Part shown: piece after piece, positions 1 through 41,002 of the stretch | How positions within the stretch are numbered: position 1 is the first letter of the stretch | Layout of the letters: the number at the start of each line of letters is the position of its first letter | DNA from: a virus | IMG/VR virus record: IMGVR_UViG_3300033148_007624 | Location: 1 to 41,002 of that record | DNA length: 41,002 bases | Direction: 5' to 3' (one strand) | Notes under the pieces: model-generated | What the model saw: the letters and a program-made list of their open reading frames with translations, nothing else | Told to the model about the DNA's origin: nothing | Databases searched by the model: none | Made by a program: the position numbers and the translations under genes

Positions 1-1
1 C

Positions 2-913
2 ACAGAGCCCGAAACCCGAGACGTTAATGTCACACAAATTAGCGGCGGCGAGACAGCAGCCGACAATCTTGAAGCAACCTACGACGGGACCGGCTACACA
101 GATCCCTTCGGCCCCGCTCATCAGCAACAAGTAGACAACCTGGCCATCGGCAGTGCAGGTATTGTGACCACGGCAGAAAGCGCAACGGTTTCAACCGGAA
201 CCGAAACCAATACTTACACCAGTACGCAACAAGCAGACGGAACCTATCACCAGATCACGGACGATGGAGGGACAATCGATCTCTATTATCAATTTGATGT
301 CGGGACCACAGGAATTCCCAATCAAGTTGATATATTAGGCAGAGTGAGCGGTCTCAATGATTCTATCGACGTTTACGGTTATAATTGGGGCACCACAACC
401 TGGGAACAGGTAGGAACTATTGACGGTAAAGCAGGCTCTTCAGATTCACCTTATGGCTTCAAGCTCCTTGTAACTCATGTGGGAACTGGGGCAAACGACG
501 GAAAAGTCCGAGTCAGGTTCTATGGCACCGGTCTTTCCAGCGCTAATCTCTACATCGATTTCCTGACGGTTTCGTATGCGGTCGTAAGATCTGCGGTTGG
601 TTACGCCAATGGTGCCATCTGGATAGACACAAATAACGGTACAAGCGGTTCGGTTGACGGAGTTAACGGCGTGGCTGATTATCCGGTTGACAATTGGGCT
701 GATGCCTTAGCTCTAAGCTCAAACACCGGACTAACCACGTTTTACATTATGAACGGTTCCTCTATAACGCTCAGTAGCGATAGCTCCAACTACACATTGA
801 TCGGTTATAACTGGACGCTGGAGCTGAACAATCAGGTAATAACCGACATGCAAGTCAAGGGTGCGTTTATAACCGGCACAGGGACCGGAAGCTTGCAGAC
901 GGCGCAACATTAA
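2..913 (+). CDS. Phage fibre-like structural protein, N-terminal part (5' end outside window, frame break at 3' end)
   Basis: The frame is open from the left edge of the window, so the true start lies outside; the GTG at 164 is only an internal possible start. The protein is rich in Thr, Gly, Ser and Asn and poor in Lys, as in beta-rich fibres or surface proteins of virions. A segment around AIWIDTNNG...DNWADAL is of a kind often found in phage structural proteins next to the terminase. It ends with the weak tail SLQTAQH, while the +1 phase frame just there continues the same kind of protein (ADGATLTVADGDC) to 1962. The two parts are therefore most likely one gene of at least 650 residues broken by a missing base near 885-905. 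No enzyme motif is seen. Confidence 0.75.
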   Translation, partial: TEPETRDVNVTQISGGETAADNLEATYDGTGYTDPFGPAHQQQVDNLAIGSAGIVTTAESATVSTGTETNTYTSTQQADGTYHQITDDGGTIDLYYQFDVGTTGIPNQVDILGRVSGLNDSIDVYGYNWGTTTWEQVGTIDGKAGSSDSPYGFKLLVTHVGTGANDGKVRVRFYGTGLSSANLYIDFLTVSYAVVRSAVGYANGAIWIDTNNGTSGSVDGVNGVADYPVDNWADALALSSNTGLTTFYIMNGSSITLSSDSSNYTLIGYNWTLELNNQVITDMQVKGAFITGTGTGSLQTAQH

Positions 914-1962
914 CGGTAGCAGATGGTGATTGTTTTGATTGTGCTCTAGCCGGTTCTATTGTCCTGAGCGCTGCCGGAACCTACTACTTCGATAAATGTT
1001 TCTCCGGAGCAGCCGGAATCTCGACACCGGATATAGACTTCGGTGCAGCCGTAGGTGACACGAACCTTAACTTCAGGCATTATTCCGGTGGGATTGAAGT
1101 TAAGAACATGGGCGCATCCGGGACGGATAAGATGTCTCTTGAAGGGAATGGCCAACTTGTTCTTAATGCAAACTGTTCAGGCGGAACAATAGCTATTCGC
1201 GGAAATTTCACGGTTACCGACAATGCCGGCGGTGCGGTTACACTTAGCGACGACGCCAGGGTGGATCAGAATCAGATAACAGCAGCCTGTGAAGCCGGGT
1301 CGTTGGTCTCTGATGTTTGGGATCACCTGTTGGCGTCAATTTCCACAGCCGGATCGATCGGCAAACTGATCAAAGACTATCTTGACGCCGCCATTTCTTC
1401 ACGGTCCACGGTGACCAAGGCCGAGGTGAACGCGGAGGTTGATACCGCACTGGCCGATTACGACCCACCGACAAAGGCGGAGATGGATGCCGGACTCTCC
1501 GGCATTGAGACCAAAGTCGATACCGTTGACACCGTGGTTGATGCGATCAAGGCGAAAACCGATAACTTGCCGAACGATCCCGCATCAACGACTAACGTCT
1601 CCGCGGTTGAAACGAAGGTGGACACGGTGGATACGATGGTCGATGCGATTAAAGCGAAAACCGATAACCTGCCGGCGGACCCGGCAGACGACAGCGATAT
1701 CGATGCGCAGCTTGCATCGATCAGTTCTGCGATTTCCGACTTGAACGACCCGACCGTTGACGAGATCTGGGCCAAGGTCATCGAGGCCGAGGGATCTATT
1801 ACGGCACAGCAGGCAATGTCAATTGTTCTTGCGGTTCTTGCCGGTGTTACATCCGGCCAGGGCCTGACATTTAAAACACCCAACGGAAACACCGTCCGTG
1901 TGACGGCGGTTACGGATGCGAACAGAAACCGTACCTCGATGACCCTATCTCCGAGTAGCTGA
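892..1962 (+). CDS. Phage fibre-like structural protein, C-terminal part (continuation of 2-913 in another frame)
   Basis: This frame is open well before the first ATG (1108) and reads as protein from about 892 (LADGATLTVADGDC...), so it is the continuation of the upstream gene and not a separate gene starting at 1108; no ribosome binding site precedes 1108. After a beta-rich part it contains a helical stretch with a repeated module (ETKVDTVDT, VDAIKAKTDNLP, seen twice about 35 residues apart), typical of trimeric coiled-coil shafts of phage fibres or surface proteins. The end (TFKTPNGNTVRVTAVTDANRNRTSMTLSPSS) looks like a small beta tip. Its position directly before the terminase suggests a virion surface component of a circularly permuted genome map. 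Confidence 0.7.
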   Translation, partial: LADGATLTVADGDCFDCALAGSIVLSAAGTYYFDKCFSGAAGISTPDIDFGAAVGDTNLNFRHYSGGIEVKNMGASGTDKMSLEGNGQLVLNANCSGGTIAIRGNFTVTDNAGGAVTLSDDARVDQNQITAACEAGSLVSDVWDHLLASISTAGSIGKLIKDYLDAAISSRSTVTKAEVNAEVDTALADYDPPTKAEMDAGLSGIETKVDTVDTVVDAIKAKTDNLPNDPASTTNVSAVETKVDTVDTMVDAIKAKTDNLPADPADDSDIDAQLASISSAISDLNDPTVDEIWAKVIEAEGSITAQQAMSIVLAVLAGVTSGQGLTFKTPNGNTVRVTAVTDANRNRTSMTLSPSS

Positions 1963-1963
1963 T

Positions 1964-2164
1964 ATGTGGAACGACACGTTTTGGGCCGAGAATTATTGGG
2001 CTGAGAATTACTGGGGAACCGAGGCGGTAATTCTTACTGTTTTGACCGGCACGGTTTCACTTGAGGAACATTTTGGTGCAACCCCGAGCGTTGATCCTGC
2101 ACTGACCGCAACGCCGGACATTGAATTGATTTTAACTGCGACGCCAGACGTTGAACCGGTGTAA
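1964..2164 (+). CDS. Small phage structural-region protein (66 aa)
   Basis: The ATG follows the previous stop by one base, implying translational coupling. The N-terminus is aromatic and repetitive (MWNDTFWAENYWAENYWG), a composition that recurs in small proteins beside phage fibre genes; the second half repeats the motif TATPD(I/V)E. No known domain is recognised. It may be a peptide adaptor or a tip piece of the neighbouring fibre protein, but this is inference from position only. Confidence 0.55.
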   Translation: MWNDTFWAENYWAENYWGTEAVILTVLTGTVSLEEHFGATPSVDPALTATPDIELILTATPDVEPV

Positions 2165-2168
2165 AAAA

Positions 2169-2468
2169 ATGCCCGAGATTTATCACTACAAAAACACACA
2201 TCAACTAATCCTTGACGAGCTGACCGATTCAGACGGGAACTATGTCAACGATGCGACCGTCAGCGCCTCGATAAAAGACGATGACGGTAATGAGCTTGAA
2301 TCGATAACAATGTCTTATGAGTCGGGTTCGAACGGCAAATACAAGGGAAATATTCCTTATTCGCTCTCGGTGTCGATTGGTGATGTGATCTGGGCGGAAA
2401 TAACAGCAGTTGACGGATCAAGTTATGGGTTTTGGCGAGTGAAAATCATTGTGCAGCACAGGGATTGA
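2169..2468 (+). CDS. Beta-sandwich-like phage structural protein (99 aa)
   Basis: The ATG at 2169 is chosen over the upstream in-frame TTG at 2151 because 2151 lies inside the previous gene. The pattern DSDGNYVNDATVSASIKDDDGNELESITMSY...GKYKGNIPYSLSVSIGDVIWAEITA...YGFWRVK is that of an immunoglobulin-like or transthyretin-like beta sandwich, a fold widespread in phage capsid decoration and fibre proteins. It sits between the fibre gene and the terminase. Function beyond a structural role is unknown. Confidence 0.6.
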   Translation: MPEIYHYKNTHQLILDELTDSDGNYVNDATVSASIKDDDGNELESITMSYESGSNGKYKGNIPYSLSVSIGDVIWAEITAVDGSSYGFWRVKIIVQHRD

Positions 2469-2474
2469 TCGGAT

Positions 2475-3674
2475 GTGTACGTCTACAAATACAAACGACC
2501 GTGGCTTTATCCGAGGCAGAAAGATGCGATTTTCAGCGATCACCGGTTTTCCCTCATTGAGGCAAGTACCAAGTCGGGTAAAACCGTCGGTTGCCTGATC
2601 TGGCTTACGGAGCGAGCATTCGCCGGGCGCGACGGTCAAAATTTTTGGTGGGTTGCACCTGTTTATCCGCAGGCAAAGATAGCGTTCCGAAGGCTCAAAC
2701 GCGCATTGCCGCGTGATGTTTTCGTGGCAAACGAGAGCGAATTATTTATCCGCCTGCGAAACGGTGCATTTATATTTTTCAAATCCGCCGAACGACCAGA
2801 TACGCTTTACGGCGAGGATGTTTATGCCGCTGTCGTTGATGAGGCATCACGCATCCGCGAAGAGAGCTGGTGGGCGTTGCGGACGACGATTACGGCGACT
2901 CGCGCGCCGGTTCGTTTCATCGGGAACGTCAAGGGTCGAAAAAATTGGTTTTACCGGATGTGCCGTCGTGCCGAATCCGGCGATGAACCCGATATGGCTT
3001 ATGCCCGGATCACCGCCAAAGATGCAGTTGATGCCGGTATTCTGAAAAAAGAGGAAATCGAAGGCGCGCGACGTGATTTACCCGAACACGTATTTCGAGA
3101 GCTTTATGAAGCCGTCCCGTCCGATGATGACGATAACCCGTTCGGCATCGAGGCGATAGACGCTTGCATTGTTGATGGGATCTCGTCGGATCCACCAATT
3201 GCCTTCGGGTGGGACCTTGCGAAAAAGCATGATTGGACGGTCGGCATCGGGCTTGACGGAGATTGCGCGACAAGCAGTTTTTCACGCTTTCAATTACCGT
3301 GGAATCTCACGCTACCCCGGATTCTAAAAGAGACGGGTTCGGTTATTGCGTCTGTTGATTCCACTGGCGTCGGCGATCCGATTGTCGAGCGCCTGCAGGC
3401 TAAAAGCCCCTATGGAAATTTTTATGGTTACTTGTTCAACCCGTCCAGCAAGCAAAAATTGATGGAAGGTTTGGCCGTCGCGATTCAGCATGGTGAGGTA
3501 TTCTTTCCGGACGGGCCGATATCCAATGAATTGCGGCTTTTCGAATACCAATACACGAGGACCGGCGTTAAATATTCCGCACCCGAGGGATTTTTCGATG
3601 ACTGTGTTTGCGCGCTTGCTCTGGCGGTCCGACAATTCAAAGAAGTGAAAACAGGACCGGGAATATTCACATGA
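2475..3674 (+). CDS. terL: Terminase large subunit
   Basis: This is the ATP-driven DNA packaging motor with headful/cos nuclease. The ATPase half shows a Walker A motif EASTKSGKT (residues 29-37) and Walker B VYAAVVDEAS (about 116-125). The nuclease half has the RNase H-like acidic residues at GWD247, ASVD295 and FFDD375/376. At 399 residues it is slightly shorter than most TerL proteins but has both halves complete. The start is a GTG at 2475, six bases after the previous stop; the ATG at 2473 is in the wrong frame. The stop overlaps the portal start (ATGA). No small terminase is evident in this window; it may lie elsewhere on the genome or be too divergent to recognise. Confidence 0.93.
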   Translation: MYVYKYKRPWLYPRQKDAIFSDHRFSLIEASTKSGKTVGCLIWLTERAFAGRDGQNFWWVAPVYPQAKIAFRRLKRALPRDVFVANESELFIRLRNGAFIFFKSAERPDTLYGEDVYAAVVDEASRIREESWWALRTTITATRAPVRFIGNVKGRKNWFYRMCRRAESGDEPDMAYARITAKDAVDAGILKKEEIEGARRDLPEHVFRELYEAVPSDDDDNPFGIEAIDACIVDGISSDPPIAFGWDLAKKHDWTVGIGLDGDCATSSFSRFQLPWNLTLPRILKETGSVIASVDSTGVGDPIVERLQAKSPYGNFYGYLFNPSSKQKLMEGLAVAIQHGEVFFPDGPISNELRLFEYQYTRTGVKYSAPEGFFDDCVCALALAVRQFKEVKTGPGIFT

Positions 3675-5824
3675 TTTTCAAAAAACAGATTCAGCGGTTC
3701 GCCCGATATATTTCCCGGGCGGCACAGGTCCCATACCCGCAGATAACAACGCTCGGCCTGCTTACGACGCCGAGCGAAGAAATGGAACTGAAGCCGCTTA
3801 AAACGGTTGAGGATTATCTCGAATGTTACGCGGGCTGGATTTATGCGGCGGTGACAACGATTGCATGGGATGTCAGATCTTCGCCCTGGGCCGTTTATAG
3901 AAAAAAGGGAAAGCGCCGTGATGATTGGGAGCCGCTGGAACAGGACGAATTGCATCCGGTTTTCAACCGTGCCAATGCCATTGATACGTTTGGTGACCTG
4001 ATCGAATTGGTTTCCATTCACATGGATACGACCGGTGAGGCATTTTTATTAATTCTTGATGAAATCGCCGGTCGAAAATCTTCCGAGGTTCAGGGCCTGC
4101 AAATTATTTATCCCCACTGGATTGAAGAGCCGGAGTACACCGAGGACCGTAAATATTTAACCGGGTGGAAGTTGAAAACGACATATGGGGAGGGAAAAAA
4201 GACAATCAAGATAAAGGATATGATCTTTTTCAAATATCCTTCTCCGGTTGATCCTATTCGGGGCGCTTCACCGATTGAAGCATTCGCCGTTTCTTATGAC
4301 CTGGATATGTATTCGCGGGCCTATGGTGCGGCGTTTCTGAAAAATTACACGGTCCCGCCGCTATATATCGTCTCGGACAACCCCGAATTATCGCAAAAAC
4401 AAGCCGATGATATTGCCGATGCATGGGTTGACCGACAATTGCGCAAACCGGGCCGGCCGGCCGTTGTCAGAAGCGGCGTCAAGGTCGATAAAATCGGGTT
4501 TGCGCTAAAAGATCTCGAATTTGCGGCGATTGCGAAGTTGTCGCGCGATCAGATTTTCGGCTGTTACAAATTCAACTCCGTGATTCTCGGCATACGCGAC
4601 GGATCCACCGGAATCAGCCAGGCCGATGCGAAGATTTATGAGCGCGCATATCAGCGGAACTGTCTCCGCCCGCGACTCCGGCGCATCGAGGAAGAAATCA
4701 ACAATTTCTTGATGCCGCGTCTTTACCCGGGCGAAAGTGATCTAAAATTTGAATTCGATGATCCGGTGCGCGAGGATGAAGACGCGAAATTCGAGCGGAC
4801 GGTGAAGCTGGTTGAACACGGCATGATCCAGATAAACCAGGGGCTTTCGATCCTCGGACACGAGAAACAGGAAGATGGCGATGTTTACATCGTGCAGTCG
4901 AATTGCGAGCGTGTACCGGCTGGCCAGTTGGACAAACCGTCACCGAGTGAAAAACAGGTCCCACCGAAAGCGGAGGAGCGCACACATGCATTTGAAAAGG
5001 ATTCCGTGCTCCGCGAGCTTGCGGAGCTGCGATTTTTAAATTCGCAAGAGAAACTGGAACGCATCGCAAAGAGCAAGATCCGGGCCCGCTTTTCGGCAGA
5101 ACAGAAAAAGATGCTCAAGGCGTTGTCGGAGAACTACCCGCAACGCTCGATCGGGAAACCGTCGGTTGACGTATCCGGGTTGAGCGATTATACAATGCCG
5201 CATGTTGTCCGTCGTGATTGGGTTGAAAATGTGTTGAACAGTGAATCGGACGAATGGGTAAACGTAATGCGTCAGATCATTCTGCAAAGCGTCGAGCGCG
5301 GTTTTGAATTATTTGCCGCCGAATTCGAAGATGCCATTAGCTTCGAGCTATTCAAGCGCCAAGCGGCGGAATATGCGAGGCGCCAGGCGGCCCAGAAGGT
5401 TGTTGCCATCAGCGATTACACGGCCGAACAAGTGCGTGGCGTTATCGCCAAAGCAGTTGAGGGCGGCTGGTCGATAGGTCAGACACGACAGGCGCTTTCG
5501 GAGCTTTATGACGGGTTCAAGGGCGTTCGTTCCGAGACGATTGCGCGCACCGAGACCGGGCAAGCCGTCAATTATGGGAAATACTGGGATGCACGCGAGA
5601 CGGGGAAGCGTTTACAGATGGAATTGAGGAAAACGTGGGTTGCGACGATCGGCGATACGCGCACACGTGATAGTCACCGGGCAGCAAATGGGAAAACGGT
5701 TGATATCGATGAGATGTTCCCCGTCGGGGATTCATATTTGCGACACCCGGGTGATTCGAACGGCCCGGCCGGGGAAGTGATCAATTGTCGTTGCACCGTT
5801 ACATTCCGGGAGAAGAGAAAATAA
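3671..5824 (+). CDS. Portal protein fused to a Mu F-like minor head protein
   Basis: The first 430 or so residues are an HK97/SPP1-type portal (phage_portal family): a DNA-channel dodecamer at the capsid vertex. Recognisable stretches are AGWIYAAVTTIAWDVRSSPWAVYRKK, GDLIELVSIHMDTTGEAFLLI and the SGISQADAKIYERA-like region. The last 200 residues are a Phage_Mu_F (minor capsid, gp7-like) domain with RSETIARTETGQA (around 620), TRDSHRAANGKTVD, the PGDSNGPAGEVINCRC signature and a short basic tail. The two are usually separate adjacent genes; here one uninterrupted 717-residue frame carries both. ATG 3671 overlaps the terminase stop; the open frame upstream of it lies within terminase and is ignored. 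Confidence 0.9.
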   Translation: MIFKKQIQRFARYISRAAQVPYPQITTLGLLTTPSEEMELKPLKTVEDYLECYAGWIYAAVTTIAWDVRSSPWAVYRKKGKRRDDWEPLEQDELHPVFNRANAIDTFGDLIELVSIHMDTTGEAFLLILDEIAGRKSSEVQGLQIIYPHWIEEPEYTEDRKYLTGWKLKTTYGEGKKTIKIKDMIFFKYPSPVDPIRGASPIEAFAVSYDLDMYSRAYGAAFLKNYTVPPLYIVSDNPELSQKQADDIADAWVDRQLRKPGRPAVVRSGVKVDKIGFALKDLEFAAIAKLSRDQIFGCYKFNSVILGIRDGSTGISQADAKIYERAYQRNCLRPRLRRIEEEINNFLMPRLYPGESDLKFEFDDPVREDEDAKFERTVKLVEHGMIQINQGLSILGHEKQEDGDVYIVQSNCERVPAGQLDKPSPSEKQVPPKAEERTHAFEKDSVLRELAELRFLNSQEKLERIAKSKIRARFSAEQKKMLKALSENYPQRSIGKPSVDVSGLSDYTMPHVVRRDWVENVLNSESDEWVNVMRQIILQSVERGFELFAAEFEDAISFELFKRQAAEYARRQAAQKVVAISDYTAEQVRGVIAKAVEGGWSIGQTRQALSELYDGFKGVRSETIARTETGQAVNYGKYWDARETGKRLQMELRKTWVATIGDTRTRDSHRAANGKTVDIDEMFPVGDSYLRHPGDSNGPAGEVINCRCTVTFREKRK

Positions 5825-5843
5825 ACCAGAAGGGAAAGGTAAA

Positions 5844-6647
5844 ATGAACACACCGCTTGAAAATCCAACAATGAAATCGGTTTATCGGCGCGGTGCCGAG
5901 ATCCGCGCCGTGAATAAAAGGCGGATCAGGTTTCGTGCATCGACTCCCGCGATCGATCGTCATGGAACCATCGTCAAACCGATGGGAATCAAAACAGAAA
6001 ATTTCGTCAGGGCGGGCGCACCGTTTCTATGGGGCCATGATTCGACCGGTGGTTTTTTGGGAACCCCGAATATCGAAAATGTTCTCGGGAACGTTGTTGA
6101 CATGGCGAAAACTGAAGAAGCGTTTGATATTTCGGTTGAATTTTCACGGTTCAACCCGAAGGCCGACATCGCTTACAAACGCGTGAAGGCCGGCGAGCTG
6201 CGTGCCGTATCAATTTCATTCATCCCGCTGAAGGCTCATAACGAGGAACGCCTGATTACGGTTGACGGCGAGGAACGGAAGATAGTCGTTAAGGTTTTCG
6301 ATGAATCGGACCTGCTGGAAGTATCATTGGTTCCGGTTCCGTCGAACCCTGAAGCCGTAGTGTTGGAAAAAGATGCAATGGCCGACGAAATGAAAGTTTT
6401 TGTAGAAACCCAGGGAATGATTCTGGAGCAAAACGATTATTCCCCGGTATGTATCCGGTCTTTGCCGGGTGATGAATCAATTGATCTCGACAATGTAATT
6501 TGGAACGCATATCAGAAAATCACACGCGGCACGTCTCCGTCGGAAGGCGCAGATCCCGACGTGGCAAGCGTGATCAAAGAGGTGTTCGCCGAGGAATGCG
6601 AAAAGCATTTGCTTCGTCGCGCAATCCGCGAATCACTTGGCCGGTAG
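5844..6647 (+). CDS. HK97-family prohead maturation protease
   Basis: A 267-residue serine protease (U35/S78 type) that cleaves the scaffold (delta) segment from the capsid protein during head maturation. Seen in the sequence: the family start RRIRFRASTPAIDRHGTIVKPMGI, the catalytic His in LWGHD (residue 65), the catalytic Ser in RAVSISF (residue 123), and DLLEVSLVPVPSNPEAV after it. About 75 C-terminal residues beyond the protease core may be a regulatory or scaffold-like tail. The ATG has a purine-rich ribosome binding site (AGAAGGGAAAGG). It precedes the capsid gene as expected. Confidence 0.9.
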   Translation: MNTPLENPTMKSVYRRGAEIRAVNKRRIRFRASTPAIDRHGTIVKPMGIKTENFVRAGAPFLWGHDSTGGFLGTPNIENVLGNVVDMAKTEEAFDISVEFSRFNPKADIAYKRVKAGELRAVSISFIPLKAHNEERLITVDGEERKIVVKVFDESDLLEVSLVPVPSNPEAVVLEKDAMADEMKVFVETQGMILEQNDYSPVCIRSLPGDESIDLDNVIWNAYQKITRGTSPSEGADPDVASVIKEVFAEECEKHLLRRAIRESLGR

Positions 6648-6681
6648 ACGGTCGAAAAAGAACAAACAGAAAATCAAAATG

Positions 6682-6712
6682 AGCGCCGATCTTGGTTGGC
6701 GCTTTTTGTTTT
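6682..6712 (+). terminator. Rho-independent-type hairpin before the capsid gene
   Basis: AGCGCC (6682-6687) pairs with GGCGCT (6698-6703) across a 10-base loop, followed directly by TTTTTGTTTT. The capsid ribosome binding site GGAGG begins immediately after it. It can end or attenuate transcripts coming from the protease gene, or simply fold as an mRNA cap for the capsid message; termination strength is not known from sequence. Confidence 0.6.
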
Positions 6713-6722
6713 GGAGGAAAAA

Positions 6723-8033
6723 ATGGAAGTAAAAGAAATTAAAGAAGCAGTCCGAACCGGACTGGGCGAAGCGAAGGAGGCATTGATCGATGAGATCCGC
6801 AACGGTCTCTCCGATGCCGACGCCGAGCGCTTCAAGGGCATCGACGAACAGTTGGCCGATGTTCAGAAAAAGCTGAACGAACTTCAGAATTCGGACGCAG
6901 AGCCGGATGATACGAAGGTCGTTGATCTCGAAAAGAAGATGGTTGAACTGGAAAGCCGTCAGAAAGAGATTGCCGAAAATGTGCGTCTGATGAACGCACA
7001 GCCGGTCCTGAATAATGGTGAAGCGGAAGACAGCATTGAAAAAGTCTTTCGCGGAACCTTCATTAAGGATGCGCGCGCTTTGCGTGAAGTAATCCGCAAT
7101 CAGTGGAAAATGGGCGGTGTCGAGGCGCGCGCCCTGGATTCCACGCTGATCGCATCCGCGGGCAAACTGCCCCCGCAGGCCGCCAATGCATTCATCGATT
7201 TCGTGATTTCCCAGCAGGCTGCCCTAAGCGTCTGTACCGTTTTGCGGATGAACAGTCCGCAGGGCTACACGGATGAATTGCGAGTATCGTCTCGAAAATT
7301 GCGCGCCGCGACGGAAGCCACCGCTCCGACGGTTGCTGATGCCGTCTCGACCGCTCGCCGAACGCTGACTACAGTTGAGGTGATCTGGGCGGAAGATCTG
7401 ACCCTGACCCTGCTGGAAGATGCAATTGAACGACGCGGAACCGAGGCTCACATCGCCCGCCTGATCGCCACCGGGTTTGGAAACGACCTGAATGACCTGG
7501 CCTGGAACGGTGATGATTCCAGTTCCGATTCTTTTTTGAGCATCAATGACGGTTGGATCGTATTGGCCGAAGCGGATAGCGACGTCAACGACGTTACCTC
7601 TTTTGCCTCTTCGATCGACACTGCGAAGGAAGTTTTCGCCGAGATGTGGAAATCGGTTCCCACCAAGTTCCTGGGACGCCCGGATTTTGCCTATTTCGTA
7701 CCGGTGGTTCTGGCTCAGAATTACGCCGACGAGGTGGCTGACCGTGCAACCACACTCGGTGACAATGTTCTGGTCAATGGATTCCCTGTTCTGCGGTATT
7801 TCGGACGCAAGATCATTGCCGAGGCACATCTTTCGGCAGCGACTGGGAAAGCAATGCTAACCCCGACCGTAAACCTGCATTTCGGAATCCAGAGAGCCGT
7901 CAATATCGACTCGGAATGGAAGCCGCGAAAACGGGTGATTGAATACACGATCACCGCACGGAACGATTACGAATACGCCACCGGCGAGGCAATCGTTCTT
8001 GCGGCCAATATTCCCGCTAGTTTGTTGACCTGA
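6723..8033 (+). CDS. Major capsid protein, HK97 fold, with N-terminal scaffold domain
   Basis: Residues 1 to about 105 are highly charged and helical (EVKEIKEAVRTGLGEAKEAL..., MVELESRQKEIAENVRLMN), matching the delta/scaffold domain cut off by the prohead protease just upstream. The rest has the Phage_capsid (HK97 gp5) layout: an N-arm with SAGKLPPQAANAFIDFVISQQAALSVCTVLRM, a P-domain and a C-terminal part ending ARNDYEYATGEAIVLAANIPASL. ATG 6723 has the strong site GGAGG six bases upstream; the in-frame extension to 6696 lies in the terminator hairpin and is rejected. Length 436 residues is normal for scaffold-bearing members. Confidence 0.9.
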   Translation: MEVKEIKEAVRTGLGEAKEALIDEIRNGLSDADAERFKGIDEQLADVQKKLNELQNSDAEPDDTKVVDLEKKMVELESRQKEIAENVRLMNAQPVLNNGEAEDSIEKVFRGTFIKDARALREVIRNQWKMGGVEARALDSTLIASAGKLPPQAANAFIDFVISQQAALSVCTVLRMNSPQGYTDELRVSSRKLRAATEATAPTVADAVSTARRTLTTVEVIWAEDLTLTLLEDAIERRGTEAHIARLIATGFGNDLNDLAWNGDDSSSDSFLSINDGWIVLAEADSDVNDVTSFASSIDTAKEVFAEMWKSVPTKFLGRPDFAYFVPVVLAQNYADEVADRATTLGDNVLVNGFPVLRYFGRKIIAEAHLSAATGKAMLTPTVNLHFGIQRAVNIDSEWKPRKRVIEYTITARNDYEYATGEAIVLAANIPASLLT

Positions 8034-8052
8034 TAACAAGCTCATGTTAACA

Positions 8053-8076
8053 GCGCGGGGAATCATATCCCCGCGC
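8053..8076 (+). terminator. Strong GC hairpin after the capsid gene
   Basis: GCGCGGGGA (8053-8061) and TCCCCGCGC (8068-8076) form a perfect 9-bp stem with a 6-base loop. Only a short AU-rich tract (ATTT) follows, so it is a weak terminator or an mRNA-stabilising/processing structure that would favour capsid message. Similar structures are common after major capsid genes. Confidence 0.45.
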
Positions 8077-8098
8077 ATTTCCCCGGGGAGAAATAACA

Positions 8099-8449
8099 AT
8101 GGAAAGAGTATTTGTTGATCATGTATCGGGTGGATCTATCGCGTTTTCAATGGGCGGCAAAATGAGAAGAATCGGACCCGGCGATAAACGGGTGATGATG
8201 CCCCTGGGCGTCTACATCCAAAACATGGATAAGTTGAGGTTATCTGATGAAAGCACTGAGAACGTCCCGAGGGTGTGGGAAGAAACGCCCGAAGAAAAAA
8301 CCGAAGAAACGATAAACGATGAACCCGAGTGGACAATGAGGATGTCGCCCGAGGCGTATCTGCGAAAGTTCGGGGAATACGCCAGGAATTCAGATCTCGC
8401 GCGTGCGGTGATCGAACGGCGGGAAAAGGAAGAGATCACAGAGGAATGA
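8099..8449 (+). CDS. Hypothetical protein between capsid and connector (116 aa)
   Basis: The N-terminal half (VFVDHVSGGSIAFSMGGKMRRIGPGDKRVMMPLGVYI) looks like a small beta domain; the C-terminal half is acidic and helical. The start has a GGGGAG site. Position between capsid and connector suggests a head decoration or head-tail factor, but no family is recognised. Confidence 0.65.
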   Translation: MERVFVDHVSGGSIAFSMGGKMRRIGPGDKRVMMPLGVYIQNMDKLRLSDESTENVPRVWEETPEEKTEETINDEPEWTMRMSPEAYLRKFGEYARNSDLARAVIERREKEEITEE

Positions 8450-8455
8450 TGAACC

Positions 8456-8995
8456 ATGTTTATCGCGCTGGATGATGTTGCCGATTATCTGAGAATCAGT
8501 GAGACCGCCGCACTGCAGCCGCACATTGAAATGGCCGAGGTGTTAATCGCGGCTTATCTTGGATGCGAGACGCTGGAAGAAACGTCTGTTTCCACGAAGG
8601 TTCGCCTGATGCGTCCGCGAATGTCGATACCGGTTGATACGGGACCGATCGCGAATGTTTCGAAGATCACCAAGGTTCAGGTCAAAGGCAAGAGCGCAAT
8701 GGATTCCGACGATATTAAATTGCCGACATATTGGTCGATCGGGCGCTGGGATCAGGCGTTTCCGGAAGACACCGATATCACGATTGAATACACGGCCGGA
8801 TTTTCCGCATCTACGATTCCGGACCGCATCAAAAAGGCGATCATTATCACGGCAGCGGATCTTTATCAGTCGCCGGACCGTGCCATAAAGGCTGAGCGCA
8901 TCGGTGACTATTCAGTCCAGCGATCCGAAAATTTAAACACCGTAATCCCGCGTATTGCCGTGAAACTGGTTCAGTCGTGGGCGCGACCCGAATAA
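8456..8995 (+). CDS. Head-tail connector protein, gp6-like
   Basis: A 179-residue protein of the HK97 gp6 / Phage_connect_1 type that forms a ring below the portal. The start FIALDDVADYLRISETAALQPHIEMAEVLIAAYLGC is the typical first helical unit; the middle has the beta insertion (IPVDTGPIANVSKITKV, DTDITIEYTAGF) and the end the helices IPDRIKKAIIITAADLYQ. It lies where connectors normally are, after the capsid gene. Family assignment is from pattern recognition. Confidence 0.8.
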   Translation: MFIALDDVADYLRISETAALQPHIEMAEVLIAAYLGCETLEETSVSTKVRLMRPRMSIPVDTGPIANVSKITKVQVKGKSAMDSDDIKLPTYWSIGRWDQAFPEDTDITIEYTAGFSASTIPDRIKKAIIITAADLYQSPDRAIKAERIGDYSVQRSENLNTVIPRIAVKLVQSWARPE

Positions 8996-9003
8996 GGAGA
9001 GAG

Positions 9004-9336
9004 ATGATGGAATTAAACATCTTTAATCTGGTTACAAACGTGTTTTCGCTTCAACTGTTCCGTCTTGAGGTGTACAAGGAGTGGTTTATTCTACAAATCG
9101 CCCAAATAACGATCGGTACGAACAAGGTTCCAATTCGTGTTTTCTATGGCGGGTTGTTGAACATAAACAAATACCGCAAGGGAACGACAGTTGATGTTCT
9201 GTACCTCAGAAATCCACTGGCCTGGTTGTTCTCGAATGTTAAGTTCTTGGAAAATATCAGCGATCGAGCGCTCAATATTACAGTTTGTGTCGTGGGTGCG
9301 CTCGCCGCTGTCGGATTGTTGTTCCTTGTGTTTTGA
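9004..9336 (+). CDS. Small membrane protein (110 aa)
   Basis: ATG 9004 follows the site AAGGAGAG, and is preferred to the in-frame GTG at 8977 inside the connector gene. The last 25 residues (ALNITVCVVGALAAVGLLFLVF) form one clear membrane-spanning segment at the C-terminus; the rest is aromatic and basic. It is the first gene of, or the gene just before, the sugar-modification cassette. A tail-anchored role in the host membrane is possible; no family is recognised. Confidence 0.6.
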   Translation: MMELNIFNLVTNVFSLQLFRLEVYKEWFILQIAQITIGTNKVPIRVFYGGLLNINKYRKGTTVDVLYLRNPLAWLFSNVKFLENISDRALNITVCVVGALAAVGLLFLVF

Positions 9337-9338
9337 CG

Positions 9339-10688
9339 ATGCCGGACAATTTTCGTTTTTGGGAAATACCCCCCCTATTTCGCCAGTGTGACGTGTTCAT
9401 TGTCGGCGGCGGTCCCTCGGTGGCACACATAAATCCGGATCTTCTTTCATCCCGCCGGGTGATCGCCGTCAACAATGCCCATGAACTTATTCCCGACGCG
9501 GATATTTTGTATTGGGGCGATGAAAGGTGGTTCCGTTGGAATAAAGAAAAAATCGCCGAGTTCCCGGGATTGAAAATCACGCGCAAGGCGACGACGCTTG
9601 CCGAGAAATACCGAGATATCAGTGTGCTCCGATATCGATCGATGATCCCCTGGTCGGATGACCGTGATTGTGTGGCCGGCGTGGATTCCGGACACCAAGC
9701 GATCAACTTGGCGGCCCTGGCCGGCGCACGAAGGATCTTCCTCATCGGTTTCGACATGAAGCCCGATGCCGACGGCCGGTGTAATTATCACGACGACCAC
9801 AAGCGAGAGGCGGATCCGGAGCGAATGACGAAGGTTTTTGTTCCGAATCACAAAAAAGCGGCGAAAGAAGCACGAGAACGCGGAATCAAAATTTACAATT
9901 GCAACCCGGATTCCGCACTTGATTGCTACGAAAAAATCACGTTCGAAAAGGCGTTGAGAATGACGCGAACAAGAAAAGCGGTTGTTACGATCGAATATTG
10001 GTCGGGTGTCCGCCTGGTTGTCTGTGCGGAAGGTTTTTCGATTGCGTCGCGTCCTAACCTGCATGTAATCGACCTGGCTCGGGATTGTTCCGGTCTCCTG
10101 GAATTCAAAGAACGCCACCGAGATAACCCAAGTGCACGCGGGATTGTAAACGGAAAGTATACATATCGGCACGATGCGGTGAAATTTGCGCACAAGGTTT
10201 TTGCCTACTGTGAGGCCGCCGAAAGATATGTGGACGAGATCGATCACCTGTTTTTTCTCGACGCCGACACGGTTGCCCACGCACCGGTTGATGAAGACGC
10301 ACTGGAGGCGTTGATCGGGAAGAATGCGATCGGGTTGTTGTTGCGGAAACATGAATACCCGGAAACCGGATTCATGATCTTTGATCTTCGGAATCCGCAA
10401 ACGCGCCTGTTGTTGAATTACTTTCGCAACCTGTATGAAACAGATTCGATATTCGATTACCCGGAGACGCATGACGGTTTCGTGATGGGCGAGATTGTCC
10501 GCGAATACGAGGCGGAAGACGCAATCATGATTGCCAACCTGTCGGGTGCCGGATATACGACGAATCATCCGCTTGTAAACGGGCCGCTTGGTGCGTGGTT
10601 CGACCATCTCAAGGGGAAATGGAAGGGCCTCGATCGGTCGCCACGCGGAACGTTGCGGGTGAGGCGATCGGAGAAACACTGGAAATGA
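9339..10688 (+). CDS. DUF115-like domain fused to a DxD glycosyltransferase
   Basis: Two domains are visible in 449 residues. Residues 1-200 have the DUF115/sialyltransferase-like Rossmann pattern: CDVFIVGGGPSVAHINPDLL, VIAVNNAHELIPDADILYWGDERWF and GVDSGHQAINLAALAGARRIFLIGFDM. Residues 205-449 look like a GT-A glycosyltransferase with the metal-binding DxD in HLFFLDADTVAHAP (about 308-310) and ETGFMIFDLRNPQTR, followed by SGAGYTTNHPLVNGPLGAWFDHLKGKWKG. The start ATG 9339 lies just after the previous stop. The gene overlaps its successor (ATGA), so the cassette is one operon. Acceptor and sugar donor are unknown. Confidence 0.75.
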   Translation: MPDNFRFWEIPPLFRQCDVFIVGGGPSVAHINPDLLSSRRVIAVNNAHELIPDADILYWGDERWFRWNKEKIAEFPGLKITRKATTLAEKYRDISVLRYRSMIPWSDDRDCVAGVDSGHQAINLAALAGARRIFLIGFDMKPDADGRCNYHDDHKREADPERMTKVFVPNHKKAAKEARERGIKIYNCNPDSALDCYEKITFEKALRMTRTRKAVVTIEYWSGVRLVVCAEGFSIASRPNLHVIDLARDCSGLLEFKERHRDNPSARGIVNGKYTYRHDAVKFAHKVFAYCEAAERYVDEIDHLFFLDADTVAHAPVDEDALEALIGKNAIGLLLRKHEYPETGFMIFDLRNPQTRLLLNYFRNLYETDSIFDYPETHDGFVMGEIVREYEAEDAIMIANLSGAGYTTNHPLVNGPLGAWFDHLKGKWKGLDRSPRGTLRVRRSEKHWK

Positions 10689-11650
10689 TCACGGTCCCGA
10701 AATCCGCCGAGCGGTGGATCAAGAAACAGAGAACCGGGCTTTCCGGCGATTTGTTGCAGAAATATATTAAGGCGATCGATAACGATTATCGCGAAATCCG
10801 TGAACACATCGGCAGATTTTCATCTGTTTTGGATATCGGTTGCGGGATCGCCGGGATAGATGCGGAGATTTACCTGCATCGCCCCTATGTTGATATTTAC
10901 CTCCTGGACAAAACAGGTGACGGTAAGAATACCTATGGGTTTCAACCGGAGATAGAATTCTACACCGACATGGATGTTGCCGAGAAATTATTGACGGCGA
11001 ACGGTGTTCCACGCGACAAAATTATTTTCCTGTCGCCCGACGCGCCGACATTTCCCCATGTCGATATCGTGATATCGCTTTTGTCCTGGTGTCATCACTA
11101 TCCGGTCGAAACATATTTTGATCGCGTGCTTGATGTCCACCCGAACCGGATTGTGGTTGATATCCGCAAGAATACAAAGCAGGAGGATTTGTTCCTGCGG
11201 CCGTTATGCGTGTTCGTTTTCGGTCCGCAATCTTCAGCCACCCGGTTGGTGACAAAGATTTTAATTGCCGCCGGCTTGTATGGTGACGGCGGGCACGATC
11301 AGCGACTCGACGGAAACCCGTTATTGTTTAACGGTCAAGACATAGTATGGCGGCGATCTTTTCCGCATTTCATTGACCAGGTTTATCCCGATATCGGTGA
11401 AATGACCGAACGGCTCCCAGGTTACAGGTTTCGTGCCGTCGTAACCACGCGCGATTGGTCGTCAATGGTGAAATCACAGGTTGCGAAACGCGCCGGCGTG
11501 GAAACGCCCGGATGTGCCAATGGTCGCATACGGCGCGCCTATACCAAAATTATCAGTGGATCATACTGTCTTATGAGGCGCTGGTATTTTCGACCGATAC
11601 GACCATCGAACACCTGTTTGATTGGCTGTCGATTGATTCAACATGGGTAG
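10685..11650 (+). CDS. Methyltransferase / sulfotransferase-like fusion (frame-broken near 3' end)
   Basis: Residues 45-160 are a class I SAM-dependent methyltransferase: motif I VLDIGCGIAG (48-57), acidic strand end IYLLDKT, and DIVISLLSWCHHYPVETYF. From 174 on, CVFVFGPQSSATRLVTKILIAAGLYGDGGHDQ resembles the 5'-phosphosulfate-binding loop and first helix of sulfotransferase-like proteins, and RAVVTTRDWSSMVKSQVAKRAG fits the 3'-phosphate motif. The frame then becomes senseless (SGSYCLMRRWYFRPIRPSN...) and stops; the real C-terminus continues in the next frame to 11718. Start ATG overlaps the preceding stop. Confidence 0.7.
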   Translation: MITVPKSAERWIKKQRTGLSGDLLQKYIKAIDNDYREIREHIGRFSSVLDIGCGIAGIDAEIYLHRPYVDIYLLDKTGDGKNTYGFQPEIEFYTDMDVAEKLLTANGVPRDKIIFLSPDAPTFPHVDIVISLLSWCHHYPVETYFDRVLDVHPNRIVVDIRKNTKQEDLFLRPLCVFVFGPQSSATRLVTKILIAAGLYGDGGHDQRLDGNPLLFNGQDIVWRRSFPHFIDQVYPDIGEMTERLPGYRFRAVVTTRDWSSMVKSQVAKRAGVETPGCANGRIRRAYTKIISGSYCLMRRWYFRPIRPSNTCLIGCRLIQHG

Positions 11651-11718
11651 CGGTTCGAAAGAAAATCAAGATCTCTGATGGAAACAGGAAATGGCGGAAC
11701 GTGAACCTTTATCAGTAG
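11521..11718 (+). CDS. C-terminal end of the sulfotransferase-like protein, out of frame
   Basis: In this frame the sequence reads QWIILSYEALVFSTDTTIEHLFDWLSIDSTWV...KKIKISDGNRKW, the usual end of sulfotransferase-like proteins (a SYEAL strand, a helix and a KI.DGN.KW tail). The join with the upstream frame falls near the AYTKI codons at about 11540-11550, where one base appears to be missing. No credible start or ribosome binding site exists for an independent gene, so it is annotated as part of the 10685 gene. Confidence 0.65.
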   Translation, partial: WSHTARLYQNYQWIILSYEALVFSTDTTIEHLFDWLSIDSTWVAVRKKIKISDGNRKWRNVNLYQ

Positions 11719-12440
11719 TGATGTGGTTGTGGGGACAAAAATATACCCCGCGACATGTAAACCATATGGCCCGAAGCATTGGAAAGTGTTTGAAGATCCC
11801 GCATCGGTTATTTTTATTCACCTCGCATCCAATCAAATCGATTCGGCGACATCTTGATCCCGGAATCAGTGTTGTGAAGATGTGGAATCATCTCAATCAT
11901 ACGCCCGGATGTTTGAGGCGCCTGCCGATATTCCGCGAGAACATGGGTCCTATCCTTGGAAGCCGGTTCCTTTCCGTCGATATCGATATGGTTTTTCTGG
12001 GCGACATAACCGACCTGATTACAAACCGGGATAATGTCGAATATTGTTTTACCGCCTCGGATAATCCACACTGGCCTGATAACGACCTATCGGGGACCAT
12101 GTTCATGGCTGATGTCGGCGTCCTTGAAGACACGATTTACAAGGCGTTCATGACCACGCTTGGTTCATGTAAATACCCGGATCGCCTTGTTAAATATCTG
12201 CGATCGGTTGGAAAAAACGGGACGGATTCCGCCTGGTTCAGTTGGATTCTCGGTGATGAATCGCCGACCTGGGGAAAACAGGACGGAATTTGTTCCTTTG
12301 AATTCGACATCAAGGGAAAAGGAATCATCGATCCGCCGGATTGGGCGCGGATTGTTTTGTTTCATGGGCGCGCGAACGATCCGCTGGATCCGAAAATTCA
12401 AGAGAAATACCCGTGGGTGAAAGAATACGTTCACGTATGA
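11691..12440 (+). CDS. Glycosyltransferase, GT-A fold with DxD (249 aa)
   Basis: The DxD metal site is in FLSVDIDMVFLGDI (D97, D99), preceded by a helix with conserved basic/aromatic residues (RLPIFRENM). Downstream FTASDNPHWPDNDLSGTMFMADVG and GTDSAWFSWILGDE fit the acceptor-side motifs of GT-A glycosyltransferases; the end RIVLFHGRANDP places the last metal-binding His in FHG. ATG 11691 lies inside the previous gene's end, consistent with coupling. It is related in pattern to the next gene (VDIDMVFLGDITDL versus IDLDIVILEDITDL), suggesting an old duplication. Confidence 0.78.
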   Translation: MAEREPLSVVMWLWGQKYTPRHVNHMARSIGKCLKIPHRLFLFTSHPIKSIRRHLDPGISVVKMWNHLNHTPGCLRRLPIFRENMGPILGSRFLSVDIDMVFLGDITDLITNRDNVEYCFTASDNPHWPDNDLSGTMFMADVGVLEDTIYKAFMTTLGSCKYPDRLVKYLRSVGKNGTDSAWFSWILGDESPTWGKQDGICSFEFDIKGKGIIDPPDWARIVLFHGRANDPLDPKIQEKYPWVKEYVHV

Positions 12441-13159
12441 CACGAGCCCGAGCGATAATGCAATCTTTCGAACGCGGTATAACATTTGTTTGCTGGCTTT
12501 GGGACGACCCGCGAAGCAAAAATCATTACGACGTGGAACATATACGGCGCTTGCGTTCAATGCTTGCCCGCCATGTAAGTATTCCACACGAGCTTGTGTG
12601 CATCAGCGATCGTCGCTTGTTGATTGAAGGCGTTCGCACCCATTCGTTATGGCCGGATCTTGCAAAATACGGCCGGTGCTATCGGCGACTGAAGATATTC
12701 GAAAAAGAAACGGCGCATCGAATCGCAACCTATTACAGGTTGTGTTCGATTGATCTCGATATCGTGATTCTTGAAGACATTACGGATCTTTTTATTCGTT
12801 CGGCACCGCTTGTGCTTTTGCGGGATTATATTTCCGATTACGGAAGGTTGCAGGCATATTATAACGGGTCAATGTTCATGTTCACGCCGTCCGAACACCT
12901 TGAACGCAACCTGTGGCGCGAATTCTCTAGTAACCCCGACTATTGGATCGACCTGGCCCGACGTAAAAATTTCTGCGGGTCCGACCAGGCATATTTATCG
13001 CTTGCTCTTGGGAAGGATTACCCGGTTTGGACCAAACATGACGGCGTGTATTCATATCGCTGGCACGTCAACGATGCGCGGATCGTTGTTTTTCACGGGC
13101 CTTTCGATATGCATGACATGGCCCGGCGATATTCGTGGGTAAAGGATAACTGGAAATGA
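12437..13159 (+). CDS. Glycosyltransferase, GT-A fold with DxD, paralogue of the preceding gene (240 aa)
   Basis: The catalytic DxD is in CSIDLDIVILEDITDL, followed by YYNGSMFMFTPSEH, GSDQAYLSLALGKDYPVW and RIVVFHGPFDM; the order and spacing are those of the preceding gene. The first half is aromatic (GITFVCWLWDD). ATG 12437 overlaps the previous stop (ATGA); the open frame further upstream lies in the other glycosyltransferase. It ends overlapping the head-tail joining gene, so the cassette is transcriptionally and translationally continuous with virion genes. Confidence 0.75.
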   Translation: MTRARAIMQSFERGITFVCWLWDDPRSKNHYDVEHIRRLRSMLARHVSIPHELVCISDRRLLIEGVRTHSLWPDLAKYGRCYRRLKIFEKETAHRIATYYRLCSIDLDIVILEDITDLFIRSAPLVLLRDYISDYGRLQAYYNGSMFMFTPSEHLERNLWREFSSNPDYWIDLARRKNFCGSDQAYLSLALGKDYPVWTKHDGVYSYRWHVNDARIVVFHGPFDMHDMARRYSWVKDNWK

Positions 13160-13494
13160 GAGTGCCGATCATTACACATTTGATGATTCATTCACTGACG
13201 CAAAAACGAAACACTCGCACGGCGGACGATCAGGGAGGGTGGATTGAGGCATTGTCAACGGTCGGTACTGTCAGCGGTCGGATTGTTCCGGCAACCGCGC
13301 GGGAAATGGAAGTAGCCGCACAACGTCAGGCGAGTGTTACGCACGCAATTTATTTGCCCGCCGTAACCAATGTAAGAATCAACGATCATTTTATATATGA
13401 CGGGCGGACATTCATCGTTCGCATCCGCAATATCACGCCTTCTATCGAGGTATACAAAAAGGCGCTTTGCGAAGAGGTGCAATCTGAAGGATGA
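13156..13494 (+). CDS. Head-tail joining protein (SPP1 gp16 / HK97 gp7-like stopper)
   Basis: A 112-residue protein with the small beta-barrel pattern of the Phage_H_T_join family: ITHLMIHSLTQKRNTRTADDQGGWIEALSTVGTVSGRI near the start, and INDHFIYDGRTFIVRIRNITPS in the second half. Such proteins close the head after packaging. Start and stop overlap both neighbours (ATGA), showing that the sugar cassette before it is embedded in a single connector operon. Confidence 0.78.
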   Translation: MRVPIITHLMIHSLTQKRNTRTADDQGGWIEALSTVGTVSGRIVPATAREMEVAAQRQASVTHAIYLPAVTNVRINDHFIYDGRTFIVRIRNITPSIEVYKKALCEEVQSEG

Positions 13495-13691
13495 AAATCA
13501 ACATTAATCCGGCTGAAGTCAAAAAGAACGTGAAATTAAAACTCGAACGCGGTATGACGCGAGCGGCGATGCATGTTGAAAGCAAGGTTGTTGAATCGAT
13601 CAGTACGGGTCAGGAAGAATCCATCGAAGCCGCCCGATCCGCCGCATGTGTTAACGGGCAGGTTGCGACAATCGATCACACACGAAGTTGA
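13491..13691 (+). CDS. HK97 gp10-like head-tail protein, N-terminal part (frame break)
   Basis: The start MKININPAEVKKNVKLKLERGMTRAAMHVESKVVESIS is the usual helical N-terminus of gp10-type proteins. From about 13610 the frame loses sense (IEAARSAACVNGQVATIDHTRS) while the next frame gives the expected family sequence, so one extra base around CAGGAAG (13609-13615) probably splits the gene. Start overlaps the preceding stop. Confidence 0.65.
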   Translation: MKININPAEVKKNVKLKLERGMTRAAMHVESKVVESISTGQEESIEAARSAACVNGQVATIDHTRS

Positions 13692-13872
13692 CATGAGCGG
13701 AAATGCCGTTGTCGGGCGCGTGGGGACAAATGTCGAATACGCAAAGGACCTTGAACTTGGTTTTCACGGCACCAAGGACGGGAAAAAAATCAATATGGCG
13801 GCTCGTCCGTTTCTTCGGCCCGGTGTGAAAAATAACGCGCGTGAAATTTTACGTGCGATCTGCGAGGGATAA
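13609..13872 (+). CDS. HK97 gp10-like head-tail protein, C-terminal part
   Basis: KNPSKPPDPPHVLTGRLRQSI is the diagnostic PPHVxTGRLRxSI signature of HK97 gp10-like (tail terminator/neck) proteins, followed by VGRVGTNVEYAKDLELGFHGT and a typical ending AARPFLRPGVKNNAREIL. There is no plausible start here; it continues the gene starting at 13491. Joined length would be about 125 residues, normal for the family. Confidence 0.72.
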   Translation, partial: VRKNPSKPPDPPHVLTGRLRQSITHEVDMSGNAVVGRVGTNVEYAKDLELGFHGTKDGKKINMAARPFLRPGVKNNAREILRAICEG

Positions 13873-14029
13873 TCAGGTGCGCTTCGTGTACAACGCGCCA
13901 TGATTCGCGATCGTGAACGATCCGGAACATTCCGATTCCGAACAACCGGAACGGATTCTCGCTGATCGTGACAATTCTTTTTCTGCGCCTGTCGTATGCC
14001 GAGATCATTAACCGTTAAGGATAATAGAT

Positions 14030-14446
14030 ATGGGTGCCAGTGAAACAACGAATCTTTTTTACGACGAGATGGCGGCGGAAACGTCGATTACGTCGAAACT
14101 GTCAACGTACAGCTCGAAACCGGCGATTTTCACCGGGCAATATGTTCCCGAGAACGCATCACTTCCATACATCCATACGCGCGGCGTTGTGTCCGATACG
14201 CCGTTTGACACGAAGGACATGACCGGGCGCGAAATTATTCGCGACATCGGTTGTTATGCGGAAGATACAGGATCCGACAAGGCGATTGAAGAACTCGCCG
14301 AGGCAGTCAGATCCTTTTTTCATCGAAGATCTTTTTCGATCGGAACCGGCATGGTTCTGTGTCTCGCCGACGGTCCCCGGATCGCGCCGACCGGCGAGGG
14401 TGTTACGGGTCGGATCGTATCGGTTCGGCTGATCTATCATGAATGA
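14030..14446 (+). CDS. Tail completion/terminator protein, DUF3168-like
   Basis: 138 residues with the layout of DUF3168-type tail completion proteins: an N-terminal helix (TNLFYDEMAAETSITSKLS), LPYIHTRGVVSDTPFDTKDMTGREIIRDIGCYAEDTGSDKAIEELAEAVRSFFH, and a final beta strand VTGRIVSVRLIYHE. It lies between the gp10-like and tail tube genes, where the tail terminator belongs. The 157 bases before it contain no convincing gene. Confidence 0.65.
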   Translation: MGASETTNLFYDEMAAETSITSKLSTYSSKPAIFTGQYVPENASLPYIHTRGVVSDTPFDTKDMTGREIIRDIGCYAEDTGSDKAIEELAEAVRSFFHRRSFSIGTGMVLCLADGPRIAPTGEGVTGRIVSVRLIYHE

Positions 14447-14506
14447 TCGGTTATATGTGATCGGTCAAGCGGTCTGAGAAACTAAAAATTAAAAGGAGGT
14501 ATAAAC

Positions 14507-14908
14507 ATGGCTGGATATTCTGGCTCTGATGTGCTCCTGTATGCGGACGTAAGCGATTCTTCCGGCGTCGATCTTATGACGATCGGCGGTCAGCGGAATG
14601 TCACGTTTGAGGAGTCCCACCCGAAAATCAACCTGTCGTCGAAAGATACCGGGCGGGTTGAAGACGGGATCAGCGGACGCGGAACCAGAACCGTCACCCT
14701 TGACGGTTTGGTTTTGGCTAGCGACAGTGCGCTCGATGCGCTGAAGGACGCAAGCAGAAACGGCACTAAAATCTATGTTGCCCGTATCAAGGACGGTGCA
14801 GAAGTGGAACGCGCGCAGGGAATCATCACTACGCGCTCCGAATCCTTCCCCGACAATGCAGAATCAACCGTGAGCGTCACGATTGATTTGGTCGAGGAAT
14901 GGTCTTGA
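14507..14908 (+). CDS. Major tail tube protein, TP901-1-like
   Basis: A 133-residue tube protein: MAGYSGSDVLLYADVSDSSGVDLMTIGGQRNVTFEESHPKINLSSKDTGRVEDGISGRGTRTVTLDGL is typical of the TP901-1 major tail protein family, ending with a beta strand (STVSVTIDLVEEW). It has the strongest ribosome binding site of the region (AAAAGGAGG), as expected for a protein needed in many copies, and a terminator-like hairpin follows it. Confidence 0.85.
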   Translation: MAGYSGSDVLLYADVSDSSGVDLMTIGGQRNVTFEESHPKINLSSKDTGRVEDGISGRGTRTVTLDGLVLASDSALDALKDASRNGTKIYVARIKDGAEVERAQGIITTRSESFPDNAESTVSVTIDLVEEWS

Positions 14909-14915
14909 TGAAAAC

Positions 14916-14949
14916 GGGCCGGGGTTTTTAATCTCGGCCCTTTTCTTTT
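14916..14949 (+). terminator. Rho-independent-type hairpin after the tail tube gene
   Basis: GGGCCG (14916-14921) pairs with CGGCCC (14935-14940) across a 13-base loop that is itself U-rich, and is followed directly by TTTTCTTTT. This could reduce transcription of the downstream tail genes relative to the abundant tube protein. Confidence 0.6.
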
Positions 14950-14964
14950 AAGGGAGAAATTGGA

Positions 14965-15486
14965 ATGGAACCTCAACATTATGTCACGATTGTTTCTTAC
15001 GACGAAGACGGAAACGACAAACAAAAAGAACTCCCGCTGCTTTTCACCACGGCCGGTCTTGCGAGACTGCAGAAGGAAACCGGTGTCAGATTGGGTGATT
15101 TGCTGCGGATTTTAGAATCCCGCGAAGAGATCCAGCAAATGATCGAGCAGGGTGACCAGGCCGGTTTGGCGCGAATCGTCCTTGATGTTGTCGGCGTTTA
15201 CGATGTTCAATGCCTATTGTTCGCCGGTTTGGAGGGAGCGCGATTGAAATTACGCAATCGTTTTTCCCCGTATAAATTCGACCAGATCGCGGACATGATC
15301 GATGATACCGGTTTTCTGCCGGTATTTTCCCAGGTGATGCCGGCTTTCGCCGATTCACTGAACAAGATTCTCCGGGTTACCGTTCGGGAGGAACCTGACG
15401 AGGAAGAAGAATCAAAAAACCCGCCGACGACGAAGAGAGCAAAATCAACGAGGAAACGTTCCTCGAGAGCCTCTTCGTCGAAATGA
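14965..15486 (+). CDS. Tail assembly chaperone, short (unshifted) form
   Basis: The short product (173 residues) plays the role of lambda gpG: it coats the tape measure during tail assembly. LLFTTAGLARLQKETGVRLGDLLRIL and the following helical part are typical of tail chaperones before the tape measure gene. After SKN, at the slippery site 15414-15420, the zero-frame reads a low-complexity basic tail (PPTTKRAKSTRKRSSRASSSK) and stops, whereas the -1 frame encodes an ordinary protein. Start ATG 14965 with site AAGGGAG. Confidence 0.8.
   Translation: MEPQHYVTIVSYDEDGNDKQKELPLLFTTAGLARLQKETGVRLGDLLRILESREEIQQMIEQGDQAGLARIVLDVVGVYDVQCLLFAGLEGARLKLRNRFSPYKFDQIADMIDDTGFLPVFSQVMPAFADSLNKILRVTVREEPDEEEESKNPPTTKRAKSTRKRSSRASSSK
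15414..15480 (+). promoter_or_regulatory. Programmed -1 ribosomal frameshift site (slippery heptamer plus stem)
   Basis: The heptamer A AAA AAC (15414-15420) is in the correct phase (codons TCA AAA AAC) for tandem -1 slippage. After a 7-base spacer a 10-bp stem follows: CGACGAAGAG (15428-15437) with CTCTTCGTCG (15471-15480). Nested in its loop is a second hairpin CGAGGAA/TTCCTCG (15449-15465). After slippage, the ribosome reads 15420-15743 without a stop. Slippery motif, spacing and structure all match the established rule for tail chaperone frameshifting. Confidence 0.9.
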
Positions 15487-15743
15487 CGAAAATCGGTATG
15501 TCGGCCGATGAATTCTGGAATTTAACCATTGACGAAATTCTTGTTTATCGGCGCGCCTGGCGTTGGCGTCAGGAAAAGCGCGCGGATGAATTGAAAATTC
15601 TCGCCTATAATACGGCGCTGTTTGAGCGCCAGAAGAGATTACCGAGCCTAAGGGCAATCCTGGCTCGTCCGCGCAAGCTATCCAAAAAGGATATCGAGCG
15701 CGAGCGAAACTGGATTTTGGAGGCAAAAATAAGAAATGACTGA
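15420..15743 (+). CDS. Tail assembly chaperone, frameshift extension (gpT-like part)
   Basis: In the -1 frame the protein continues from Asn at the slippery site as PADDEESKINEETFLESLFVEMTKIGMSADEFWNLTIDEILVYRRAWRWRQEK..., with no stop until 15743. The segment upstream of ATG 15483 reads as good protein in this frame, which argues that it is made mainly as a fusion with the 14965 gene (total about 260 residues) and not from ATG 15483. The part MSADEFWNLTIDEI resembles C-terminal chaperone domains (Phage_TAC-type) located before tape measure genes. Confidence 0.85.
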   Translation, partial: PADDEESKINEETFLESLFVEMTKIGMSADEFWNLTIDEILVYRRAWRWRQEKRADELKILAYNTALFERQKRLPSLRAILARPRKLSKKDIERERNWILEAKIRND

Positions 15744-18700
15744 TCTTGGAAAACTCGGTGCCGCCTATGTCGAGATCCGTGCGAGTCTTGATAAATTAGA
15801 GAAGGATTTCGCCACGGTTCAAAACAAAACCAGCGCGGCCATGAAAAAAATCGGTGCCGGTTTGCAATCCGCCGGGCGAACCATGACCGCCTCCATCACG
15901 CTTCCCGCCGTCGGGCTCGGTGCGGCTATTTTAAAGAGCGCCGGTGATTTCGAGGCGGCGATGAATTCCATCATGGGAATCACGAGCGCGACCGGTGAAC
16001 AATTCGAGGCACTGAAGGAAAAGGCGAAAAAGCTCGGTGCGGAAACGCAGTTCAGCGCGTCCGAAGCCGCCAAGGCAATGGAATTTCTGGGTATGGCCGG
16101 GTTTGATACCGATCAGATTCTCGGTTCAATGGATGCGACGTTGCAGCTCGCGGCCGCGTCTCAAATGGATCTTGGCTCGGCGGCTGATACGGTCTCGAAT
16201 ATCATGACCGGTTACCGGCTTAATGTCGAAGATTTGAGCCATGCCAACGACGTGTTGGTGAAAACGATCACATCGACGAATACGGACATGGGGCAATTGG
16301 GCGAGGCGTTTAAATACGCAGGCCCGGTTGCCGCTTCCGCCGGCGTGTCCTTCGAAGAAACGGCCGCGATTCTCGGCACGATGGGCAACGCCGGTATCCA
16401 GGCGTCGATGGCCGGGACATCCCTACGCGGTGCATTGTCGCGGATGCTTAGTCCGACAAAGCAGGTTCGTGAGGCGATGGCTAAAGCGGGGATCACATTC
16501 AAAGACGCAGAAGGACGTCTGCGCCCGCTCGATCAAATTATTAAGGATCTTGAGCCGCACGCCGACGATGCGGGCTTGATGATGGAACTTTTCGGACTTC
16601 GCGCCGGCCCGGCTATGGGTGCCGTCGTCTCCCAAGGGGCTGATAATCTCAAAAGATTAAAGGGTGAGCTTGAGACTGTCGGCAACGTGACCAAGAAACT
16701 GGCCGACATTCAAATGAAGGGTTTCAACGGCGCGATGAAAGAATTGAAATCCGCCGCCGAAGCCGTATTTATCGCGATTGGTGAAAGTGGCCTGCTTTCT
16801 TCGATGGCTGATTTCGCCAAGAGTATCGCCGCGTGGTTCCGCGATCTCGCACAGACAAACCCGAGACTTTTAAAACTCGGTGTTTTAATCGCGGGTGTCG
16901 CCGCCGCCATCGGTCCGTTGCTCCTGGTAGCCGGGACGTTGATCACTTCATTCGGGGCAATTGCGGGGGTGCTCGGCGGTGTCGCCGGAACCGGTCTTAT
17001 CGCATCCCTGGCCGGCCCGGCCGGATTGATTATTGCACTCGTCAGCGTCGTTTCGGCGATTGCGTCTGTCGTTAAAGAGGGAAACGCCCTGGGCAAGTTT
17101 ACACGCGATACCAGCCAGATGTTCAGATCGATGGGCGATAAATTGTCAAGGGTTTGGAGTGCGATCAAGGATTCGGCCGCGAAAGTTTGGGAATCGGTTA
17201 AAGGGGTTATCGAATCCGTAATCAAGGCAATCGATGCCATCTGGTCAAAACACGGAAAGACGATCACAATCGTTGTTACGACACTTTGGGATAATATCAC
17301 GGGTATTTTCGAAGCCGTGCTTCGCACCCTCGGCGATGTTCTTTCCGGCGGGTTGGATGTTCTTTCGGGCCTGATTAAAACGTTTGTCGGTGTTGTTACG
17401 CTGGATTGGGATTTATTCGCTGACGGAATGAAGGATATTTTCACCGGCATCTGGAAAGCCGTCTCCGGAATCATGGCTGGTGCATGGGACATCGTAAGCA
17501 TCCCGCTGAAAAATTTCGTCACCGCGATTTCAACCGCCTGGGATTCTTTCAATGCGTGGATGACGGAACGCTGGGGTGCCGGTTGGGGCATCGTGAAAAC
17601 AATTGTTTCTTCGGTTATCGGTATAATCGTCGAAAAGATCAAGGTTTTTGTCGATACCGTAAAACCGATCTGGGACGGGTTCACAGGAGCATTATCCTCG
17701 GCGTGGGACACGATGTGGTCGTTTATCGGCGAGAAAACCGTCGAGGCGAAAGAGCCGGTGAAAAAGGGCGTCGATGAGATCAAGCAGAAAATGACGGATG
17801 CGACGGCTTCGATGGAAGAAACGAAAGATGAATCTGCGGCTCTGGCAACAATGGTATCCGAGAATCTGGTGCCGAAAATCGAAAATGCTACAGCGGGTTT
17901 TTCCGAAATGGCAACGAAAACCGGGGACGCGAAAGATGAAATAGAGAAGATCCGCAAAAAATTCGCCGAGACGATTCGCCCGGCCGACGATCTCGAAAAA
18001 GAATTATCCGCACTGATCGGACATTTTGACGAACGACAGATTCTTGATGTCTACGGCGATATGATTATCCGTATTGCCGATGAACACAAGAAATTAAACG
18101 GTGAAGATTCTTTGCCCGCTACGGTGTCGTATTTGTATGCCCAGGCGAAGGCGGCAAAAGAAGCCACCGATAAATTAGCCGATCTTGAAAAACAGCATGA
18201 AAAGACGCGCAAGGAATTCGACAAGTTTTTAGATAATGCTGAAAAGAAAATGGGAACAATTTCCCAAACGTTACCGGAGCTGGAAATCAAGATCGGTGAG
18301 TCCGCTTACAAGATTCCCGAGCTGATGGCCGATGCCACCGATGAGGGTTTGGGTGTGTTGGATCGATTCCTTGCCAAAGCTATTGAGCTTTTCAAGGATT
18401 GGAAATCCGGCCTAAAGGGTCTGTTTTCAGATTTCTTTACCGGTTTATTCGGCGGTAAGATCACCGGTTTTATGGGAAAATTATTCGGTGAGAAAGGTCC
18501 GCTTTCCGGCGTTGCATCTTTTTTGTCCGGTATTTTTTCCAAGGGCAAGCTTGGAAAGTTTCTGGGTGGTTTCGGGTCTTTAGCCGCTGGTGGAATAGGT
18601 TCACTGCTCGGTGTGGGTGCGGAAAAACTTATCGGGTGGATTTCCGGATTATTCAAAAAAGATCCCTCGAAGGCGGGTGGGAAAGAAGCAGCCCGAGACT

Positions 18701-19464
18701 TCGGCGTTACAATAGGCGGTACGGATCTCCGATCATTCGCGCAGAATCTCGGCCTCGTCGAGGATATTTGGAAGGGCATCCGAAAAGATCTGGAATCGTC
18801 GCCTGCGTTTTTCAAAGAAATCCTTTTACCCGCGGCCGAGGCACAGGGAACGGTTGAACAGTTAATCGGCTCGTTTTCGCGCCTGCAAACATCGTGGGGA
18901 ACTTTCGACATCTCGGGTGCCGTCCGCGAAGCCGTCGAAACGGGAGACTATAAGCGGTTTAATGAAGAGTTCGTAAAGATCTTTTCAACATCGGAGCGAT
19001 TGCGCGAAGCACTGCCGAATTTCGCCGAAATCCTGGCGGGACCGGTAATGGAATCGTTCGATGGTGCCGCCGATTCTATCGGAACCCTTGAGGAAAAAAT
19101 GATCGATCTTACGGCATCGGAAGAGATGATCAATTTTTTCGGCGGTAAAACGGCTGATGATGTTGTTGAATCCGCAGCCGACATGGTCGATGCCGTAAAT
19201 GAAGAACTTCAACGGATTATAATCCCGAATGTTTCGGAAATGCTTCGGATCGAACTCGAAAAAGCGCGTGCGGAAATTACCGAAGCCGAATTATCTTTAA
19301 TGGTTCCCGGCATCCAGTATGACAGGCAGATTACACGCGGCGATAATGTCAGCATGAATTTTTCCATCAATGCATGGGATGGAAAAAGCGTCGAGCGATC
19401 GGTGCGCGACGTAATTTTACCGCAGATTGAACGCACGGTCAGAAACAGAAGAACGGGGATCTGA
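15736..19464 (+). CDS. Tape measure protein, TP901 family
   Basis: At 1242 residues it is the largest gene; it sets tail length and is threaded through the tube. Residues 20-340 are the TP901 core (AGLQSAGRTMTASITLPAVGLGAAILKSAGDFEAAMNSIMGITSATGEQFEALKEKAKKLGAETQFSASEAAKAMEFLGMAGF). Several hydrophobic, glycine-rich stretches follow (around 375-450 and 925-1000), likely membrane-active during DNA entry, and a long Trp-rich helical middle. About 112 nm of tail can be estimated by the general rule of tail length in proportion to residues, but this is only a rough inference. It overlaps the chaperone frame by 8 bases. Confidence 0.92.
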   Translation: MTDLGKLGAAYVEIRASLDKLEKDFATVQNKTSAAMKKIGAGLQSAGRTMTASITLPAVGLGAAILKSAGDFEAAMNSIMGITSATGEQFEALKEKAKKLGAETQFSASEAAKAMEFLGMAGFDTDQILGSMDATLQLAAASQMDLGSAADTVSNIMTGYRLNVEDLSHANDVLVKTITSTNTDMGQLGEAFKYAGPVAASAGVSFEETAAILGTMGNAGIQASMAGTSLRGALSRMLSPTKQVREAMAKAGITFKDAEGRLRPLDQIIKDLEPHADDAGLMMELFGLRAGPAMGAVVSQGADNLKRLKGELETVGNVTKKLADIQMKGFNGAMKELKSAAEAVFIAIGESGLLSSMADFAKSIAAWFRDLAQTNPRLLKLGVLIAGVAAAIGPLLLVAGTLITSFGAIAGVLGGVAGTGLIASLAGPAGLIIALVSVVSAIASVVKEGNALGKFTRDTSQMFRSMGDKLSRVWSAIKDSAAKVWESVKGVIESVIKAIDAIWSKHGKTITIVVTTLWDNITGIFEAVLRTLGDVLSGGLDVLSGLIKTFVGVVTLDWDLFADGMKDIFTGIWKAVSGIMAGAWDIVSIPLKNFVTAISTAWDSFNAWMTERWGAGWGIVKTIVSSVIGIIVEKIKVFVDTVKPIWDGFTGALSSAWDTMWSFIGEKTVEAKEPVKKGVDEIKQKMTDATASMEETKDESAALATMVSENLVPKIENATAGFSEMATKTGDAKDEIEKIRKKFAETIRPADDLEKELSALIGHFDERQILDVYGDMIIRIADEHKKLNGEDSLPATVSYLYAQAKAAKEATDKLADLEKQHEKTRKEFDKFLDNAEKKMGTISQTLPELEIKIGESAYKIPELMADATDEGLGVLDRFLAKAIELFKDWKSGLKGLFSDFFTGLFGGKITGFMGKLFGEKGPLSGVASFLSGIFSKGKLGKFLGGFGSLAAGGIGSLLGVGAEKLIGWISGLFKKDPSKAGGKEAARDFGVTIGGTDLRSFAQNLGLVEDIWKGIRKDLESSPAFFKEILLPAAEAQGTVEQLIGSFSRLQTSWGTFDISGAVREAVETGDYKRFNEEFVKIFSTSERLREALPNFAEILAGPVMESFDGAADSIGTLEEKMIDLTASEEMINFFGGKTADDVVESAADMVDAVNEELQRIIIPNVSEMLRIELEKARAEITEAELSLMVPGIQYDRQITRGDNVSMNFSINAWDGKSVERSVRDVILPQIERTVRNRRTGI

Positions 19465-19466
19465 CG

Positions 19467-21503
19467 ATGGGATATTTTGCCTATCTGAAAAACTCGGATA
19501 ATGAGATCACGAGAGCAACCGTCAGTGTTGAAACCACGATTCTTGATGCCGATAGATTCCCGGAGATAAACGTCAAGCGCCTTCCCGTTTGCCGACCGCT
19601 TAGAATTAGGAATGAACTCCCGGTTCGGATTCTCCTGAGCTTCCCCGCCGATATCACAGCCGACTTGGTCGCGATTGTCGGGCACAACCTGACGGAAAAC
19701 GCGACGATTTCAATTAAGGCCGGTTCCACGCCCGACTGTTCCGATTATTCAACGCCGATGACGGCACGCAAACGAACTGCTTTCAAGATGCTGTCATCGA
19801 CCGAGACCTATCGCTATTGGATGATCGACATCGATGATGAGGAGTGCCCGGGTGCTGTCACTGTCGGCTACATAGTGATCGGGCAGGCAACGATACTCGG
19901 CTTTAGTTTTGCAGAAGGGTGGAGGAAAATCGATCTTGCAGAAACCGTCGGATTTGCGAATGAAGCCGGTGGCGTTTCCCGCAAGACGGCACATTTGCGC
20001 GAACAATTCGATGTTGATTTCAGGCTGATATCCGAAACCGATCTTGATACGATGCGCGATCTGTTCCTTGACCTGTCGGGTGAAACTTTGTTCGTAATCC
20101 CGGATGTCGATGAGAATGACGGGTTTTTCGGTCGATTCAACCACGATGAATTGGAACGTGTTTTTGATGTCTCAAAATCCGGCACCGGCGAATCGGAACA
20201 CCGTGGGAATACGAATGTTCAGTTTGTTGAAGACCGGCACCCGTTTATTGTCGATGAAGAATTGTTTTCATGGCGCGCCGGTGAATCGCTTCCGTCGGAT
20301 TATACGTTCAGTCGTTCATCGACGGCGTACTACAAGGATAAAAATCTGAAACTGGTTCAGGCCGCATCCGACGAGGTGCGGTCGGATCATTGGTTCGATG
20401 AGAACCGTCACGGACTATTACTTGAGGTGAACTCTGAAAACCTGATTCCGTATTCGGAAGCGTTCGATAATGTGGCATGGACGGAGGTTGCCGTTTCTGT
20501 ATCCGCCAATGCCGTTGATGCGCCGGACGGGAATACTACGGCCGACGAAATTGTTGAGGACGCAACGCTTGACGATCACGGCATATATGATGCTGTTGCT
20601 TATAGTGATTTTGCCGACAACCAAACAATTGCCGGATCTATATTTATAAAACGCGGATCGTCGGGCACTAGAAATGTGCGCGTACTGATTAGATCGAAAG
20701 CCGGGAATACTGCCGGGGTTTTAATCGATCCAAGCGACGGATCGATTTTAGACACCTATGATCAGGGCTCCCTTGTCGATTATTACATTGAGAAGTACGC
20801 GGATGATTGGTGGCGCATACACGTTTTAATCGATTCAGAAACTGGTACCACAGATCCATATATTTATGTCGGTTTGGCGAATGGCACATCCGCAAGCTAC
20901 ACCGGTGACGGATCTTCCAGCATCTATGCCTGGGGCGCGCAGCTGGAAAACCTGCAAGCATCGACAAGCTACATTCCTACTTCCGGCACGCCGGCATCGC
21001 GTGCAATTGAAACTTTAACCTTTCCGTTCCATAGAATCGTCGAATCTCTTTCCGTTTACTTGGGAATGATAGAGATCGGGCAAAAGTATTTACCGCAGTA
21101 TCACGGGATTTTCTCGCTAACTGCTTCCGACGCAATCGCAAATCCGCGATTGGAACTGCGTGCCAATAACACGGATAATGGTATAGAAATACGCTTTGAT
21201 GACGGCACAAACAATAATAGAAATACTGACGTTTTGACGCATTCGCTTACAGATTCATGGGATGCTGTCGCGCGAATAACAAATGATCCGGTTGCCGAAT
21301 TGGAAACAGATGACGGTGTCGTGCAGGCAGCATCAAATGAATTTCCCGGCGTTGAGTGGGGAAACATCGGTGGTGCGAAGACCGGTGCATTTCGCCTTAA
21401 CGATCGCTACACCGGTGCAACATATACCGGCGTCAATCTATTCACCAAGGTAAAAATCGTTCGTGGCTGTCATTCGTTGGCCGCCATGCGGCGTGAGAAA
21501 TAA
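19467..21503 (+). CDS. Distal tail protein with carbohydrate-binding-like domain, copy A (678 aa)
   Basis: Residues 1-260 form a tail-tip scaffold with a jelly-roll-like strand pattern (LVAIVGHNLTENATISIKAGS) and LFVIPDVDENDGFFGRFNHDELE. Residues 270-520 carry a module very common in phage tail tips: FSRSSTAYYKD, LLLEVNSENLIPYSEAFDNVAW, APDGNTTADEI, SIFIKRGS and WGAQLE...TSYIPTSG, a concanavalin/CBM-like carbohydrate-binding fold. The C-terminal 150 residues end KIVRGCHSLAAMR. It is collinear with the next gene over its entire length, so the pair arose by tandem duplication. It lies where distal tail or baseplate proteins are encoded. Confidence 0.75.
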   Translation: MGYFAYLKNSDNEITRATVSVETTILDADRFPEINVKRLPVCRPLRIRNELPVRILLSFPADITADLVAIVGHNLTENATISIKAGSTPDCSDYSTPMTARKRTAFKMLSSTETYRYWMIDIDDEECPGAVTVGYIVIGQATILGFSFAEGWRKIDLAETVGFANEAGGVSRKTAHLREQFDVDFRLISETDLDTMRDLFLDLSGETLFVIPDVDENDGFFGRFNHDELERVFDVSKSGTGESEHRGNTNVQFVEDRHPFIVDEELFSWRAGESLPSDYTFSRSSTAYYKDKNLKLVQAASDEVRSDHWFDENRHGLLLEVNSENLIPYSEAFDNVAWTEVAVSVSANAVDAPDGNTTADEIVEDATLDDHGIYDAVAYSDFADNQTIAGSIFIKRGSSGTRNVRVLIRSKAGNTAGVLIDPSDGSILDTYDQGSLVDYYIEKYADDWWRIHVLIDSETGTTDPYIYVGLANGTSASYTGDGSSSIYAWGAQLENLQASTSYIPTSGTPASRAIETLTFPFHRIVESLSVYLGMIEIGQKYLPQYHGIFSLTASDAIANPRLELRANNTDNGIEIRFDDGTNNNRNTDVLTHSLTDSWDAVARITNDPVAELETDDGVVQAASNEFPGVEWGNIGGAKTGAFRLNDRYTGATYTGVNLFTKVKIVRGCHSLAAMRREK

Positions 21504-23599
21504 TGGGATATCTAGGCTACCTGAAAAATGAAAACAATTTGATCCGGTCCGCCGTCGTCGGGGGGCGTCTGTTCGTAAGCGACGATTACCCGTGGGTGAA
21601 TGCGGCGAAACTCCCGGTATCGAACCCATGCCGAGTGCGGAACATGTATCGAAATTCCACGCGTGCAAGCGATGAGTTGGCGGTTGAGATCCGGATCGCA
21701 TTACCGACCGCCCAAGCCGTTGACCTGGTGGCGGTTGTCGGCCACAACCTGACGGAAAACGCCGTGATCACGGTCAAAGCCGGTTCCGATATTGACGTGT
21801 CCGATTATTCCGATCCGATGACGGCGCGCCGCCGGACATCGTTTTTGAAAATCGCATCACCGCAAACCTATCAGTTCTGGCGAATTGAAATCAAGGATGA
21901 AACCAATACGCACGAATTCATAGATATCGGTTACCTAGTACTTGGTCAGGCTACGACGCTCGATTTCAGCTTTCGTGAGGGCTGGATTCGCCGGGATACG
22001 ATCCGCAAGATCGGTGCTGAGGATAATTATCGGAAACTGAACGAACTGGAAACGATTTCAATCAATTTCGACGCGGTCACGGAAACAAGTGTCGACACAC
22101 TGCGCGACCTATTCGAGGCGGCCGTTGATGAACCGTTGTTCGTGATTCCGGACGTAGATGAAAATGACGGTTTCTTTGGGCGGTTTGATCCGCAATTCAC
22201 ACGCGAATTTACACTGTCGAAGTCCGGTACGGGTGAATCTGGACATCGGGTCACGTGTCGTGTCCGGATAACGGAAGATGCACCGGCGATCGAGCAAAAA
22301 GATGACGTGCTTTTCTATTGGGAGGCCGGACAGGATCTTCCGTCAAATGGCCGCACATTCAGCCGTTCATCGGCGGCATATTACAAAAACCGTGATTTAA
22401 GGCTGGTATCAGCCGCCGTTGATGAAATTCGGTCTGATCATTGGTTCAGCGAAAATCAACGCGGGCTATTGCTGGAACACGGGTCTGAAAACCTGTTGAC
22501 GTATTCCGAAGACATGTCAACCGGGAAAACGCAGACCCGGGTTTCTGTATCCACGGATGTCGCTGGTGCGCCGGATGGAAACACGACAGCCGATCTTGTT
22601 ATTCCATCGACCGATAATGACACCCATTATATTTACGATATTTCCGATTATTCAAACTTCACCGATAACACGCCATTATCCACAAGTGTGTTTATTAAAG
22701 CTGGCGGGTATAATTATGCCGATGTATATGTTAGATCAAAGACCGGCACTTTAGCTTTTTTGCTGATCGATCTGACAGATGGATCGATTTTGTCTGTTTC
22801 TGACGGATCTGGAATTCTCCACCTGTACACGGTCGAAAAATACACGAATGGCTGGTGGCGCGTGCTTATTTCGCTTGATTCCGAGACCGGAACAACCGAT
22901 CCGTATTGCTTGGTGCGGATCCGCAACAATTCAAAGAGCACACAATACATCGGCGATGGTTCTTCCGGCGTGTACATCTGGGGAATGCAACTTGAAGCTG
23001 ATACCTATTTCCCGACCAGCTATATCAAGACCGTTGCGTCTACGGCGACACGTGAAGTCGATTCGCTGAAATGGGAATTCCGCCATATCGCGCAAAGCCT
23101 TAGCGTGTATTTGGAGTTGACCGATATCGGATCTTGGAAAGATACAAGGGGAGTATTTCACATTGGTGACGGCACGAATTATGTAAAAGATCCGAGGCTT
23201 GAATTGCGGGTGGAGTCGTCTGCTGGCGAGAAATATAAATGGAAAGTTAATTTTGATACAGGTGAATCGGCTGGTGGGGGGGCGGTAGATCTTGATAATT
23301 CAACCGATAGAGCAATCGGTGAAAATTGCGATGTGGTTGTCTATATTAAGCCCGACTGTGGTTGCCAAATCGAAATGGAAAGCGCCTCGTCCATTTTGTT
23401 CTACCGTGACTGGTTGGCCGATCCATATGAATGGGGGCAATATGATGGATCAGACAACGGCGCGCTTCACCTGAATAACCGTGGCACGGAAGATCCCGGC
23501 CTGCTTCTTCTTTCGAAACTCAAAATCTTACGCGGCGGCCAATCGCTCGCAAATATGCGGGCTTTGAGCCGTGCTGAATCATACATAAATAATGGATAA
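21503..23599 (+). CDS. Distal tail protein with carbohydrate-binding-like domain, copy B (698 aa)
   Basis: Paralogue of the 19467 gene, sharing LVAVVGHNLTENAVITVKAGSDIDVSDYSDPMTARRRT, LFVIPDVDENDGFFGRFD, LSKSGTGES(G/E)H, FSRSSAAYYKNRDLRLV, WGMQLEAD...TSYI and LKILRGGQSLANMRA in the same order. The N-terminal scaffold is better conserved than the binding module, as expected if the modules face different ligands or follow host receptor change. The ATG overlaps the previous stop (TAATG), so both are made from one message. The gene overlaps the next by 8 bases. Confidence 0.75.
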   Translation: MGYLGYLKNENNLIRSAVVGGRLFVSDDYPWVNAAKLPVSNPCRVRNMYRNSTRASDELAVEIRIALPTAQAVDLVAVVGHNLTENAVITVKAGSDIDVSDYSDPMTARRRTSFLKIASPQTYQFWRIEIKDETNTHEFIDIGYLVLGQATTLDFSFREGWIRRDTIRKIGAEDNYRKLNELETISINFDAVTETSVDTLRDLFEAAVDEPLFVIPDVDENDGFFGRFDPQFTREFTLSKSGTGESGHRVTCRVRITEDAPAIEQKDDVLFYWEAGQDLPSNGRTFSRSSAAYYKNRDLRLVSAAVDEIRSDHWFSENQRGLLLEHGSENLLTYSEDMSTGKTQTRVSVSTDVAGAPDGNTTADLVIPSTDNDTHYIYDISDYSNFTDNTPLSTSVFIKAGGYNYADVYVRSKTGTLAFLLIDLTDGSILSVSDGSGILHLYTVEKYTNGWWRVLISLDSETGTTDPYCLVRIRNNSKSTQYIGDGSSGVYIWGMQLEADTYFPTSYIKTVASTATREVDSLKWEFRHIAQSLSVYLELTDIGSWKDTRGVFHIGDGTNYVKDPRLELRVESSAGEKYKWKVNFDTGESAGGGAVDLDNSTDRAIGENCDVVVYIKPDCGCQIEMESASSILFYRDWLADPYEWGQYDGSDNGALHLNNRGTEDPGLLLLSKLKILRGGQSLANMRALSRAESYINNG

Positions 23600-26300
23600 C
23601 TTTGACGCGCTTGTAACAATCACGCTTGATTCGCGGACGCTTCGTTATTCTTTTCACGGTGTGACGAACGAGACCGCTTATTATGACGGGCGGCTTGCGT
23701 CCGTTTCCGACATCGACCGCCGTGTCGATCCCAACGGCGGAGTGTTTCAACATCAATCCGCAACCGTGGCAATCGCGGATGCGGACAGAACACTCCGCAA
23801 GCTGCGGCAAAGCGAATCGTTTCAAAACCGATCGATCACGATTGATTTGATCAACCTCGACACGGGTGATACGACAACCGTTTTCACCGGGCGTATCGTC
23901 GATATCGAGTCAAACGCCGAAGAACTGATAATCACCGCTCGCGACGTGTTTTCTGAAAAGTTCATGCGTGAAATCCCGCTGAAAATCACGCCGGACCTGT
24001 TTCCCAATATGCCGGATACCACGCCCACGGCGATGATCCCGATTGTTTTCGGTGAGGTCCTGACGTCCGATTACAGTGATGTCGGTGCCGTTCCCGCGTA
24101 CATCATCGATCCGGCTGTCGGTTCGGCGAGTTATAAATGCATCGCCGCCCAGCAGGAAATGGATCAAATCACCGATGTTTTCGTCAACGGTGTAAAACTC
24201 GCCTCCTCTCAATGGTCATCCGTTACCGACAGCGTCAGTACTGAATTCGGGTCGATGACGATGCAGTTCATCCTTTTGGATTTCGACCCTCGCGACGGGA
24301 AAGACGGCAATCCCGTTATCTCGTGGTCTGGAAAATCCACGGCTTCGACGGCGGATCGTCTTGCACCGAATATCGTCGAGGATCTTCTCACGCTTCACGG
24401 GCTTTTTTCCTCTTCCGATCTCGACTCGACAATGCAGTCGTCGGCGGCGACAGACTATGACGATCTGTCGCTTTATTGCGATCTTGCAATTACGGAGCCA
24501 ATGACATATTTCGACTTCTTCGACTTGCTCGCCCGCACACTGAATCTGGCGACATTCCAGACCGCAAACGGCAAAATCGGAATGTTTTTCGATGATGCCG
24601 GTGCCGGCACGTCGGAACACGATTACCGCGACGGCGAGAATATCATCAGGTGGGGAAGTACTAAATCGCCGGATAAACGCGTAACCAGGATCAACGCATC
24701 CTATGCGAGGAACTATGCTTTCGGCAGATACGACGCCTGGACCTATCACGAGGACTCGACGGAAAAGGCAAACCTGAATAACGAGACCATTATCGTCGAT
24801 CTGTCGCTCGATGCGATCCGAAATATAAACCGTGCCAAGCAAATCGCCGAAATCAAACTGTATCAAAACCGCTCGGATCGACAGGTCATAGAATTCGATG
24901 CGGAATTCAATCCCGATCTTGAACTCGGGGACCGGGCGGATGTTACGCACTTCGCCGGCGAATCCACCGATGACATCGGTCTTAACGATGACCCGTTCCG
25001 CATCTACGGTTCCAGAATCTCTGTCGATAGGGATTTCATCCATCACCAACTCATGTTGGTGGACAATCCCGGGTTGTCGCATTCGACCTTTTCAGAATCG
25101 GAACCGTCGCGTCAGGCATTGACCTTCGGCGATAACGAGATCATTCACGATATTGTCTTCACGGTCACGGATAACCGGACGATCCGGTGGTCGGCCGGAA
25201 CTATTTATTTGCGGCGAATCGGAAAAACTTACGGGATCGGCACGGGGAGTTACGCGCATTCCGGCACCTGCTGGATCTATTTTGATCCGGATGCATCGAT
25301 AAATTCACTGCAAGCGGCAACGAATATTTCGGATCTTGTCGGTCCGCGAAAATACATACTCAGGAAATTCGTTTACAATTCGGATACCAACCAATACGGA
25401 TCGGCACATGATCCGTCCGGCGACAATTGGACCAATTCGGACTATATTTCCCCGAATGCGATTTCAACCAACCATTTACAGGCTAACAGCATTTCAACCA
25501 ATAAATTACAAGCCAATTGTGTTGAGACCGATCAATTAACGGCCAATGCCATAACTTCGAAACATACGATTACAGCGGCGGTATATCAGACGGGAACAAG
25601 CGGCGAGCGCGTGGTAATCAACCCGACGTCTTTCAAAATTTATAATTCGGCTGATGATGAAACGATTTCCCTTTGGGGTGAATCCATAAAACTTGGCTGC
25701 GATTATAGCGCGAGGCAAGGATATTTTTATTTCGGCGATTATGTCGAATTCATGACATTTTACACCGGAATACTCGGATATAAAAATACTTATCTTGAGC
25801 CTAGATCCGCCTATGATGATGCAATGCACCTGATGATCGGCGATACAAGCCGCCAGGTGTGGCAATCGATAGTAATGACAGCAGGATCTACGGGCATAGT
25901 GCTTCGCGGACTAAACACGACAAATTATCCGTTTCTGCGTTTGGGACCGTCGGGATCTTTATATTCTCGACTCGGGTTGGCATGGGGCGCATACGAGAGT
26001 TATTTCCAAGCCGAAAATGACAGTTTAAGTGCGGTTGCCTACGACACCCTCACAATGAAATGGACGTCATCGGAAATCACGCAATATGTAAACATACTTC
26101 CCAGCACGGCGAATGCGAGGAATATCGGGAATATCGATTATTATTATGCGAGCGTATGGTCCGCACTGTTCCGCACGGCTGCCAGAACAGCCAATCCCAG
26201 CCCTTCAACGGGATTCGCAATAATTTTTTATAATTCAACCGCTGGCGAACTAAGGGTTATTTTTCCCGACGGAACCGTTAGAACGCTTGCAACGAACTAG
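23592..26300 (+). CDS. Tail hub / central fibre protein (902 aa)
   Basis: Residues 1-480 look like a tail hub: an initial beta-rich part with SATVAIADADRTLRKLRQSESFQNRSITIDLINLDTGDTTTVFTGRIVDIESNAEELIITARD, and a gp27/hub-like middle ending IEFDAEFNPDLELGDRADVTHF. From about 615 a repeated motif NAISTNHLQANSISTNKLQANCVETDQLTANAIT forms a fibre shaft. The last 250 residues (SARNIGNIDYYYASVWSALFRTA) are a beta-rich receptor-binding head. It is the last and probably most distal tail gene, fusing hub and fibre. Confidence 0.75.
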   Translation: MDNFDALVTITLDSRTLRYSFHGVTNETAYYDGRLASVSDIDRRVDPNGGVFQHQSATVAIADADRTLRKLRQSESFQNRSITIDLINLDTGDTTTVFTGRIVDIESNAEELIITARDVFSEKFMREIPLKITPDLFPNMPDTTPTAMIPIVFGEVLTSDYSDVGAVPAYIIDPAVGSASYKCIAAQQEMDQITDVFVNGVKLASSQWSSVTDSVSTEFGSMTMQFILLDFDPRDGKDGNPVISWSGKSTASTADRLAPNIVEDLLTLHGLFSSSDLDSTMQSSAATDYDDLSLYCDLAITEPMTYFDFFDLLARTLNLATFQTANGKIGMFFDDAGAGTSEHDYRDGENIIRWGSTKSPDKRVTRINASYARNYAFGRYDAWTYHEDSTEKANLNNETIIVDLSLDAIRNINRAKQIAEIKLYQNRSDRQVIEFDAEFNPDLELGDRADVTHFAGESTDDIGLNDDPFRIYGSRISVDRDFIHHQLMLVDNPGLSHSTFSESEPSRQALTFGDNEIIHDIVFTVTDNRTIRWSAGTIYLRRIGKTYGIGTGSYAHSGTCWIYFDPDASINSLQAATNISDLVGPRKYILRKFVYNSDTNQYGSAHDPSGDNWTNSDYISPNAISTNHLQANSISTNKLQANCVETDQLTANAITSKHTITAAVYQTGTSGERVVINPTSFKIYNSADDETISLWGESIKLGCDYSARQGYFYFGDYVEFMTFYTGILGYKNTYLEPRSAYDDAMHLMIGDTSRQVWQSIVMTAGSTGIVLRGLNTTNYPFLRLGPSGSLYSRLGLAWGAYESYFQAENDSLSAVAYDTLTMKWTSSEITQYVNILPSTANARNIGNIDYYYASVWSALFRTAARTANPSPSTGFAIIFYNSTAGELRVIFPDGTVRTLATN

Positions 26301-26320
26301 TCTTGGGAAAGGGAGAAATA

Positions 26321-26653
26321 ATGAGCAATGTAAAATTTTCACTCGCCGCACCGGAACGCGATTTTATTCGCGCATCTATCACCGATTTCAACGAGGCGGT
26401 TTCCGCATTCAATGCCGCCGATAAAATGCTTGCGCGAACAGGCATAACCCTGATCCGGGCTGGGACGATGTTTGCACGCCGGGCCGGTCTTTCCAAATCT
26501 GAAACGGATTTCTGGGTGGCGCTGAGCGAGGACATCATCGTGCCGCTTGAAGAAGCAGTGGCGAAACACGGGTTCCCGCCCAAATTCATCATTGACAAGG
26601 CAGGAAACAATGAAAATAAAACTAACGGAAACAATAACACCGAAGCCGGTTGA
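26321..26653 (+). CDS. Hypothetical helical protein after the tail hub (110 aa)
   Basis: ATG 26321 has a GGGAG site; the in-frame TTG at 26303 is ignored. The protein is helical with an Asn-rich tail (NNENKTNGNNNTEAG). No family is recognised. It overlaps the next start and may help tail assembly. Confidence 0.6.
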   Translation: MSNVKFSLAAPERDFIRASITDFNEAVSAFNAADKMLARTGITLIRAGTMFARRAGLSKSETDFWVALSEDIIVPLEEAVAKHGFPPKFIIDKAGNNENKTNGNNNTEAG

Positions 26654-27011
26654 AATAATTGACCTGGCTGAAATCAGGATATTTTTCGATATGGCTGAAA
26701 TCAGGATATTTTTCGATATCAAGCGAAAAGTGGTAAGCGATGAGGATGGAAACCGGACCGAAACATTTGAAACCAATGAAACGGTTCCGGTTGGTTTATC
26801 GTTCCGCGTTGAGGCGGGATCGATCGACGAAGAAAACAGGTTCACGGCGGCACCGACGGAACTATTGCGCCTGACAATGCCCGATTTCCCCGGAAAATCA
26901 ATCACGATTAAAAATATCCCGCCGGGTCTTGCAGAAAAATTCATGGAATTGAAACAGCGCCTGTTGGAGTTTTATATCCAGGCGACTAACCTGGACGCCG
27001 CAGTGGAATAA
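26610..27011 (+). CDS. Hypothetical protein with a tandem 9-residue duplication (133 aa)
   Basis: ATG 26610 follows the site AGGAAAC. Residues about 19-37 consist of two copies of an identical block (LAEIRIFFD MAEIRIFFD) due to an exact 27-bp tandem duplication at DNA level. The rest shows a beta domain (VPVGLSFRVEAGSIDEENRFTAAPTELLRLTMPDFPGKSITIKNIP) followed by a helix. No family is recognised. Confidence 0.6.
   Translation: MKIKLTETITPKPVEIIDLAEIRIFFDMAEIRIFFDIKRKVVSDEDGNRTETFETNETVPVGLSFRVEAGSIDEENRFTAAPTELLRLTMPDFPGKSITIKNIPPGLAEKFMELKQRLLEFYIQATNLDAAVE
26665..26718 (+). repeat. Exact 27-bp tandem duplication
   Basis: Two identical copies of a 27-base block beginning TGGCTGAAATC lie side by side (26665-26691 and 26692-26718), in frame, within the preceding hypothetical gene. 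Perfect identity points to a recent event or an assembly duplication. Confidence 0.85.
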
Positions 27012-27036
27012 TAAAAATACGCCTGCCGATCAACCC

Positions 27037-27060
27037 GGGGGTTACTGTCCCCCTTGTTAT
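27037..27060 (+). terminator. GC hairpin before the epimerase gene
   Basis: GGGGG (27037-27041) pairs with CCCCC (27049-27053) around a 7-base loop, followed by TTGTTAT. It is a short, weak terminator or leader structure at the end of the tail operon and before the sugar-modification pair. Confidence 0.4.
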
Positions 27061-27071
27061 GGAGACCGAAC

Positions 27072-28067
27072 ATGAGAATTCTTGTTACCGGCGGTGCCGG
27101 TTTTATAGGCACGCACCTATGCCGAAGGCTGATAAAAGACGGTCATGATCTCGCGATTGTCGATAATTTATTTGAGCGCAAGTGGGAAAAAAGAGAAAAC
27201 CTGCGCACTCTATTCGAGATCGCCGATTTACGATTTTATCAAAAAGATATTCGCGATTACGGCGGATTATTATCCGTGATTCACAGGTTTTCACCCGAGT
27301 GTGTGATTCATCTCGCCGCGCTTGCCGGTGTTCGCCGGTCATTCTCCGTCCCCGAACAATATACGGACGTAAATGTCACCGGAACCGCCCATATCCTCGA
27401 ACTTGCACGTGCAGGCCCCGATATCAAGCGCTTCGTTTTCGCTTCCTCAAGTTCGGTTTACGGCACGTCTGTCCGACTCCCGATGTCGGAATCAACGCAT
27501 GTTGTCGGTGCTTTATCGACATACGCGGCGACAAAAAAGGCCGGCGAAGATCTCTGTTACGTCTACTCGCAATTTTTCACAACCGTGTGCCTGCGATTTT
27601 TCACCGTCTACGGACCCGGCCAACGCTACGGCATGGCGATTGATCGCTTTTTCCGCCGTGCAATCAACGGCTGGGAAATCGAGATCTACGGAGATCCCCG
27701 CTCAACTCGCGATTACACATATATCGATGATATTGTCGACGGCATAACCGCATCGATCACGGCAGAAATGCCGAGCCGATTCAATGCGATTAATCTCGGT
27801 TCCGGTCGGGAGGTATCGCTTGCCGAATTGGTAGAGATGATAGGCGATATTTGTGGTCGCAAGTTGGATGTCCGTTGCATCGAGGCCCAACCGGGTGATG
27901 CGGGTAGAACGCTGGCCGATTTTGCGAAGGCGCGAAAAATCTTGGGATATGAACCGAAGACGGAAATAACCCGGGGATTGAAATGTATGTATGAGCGCAT
28001 AAAATTCGATAACCCGACCTCACGGGGTTTGACAAGAGAGGGAGCTTTACCGGTCGGCGATCGATGA
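27072..28067 (+). CDS. NAD-dependent nucleotide-sugar epimerase/dehydratase
   Basis: A 331-residue short-chain dehydrogenase of the extended (GalE/CapI) type that interconverts nucleotide sugars such as UDP-sugars in the cytoplasm. Seen: the NAD-binding TGGAGFIG (6-13), VIHLAALAGVRRS (78-90), the catalytic Ser strand FVFASSSSVYG and the YxxxK pair Y151/K155 in YAATKKAGE. LRFFTVYGPGQRYGMAIDRF is close to UDP-glucuronate 4-epimerase-like members, but substrate cannot be fixed from sequence. ATG 27072 is used; the upstream in-frame TTG is in a hairpin. It likely supplies sugars for the virion or host surface together with the transferases at 9339-13159. Confidence 0.85.
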   Translation: MRILVTGGAGFIGTHLCRRLIKDGHDLAIVDNLFERKWEKRENLRTLFEIADLRFYQKDIRDYGGLLSVIHRFSPECVIHLAALAGVRRSFSVPEQYTDVNVTGTAHILELARAGPDIKRFVFASSSSVYGTSVRLPMSESTHVVGALSTYAATKKAGEDLCYVYSQFFTTVCLRFFTVYGPGQRYGMAIDRFFRRAINGWEIEIYGDPRSTRDYTYIDDIVDGITASITAEMPSRFNAINLGSGREVSLAELVEMIGDICGRKLDVRCIEAQPGDAGRTLADFAKARKILGYEPKTEITRGLKCMYERIKFDNPTSRGLTREGALPVGDR

Positions 28068-28118
28068 GACCTCCCGTGGTGGGTTCTTCTCCCTGACCCA
28101 CAACCTGATCGCCGACCG
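28051..28118 (+). other. Long inverted repeat spanning the epimerase stop
   Basis: CGGTCGGCGATC (28051-28062) is perfectly complementary to GATCGCCGACCG (28107-28118). Inside lies a second stem GTGGGT (28079-28084) with ACCCAC (28096-28101). The left arm encodes the last residues of the epimerase. No U-run follows, so it is not a classical terminator; it may be an RNA processing or stability element or the scar of an inserted gene cassette. Confidence 0.6.
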
Positions 28119-28140
28119 ATAAAGAAAACATTACCTGAGG

Positions 28141-29130
28141 ATGCCGAAAATGCCGCGACCATATCAACCAACATGGATCAGAGGAAAACAATTACCGGGA
28201 ATACCGGGAAAAGATTATCAGCGTGATTGCGCCGACCGCTATGAAGAGATTAAAAAGGCGATAAGTTCGCTCGGATATACACGCCGCTTTACCGTGTTCG
28301 ACCTCGGAACCAACATGGGTTATTTCATGCTCCGCATATCCGAGGATTTCAACGCCTTTGTTGTCGGCGCGGACAAACAAAAACGCCTCAGGGATATTCT
28401 GAAACAAAACAAAAATCACAATGTCGCCTGGCTCCAGTTGCACTTATCCGCCGATCAATTATTTAAACTGTCGCAATGTGAAGTATTTGATATTGGCCTG
28501 GTGTTGGCCGTTGCACACCATTATGATAATCCGATTCGCGCGATCTCGGGAATGATACGGCTTTGCCGTAACCTTTTGATCGAAATCCCGATCGACGACC
28601 CGAACGCGAAGAACCCGGAGGGGCACAAAGACGTGTATAAATACGTCGATAACCGGGCCGTGCGTCTAGCGGAATTTCGATCCCACACGGGCGGCCGGCG
28701 CATTCTGTATCATCTCGACAACGGTCCGCGCGCCGAATTGATACAGCCGACGATGGATGCCGACATCCGTGGGGTCGATTGCAATGTAAAAGTGATCTTA
28801 TCGCCGCAAGCGGCCAAGTGCGTAATCGCCCGTCCCCAAAAGCCCGAAATGCGCGATTTCATACCCGGGATGAACCTGTGGAACATGCGACTGCTTAATG
28901 TCGGATATCCGGCGCTCGATCACCTGACAAAATTATATCTCAGAGCTATCGAGCCGGATGACCATGACGATGCGATGCCCTGGAATTACATTTTCGATGG
29001 ACGTCTTCATCGGATTGACGACGGGTTTAAAAGCGGCAAGAAAAGAGGCGCTCATCGGGGAAAGTTCGTTTGGAGAACCGGGAAATGGGACAAAAAGAGC
29101 TATGGGAGGCGAAATGAAATTTATACCTGA
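28141..29130 (+). CDS. SAM-dependent methyltransferase-like protein (329 aa)
   Basis: The class I methyltransferase core is at residues 45-150: FTVFDLGTNMGYFMLRIS (motif I), FVVGADKQKRLRDIL (acidic strand end) and VFDIGLVLAVAHHYDNPIRAISGMIRLCRNLLIEIPI. The second half is unassigned, with basic residues at the end. The likely acceptor is a sugar or small metabolite, by association with the epimerase in front. The start ATG 28141 follows CTGAGG; an ATG at 28150 is an alternative. Confidence 0.7.
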   Translation: MPKMPRPYQPTWIRGKQLPGIPGKDYQRDCADRYEEIKKAISSLGYTRRFTVFDLGTNMGYFMLRISEDFNAFVVGADKQKRLRDILKQNKNHNVAWLQLHLSADQLFKLSQCEVFDIGLVLAVAHHYDNPIRAISGMIRLCRNLLIEIPIDDPNAKNPEGHKDVYKYVDNRAVRLAEFRSHTGGRRILYHLDNGPRAELIQPTMDADIRGVDCNVKVILSPQAAKCVIARPQKPEMRDFIPGMNLWNMRLLNVGYPALDHLTKLYLRAIEPDDHDDAMPWNYIFDGRLHRIDDGFKSGKKRGAHRGKFVWRTGKWDKKSYGRRNEIYT

Positions 29131-29545
29131 CCCGGACATACACCCACGACAATGGCCGGAAGCCGTCATATATGCTGCGACAATATTCGGCGAGGCGCGC
29201 GGGGAATCGATTGAAGCAAAAGCAGCCGTGGCGCATATTGTGAAAAACCGCGTGCTTTCACCCGTGAAATGGTGGGGATCGACGTTTCGGGATGTGTGCC
29301 TGGCCTACAGGCAATTTTCCTCGTGGCACGATCACAACCGAGACGCGATGCTTTACCCGCTGGGGGAATCCCCTGACGCCTGGCTTGATTGCCTGTCGAT
29401 TGCAAACCTGATGATTCGATCCGATATACTGGCCGATCCCACACACGGTGCGACACACTACCATGATCGATCGATCGGGCGTCCTTCCGGATGGGATCGC
29501 ATGATCCTGACCGCAACGATCGGTCCTTTTGAATTTTACAAATAG
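29114..29545 (+). CDS. SleB-like cell wall hydrolase (endolysin)
   Basis: A 143-residue enzyme of the Hydrolase_2/SleB family, predicted lytic transglycosylase acting on peptidoglycan. Seen: YAATIFGEARGESIEAKAAVAHIVKNRV, with the catalytic Glu at FGE27, and the later metal/substrate motif HGATHYHD. ATG 29114 is chosen because GGGAGG precedes it by five bases; a larger frame upstream overlaps the methyltransferase and is not protein-like. No signal peptide is visible, so export depends on the holin encoded next. Confidence 0.85.
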   Translation: MKFIPDPDIHPRQWPEAVIYAATIFGEARGESIEAKAAVAHIVKNRVLSPVKWWGSTFRDVCLAYRQFSSWHDHNRDAMLYPLGESPDAWLDCLSIANLMIRSDILADPTHGATHYHDRSIGRPSGWDRMILTATIGPFEFYK

Positions 29546-29555
29546 GAGGCGAACA

Positions 29556-30128
29556 ATGAAAAAATTAAAGGAAATATTGTCTGCCGTTGCGCCGACAATC
29601 GCGAAAACCTTGGGCGGACCGCTGGCGGGAACCGGCGTTCAATTCCTGCTTGAAAAACTCGGTCTGTCGGAAAAAGCCGAGGGCAAAACGTTGGATGAAC
29701 GCGCTGAAATATTGGCGGGTGCGCTGGAAACAGCAACGCCCGATCAATTGATCCAATTGAGGAAAATCGAGGCGGAATTTGTTACGACGATGAGGCGCGC
29801 CGATATCGATGAAAAGAAAATCGATCAACTGAATACCGAGGGTGCACGCCAGATGTTCATCGCCACCCGTGACAAGACGCCGCGTCAAATCGCGATCCTC
29901 ACGTTTTCGATGTTCGTCGCGACCCTTGGTGTTTTATGCTTGTTTGCTGTCTATCGCGTATCGATTCCGGAGGCGGTGATGACTTTGCTCGGTGCCGTCG
30001 TCGGCGCATTGATGTCTCACATCAAACAGATCTCGCAATTCTATTTCGGCTCCTCGGCTTCGTCTGAACGTAAGACCGAAATTCTGTCCCATGAAATTCA
30101 ATCTCTGACCGGCGGGGTACGAAGATGA
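29556..30128 (+). CDS. GTA-type holin (190 aa)
   Basis: The C-terminal half contains two strong membrane-spanning segments (AILTFSMFVATLGVLCLFAVY and EAVMTLLGAVVGALMSHI) and the motif FIATRDKTPRQIAIL preceding them, the pattern of the 3TM holin family described in gene transfer agents. The N-terminus is helical and hydrophobic (VAPTIAKTLGGPLAGTGVQFLLEKLG). It has a GGAGG site and lies directly behind the endolysin. Confidence 0.78.
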   Translation: MKKLKEILSAVAPTIAKTLGGPLAGTGVQFLLEKLGLSEKAEGKTLDERAEILAGALETATPDQLIQLRKIEAEFVTTMRRADIDEKKIDQLNTEGARQMFIATRDKTPRQIAILTFSMFVATLGVLCLFAVYRVSIPEAVMTLLGAVVGALMSHIKQISQFYFGSSASSERKTEILSHEIQSLTGGVRR

Positions 30129-30412
30129 ACGGCAAGATTAATGGGAACGGAATCAAGCTCAACGTCCATACTCTCAAATCGTGGATGGAAATCATCACGA
30201 TGGTCGTTATTATCGCGCTTGCGTATGCAACGCTGAGCGCACAGATAACGCGTACCACCGAAACATTGACTGACGTAAAACAAGAGGTCCGGCGAAATTT
30301 CAACGAGCACGATAATTACATTACGCGCGAGGAAATGAAAACAATCATAGATGCGATCAATCAAAAACTTGATTTCCTGATAGACCAGATTCGGCGGGAG
30401 AAAAAGAAATGA
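30125..30412 (+). CDS. Spanin-like or accessory membrane lysis protein (95 aa)
   Basis: One membrane segment near the N-terminus (IITMVVIIALAYATLSA) followed by a long charged coiled coil (ETLTDVKQEVRRNFNEHDNYITREEMKTIIDAINQKLDFLIDQIRREKKK): the layout of inner-membrane spanins or lysis accessory proteins. It overlaps the holin stop and completes the lysis module. No outer-membrane partner is recognised. Confidence 0.55.
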   Translation: MNGKINGNGIKLNVHTLKSWMEIITMVVIIALAYATLSAQITRTTETLTDVKQEVRRNFNEHDNYITREEMKTIIDAINQKLDFLIDQIRREKKK

Positions 30413-31721
30413 GCAAATGCGTGAAATGCGGACGAGAGGCATATAATTTCGTTCGATCGCATCCGGAAATCCCGCGGAGTACCGATGCCCCGTTTGCGGG
30501 AAAAAGAAATATGCCGACAAACCGAGTAATCGCGGGCTTTCCTGTACGCACCATGAAGAAACGAAGGCGAGACGCGTTGAATCACGCAAAAAAAATCGCC
30601 AGGGTGATATTCCGGCCCCAAGAAAATTCGATCATATAAAATTCGAAGCCGGTGAAGATGACGCCATTCTTTCGCTCGAAAACGGCAGGATGATCAATTC
30701 GATCGAGGCGCTGATCGAGCGCCAAAAAATCGATTTCAATGTGTGGGAAATCGTCCACCAGCAACCCGTCCAAAAACCCCACCTGGTGCAATTATTCTCG
30801 ATCACGTTACGGCTGAAAAAGAAACAGGAATCGTTGGATTGGTTGAAGGTTCGCAAAACGGTTTTAGACGAGATTCGCACAGTAAAAAAGCCGAGAATCC
30901 CGAAAACAAAGACATCGCGGAAAGCCCGCCATGCACTTGAGTTGGGCTTGGCCGATGTCCACCTAGGAAAACTCGCCTTCCCAAAAGAAAATCACGGTCT
31001 CGACCATGCACGTAGCATCGTGGAAGATGTTGTGGATCATCTTTTCTCAAAGGTTGCCGATTATGATTTTCAGGAAATCATTTTGCCCTGGGGAAATGAT
31101 TTTTTTCATATCGACAATGATGAGGGCCAGACGACGCGAGGCACATATGTTGATCGCGATGCGCATAAGGAGGATATTTTCCGCACCGGGTTCGACCTGA
31201 CACAATATGTGATCCGGCGATCGCTTGAGATTGCGGAAAGGGTGCATGTAATTATCGTCGGCGGGAATCACGACAAAGAAATGATGTCGCGCCTGGGATC
31301 TGTTCTTGAGGCGTATTACCATGACGAGCCGCGTTTAAAAATCGATAACCGACCGCTGATGAGAAAATATCATTTATTCGGTCGTAATCTAATTGGGTAT
31401 TGCCACGGTTACCAAGAGCGAATCCGGGACCTGCCGCTTTTGATGCCGGTTGAAGCGGCCGACATGTGGGCAAAATCAGATTTCCGTGAATTCCATCTTG
31501 CACATCAACATCGGCAGGCCATTACCTCACCGCTTCACAGGCACCAAGAACTCGAAGAAAAGGGAGTTGTGCTTCGCTGGATCCCGTCGATCACGCCGGT
31601 CGATAGGTGGCATCATGATCACGGCTTCCTATCTATCCGTCGGGCGGTTGCGTTCGTATACGACCCGATGAACGGCCTTGACAGGATCTCGTTTTTCAAT
31701 ATCCCGATCAAGAGCGATTGA
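30409..31721 (+). CDS. Zinc-finger calcineurin-like metallophosphoesterase (frame break near start)
   Basis: The start MSKCVKCGREAYN gives a CxxC pair; the sequence loses sense in that frame (it would stop at 30639) but continues from about 30447 in the next frame as FRSIASGNPAEYRCPVCGKKKYADKPSNRGLSCTHHEETKARR, completing a zinc ribbon (CxxC, CxxC, CTHH), and then reads openly to 31721. A single missing base near 30440-30447 explains this. The main body is a phosphoesterase: LGLADVHLGKL, LPWGNDFFHID, VIIVGGNHDKE, IGYCHGYQE and FHLAHQHRQ carry the metal-binding Asp/His/Asn residues. The in-frame ATG at 30690 would lose the zinc ribbon. It is likely a DNA- or nucleotide-acting phosphoesterase. 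Confidence 0.78.
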
Positions 31722-31745
31722 AATAATAAATCCCTGAAATAATCT
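31718..31745 (+). promoter_or_regulatory. Candidate promoter of the early (recombination/replication) operon
   Basis: TTGAAA (31718-31723) and TAATCT (31740-31745) are separated by 16 bases, a fair sigma-70-type arrangement, just at the start of the only leader of this half. The leader (31722-31897) also contains a C-rich stretch and a second TAATCT near 31863. This is a consensus match only. Confidence 0.3.
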
Positions 31746-31897
31746 TTATACCCGCCTGCCTTCGAACCGACATCTTTTTTCCCGCCCCGATCGGAAAATC
31801 CCCGGGAAACACCCCGAAACAATCCCCATTCCCACCCGATTAGTGTCATATAAGTGTGTTAATCTAATGATTACAAGCTCCAGGGAAAGGGGGTGAC

Positions 31898-32086
31898 ATG
31901 ACTCTGAAGGAATTTATCGACCGGAGCGGCCTCAAGGGTCGCTTCATCGCACAGCGGCTCGGAATCAGCCGCTGCTACCTGTCTTTGATCAAAAACGGGC
32001 ACAGGCAGCCGTCTGCCGAACTCGCCCGTGCAATCCAAAACTTCGCCCGCGTTCGCGGGTACAACATCGACATCGGGGGTGACTGA
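31898..32086 (+). CDS. Small Cro/XRE-type DNA-binding protein (62 aa)
   Basis: GRFIAQRLGISRCYLSLIKNGHRQPSAELARAIQNFA is a helix-turn-helix of the XRE/Cro type covering most of the protein. It has a strong GGGGG-containing site and starts the early operon; TGATG overlap couples it to the ERF gene. It may autoregulate the leader, but no operator is proven. Confidence 0.7.
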   Translation: MTLKEFIDRSGLKGRFIAQRLGISRCYLSLIKNGHRQPSAELARAIQNFARVRGYNIDIGGD

Positions 32087-32850
32087 TGGCGCAAGAATCT
32101 AAGTGCCCGGCCGTGTACCCGGCCATTATATCCGTGATGGCGGATCTTGGAAAAGTCGGAATTTCCAAGGACCACAAGAATCAGATGCAGGGATATCGGT
32201 TTCGCGGAATCGACGACGTGTTGAATACGCTGAATCCGATTCTCGTGAAACACAAACTCTGCATCATCCCGCGATACAAAACGCGGGAAATACGTGAATA
32301 CAAATCAAAAAGCGGTGGAGATCTCTTCAACGTCGCGATCGAGGCTGAGTTTGATTTTGTGTCGGCTGTAGACGGATCGACACACACAGCTCGTCTTTTC
32401 GGCGAGGGGATGGATTCGTCCGACAAGGCCACCAACAAGGCCGAATCCGCCGCATTCAAGTACCTGTGTTTTCAGACCTTCTGTATCCCTACCGATGAAA
32501 TCCGGGATACGGATGCCGACAACGAGACACCGGAAACCGTCGGGCGGAAGAACCGGGAACCTGCAAAACCCCGCAAGACGAACGGCGTGACGGAAGATCA
32601 AAAGCGTTCTCTGGCGGAGATGGCAAAATCTGATTGTTCCGTTGTCGCTAATTACGTTAAGACGCTGGACGTTTCGCGTTTGAATAAAAGCGACGTCGAT
32701 AAAATCCTGAAACATGCCCGGGAAGAAATCCGGCGTTGGAAAATAGAACAAACACGCAAAGTAATTTCGCAAGCGGGCATAACCTTGGGCCCGGCAGGTA
32801 CGAAAGATGACACCACCGAAGGATTAACCGCCGATGACATCCCGTTCTAA
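32086..32850 (+). CDS. erf: ERF family single-strand annealing recombinase
   Basis: Residues 8-150 carry the ERF signature: VYPAIISVMADLGKVGISKDHKNQMQGYRFRGIDDVLNTLNPILVKHKLCIIPR, EFDFVSAVDGSTHTARLFGEGMDSSDKATNKAESAAFKYLCFQTFCIPT. Such proteins anneal complementary single strands in phage recombination and replication. The variable tail ends with DDIPF, the same tip as the phage SSB at 35659, which in SSBs recruits partner proteins. It overlaps both neighbours. Confidence 0.88.
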   Translation: MAQESKCPAVYPAIISVMADLGKVGISKDHKNQMQGYRFRGIDDVLNTLNPILVKHKLCIIPRYKTREIREYKSKSGGDLFNVAIEAEFDFVSAVDGSTHTARLFGEGMDSSDKATNKAESAAFKYLCFQTFCIPTDEIRDTDADNETPETVGRKNREPAKPRKTNGVTEDQKRSLAEMAKSDCSVVANYVKTLDVSRLNKSDVDKILKHAREEIRRWKIEQTRKVISQAGITLGPAGTKDDTTEGLTADDIPF

Positions 32851-33145
32851 ACCGTCGCAAAAGGAGCGTCTTTTTTGCATCCGCGAGTATGCACGGATGC
32901 TCGGTGCCGAGCAGATATTGATCCTGCGTTGTGGTTGTGCCCGCGTTGAGTGGAACACCGGGACAAAGCGAAATTATTTCTGTGACAAACACCGCTTTAA
33001 GTATCCGCGCTCATGTAGATGTGGATACGTTCAGAAATTGGTTAAGCTGACGGCGAGAGCGCAGAAGATCGGTGACATTCAGCGTGTCGCCGAACTTCGC
33101 GCAGAACGGGCGGCTCACAAATGTAAAGATGAGGGAGGGGAATAA
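32834..33145 (+). CDS. Cysteine-rich zinc-binding-like protein (103 aa)
   Basis: Conserved-looking CGCARVEWN, YFCDKHR and SCRCGY provide Cys/His pairs for one or two zinc sites, followed by a charged helix. The ATG lies 17 bases inside the ERF gene. It may bind nucleic acid in recombination; no family is recognised. Confidence 0.6.
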   Translation: MTSRSKPSQKERLFCIREYARMLGAEQILILRCGCARVEWNTGTKRNYFCDKHRFKYPRSCRCGYVQKLVKLTARAQKIGDIQRVAELRAERAAHKCKDEGGE

Positions 33146-33148
33146 ATA

Positions 33149-33691
33149 ATGGGAAACCTGGTTAAGATGAAAAATCTTGCTCTGTACGAGGTATCGGATC
33201 AGTTGATCGAGATCCAGAACGAACTGATAGAAAACGGCGGCGAACTAACCGAAGAAATCGAAGAAAGATTGACAAGGCTCGAAATGAAGTTTCGAGATAA
33301 GGCGGTCGGGATTTGTAAGGTTATCCGGTCAATGTCCGAAATGGCCTCTGCCATAAAGACGGAAGAGAATAGGCTGAAGAATCTCAGGCAGGCGCGCGAA
33401 AGATGTGTTGGGGGCCTGCGCGAATACCTGCGAAAGGAAATGTCGCGCCTGCGCATGAAAAAACTGGATACCGATTTGTTTCGCCTGTCGCGGCGTAAAA
33501 ACCCGGTCAAGGCGGAGCTCATCGATGAAGAAGCCGCGCTTGATGATTTTTTTATTGTGAAACGAACATTCAATTCCACGAAGGCGATGAAGCATTTGAA
33601 GGCCATAGGTCAATTGCCGGAAGAACCCGGTGATGAAACCGTTATTTTCGGTGTGAAATTGTCACGCGGGGAATCGTTGCAGATCAAATAG
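33149..33691 (+). CDS. Siphovirus Gp157-like protein
   Basis: A 180-residue protein of the Gp157 family: an N-terminal acidic coiled coil (LYEVSDQLIEIQNELIENGGELTEEIEERLTRLE), a central helix with RLKNLRQARERCVGGLREYLRKEM, and the C-terminal beta part FRLSRRKNPVKAELIDEEA...IFGVKLSRGESLQIK. It is usually found beside ERF-like and SSB genes, as here; in some phages it is linked to host restriction/immunity or recombination. Confidence 0.8.
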   Translation: MGNLVKMKNLALYEVSDQLIEIQNELIENGGELTEEIEERLTRLEMKFRDKAVGICKVIRSMSEMASAIKTEENRLKNLRQARERCVGGLREYLRKEMSRLRMKKLDTDLFRLSRRKNPVKAELIDEEAALDDFFIVKRTFNSTKAMKHLKAIGQLPEEPGDETVIFGVKLSRGESLQIK

Positions 33692-33701
33692 GGAGGAAAC
33701 A

Positions 33702-34232
33702 ATGGGAGAAAAAACTTTTGAAACATTGGATGAAATCGCCGATTACTCAATGGAAAAGTCAGGGAATATCGCCGGTGCAATGGTTGTGATGCAGGACGTT
33801 ATTTATAGTGCCGACGATCAATTAAGCTTGAAAATTTCAGATGCGCTCGTCAAGAGAGCCTGCTATGCAAGCTTGCACAAATCGATCAGGCGCAAGCGCG
33901 AAAAGATATTGTCGGCGAATCGGCAATATACGGGGACGGCCAAGCCCAGGCAGCTTCCCGACAGAAACGAGGAAGATAACGGACTGGATTTGTTGGCCGA
34001 CAGCATCATTTACGAATATCGGCTGGTGAACGGTAAAAAACTTGGTGACGCCATGTATCACGATGTCCGGGCCCAGTTGTCCGTCTATCACAGGACGTTG
34101 AGGGGCTGCGAGAAGAAAATGAAGTTTTTCGGTGAGATCACTAAACGCATGGAAGAGTATCGGCAAAAGAGGGTGCGCGAAGTCTTATCAGCGGAAGAAT
34201 TGGCATTGATCCAGGTAAAGGCCGGGATTTGA
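33702..34232 (+). CDS. Hypothetical protein upstream of repeat array 1 (176 aa)
   Basis: A soluble helical protein with a GGGAGG site. The segment SDALVKRACYASLHKSIRRKREKIL and the C-terminus (MKFFGEITKRMEEYRQKRVREVLSAEELALIQVKAGI) give little family information. Its stop codon TGA is inside the first partial repeat of array 1 (GGATTTGAGCCG at 34225-34236), so gene and array abut without any spacer. A functional link to the array system is possible but unproven. Confidence 0.6.
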   Translation: MGEKTFETLDEIADYSMEKSGNIAGAMVVMQDVIYSADDQLSLKISDALVKRACYASLHKSIRRKREKILSANRQYTGTAKPRQLPDRNEEDNGLDLLADSIIYEYRLVNGKKLGDAMYHDVRAQLSVYHRTLRGCEKKMKFFGEITKRMEEYRQKRVREVLSAEELALIQVKAGI

Positions 34233-34512
34233 GCCGCGTATCTAGTGTTACCCGTGGTGTTTGTGCCGTAAGATTTGGGCCGCCACCCTACTGTTACCCG
34301 CCAAGTCGGTGCCATAAGATTTGAGCCGAGGCCGCGGTGTTACCCGCAATGGTCATGCCGTAAGATTTGAGCCGTATCCCCGATGTTAACCGTATTGAAA
34401 ATGCCGCAAAATTTGGGCCGAAGGAAGGATGTTACCCAAGTCCTGTTTGCCGCAAGATTTGGGCCGATCCGGTGTTGTTAACCATAACCAAAGTGCCGTG
34501 ACACGATTTAAA
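34225..34512 (+). repeat. TIGR-like guide array 1 (six 46-bp units with paired 9-nt variable segments)
   Basis: After a partial repeat that includes the preceding stop codon, six units repeat at exactly 46 bp: 9 variable, TGTTACCCG-like 9-mer (starts 34246, 34292, 34338, 34384, 34430, 34476), 9 variable, and a 19-mer of consensus TGCCGTAAGATTTGGGCCG. Variable pairs: cgtatctag/tggtgtttg, ccaccctac/ccaagtcgg, aggccgcgg/caatggtca, tatccccga/tattgaaaa, aaggaagga/agtcctgtt, atccggtgt/taaccaaag. The last 19-mer is degenerate (34494 on). This is the layout of TIGR arrays (edge repeat, spacer A, loop repeat, spacer B), whose transcripts are cut to 36-nt guide RNAs. Direction of transcription is not proven. 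It is not a CRISPR array: spacers are far too short. Confidence 0.85.
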
Positions 34513-34524
34513 AGGGAGATGAAA

Positions 34525-35244
34525 ATGAGCGATCTAATCGATGCAACCCGAAACGAAACCGCAAAAACCCTGACCCTGATCCGTGAAAAATATCGCCGGA
34601 TTAAAGATTACGAAAAGGTCGAGATCGGATTGCTGCAGCGTCAATATGCCATCATCAGGAGAGCAACCGATTGTGGCAAGGATGATGCGCCGAAAATTCA
34701 CAAGGCGTTATGGCAGGGAAAAGAGGTCGAGAAAGGGGAAAAACTGCAATTCTTATGCGAACATTTCGAAGCCGCAAGGTTGAATTTCATCGAGCACAAA
34801 AAACCACACATACGGGAAATTGAAAAACTGATCAAAAAACTTCCGGTTTGGGAATGGGCTAAATCGGTGCGTGGGTGCGGTCCCTATATTTTGGGTCAAT
34901 TATTGGCCGAGACCGGGAACCTGTCAGATTATGCGAATCCCGCGAAGGTCTGGAAGCGAATGGGATTGGCCGTGATAAACGGCGAGCGTCAGCGAAAGTG
35001 CCTAGATAGGGAAAAGGCGATAATCCACGGATACTGCCCCAGGCGTAGATCAATCATGTGGAATCTCGGTAAATGTTTGATCCGATCGAACGATCAGCAT
35101 TTCAGGAGAATTTACGATGAAAGAAAAGAATACGAGGAGGGGAAAGCACCTGAAAAATCAAAAGCCGCGTGGGATATTCGGGCACAACGATACATGGAAA
35201 AGGCATTTTTAAGGGAACTGTGGGAGGAATGGAATCGGGTTTGA
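34525..35244 (+). CDS. tasA: TasA-like Nop-domain protein (IS110 C-terminal-like), TIGR-associated
   Basis: 239 residues. Residues 101-185 match the C-terminal Transposase_20 part of IS110 transposases: KKLPVWEWAKSVRGCGPYILGQLLAETGNLSDYANPAKVWKRMGLAVING, then CPRRRSIMWNLGKCLIRSN. No DEDD catalytic domain precedes it; residues 1-100 are a charged, mainly helical region. IS110 C-terminal domains are related to the Nop domain of box C/D snoRNPs and of Tas proteins, where it holds the guide RNA. Placement between two arrays of paired 9-nt spacers strongly supports TasA (a Tas protein with neither HNH nor RuvC nuclease), so binding, not cutting, of target DNA is expected unless a partner acts. ATG 34525 has site AGGGAG; the longer frame enters array 1. 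Its stop lies in the first repeat of array 2. Confidence 0.85.
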   Translation: MSDLIDATRNETAKTLTLIREKYRRIKDYEKVEIGLLQRQYAIIRRATDCGKDDAPKIHKALWQGKEVEKGEKLQFLCEHFEAARLNFIEHKKPHIREIEKLIKKLPVWEWAKSVRGCGPYILGQLLAETGNLSDYANPAKVWKRMGLAVINGERQRKCLDREKAIIHGYCPRRRSIMWNLGKCLIRSNDQHFRRIYDERKEYEEGKAPEKSKAAWDIRAQRYMEKAFLRELWEEWNRV

Positions 35245-35612
35245 GCCACGGCAATGTTGTTACCCGAGCGGAATTTGCCGTAAGATTGGGGCCGCCTAAA
35301 AAATGTTATCCGAAACTCCATTGCCACAAGATTTAAGCCGCTTCTCCCATGTTACCCGTTTGGAGGTTGTCGCAAGATTTGAGCCGAAGGCGCCCTGTTA
35401 CCCGCAGCCAGGTTGCCATAAGATTTGGGCCGTGCCCTTGGTGTTACCCGAGCAAAGGCTGCCACAAGATTTAGGCCGTATTGTAACTGTTACCAGCCTA
35501 AACGATGCCGTAAGATTTGGGCCGGATGCTGATTGTTACCCGTCAGAAGGATGCCACAAAATTTGGGCCGATCACCCGATGTTATCCGAGATGGCAGTGC
35601 CCACTAAAAAGA
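35235..35612 (+). repeat. TIGR-like guide array 2 (eight 46-bp units with paired 9-nt variable segments)
   Basis: Same unit as array 1, again at exact 46-bp steps: the 9-mer TGTTACCCG starts at 35258, 35304, 35350, 35396, 35442, 35488, 35534 and 35580. Variable pairs: cggcaatgt/agcggaatt, cctaaaaaa/aaactccat, cttctccca/tttggaggt, aaggcgccc/cagccaggt, tgcccttgg/agcaaaggc, tattgtaac/cctaaacga, gatgctgat/tcagaagga, atcacccga/agatggcag. The 19-mer varies mostly at positions 5-6 and 14-15 (TGCCACAAGATTTAAGCCG, TGTCGCAAGATTTGAGCCG). The final 19-mer is broken off as TGCCCAC. No variable pair is shared with array 1. The 414 bases 35245-35658 contain this array and then the SSB leader; no gene is credible in them. 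Confidence 0.85.
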
Positions 35613-35658
35613 AATATGGGGCTATAAATCCAATTTTTAAAAAAGAAGGAATCAAACA

Positions 35659-36030
35659 ATGAACAGGGTATTTTTAGTTGGACGATTGGGTCAAGATCCT
35701 ATTCTGCGTTATACAGCCAATAATAAGGCGGTATGCCATTTTTCGGTTGCCACGGATGATACCTGGGGCGGTGAAAAAGAAACCGAATGGCATGATATTG
35801 TTACATGGGGAAGACAAGCCGAAACCTGCGACAAATATCTCGAAAAGGGATATCTTGTTTCTGTTGTCGGACGAATTAGAACCCGCACCTATGAAGACCG
35901 TGACGGCAACCGTCGATTTCTGAAGGAAATAATCGCATCGGAAGTTAAATTTATTCAAAAACCGTATAAGGGCGACGATCAACATGATTATGATTCCGGT
36001 GGGATTTCCGATGAAGATATTCCCTTTTGA
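35659..36030 (+). CDS. ssb: Single-stranded DNA-binding protein
   Basis: A 123-residue OB-fold SSB: MNRVFLVGRLGQDPILRYTANNKAVCHFSVATDD, WHDIVTWGRQAETCDKYLEKGYLVSVVGRIRTRTYEDRDGNRRFLKEIIASEVKFI, and the C-terminal interaction tip DEDIPF. It coats single strands during replication and recombination; the tip recruits partners. ATG has an AAGGAA site. Confidence 0.93.
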   Translation: MNRVFLVGRLGQDPILRYTANNKAVCHFSVATDDTWGGEKETEWHDIVTWGRQAETCDKYLEKGYLVSVVGRIRTRTYEDRDGNRRFLKEIIASEVKFIQKPYKGDDQHDYDSGGISDEDIPF

Positions 36031-36048
36031 TATTAAGCGGGGCCGTAA

Positions 36049-36369
36049 ATGAAAAATAAAAGATGTCCTTATTGTATGCGGCTTTTACCCATCGAAGAAT
36101 ATCATAAATTTAGAAACGGGAAAAGATTCGAATTCTGCAAAGATTGTGCAGGGAAAGAGAAAAAAGAAAAAATTTCCAAGAAAAAAATGCGTGAAATGTC
36201 ACTTGATGATTGGTTGACTTGGCTGGAAAACCCGAAACCTAAATCAAAGCCGATTAAGAAAAGATGTGGTGGTTGCGGCAAATATAAACTTATGAAAGCG
36301 GGGGAATCGTTATGTGTGAATTGCCTGAAAGATGTGGATGAAATTGTCCGCAAATATAATCAAGCATGA
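36049..36369 (+). CDS. Double zinc-ribbon protein (106 aa)
   Basis: Two Cys4-type sites are visible: RCPYC...FCKDCAG near the start and RCGGCGKYKLMKAGESLCVNC near the end, joined by a Lys-rich helix (KEKKEKISKKKMREMSLDDWLTWLENPKPKSK). Likely nucleic-acid binding; similar proteins accompany phage replication genes. No family name is certain. Confidence 0.65.
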   Translation: MKNKRCPYCMRLLPIEEYHKFRNGKRFEFCKDCAGKEKKEKISKKKMREMSLDDWLTWLENPKPKSKPIKKRCGGCGKYKLMKAGESLCVNCLKDVDEIVRKYNQA

Positions 36370-36423
36370 TGAAGTCACGGTATTGAGTTATAATAAAATA
36401 TTGAAGACAAAGGGGATGATTCG

Positions 36424-37131
36424 ATGACGTACTTGCGGATCAGGAATTGGGAAAAGTTCCAGCATTACAAAGACAGGCGGCCACCGTGGATTAAACTTTA
36501 TGTTGATGTTCTTGATGACTACAAATTCAATTCTTTGACGGATGCACAAAAAGGTCATTTGGTGATGCTTTGGTGCCTTGCCGCCCGACTGAACAACAAA
36601 ATTCCCAACGATACCGGATGGGTTTCAGCGAGGGCCGGCGTCAAAGAAAACATTGATCTCGGTTTGTTTGTCAAGCTCGGATTCCTCGAACCTCGGAACG
36701 GAGAGGAATATTCCGCCGGAAATGAGATGTCCGGGCCTGACGAATATGGCGGCCCGAACGAATGCGCCGAGAAGAAAGACACATCGGGCGAGAAACAAAA
36801 CATTGTAAACAGACCCGGTCGCAACCCGATACACAAGGATGAAGAACCGTGCACCGGATACAAAGAAGGTCCGCTACACACAAAAAACAAGTTATGTAGC
36901 AGGCCTCGCGAAAGTGCGCTACATACAAAAACAGATCTCTGTAGCAGACCTTGCGGAGGTGCGCTACACACAGAAAGTGAAACCTGTACCTCAGAGACAG
37001 AGACAGAGACAGAGACAGAGACAGAGACAGAGACAGAGGAGAACGCGCGCGCGCGCGAGAGCAAGAATTTTTCAAACCCGATCGCTAAACGATCGGGCGT
37101 TTCTCGGCGGAAAAAACGGATCCGGACATAG
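36424..37131 (+). CDS. Replication initiator-like protein, N-terminal part
   Basis: Residues 1-85 (YLRIRNWEKFQHYKDRRPPWIKLYVDVLDDYKFNSLTDAQKGHLVMLWCLAARLNNKIPNDTGWV) form the winged-helix start common to phage replisome organiser/DnaD-like initiators. A long linker has four tandem 15-residue units around LHTKxxLCSRP (45-bp DNA repeats) and then a Thr-Glu dipeptide run. The frame ends with RRKKRIRT and a stop, while a C-terminal domain follows in the next frame from about 37110. The gene is most likely longer and broken by one base in the A6 tract (37111-37116) or the GC repeat before it. Confidence 0.72.
   Translation: MTYLRIRNWEKFQHYKDRRPPWIKLYVDVLDDYKFNSLTDAQKGHLVMLWCLAARLNNKIPNDTGWVSARAGVKENIDLGLFVKLGFLEPRNGEEYSAGNEMSGPDEYGGPNECAEKKDTSGEKQNIVNRPGRNPIHKDEEPCTGYKEGPLHTKNKLCSRPRESALHTKTDLCSRPCGGALHTESETCTSETETETETETETETEENARARESKNFSNPIAKRSGVSRRKKRIRT
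36828..37062 (+). repeat. 45-bp direct repeats and simple-sequence tract inside the initiator gene
   Basis: GCTACA-type blocks recur at 36828 (degenerate), 36873, 36918 and 36963, exactly 45 bp apart; two of them are paired with TGTAGC (36895, 36940), giving potential hairpins. After this comes a hexanucleotide run (CAGAGA units, about 36990-37036) and an alternating GC tract (37044-37056). Repeats within an initiator gene are typical of phage replication origins (iterons). Confidence 0.6.
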
Positions 37132-37505
37132 AAGCGGTAATTGATGCCTGGAATTCATTCGATTCACTTCAGCACGTAACAGACAAAACCCGCGGACGTC
37201 CCCGCCTGCATTCACTGATTCGAAAACGCCTCAAGGTTTGGACGCTGGAAAATCTACGATTGGCATTTTCACGATATTCTTTAACGCAAAGGCCGAATCC
37301 GAAATATCGCAAGGTTTATCGATGGGGACTTTTCGAATTTCTTCAACGCGGAGACGGCCAACAAATCGAAAATTATCTTGACGAGCGATGGGAGGATCGT
37401 TTGCGCCCGTTTGGGCGCGATAAGACTATACGTGCCAGGCAGGCGGCCGATAATTTTATCCAGCGGATGGAAAAAAGGGGAGAGAAACAGGATGAACAAA
37501 AATGA
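37087..37505 (+). CDS. Replication initiator-like protein, C-terminal part (next frame)
   Basis: This frame is open from 37087 and is protein-like from about 37110: KTDPDIEAVIDAWNSFDSLQHVTDKTRGRPRLHSLIRKRLKVWTLENLRLAFSRYSLTQRPNPKYRKVYRWGLFEFLQRGDGQQIENYLDERWEDRL. There is no ribosome binding site for an independent start; the ATG-less beginning argues for fusion with the upstream frame. DAWN...K....L.....RLK..T.EN...A...Y is the usual C-terminal domain of this kind of phage replication protein, probably contacting helicase or loader. Confidence 0.65.
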
Positions 37506-38097
37506 TCTGAAACGGTTCACCGAGATGATTACCGCAACATTGCGCGCCTATGGCCGCGATGTATCAGAAGAAGTGATCTTAATTTGGTGGGAAACATTGC
37601 GGGAATTTCCAATCGAGAAGATATTCCATGCAATCAGGACATTCGGTGGAGAATATCTTTCACCCGCAGCCATTCGATCCGCTGTTGTCGGTAAACCGGA
37701 CCAGGTAGCACGCCGGGCGTTTTCACGAGCTTTGATAGCGGTGGAAAAACACGGCGCTTATAATTCGATCGTATTTGACGATCCGCTTATTTCGGCAACA
37801 ATCCGCGATTTGGGCGGCTGGGTTCATTTTTGCTCGATGGAATTAAATGAATGGGATGAAAGGCGATTTTGCGAACGATATCAGGATTACTATGAACACG
37901 GTTGCCATGAAGCACCCGTCAGACTAATAGGGATACATGAGCGCAATAACGGACCACGTGATCGAGACCTTGTACTTTTCGGTGACACAGAAAAAGCGAA
38001 AATCCGACTGGAATCGTCGAGAAATGAAAAATCATTATTTAGGGGTGAATTGATGCGGTTGATCGAAAAAAATAAAAGCAAGGAAGATATAAAATGA
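37492..38097 (+). CDS. Replication-region protein, DUF6475-like (201 aa)
   Basis: FTEMITATLRAYGRDVSEEVILIWWETLREFPIEKIFHAIRTFGGEYLSPAAIRSAVVG and ARRAFSRALIAVEKHGAYNSIVFDDPLISATIRDLGGWVHFCSM are typical of a phage family found beside initiator genes, perhaps serving as helicase loader or its regulator. ATG 37492 overlaps the stop of the preceding frame. Confidence 0.68.
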   Translation: MNKNDLKRFTEMITATLRAYGRDVSEEVILIWWETLREFPIEKIFHAIRTFGGEYLSPAAIRSAVVGKPDQVARRAFSRALIAVEKHGAYNSIVFDDPLISATIRDLGGWVHFCSMELNEWDERRFCERYQDYYEHGCHEAPVRLIGIHERNNGPRDRDLVLFGDTEKAKIRLESSRNEKSLFRGELMRLIEKNKSKEDIK

Positions 38098-38423
38098 AAA
38101 CCGAGAATTCAGGGCATTTGAAAGAACGAACATTTTTCAAATGGAACGGTGGTTCAGACAAGGAAAAAGCCAAGCGGTTATGTGATTTAGCCGGAGTTCA
38201 TTTTGTGACATTTACCAATATAGGCATAGATGATGAGGATATGGAAACTTGTCTTATCTTTCGTGATAATGATGATAATACCAATCTTTTGGCACCGGGA
38301 TGGTATATTGTTCGGGATGTTATGGATAACGGGGAAATATTTACTTATTCTATTTCCCAGGAAGAGTATTATAATATGCTTATCAATAATTCAGGTATCA
38401 AAACGAGGAGATTTTATAAATGA
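38094..38423 (+). CDS. Hypothetical protein (109 aa)
   Basis: A small acidic, AT-rich gene compared with the virion genes; contains DDEDMETCLIFRDNDDNTNLLAPGWYIVRDVMDNGEIFTYSISQEEYYNMLI. The ATGA overlap on both sides places it in the early operon. Function unknown. Confidence 0.6.
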   Translation: MKTENSGHLKERTFFKWNGGSDKEKAKRLCDLAGVHFVTFTNIGIDDEDMETCLIFRDNDDNTNLLAPGWYIVRDVMDNGEIFTYSISQEEYYNMLINNSGIKTRRFYK

Positions 38424-38665
38424 CTAATAAAAATCAAACCGAGAATGTTTTTAGAAAACAGGGTTTTAAAATTTTTGATTATGATAAGGATAAGGATATT
38501 TGGGTTGGTCTTCACGGTTGCCCGCCAGAAATTTGCATTGAATTTAATTCTGCCAATAGCTCATATTATTTGAGGATATCGGTGGATGTTGCCAATAAAC
38601 TAAAGGACACTTTGTGTGATGCGGTGGAATGTGCAACGCAAGAGAATGCATGGAGGAAACCATGA
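38420..38665 (+). CDS. Hypothetical protein (81 aa)
   Basis: Strong site AGGAG before the ATG. CPPEICIEFNSANSSYYLRISVDVANKLKDTLCDAVE suggests a small alpha/beta protein. No family recognised; overlaps the next gene. Confidence 0.58.
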   Translation: MTNKNQTENVFRKQGFKIFDYDKDKDIWVGLHGCPPEICIEFNSANSSYYLRISVDVANKLKDTLCDAVECATQENAWRKP

Positions 38666-38886
38666 CAACCAAAAAGGAAGAGAATAAATCGGCTGCCGGG
38701 CCGTGGATATTTACCAACGACAGAAAACCACCGAGAGACGGAAGGTTGATTATCGGTGAGTGGAGTTTTGGAACAATGACCGCCAGGTGGGATAAAACAG
38801 ATAAAAGGTGGCTTGAAGATGATGATAAATACCCAATGACGTTTATGAAAAAAGATCCGGTCAGGTGGGCCGAGATTAGATTATAG
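38662..38886 (+). CDS. DUF551-like small protein, copy 1
   Basis: AAGPWIFTNDRKPPRDGRLIIGEWSFGTMTARWDKTDKRWLEDDDKYPMTFMKKDPVRWAEIRL has the W..(x)..KPP.DG layout of DUF551-type small phage proteins. ATG 38662 follows GGAGG and overlaps the previous stop. It is closely similar to the gene at 39154 (KPPRDG/EPPRDG, FGTMT.W, DP.RWAEIR). Function unknown. Confidence 0.68.
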   Translation: MTTKKEENKSAAGPWIFTNDRKPPRDGRLIIGEWSFGTMTARWDKTDKRWLEDDDKYPMTFMKKDPVRWAEIRL

Positions 38887-38896
38887 GGGGGTATAA

Positions 38897-39157
38897 ATGA
38901 GTGAAAAGGAAAAAATGTTATGTGCCGCTGGGCCGTGGATACGCCCGAACGAAGAAAAGCCTCCGAAAGATTGTGATTGTTTTTTAGCTTGGGTTGAGGA
39001 TAGTGTTAATATGAATCCAGGAATTTATACTTCCAGATACATTTGTCTTTTGTATTGGGATGATTTTATAGGATTTTGTGATGCTTTTGGGGGAACGTTT
39101 CCCGTGTCGAAAATAATTGCTTGGGCCAAGATCCGATTACCGGAGGATGAGAAATGA
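38897..39157 (+). CDS. DUF551-like small protein, copy 2
   Basis: CAAGPWIRPNEEKPPKDCDCFLAWVEDSV...AWAKIRLPEDEK shares the frame of its two neighbours but has diverged in the middle, which is richer in Cys and aromatic residues. A strong GGGGGG-type site precedes the ATG. Confidence 0.62.
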   Translation: MSEKEKMLCAAGPWIRPNEEKPPKDCDCFLAWVEDSVNMNPGIYTSRYICLLYWDDFIGFCDAFGGTFPVSKIIAWAKIRLPEDEK

Positions 39158-39369
39158 CTAAAGAGCGATGCAATTGTGCTGCCGGGCCGTGGTACCTGTC
39201 CAGCGATAAGGAGCCGCCGAGGGATGGTACGCTGATTTTGGGGCAGTGGGACTTTGGAACAATGACCGTCTGGTGGAATATAACCGATAAGGGATGGCTT
39301 AAAGATGACTATATGTATCCGTTGAAGCTAATAGAGAAAGACCCGATCAGGTGGGCCGAGATCAGATAA
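39154..39369 (+). CDS. DUF551-like small protein, copy 3
   Basis: CAAGPWYLSSDKEPPRDGTLILGQWDFGTMTVWWNITDKGWLKDDYMYPLKLIEKDPIRWAEIR is nearest to copy 1. The ATG overlaps the previous stop. The set of three is a tandem duplication. Confidence 0.67.
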   Translation: MTKERCNCAAGPWYLSSDKEPPRDGTLILGQWDFGTMTVWWNITDKGWLKDDYMYPLKLIEKDPIRWAEIR

Positions 39370-39383
39370 CCGGAGGGCGAGGA

Positions 39384-39575
39384 ATGATTCTTATCAAAAT
39401 CACCACGAAAAAGATATTTTTCATGCCTTGGACTTGGTTGTGGGTTTTGGTGTGGAATTTTTCGGAATGGTCGGGAATCAAACTTGGTAAATTTGCGCCG
39501 TTTGTTTTTAATCAGGCTATGGGGGCAACTTCGGGGAGGATCGTTAATATTAAGAAGCATGGGGGTGGGGAATGA
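39384..39575 (+). CDS. Small hydrophobic protein (63 aa)
   Basis: Trp-rich N-terminal half (FFMPWTWLWVLVWNFSEW) could associate with or cross the membrane once. ATG 39384 follows GAGG; overlaps the next gene. Function unknown. Confidence 0.52.
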   Translation: MILIKITTKKIFFMPWTWLWVLVWNFSEWSGIKLGKFAPFVFNQAMGATSGRIVNIKKHGGGE

Positions 39576-39799
39576 GTAAGAAATCAGCAGCTGAGGAGCG
39601 GATTGATCTTGACACTATAGAACGCATTGTCAAGGACGCCGAAAGTATAATCGATCGATGTATCGGCTCTGACGGTACGTGGATGATCGGTGAACGCGAC
39701 AAGTTGGAAATGGCTGATATGCTTGATGAATTAGTGGATATAACTAAATTACTTGCCGAGATTATCGCAGAGGCGGTTAAGCCGGAGGATAGGAAATGA
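39572..39799 (+). CDS. Small acidic helical protein (75 aa)
   Basis: DTIERIVKDAESIIDRCIGSDGTWMIGERDKLEMADMLDELVDITKLLAEII is amphipathic helix throughout. It overlaps both neighbours by four bases. Function unknown. Confidence 0.58.
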   Translation: MSKKSAAEERIDLDTIERIVKDAESIIDRCIGSDGTWMIGERDKLEMADMLDELVDITKLLAEIIAEAVKPEDRK

Positions 39800-40068
39800 G
39801 GGAATCTGTCTATAGATTTGCCGAAGCGATGGAGGCTAAGCTCCTGGAAAACGATGCCAAGGGTGGGTGGCAATATATGCCCTTAAAGCAGTTGCTGGCC
39901 CAGGCGCTTAAAGAGTGCGGGGAATTAACATCGGAAATAGTATCGGTTGATTATGAAAAAGATATTTCAGCAACCAGGGTAATCTCAGAGTGTGCCGATG
40001 TTGCCAACTACATGATGATGATTGCTGACAATGTCAGAAGAAGGAGAAAGAGAAATGACTGTATATGA
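39796..40068 (+). CDS. MazG-like nucleotide pyrophosphohydrolase fold protein (90 aa)
   Basis: LAQALKECGELTSEIVSV and ISECADVANYMMMIADNVRR give the paired ExxE and ExxD motifs of the all-alpha NTP-PPase (MazG-like) superfamily, which binds Mg2+ and hydrolyses nucleoside triphosphates; phages use them to tune nucleotide pools or alarmones. It has no N-terminal extension. Confidence 0.65.
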   Translation: MRESVYRFAEAMEAKLLENDAKGGWQYMPLKQLLAQALKECGELTSEIVSVDYEKDISATRVISECADVANYMMMIADNVRRRRKRNDCI

Positions 40069-40264
40069 AATCATCGAAAAATATTTAAAGGAAAACGGTT
40101 ATGACGGCCTTTATGAGCCTTACAGTGAATGCGATTGTAAAATCGGTGATTTAATTCCGTGTTTTGGCCATTTTGGACGTTGCAAACCGGGATATAAAGT
40201 ATCGGATCCATCCGGCGAGTATGATTTTCTGATTGTTGGGAACAAGGAAGAGCAAACGAAATAA
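40055..40264 (+). CDS. Conserved phage zinc-type small protein (69 aa)
   Basis: MTVYEIIEKYLKENGYDGLYEPYSECDCKIGDLIPC.......CKPGYK has the four-Cys layout of a small protein often found in phage accessory regions. ATG 40055 has site AAGGAG and lies inside the previous gene. Function unknown. Confidence 0.65.
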   Translation: MTVYEIIEKYLKENGYDGLYEPYSECDCKIGDLIPCFGHFGRCKPGYKVSDPSGEYDFLIVGNKEEQTK

Positions 40265-40279
40265 ACAGGAGAGGGGCCA

Positions 40280-40351
40280 ATGGGAATAAAAAAAATTAGA
40301 TCCCAGCACCGGCGGGATTTTACGGCAGATTATGAATGTGAACACTCATGA
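40280..40351 (+). pseudogene. Truncated zinc-binding phage protein (23 aa remain)
   Basis: An excellent site (AGGAGAGG) precedes ATG 40280, and MGIKKIRSQHRRDFTADYECEH begins like a zinc protein, but a TGA follows at once (40349). The region downstream has no matching continuation in the other frames. It is probably the 5' remainder of a gene that has lost its middle or end. Confidence 0.45.
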
Positions 40352-40424
40352 TATACGGTCGGCAATTATAAACGAGAGGCGAATTATCCGCCGCGGACTA
40401 CATGAATTGCTTAGGAGGCCTTAG
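40332..40424 (+). CDS. Possible very small ORF (30 aa)
   Basis: A frame from ATG 40332 reads MNVNTHDIRSAIINERRIIRRGLHELLRRP; basic and helical. It starts inside the truncated gene and has no clear ribosome binding site, so it may equally be the 3' end of a gene lost by deletion. Confidence 0.25.
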   Translation: MNVNTHDIRSAIINERRIIRRGLHELLRRP

Positions 40425-40428
40425 GGGT

Positions 40429-40560
40429 GTGGTTATACTTCCCATCCTCTCTTTATGTTCGGGAATCGGAGGACTCGATCTCGGAGTCGAGCTTGCCGGC
40501 TTGTGCGGCGGTGGCTTTCCTTGGTTTGTTGAAGAAATTTAAAGGAGGGAAAAATGGCTA
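40429..40560 (+). pseudogene. Remnant of a C5 cytosine DNA methyltransferase, internally deleted
   Basis: From GTG 40429 (site AGGAGG) the frame reads VVILPILSLCSGIGGLDLGVELAGL, the N-terminus and SAM motif I of C5 DNA methyltransferases. Only 37 codons remain before a stop at 40542. In the next frame from about 40502, [18 protein letters not shown] resembles the usual C-terminal helix of the same enzymes and ends at 40560. The two ends of one gene have thus come together, with all catalytic motifs (including PCQ) missing. Confidence 0.6.
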
Positions 40561-41002
40561 AAAACTCCAAAATCGAGTGGACCGAATCCACATGGAACCC
40601 GATTACGGGTTGTACGAAGATAAGTCCGGGCTGCAAGCACTGCTATGCCGAGCGGATGTCCATCCGCCTGAAAGCAATGGGACAGCCCAACTACGTCAAC
40701 GGATTTCGGCTGACCCTCCACGAGCACTGGTCCGGGCATCGCACCACCGGTTTCAAGTTCTTACGAAACGTTCGGATCGCCTGCTTGAGCTGAGTCCGAA
40801 ATTGACGTGGGCACCCAATGTATGGATGGGGGTCAGCGTCGAAAACTCCGACTATCTATTCCGCATCGGGCATCTGAGGCAAACCGAAGCCAAGATCAAG
40901 TTCGTGTCATTCGAGCCTCTGCTCGGCCCGATTTACGATCTGGACCTGGAAGGCATTGATTGGGTCATCGTCGGCGGGGAGTCGGGTCCCAAAGCGCGAC
41001 CG
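40554..41002 (+). pseudogene. Phage Gp37/Gp68 (DUF5131) protein with internal deletion, continues past window
   Basis: [43 protein letters not shown] is the clear DUF5131 start with the CxxxxxxCxxC cluster. After [10 protein letters not shown] the frame turns to nonsense and stops at 40793, while another frame from about 40739 gives [87 protein letters not shown] up to the window end. Normally some 50-60 residues (including a strand ending FVNSMSDLFH) lie between these parts; they are missing here. The family is radical-SAM-like by its cysteine cluster; the present copy should be inactive. Confidence 0.7.

What the first reader, a model, noticed from the sequence alone, without database searches (positions are those of the whole stretch)
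34225..35612. TIGR-Tas-like RNA-guided locus: nuclease-less Nop/IS110-C-terminal protein between two arrays of paired 9-nt spacers
Seen directly: fourteen units at an exact 46-bp step, each with two conserved blocks (19 and 9 nt) and two 9-nt segments that differ in every unit; two arrays flank a gene whose protein resembles only the C-terminal Transposase_20 domain of IS110. Established: TIGR arrays (published 2025) encode 36-nt tigRNAs with two short spacers, and Tas proteins contain a Nop domain related to that of IS110 and box C/D snoRNPs; they occur in phages. Inference: this is a TasA-type system. Two arrays around a single effector and a lone Nop protein with no HNH/RuvC domain would suit target binding or silencing, for example against competing phages or host genes. 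With 27 bases from spacer to spacer, a 36-nt RNA would keep about 9 bases of the 19-mer.
Basis: partly seen in the sequence, partly recalled or inferred. Interest (0 to 1): 0.95.

Follow-up and report, generated by a model that had tools for sequence, protein, structure and literature searches.

The report
Phage TIGR-TasA locus with compact arrays
This phage carries a real, short RNA-guided DNA-binding system of the recently described TIGR-Tas kind, with two guide arrays packed unusually tightly around its protein and a second, uncharacterised gene that almost always travels with that protein in related phages.

Summary
In detail: fourteen 46-nt units (6+8) flank a 239-aa gene. Each unit has a 19-nt repeat, a 9-nt spacer, a 9-nt repeat and a 9-nt spacer. 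The protein's best matches among solved structures are TasR and TasH, by sequence (E=1.2e-21 and 3.3e-8) and by predicted fold (pLDDT 93; the ten matches with E<0.001 are all TasR/TasH). Both repeats begin UG and end CC(G/A), the box D/box C layout of TIGR arrays. So this is a nuclease-less TasA system, a published kind.

First, this TasA sits in a well-supported clade whose other members carry stem-loop arrays (346 units on the coding strand against 16 on the other, 59 loci). The window alone has a strict 46-nt, linkerless, dual-repeat-like array with almost no stem. Second, the gene just upstream (33702-34232) belongs to a family found beside tasA in 54 of 59 distinct loci, with divergent relatives in mycobacteriophages. 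It has no known domain or fold and is probably an unreported partner. No spacer pair matches the phage itself. Targets, RNA length and biological role remain untested.

The parts
33702..34232 (+). Gene X, 176 aa, all-helical protein of unknown function; family conserved directly beside tasA
   Evidence: Iterated HMM finds homologues in nearly every related locus; no Pfam/NCBIfam family shared by members; AF2 pLDDT 84.5; no PDB fold match
34226..34498 (+). TIGR array 1: six 46-nt units; the 5'-truncated edge repeat contains the stop codon of gene X (TGA 34230-34232); ends in truncated edge TGCCG
34525..35244 (+). tasA: 239-aa nuclease-less Nop-domain protein (helical dimerisation arm plus RNA-binding C-terminal domain)
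35239..35601 (+). TIGR array 2: eight 46-nt units; the 5'-truncated edge repeat contains the stop codon of tasA (TGA 35242-35244); ends in truncated edge TGCC
34264..34282 (+). Example edge repeat TGCCGTAAGATTTGGGCCG (box D UG at 5' end, box C CCG at 3' end)
34292..34300 (+). Example loop repeat TGTTACCCG (UG ... CCG)
32086..32850 (+). Context: ERF single-strand annealing protein in the same co-directional run of genes
   Evidence: Pfam PF04404 3.5e-21; PHROG
33149..33691 (+). Context: Gp157 / Mu Gam-like protein, immediately upstream of gene X
   Evidence: Pfam PF05565 1.6e-28
35659..36030 (+). Context: single-strand DNA-binding protein, immediately downstream of array 2
   Evidence: Pfam PF00436 5.9e-34

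Best explanation
A phage TIGR-TasA system. Gene X, array 1, tasA and array 2 lie head to tail on one strand, inside a recombination/single-strand-DNA gene cluster, and are probably one transcript. The arrays are cut once per 46-nt unit inside the 19-nt edge repeat, giving up to 14 short guide RNAs, each with two 9-nt guides held between box C and box D. A TasA dimer binds the guide through its Nop domain. One guide pairs with one strand and the other with the opposite strand of an adjacent 18-bp DNA target, so the target is opened and bent but not cut. The likely effect is to block transcription or replication of foreign DNA (a rival phage, plasmid or host locus), since no spacer pair matches the phage's own genome. 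Gene X is most likely a second component, acting in guide maturation or in what the bound complex does. Shown: array anatomy, Tas fold and homology, clade placement, X-tasA linkage, no self-target. Inferred: transcription, processing, target binding, outcome, role of X. The stated confidence is for the TIGR-TasA identity; blocking foreign DNA as the outcome is nearer 0.5.
For: Sequence: profile of the protein family hits 9MTY (TasR, 1.2e-21) and TasH (3.3e-8) and nothing else in the PDB at E<0.01; 9MTY is identified as TasR in PMC12045711. Fold: AF2 model pLDDT 93; all ten PDB matches with E<0.001 are TasR/TasH, then IS110 recombinases, with Nop5 weaker. Array: two alternating repeats, both UG...CCG, two 9-nt spacers, truncated edges at both array ends, as described for TIGR arrays (PMC12045711). 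Relatives: 54 of 59 distinct loci carry stem-loop units with the same CCN-9-UG....CCN-9-UG core, 346 on the coding strand against 16 on the other. Partner: gene X homologue in 54 of 59 distinct loci; 10 of 10 loci found by X carry tasA next to it.
Against: No expression data; RNA length and processing site are unknown. No target found: best self-match 15/18, the usual top score of shuffled guides, and nothing above 15/18 in 1.18 Mb of related loci. The edge repeat (19 nt) is longer than the 8-12 nt published for dual-repeat arrays, and the stem expected for stem-loop arrays is nearly absent. Gene X could be a hitchhiker in a conserved phage gene order.
Confidence: 0.85

Rival explanations
1. 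A dual-repeat-clade TIGR-TasA exactly as published, with 36-nt tigRNAs.
For: Strict periodicity, two repeats, no long stem in the window.
Against: The tree puts this TasA in a 57-member clade (support 99/99) apart from dual-repeat members (Microcystis phage L015, Salicola TasH, Acidianus virus), and nearly all clade members scanned carry stem-loop units. The edge repeat is 19 nt, not 8-12, and the unit is 46 nt, not about 36.
Confidence: 0.2
2. A decayed IS110 element whose C-terminal fragment survives, with the arrays as unrelated tandem repeats.
For: The only credible Pfam match is Transposase_20; PHROGs calls the family 'transposase'.
Against: Sequence and fold matches favour Tas over IS110; no DEDD nuclease domain, but a complete, confidently modelled 239-aa protein; dozens of intact relatives sit beside guide-like units.
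Confidence: 0.02
3. Guides act on the phage's own genome (regulation or genome organisation).
For: The system lies among ERF, Gam-like and SSB genes; a nuclease-less TasA could regulate.
Against: Best self-match is 15/18, the commonest top score of shuffled guides; exact 9-mers occur at chance (9 against 9.0 +/- 2.9).
Confidence: 0.1
4. Gene X is a passenger: phage gene order, not function, keeps it next to tasA.
For: No known domain; flanking recombination genes are also phage core genes; an N-terminal-half match occurs weakly in other proteins of 18 genomes.
Against: The pair persists across very divergent phages (X identity 10-28%) including actinophages, with arrays between or around them; full-length X was found only in the one of 289 alphaproteobacterial genomes that has tasA.
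Confidence: 0.25

Closest known systems
TIGR-TasA with stem-loop arrays (Faure et al. 2025, PMC12045711; Peromyscus gut contig)
   Same: Solo Nop-domain protein; two spacers of about 9 nt between box C and box D; sub-arrays around the gene; the window's nearest protein relatives have this array type
   Different: The window's units are a strict 46 nt with no linker; the two hairpin arms are abutted into one 19-nt repeat that barely pairs (2-7 bp against long stems in relatives)
Dual-repeat TIGR arrays of TasA/TasR/TasH (Faure et al. 2025)
   Same: Alternating edge and loop repeats, 9-nt spacers, truncated edges at array ends, matching box motifs in both repeats
   Different: Edge repeat 19 nt rather than 8-12; unit 46 nt; protein belongs to the other clade; no clear terminator after the array
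TasParB-TasA operons (Faure et al. 2025)
   Same: A second gene operonic with tasA, with an array between or around the genes
   Different: Gene X shows no ParB match by Pfam, NCBIfam, PDB sequence or fold search
IS110/IS621 bridge-RNA recombinases
   Same: Homologous Nop / Transposase_20 domain; guide RNA with two target-recognising segments
   Different: No DEDD catalytic domain, no transposon ends sought or seen, arrays instead of one bridge RNA; weaker fold match

Membership tests
TIGR-Tas | Nop-domain (Tas) protein | tested here: met
   Profile and fold matches to TasR and TasH lead all others
TIGR-Tas | Adjacent array of units with two about-9-nt spacers | tested here: met
   14 units, all spacers 9 nt
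TIGR-Tas | Box D (UG) and box C (CCA-like) flanking each spacer, matching between the two repeats | tested here: met
   Edge and loop repeats both start UG and end mostly CCG
TIGR-Tas | Array transcribed and processed to about 36-nt RNAs bound by Tas | not testable with these tools
   No RNA data; unit length here is 46 nt
TIGR-Tas | Tandem-spacer binding of both strands of a DNA target | not testable with these tools
   No target identified
TasA subtype | No HNH or RuvC nuclease domain | tested here: met
   239 aa; helical arm followed directly by the Nop domain in the model; no nuclease Pfam match
Dual-repeat TIGR array | Two distinct alternating repeats of 8-12 nt, fixed unit length | tested here: inconclusive
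   Fixed unit length and two repeats met; the edge repeat is 19 nt
Dual-repeat TIGR array | Tas protein in the dual-repeat clade | tested here: not met
   Groups with stem-loop-array relatives, 99/99; only a few dual-repeat proteins were available for the tree
Stem-loop TIGR array | Each unit enclosed by a palindromic stem | tested here: not met
   Arms pair over 2-7 bp only; relatives have long stems
TasParB-TasA operon | ParB-like partner gene | tested here: not met
   No ParB match for gene X, and no ParB_N match anywhere in the record
IS110 transposase | N-terminal DEDD RuvC-like nuclease | tested here: not met
   N-terminus is a helical arm

The most novel reading that the evidence does not exclude
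TasA of this large phage clade is not a one-protein system: gene X is an obligate, undescribed second component, carried together with TasA by phages of Alphaproteobacteria and Actinobacteria. The window's array is an evolutionary intermediate in which separate stem-loop guides have fused into a linkerless dual-repeat array.
Probability: 0.5. Interest if true: 0.78.

Novelty: new variant of a known kind. Interest (0 to 1): 0.62.

Why it matters
What nuclease-less TasA does is an open question in the founding paper, which describes it as lacking clear protein associations apart from an occasional ParB-like gene. A conserved partner found in dozens of phages, including cultivable mycobacteriophages (Thor gp73-gp72), makes that question directly testable. 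The compact array in a stem-loop clade also blurs the published split between the two array types and suggests how one could turn into the other.

Tried and rejected
Two degenerate DNA patterns of the window's repeats over IMG/VR: the first gave no match; the second gave three single matches on contigs with no tas in the stretch fetched, probably chance, so no second copy of this exact array type was found. Self-targets and targets in related loci: not above shuffled guides. Database-wide 18-mer spacer searches were not run, because about one exact match per 18-mer is expected by chance in the largest collections. An open frame of about 107 codons through array 2 is not unusual for shuffled spacers (p=0.24), so I do not claim array 2 is coding. 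Gene X: Pfam, NCBIfam, PHROGs, PDB sequence, PDB fold and viral fold searches gave no function; the viral fold search's two borderline matches (E about 2e-3) are an uncharacterised mycobacteriophage Omega protein and an unnamed one. ParB_N, tyrosine integrase and serine resolvase: none in the record, which weakens an integration-helper role for this phage, though the record may be incomplete. Rfam and tRNA scans were empty. No convincing promoter or terminator at the arrays: counts equal shuffles.

Full report
Observation. The two arrays and the gene between them are real. Reading at a 46-nt step gives six units upstream and eight downstream of the gene, each made of TGCCGYAAGATTTGRGCCG, a 9-nt spacer, TGTTACCCG and a second 9-nt spacer, with all 28 spacers different. 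Lag-46 identity is 0.66 and 0.61 over the two arrays; apart from a separate 45-bp repeat at 36849, no other lag from 25 to 74 exceeds 0.47 in any 100-nt stretch nearby. Each array begins with the second half of the 19-mer and ends with its first few bases. The opening half-repeat contains the stop codon of the preceding gene in both cases: TGA at 34230-34232 and TGA at 35242-35244.

Identity of the protein. The 239-aa product matches the C-terminal IS110 domain only weakly in Pfam (6.7e-4, below cut-off). Against solved structures the single sequence finds 9MTY at 1.6e-10, and a 15-sequence profile finds 9MTY at 1.2e-21 and TasH at 3.3e-8, with nothing else at E<0.01. 9MTY is the TasR structure of the TIGR-Tas paper (PMC12045711). 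The AlphaFold2 model has mean pLDDT 93.1, and its ten PDB matches with E<0.001 are all TasR or TasH chains, followed by IS110 recombinases and, much weaker, Nop5. There is no nuclease domain. This is TasA.

Identity of the array. The TIGR-Tas paper describes edge and loop repeats that begin UG (box D) and end CCA-like (box C), with the motifs matching between the two repeats, 9-nt spacers, truncated edge repeats at the array ends, and arrays upstream and/or downstream of tas (PMC12045711). All of these are met here. The paper's edge repeats are 8-12 nt and its tigRNAs 36 nt; here the edge repeat is 19 nt and the unit 46 nt.

Relatives. Searches of IMG/VR, phage records and GTDB genomes gave 59 distinct tas loci (the window included), the bacterial carriers found in GTDB being Alphaproteobacteria. 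A scan for CCN-9-UG....CCN-9-UG units enclosed by a complementary stem found 346 on the tas strand and 16 on the other strand; 54 of 59 loci had at least one. Units are typically 50-90 nt apart with strong stems. These are the stem-loop arrays of the paper. In a maximum-likelihood tree the window's TasA lies inside a 57-member clade with support 99/99, apart from the dual-repeat members I could include (Microcystis phage L015, Salicola phage TasH, Acidianus virus). The window's exact position inside that clade is unresolved.

What is unusual about the window's array. Among the loci tested for periodicity only the window has a strict lock-step array at 46 nt. Its arms pair over only 2-7 bp (-1.1 to -9.0 kcal/mol), against stable stems in relatives (whole units -13 to -38 kcal/mol). 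The simplest reading is that the 3' arm of one unit and the 5' arm of the next have been abutted into one 19-nt repeat with no linker, giving a dual-repeat-like array in a stem-loop clade. The paper says dual-repeat Tas proteins form a distinct clade and mentions possible intermediates. Direction of change is inference.

Gene X. The gene directly upstream (33702-34232) had no significant match in Pfam or PHROGs, but an iterated profile search found a homologue next to tas in almost every locus: 54 of 59 distinct loci counting the window. Of the five without it, two lack upstream sequence, one is the dual-repeat Microcystis phage, and two lack it at this sensitivity. In one locus (L064) the detected copy lies downstream instead. 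In reverse, ten loci found with X alone all carry tas immediately downstream, though these are close relatives. In 289 alphaproteobacterial genomes, a full-length X occurs only in the one genome that has this tas; 18 others show weak partial matches to its N-terminal half. In actinophages the gene upstream of tas scores 17-24 bits against the X model while a control scores 0.1, and a profile comparison gives probability 92.9%. X is all-helical (pLDDT 84.5, pTM 0.42) with no PDB fold match and no ParB similarity. The paper's main text reports no clear association of TasA with other proteins apart from the ParB-like gene; its supplement could not be read, so 'unreported' is provisional.

Mechanism. 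By homology with TasR and TasH (PMC12045711), a TasA dimer would bind one guide RNA whose two spacers pair with opposite strands of an 18-bp target. I derived the site as spacerA + rc(spacerB) with a 0-2 bp gap and tested it in both orders. The phage's own genome gives a best match of 15 of 18, the commonest top score of shuffled guides, and 1.18 Mb of related loci give nothing above 15 (gap 0 only). The targets are therefore probably foreign, but unknown. Without a nuclease the likely effect is occlusion or bending of target DNA. The position between a Gam-like gene and SSB, downstream of ERF, suggests expression with the recombination genes. No integrase or resolvase was detected, which argues mildly against a role in integration.

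Verdict. What is added is a compact array form inside a stem-loop clade and a conserved partner gene, which together make this a new variant of a known kind.

Noticed in passing
L007:6413-6621; also L004:2510-2610, L005:9711-10031, L010:9679-9860: Stem-loop guide units lie inside the tas reading frame itself, between the conserved N-terminal helix and the Nop domain, so the same DNA appears to encode both protein and guide RNA. In L007 the internal units are spaced 57, 57 and 63 nt, all multiples of 3. No mention was found in the main text of PMC12045711.
   Followed up: partly
L002-L089, tas ORFs: In 47 of 59 distinct loci at least one unit lies within the stop-to-stop frame of tas, often just upstream of the conserved part and close to the end of gene X. 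Where the true start codon is, and hence whether this part is translated, is unresolved in most.
   Followed up: partly
L029:5877-5967: Three stem-loop units spaced 45 and 45 nt in frame with tas, a second compact case in a different lineage.
   Followed up: partly
L121 (Mycobacterium phage Thor), L098, L099, L122, L123: Genes annotated 'transposase', 'DNA binding' or 'hypothetical' in about 80 myco- and gordoniaphages are Tas relatives. The five loci examined have an X-like gene upstream; the Morrissey array has stem-loop units with CG in place of UG as box D.
   Followed up: partly
L015:5512-5840: Microcystis phage Mvi-JY20 carries what looks like a canonical dual-repeat TIGR array of about 36-nt units next to a tas gene annotated as hypothetical protein.
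   Followed up: no
36865-37038: A replication-protein-like ORF (36424-37131) contains a 45-bp repeat (2.5 copies) followed by about eight copies of CAGAGA; the units lack the TIGR layout.
   Followed up: no
27054-29130: A GDP-mannose dehydratase-like epimerase and a methyltransferase/glycosyltransferase-like gene in the phage, probable auxiliary or surface-modifying genes.
   Followed up: no
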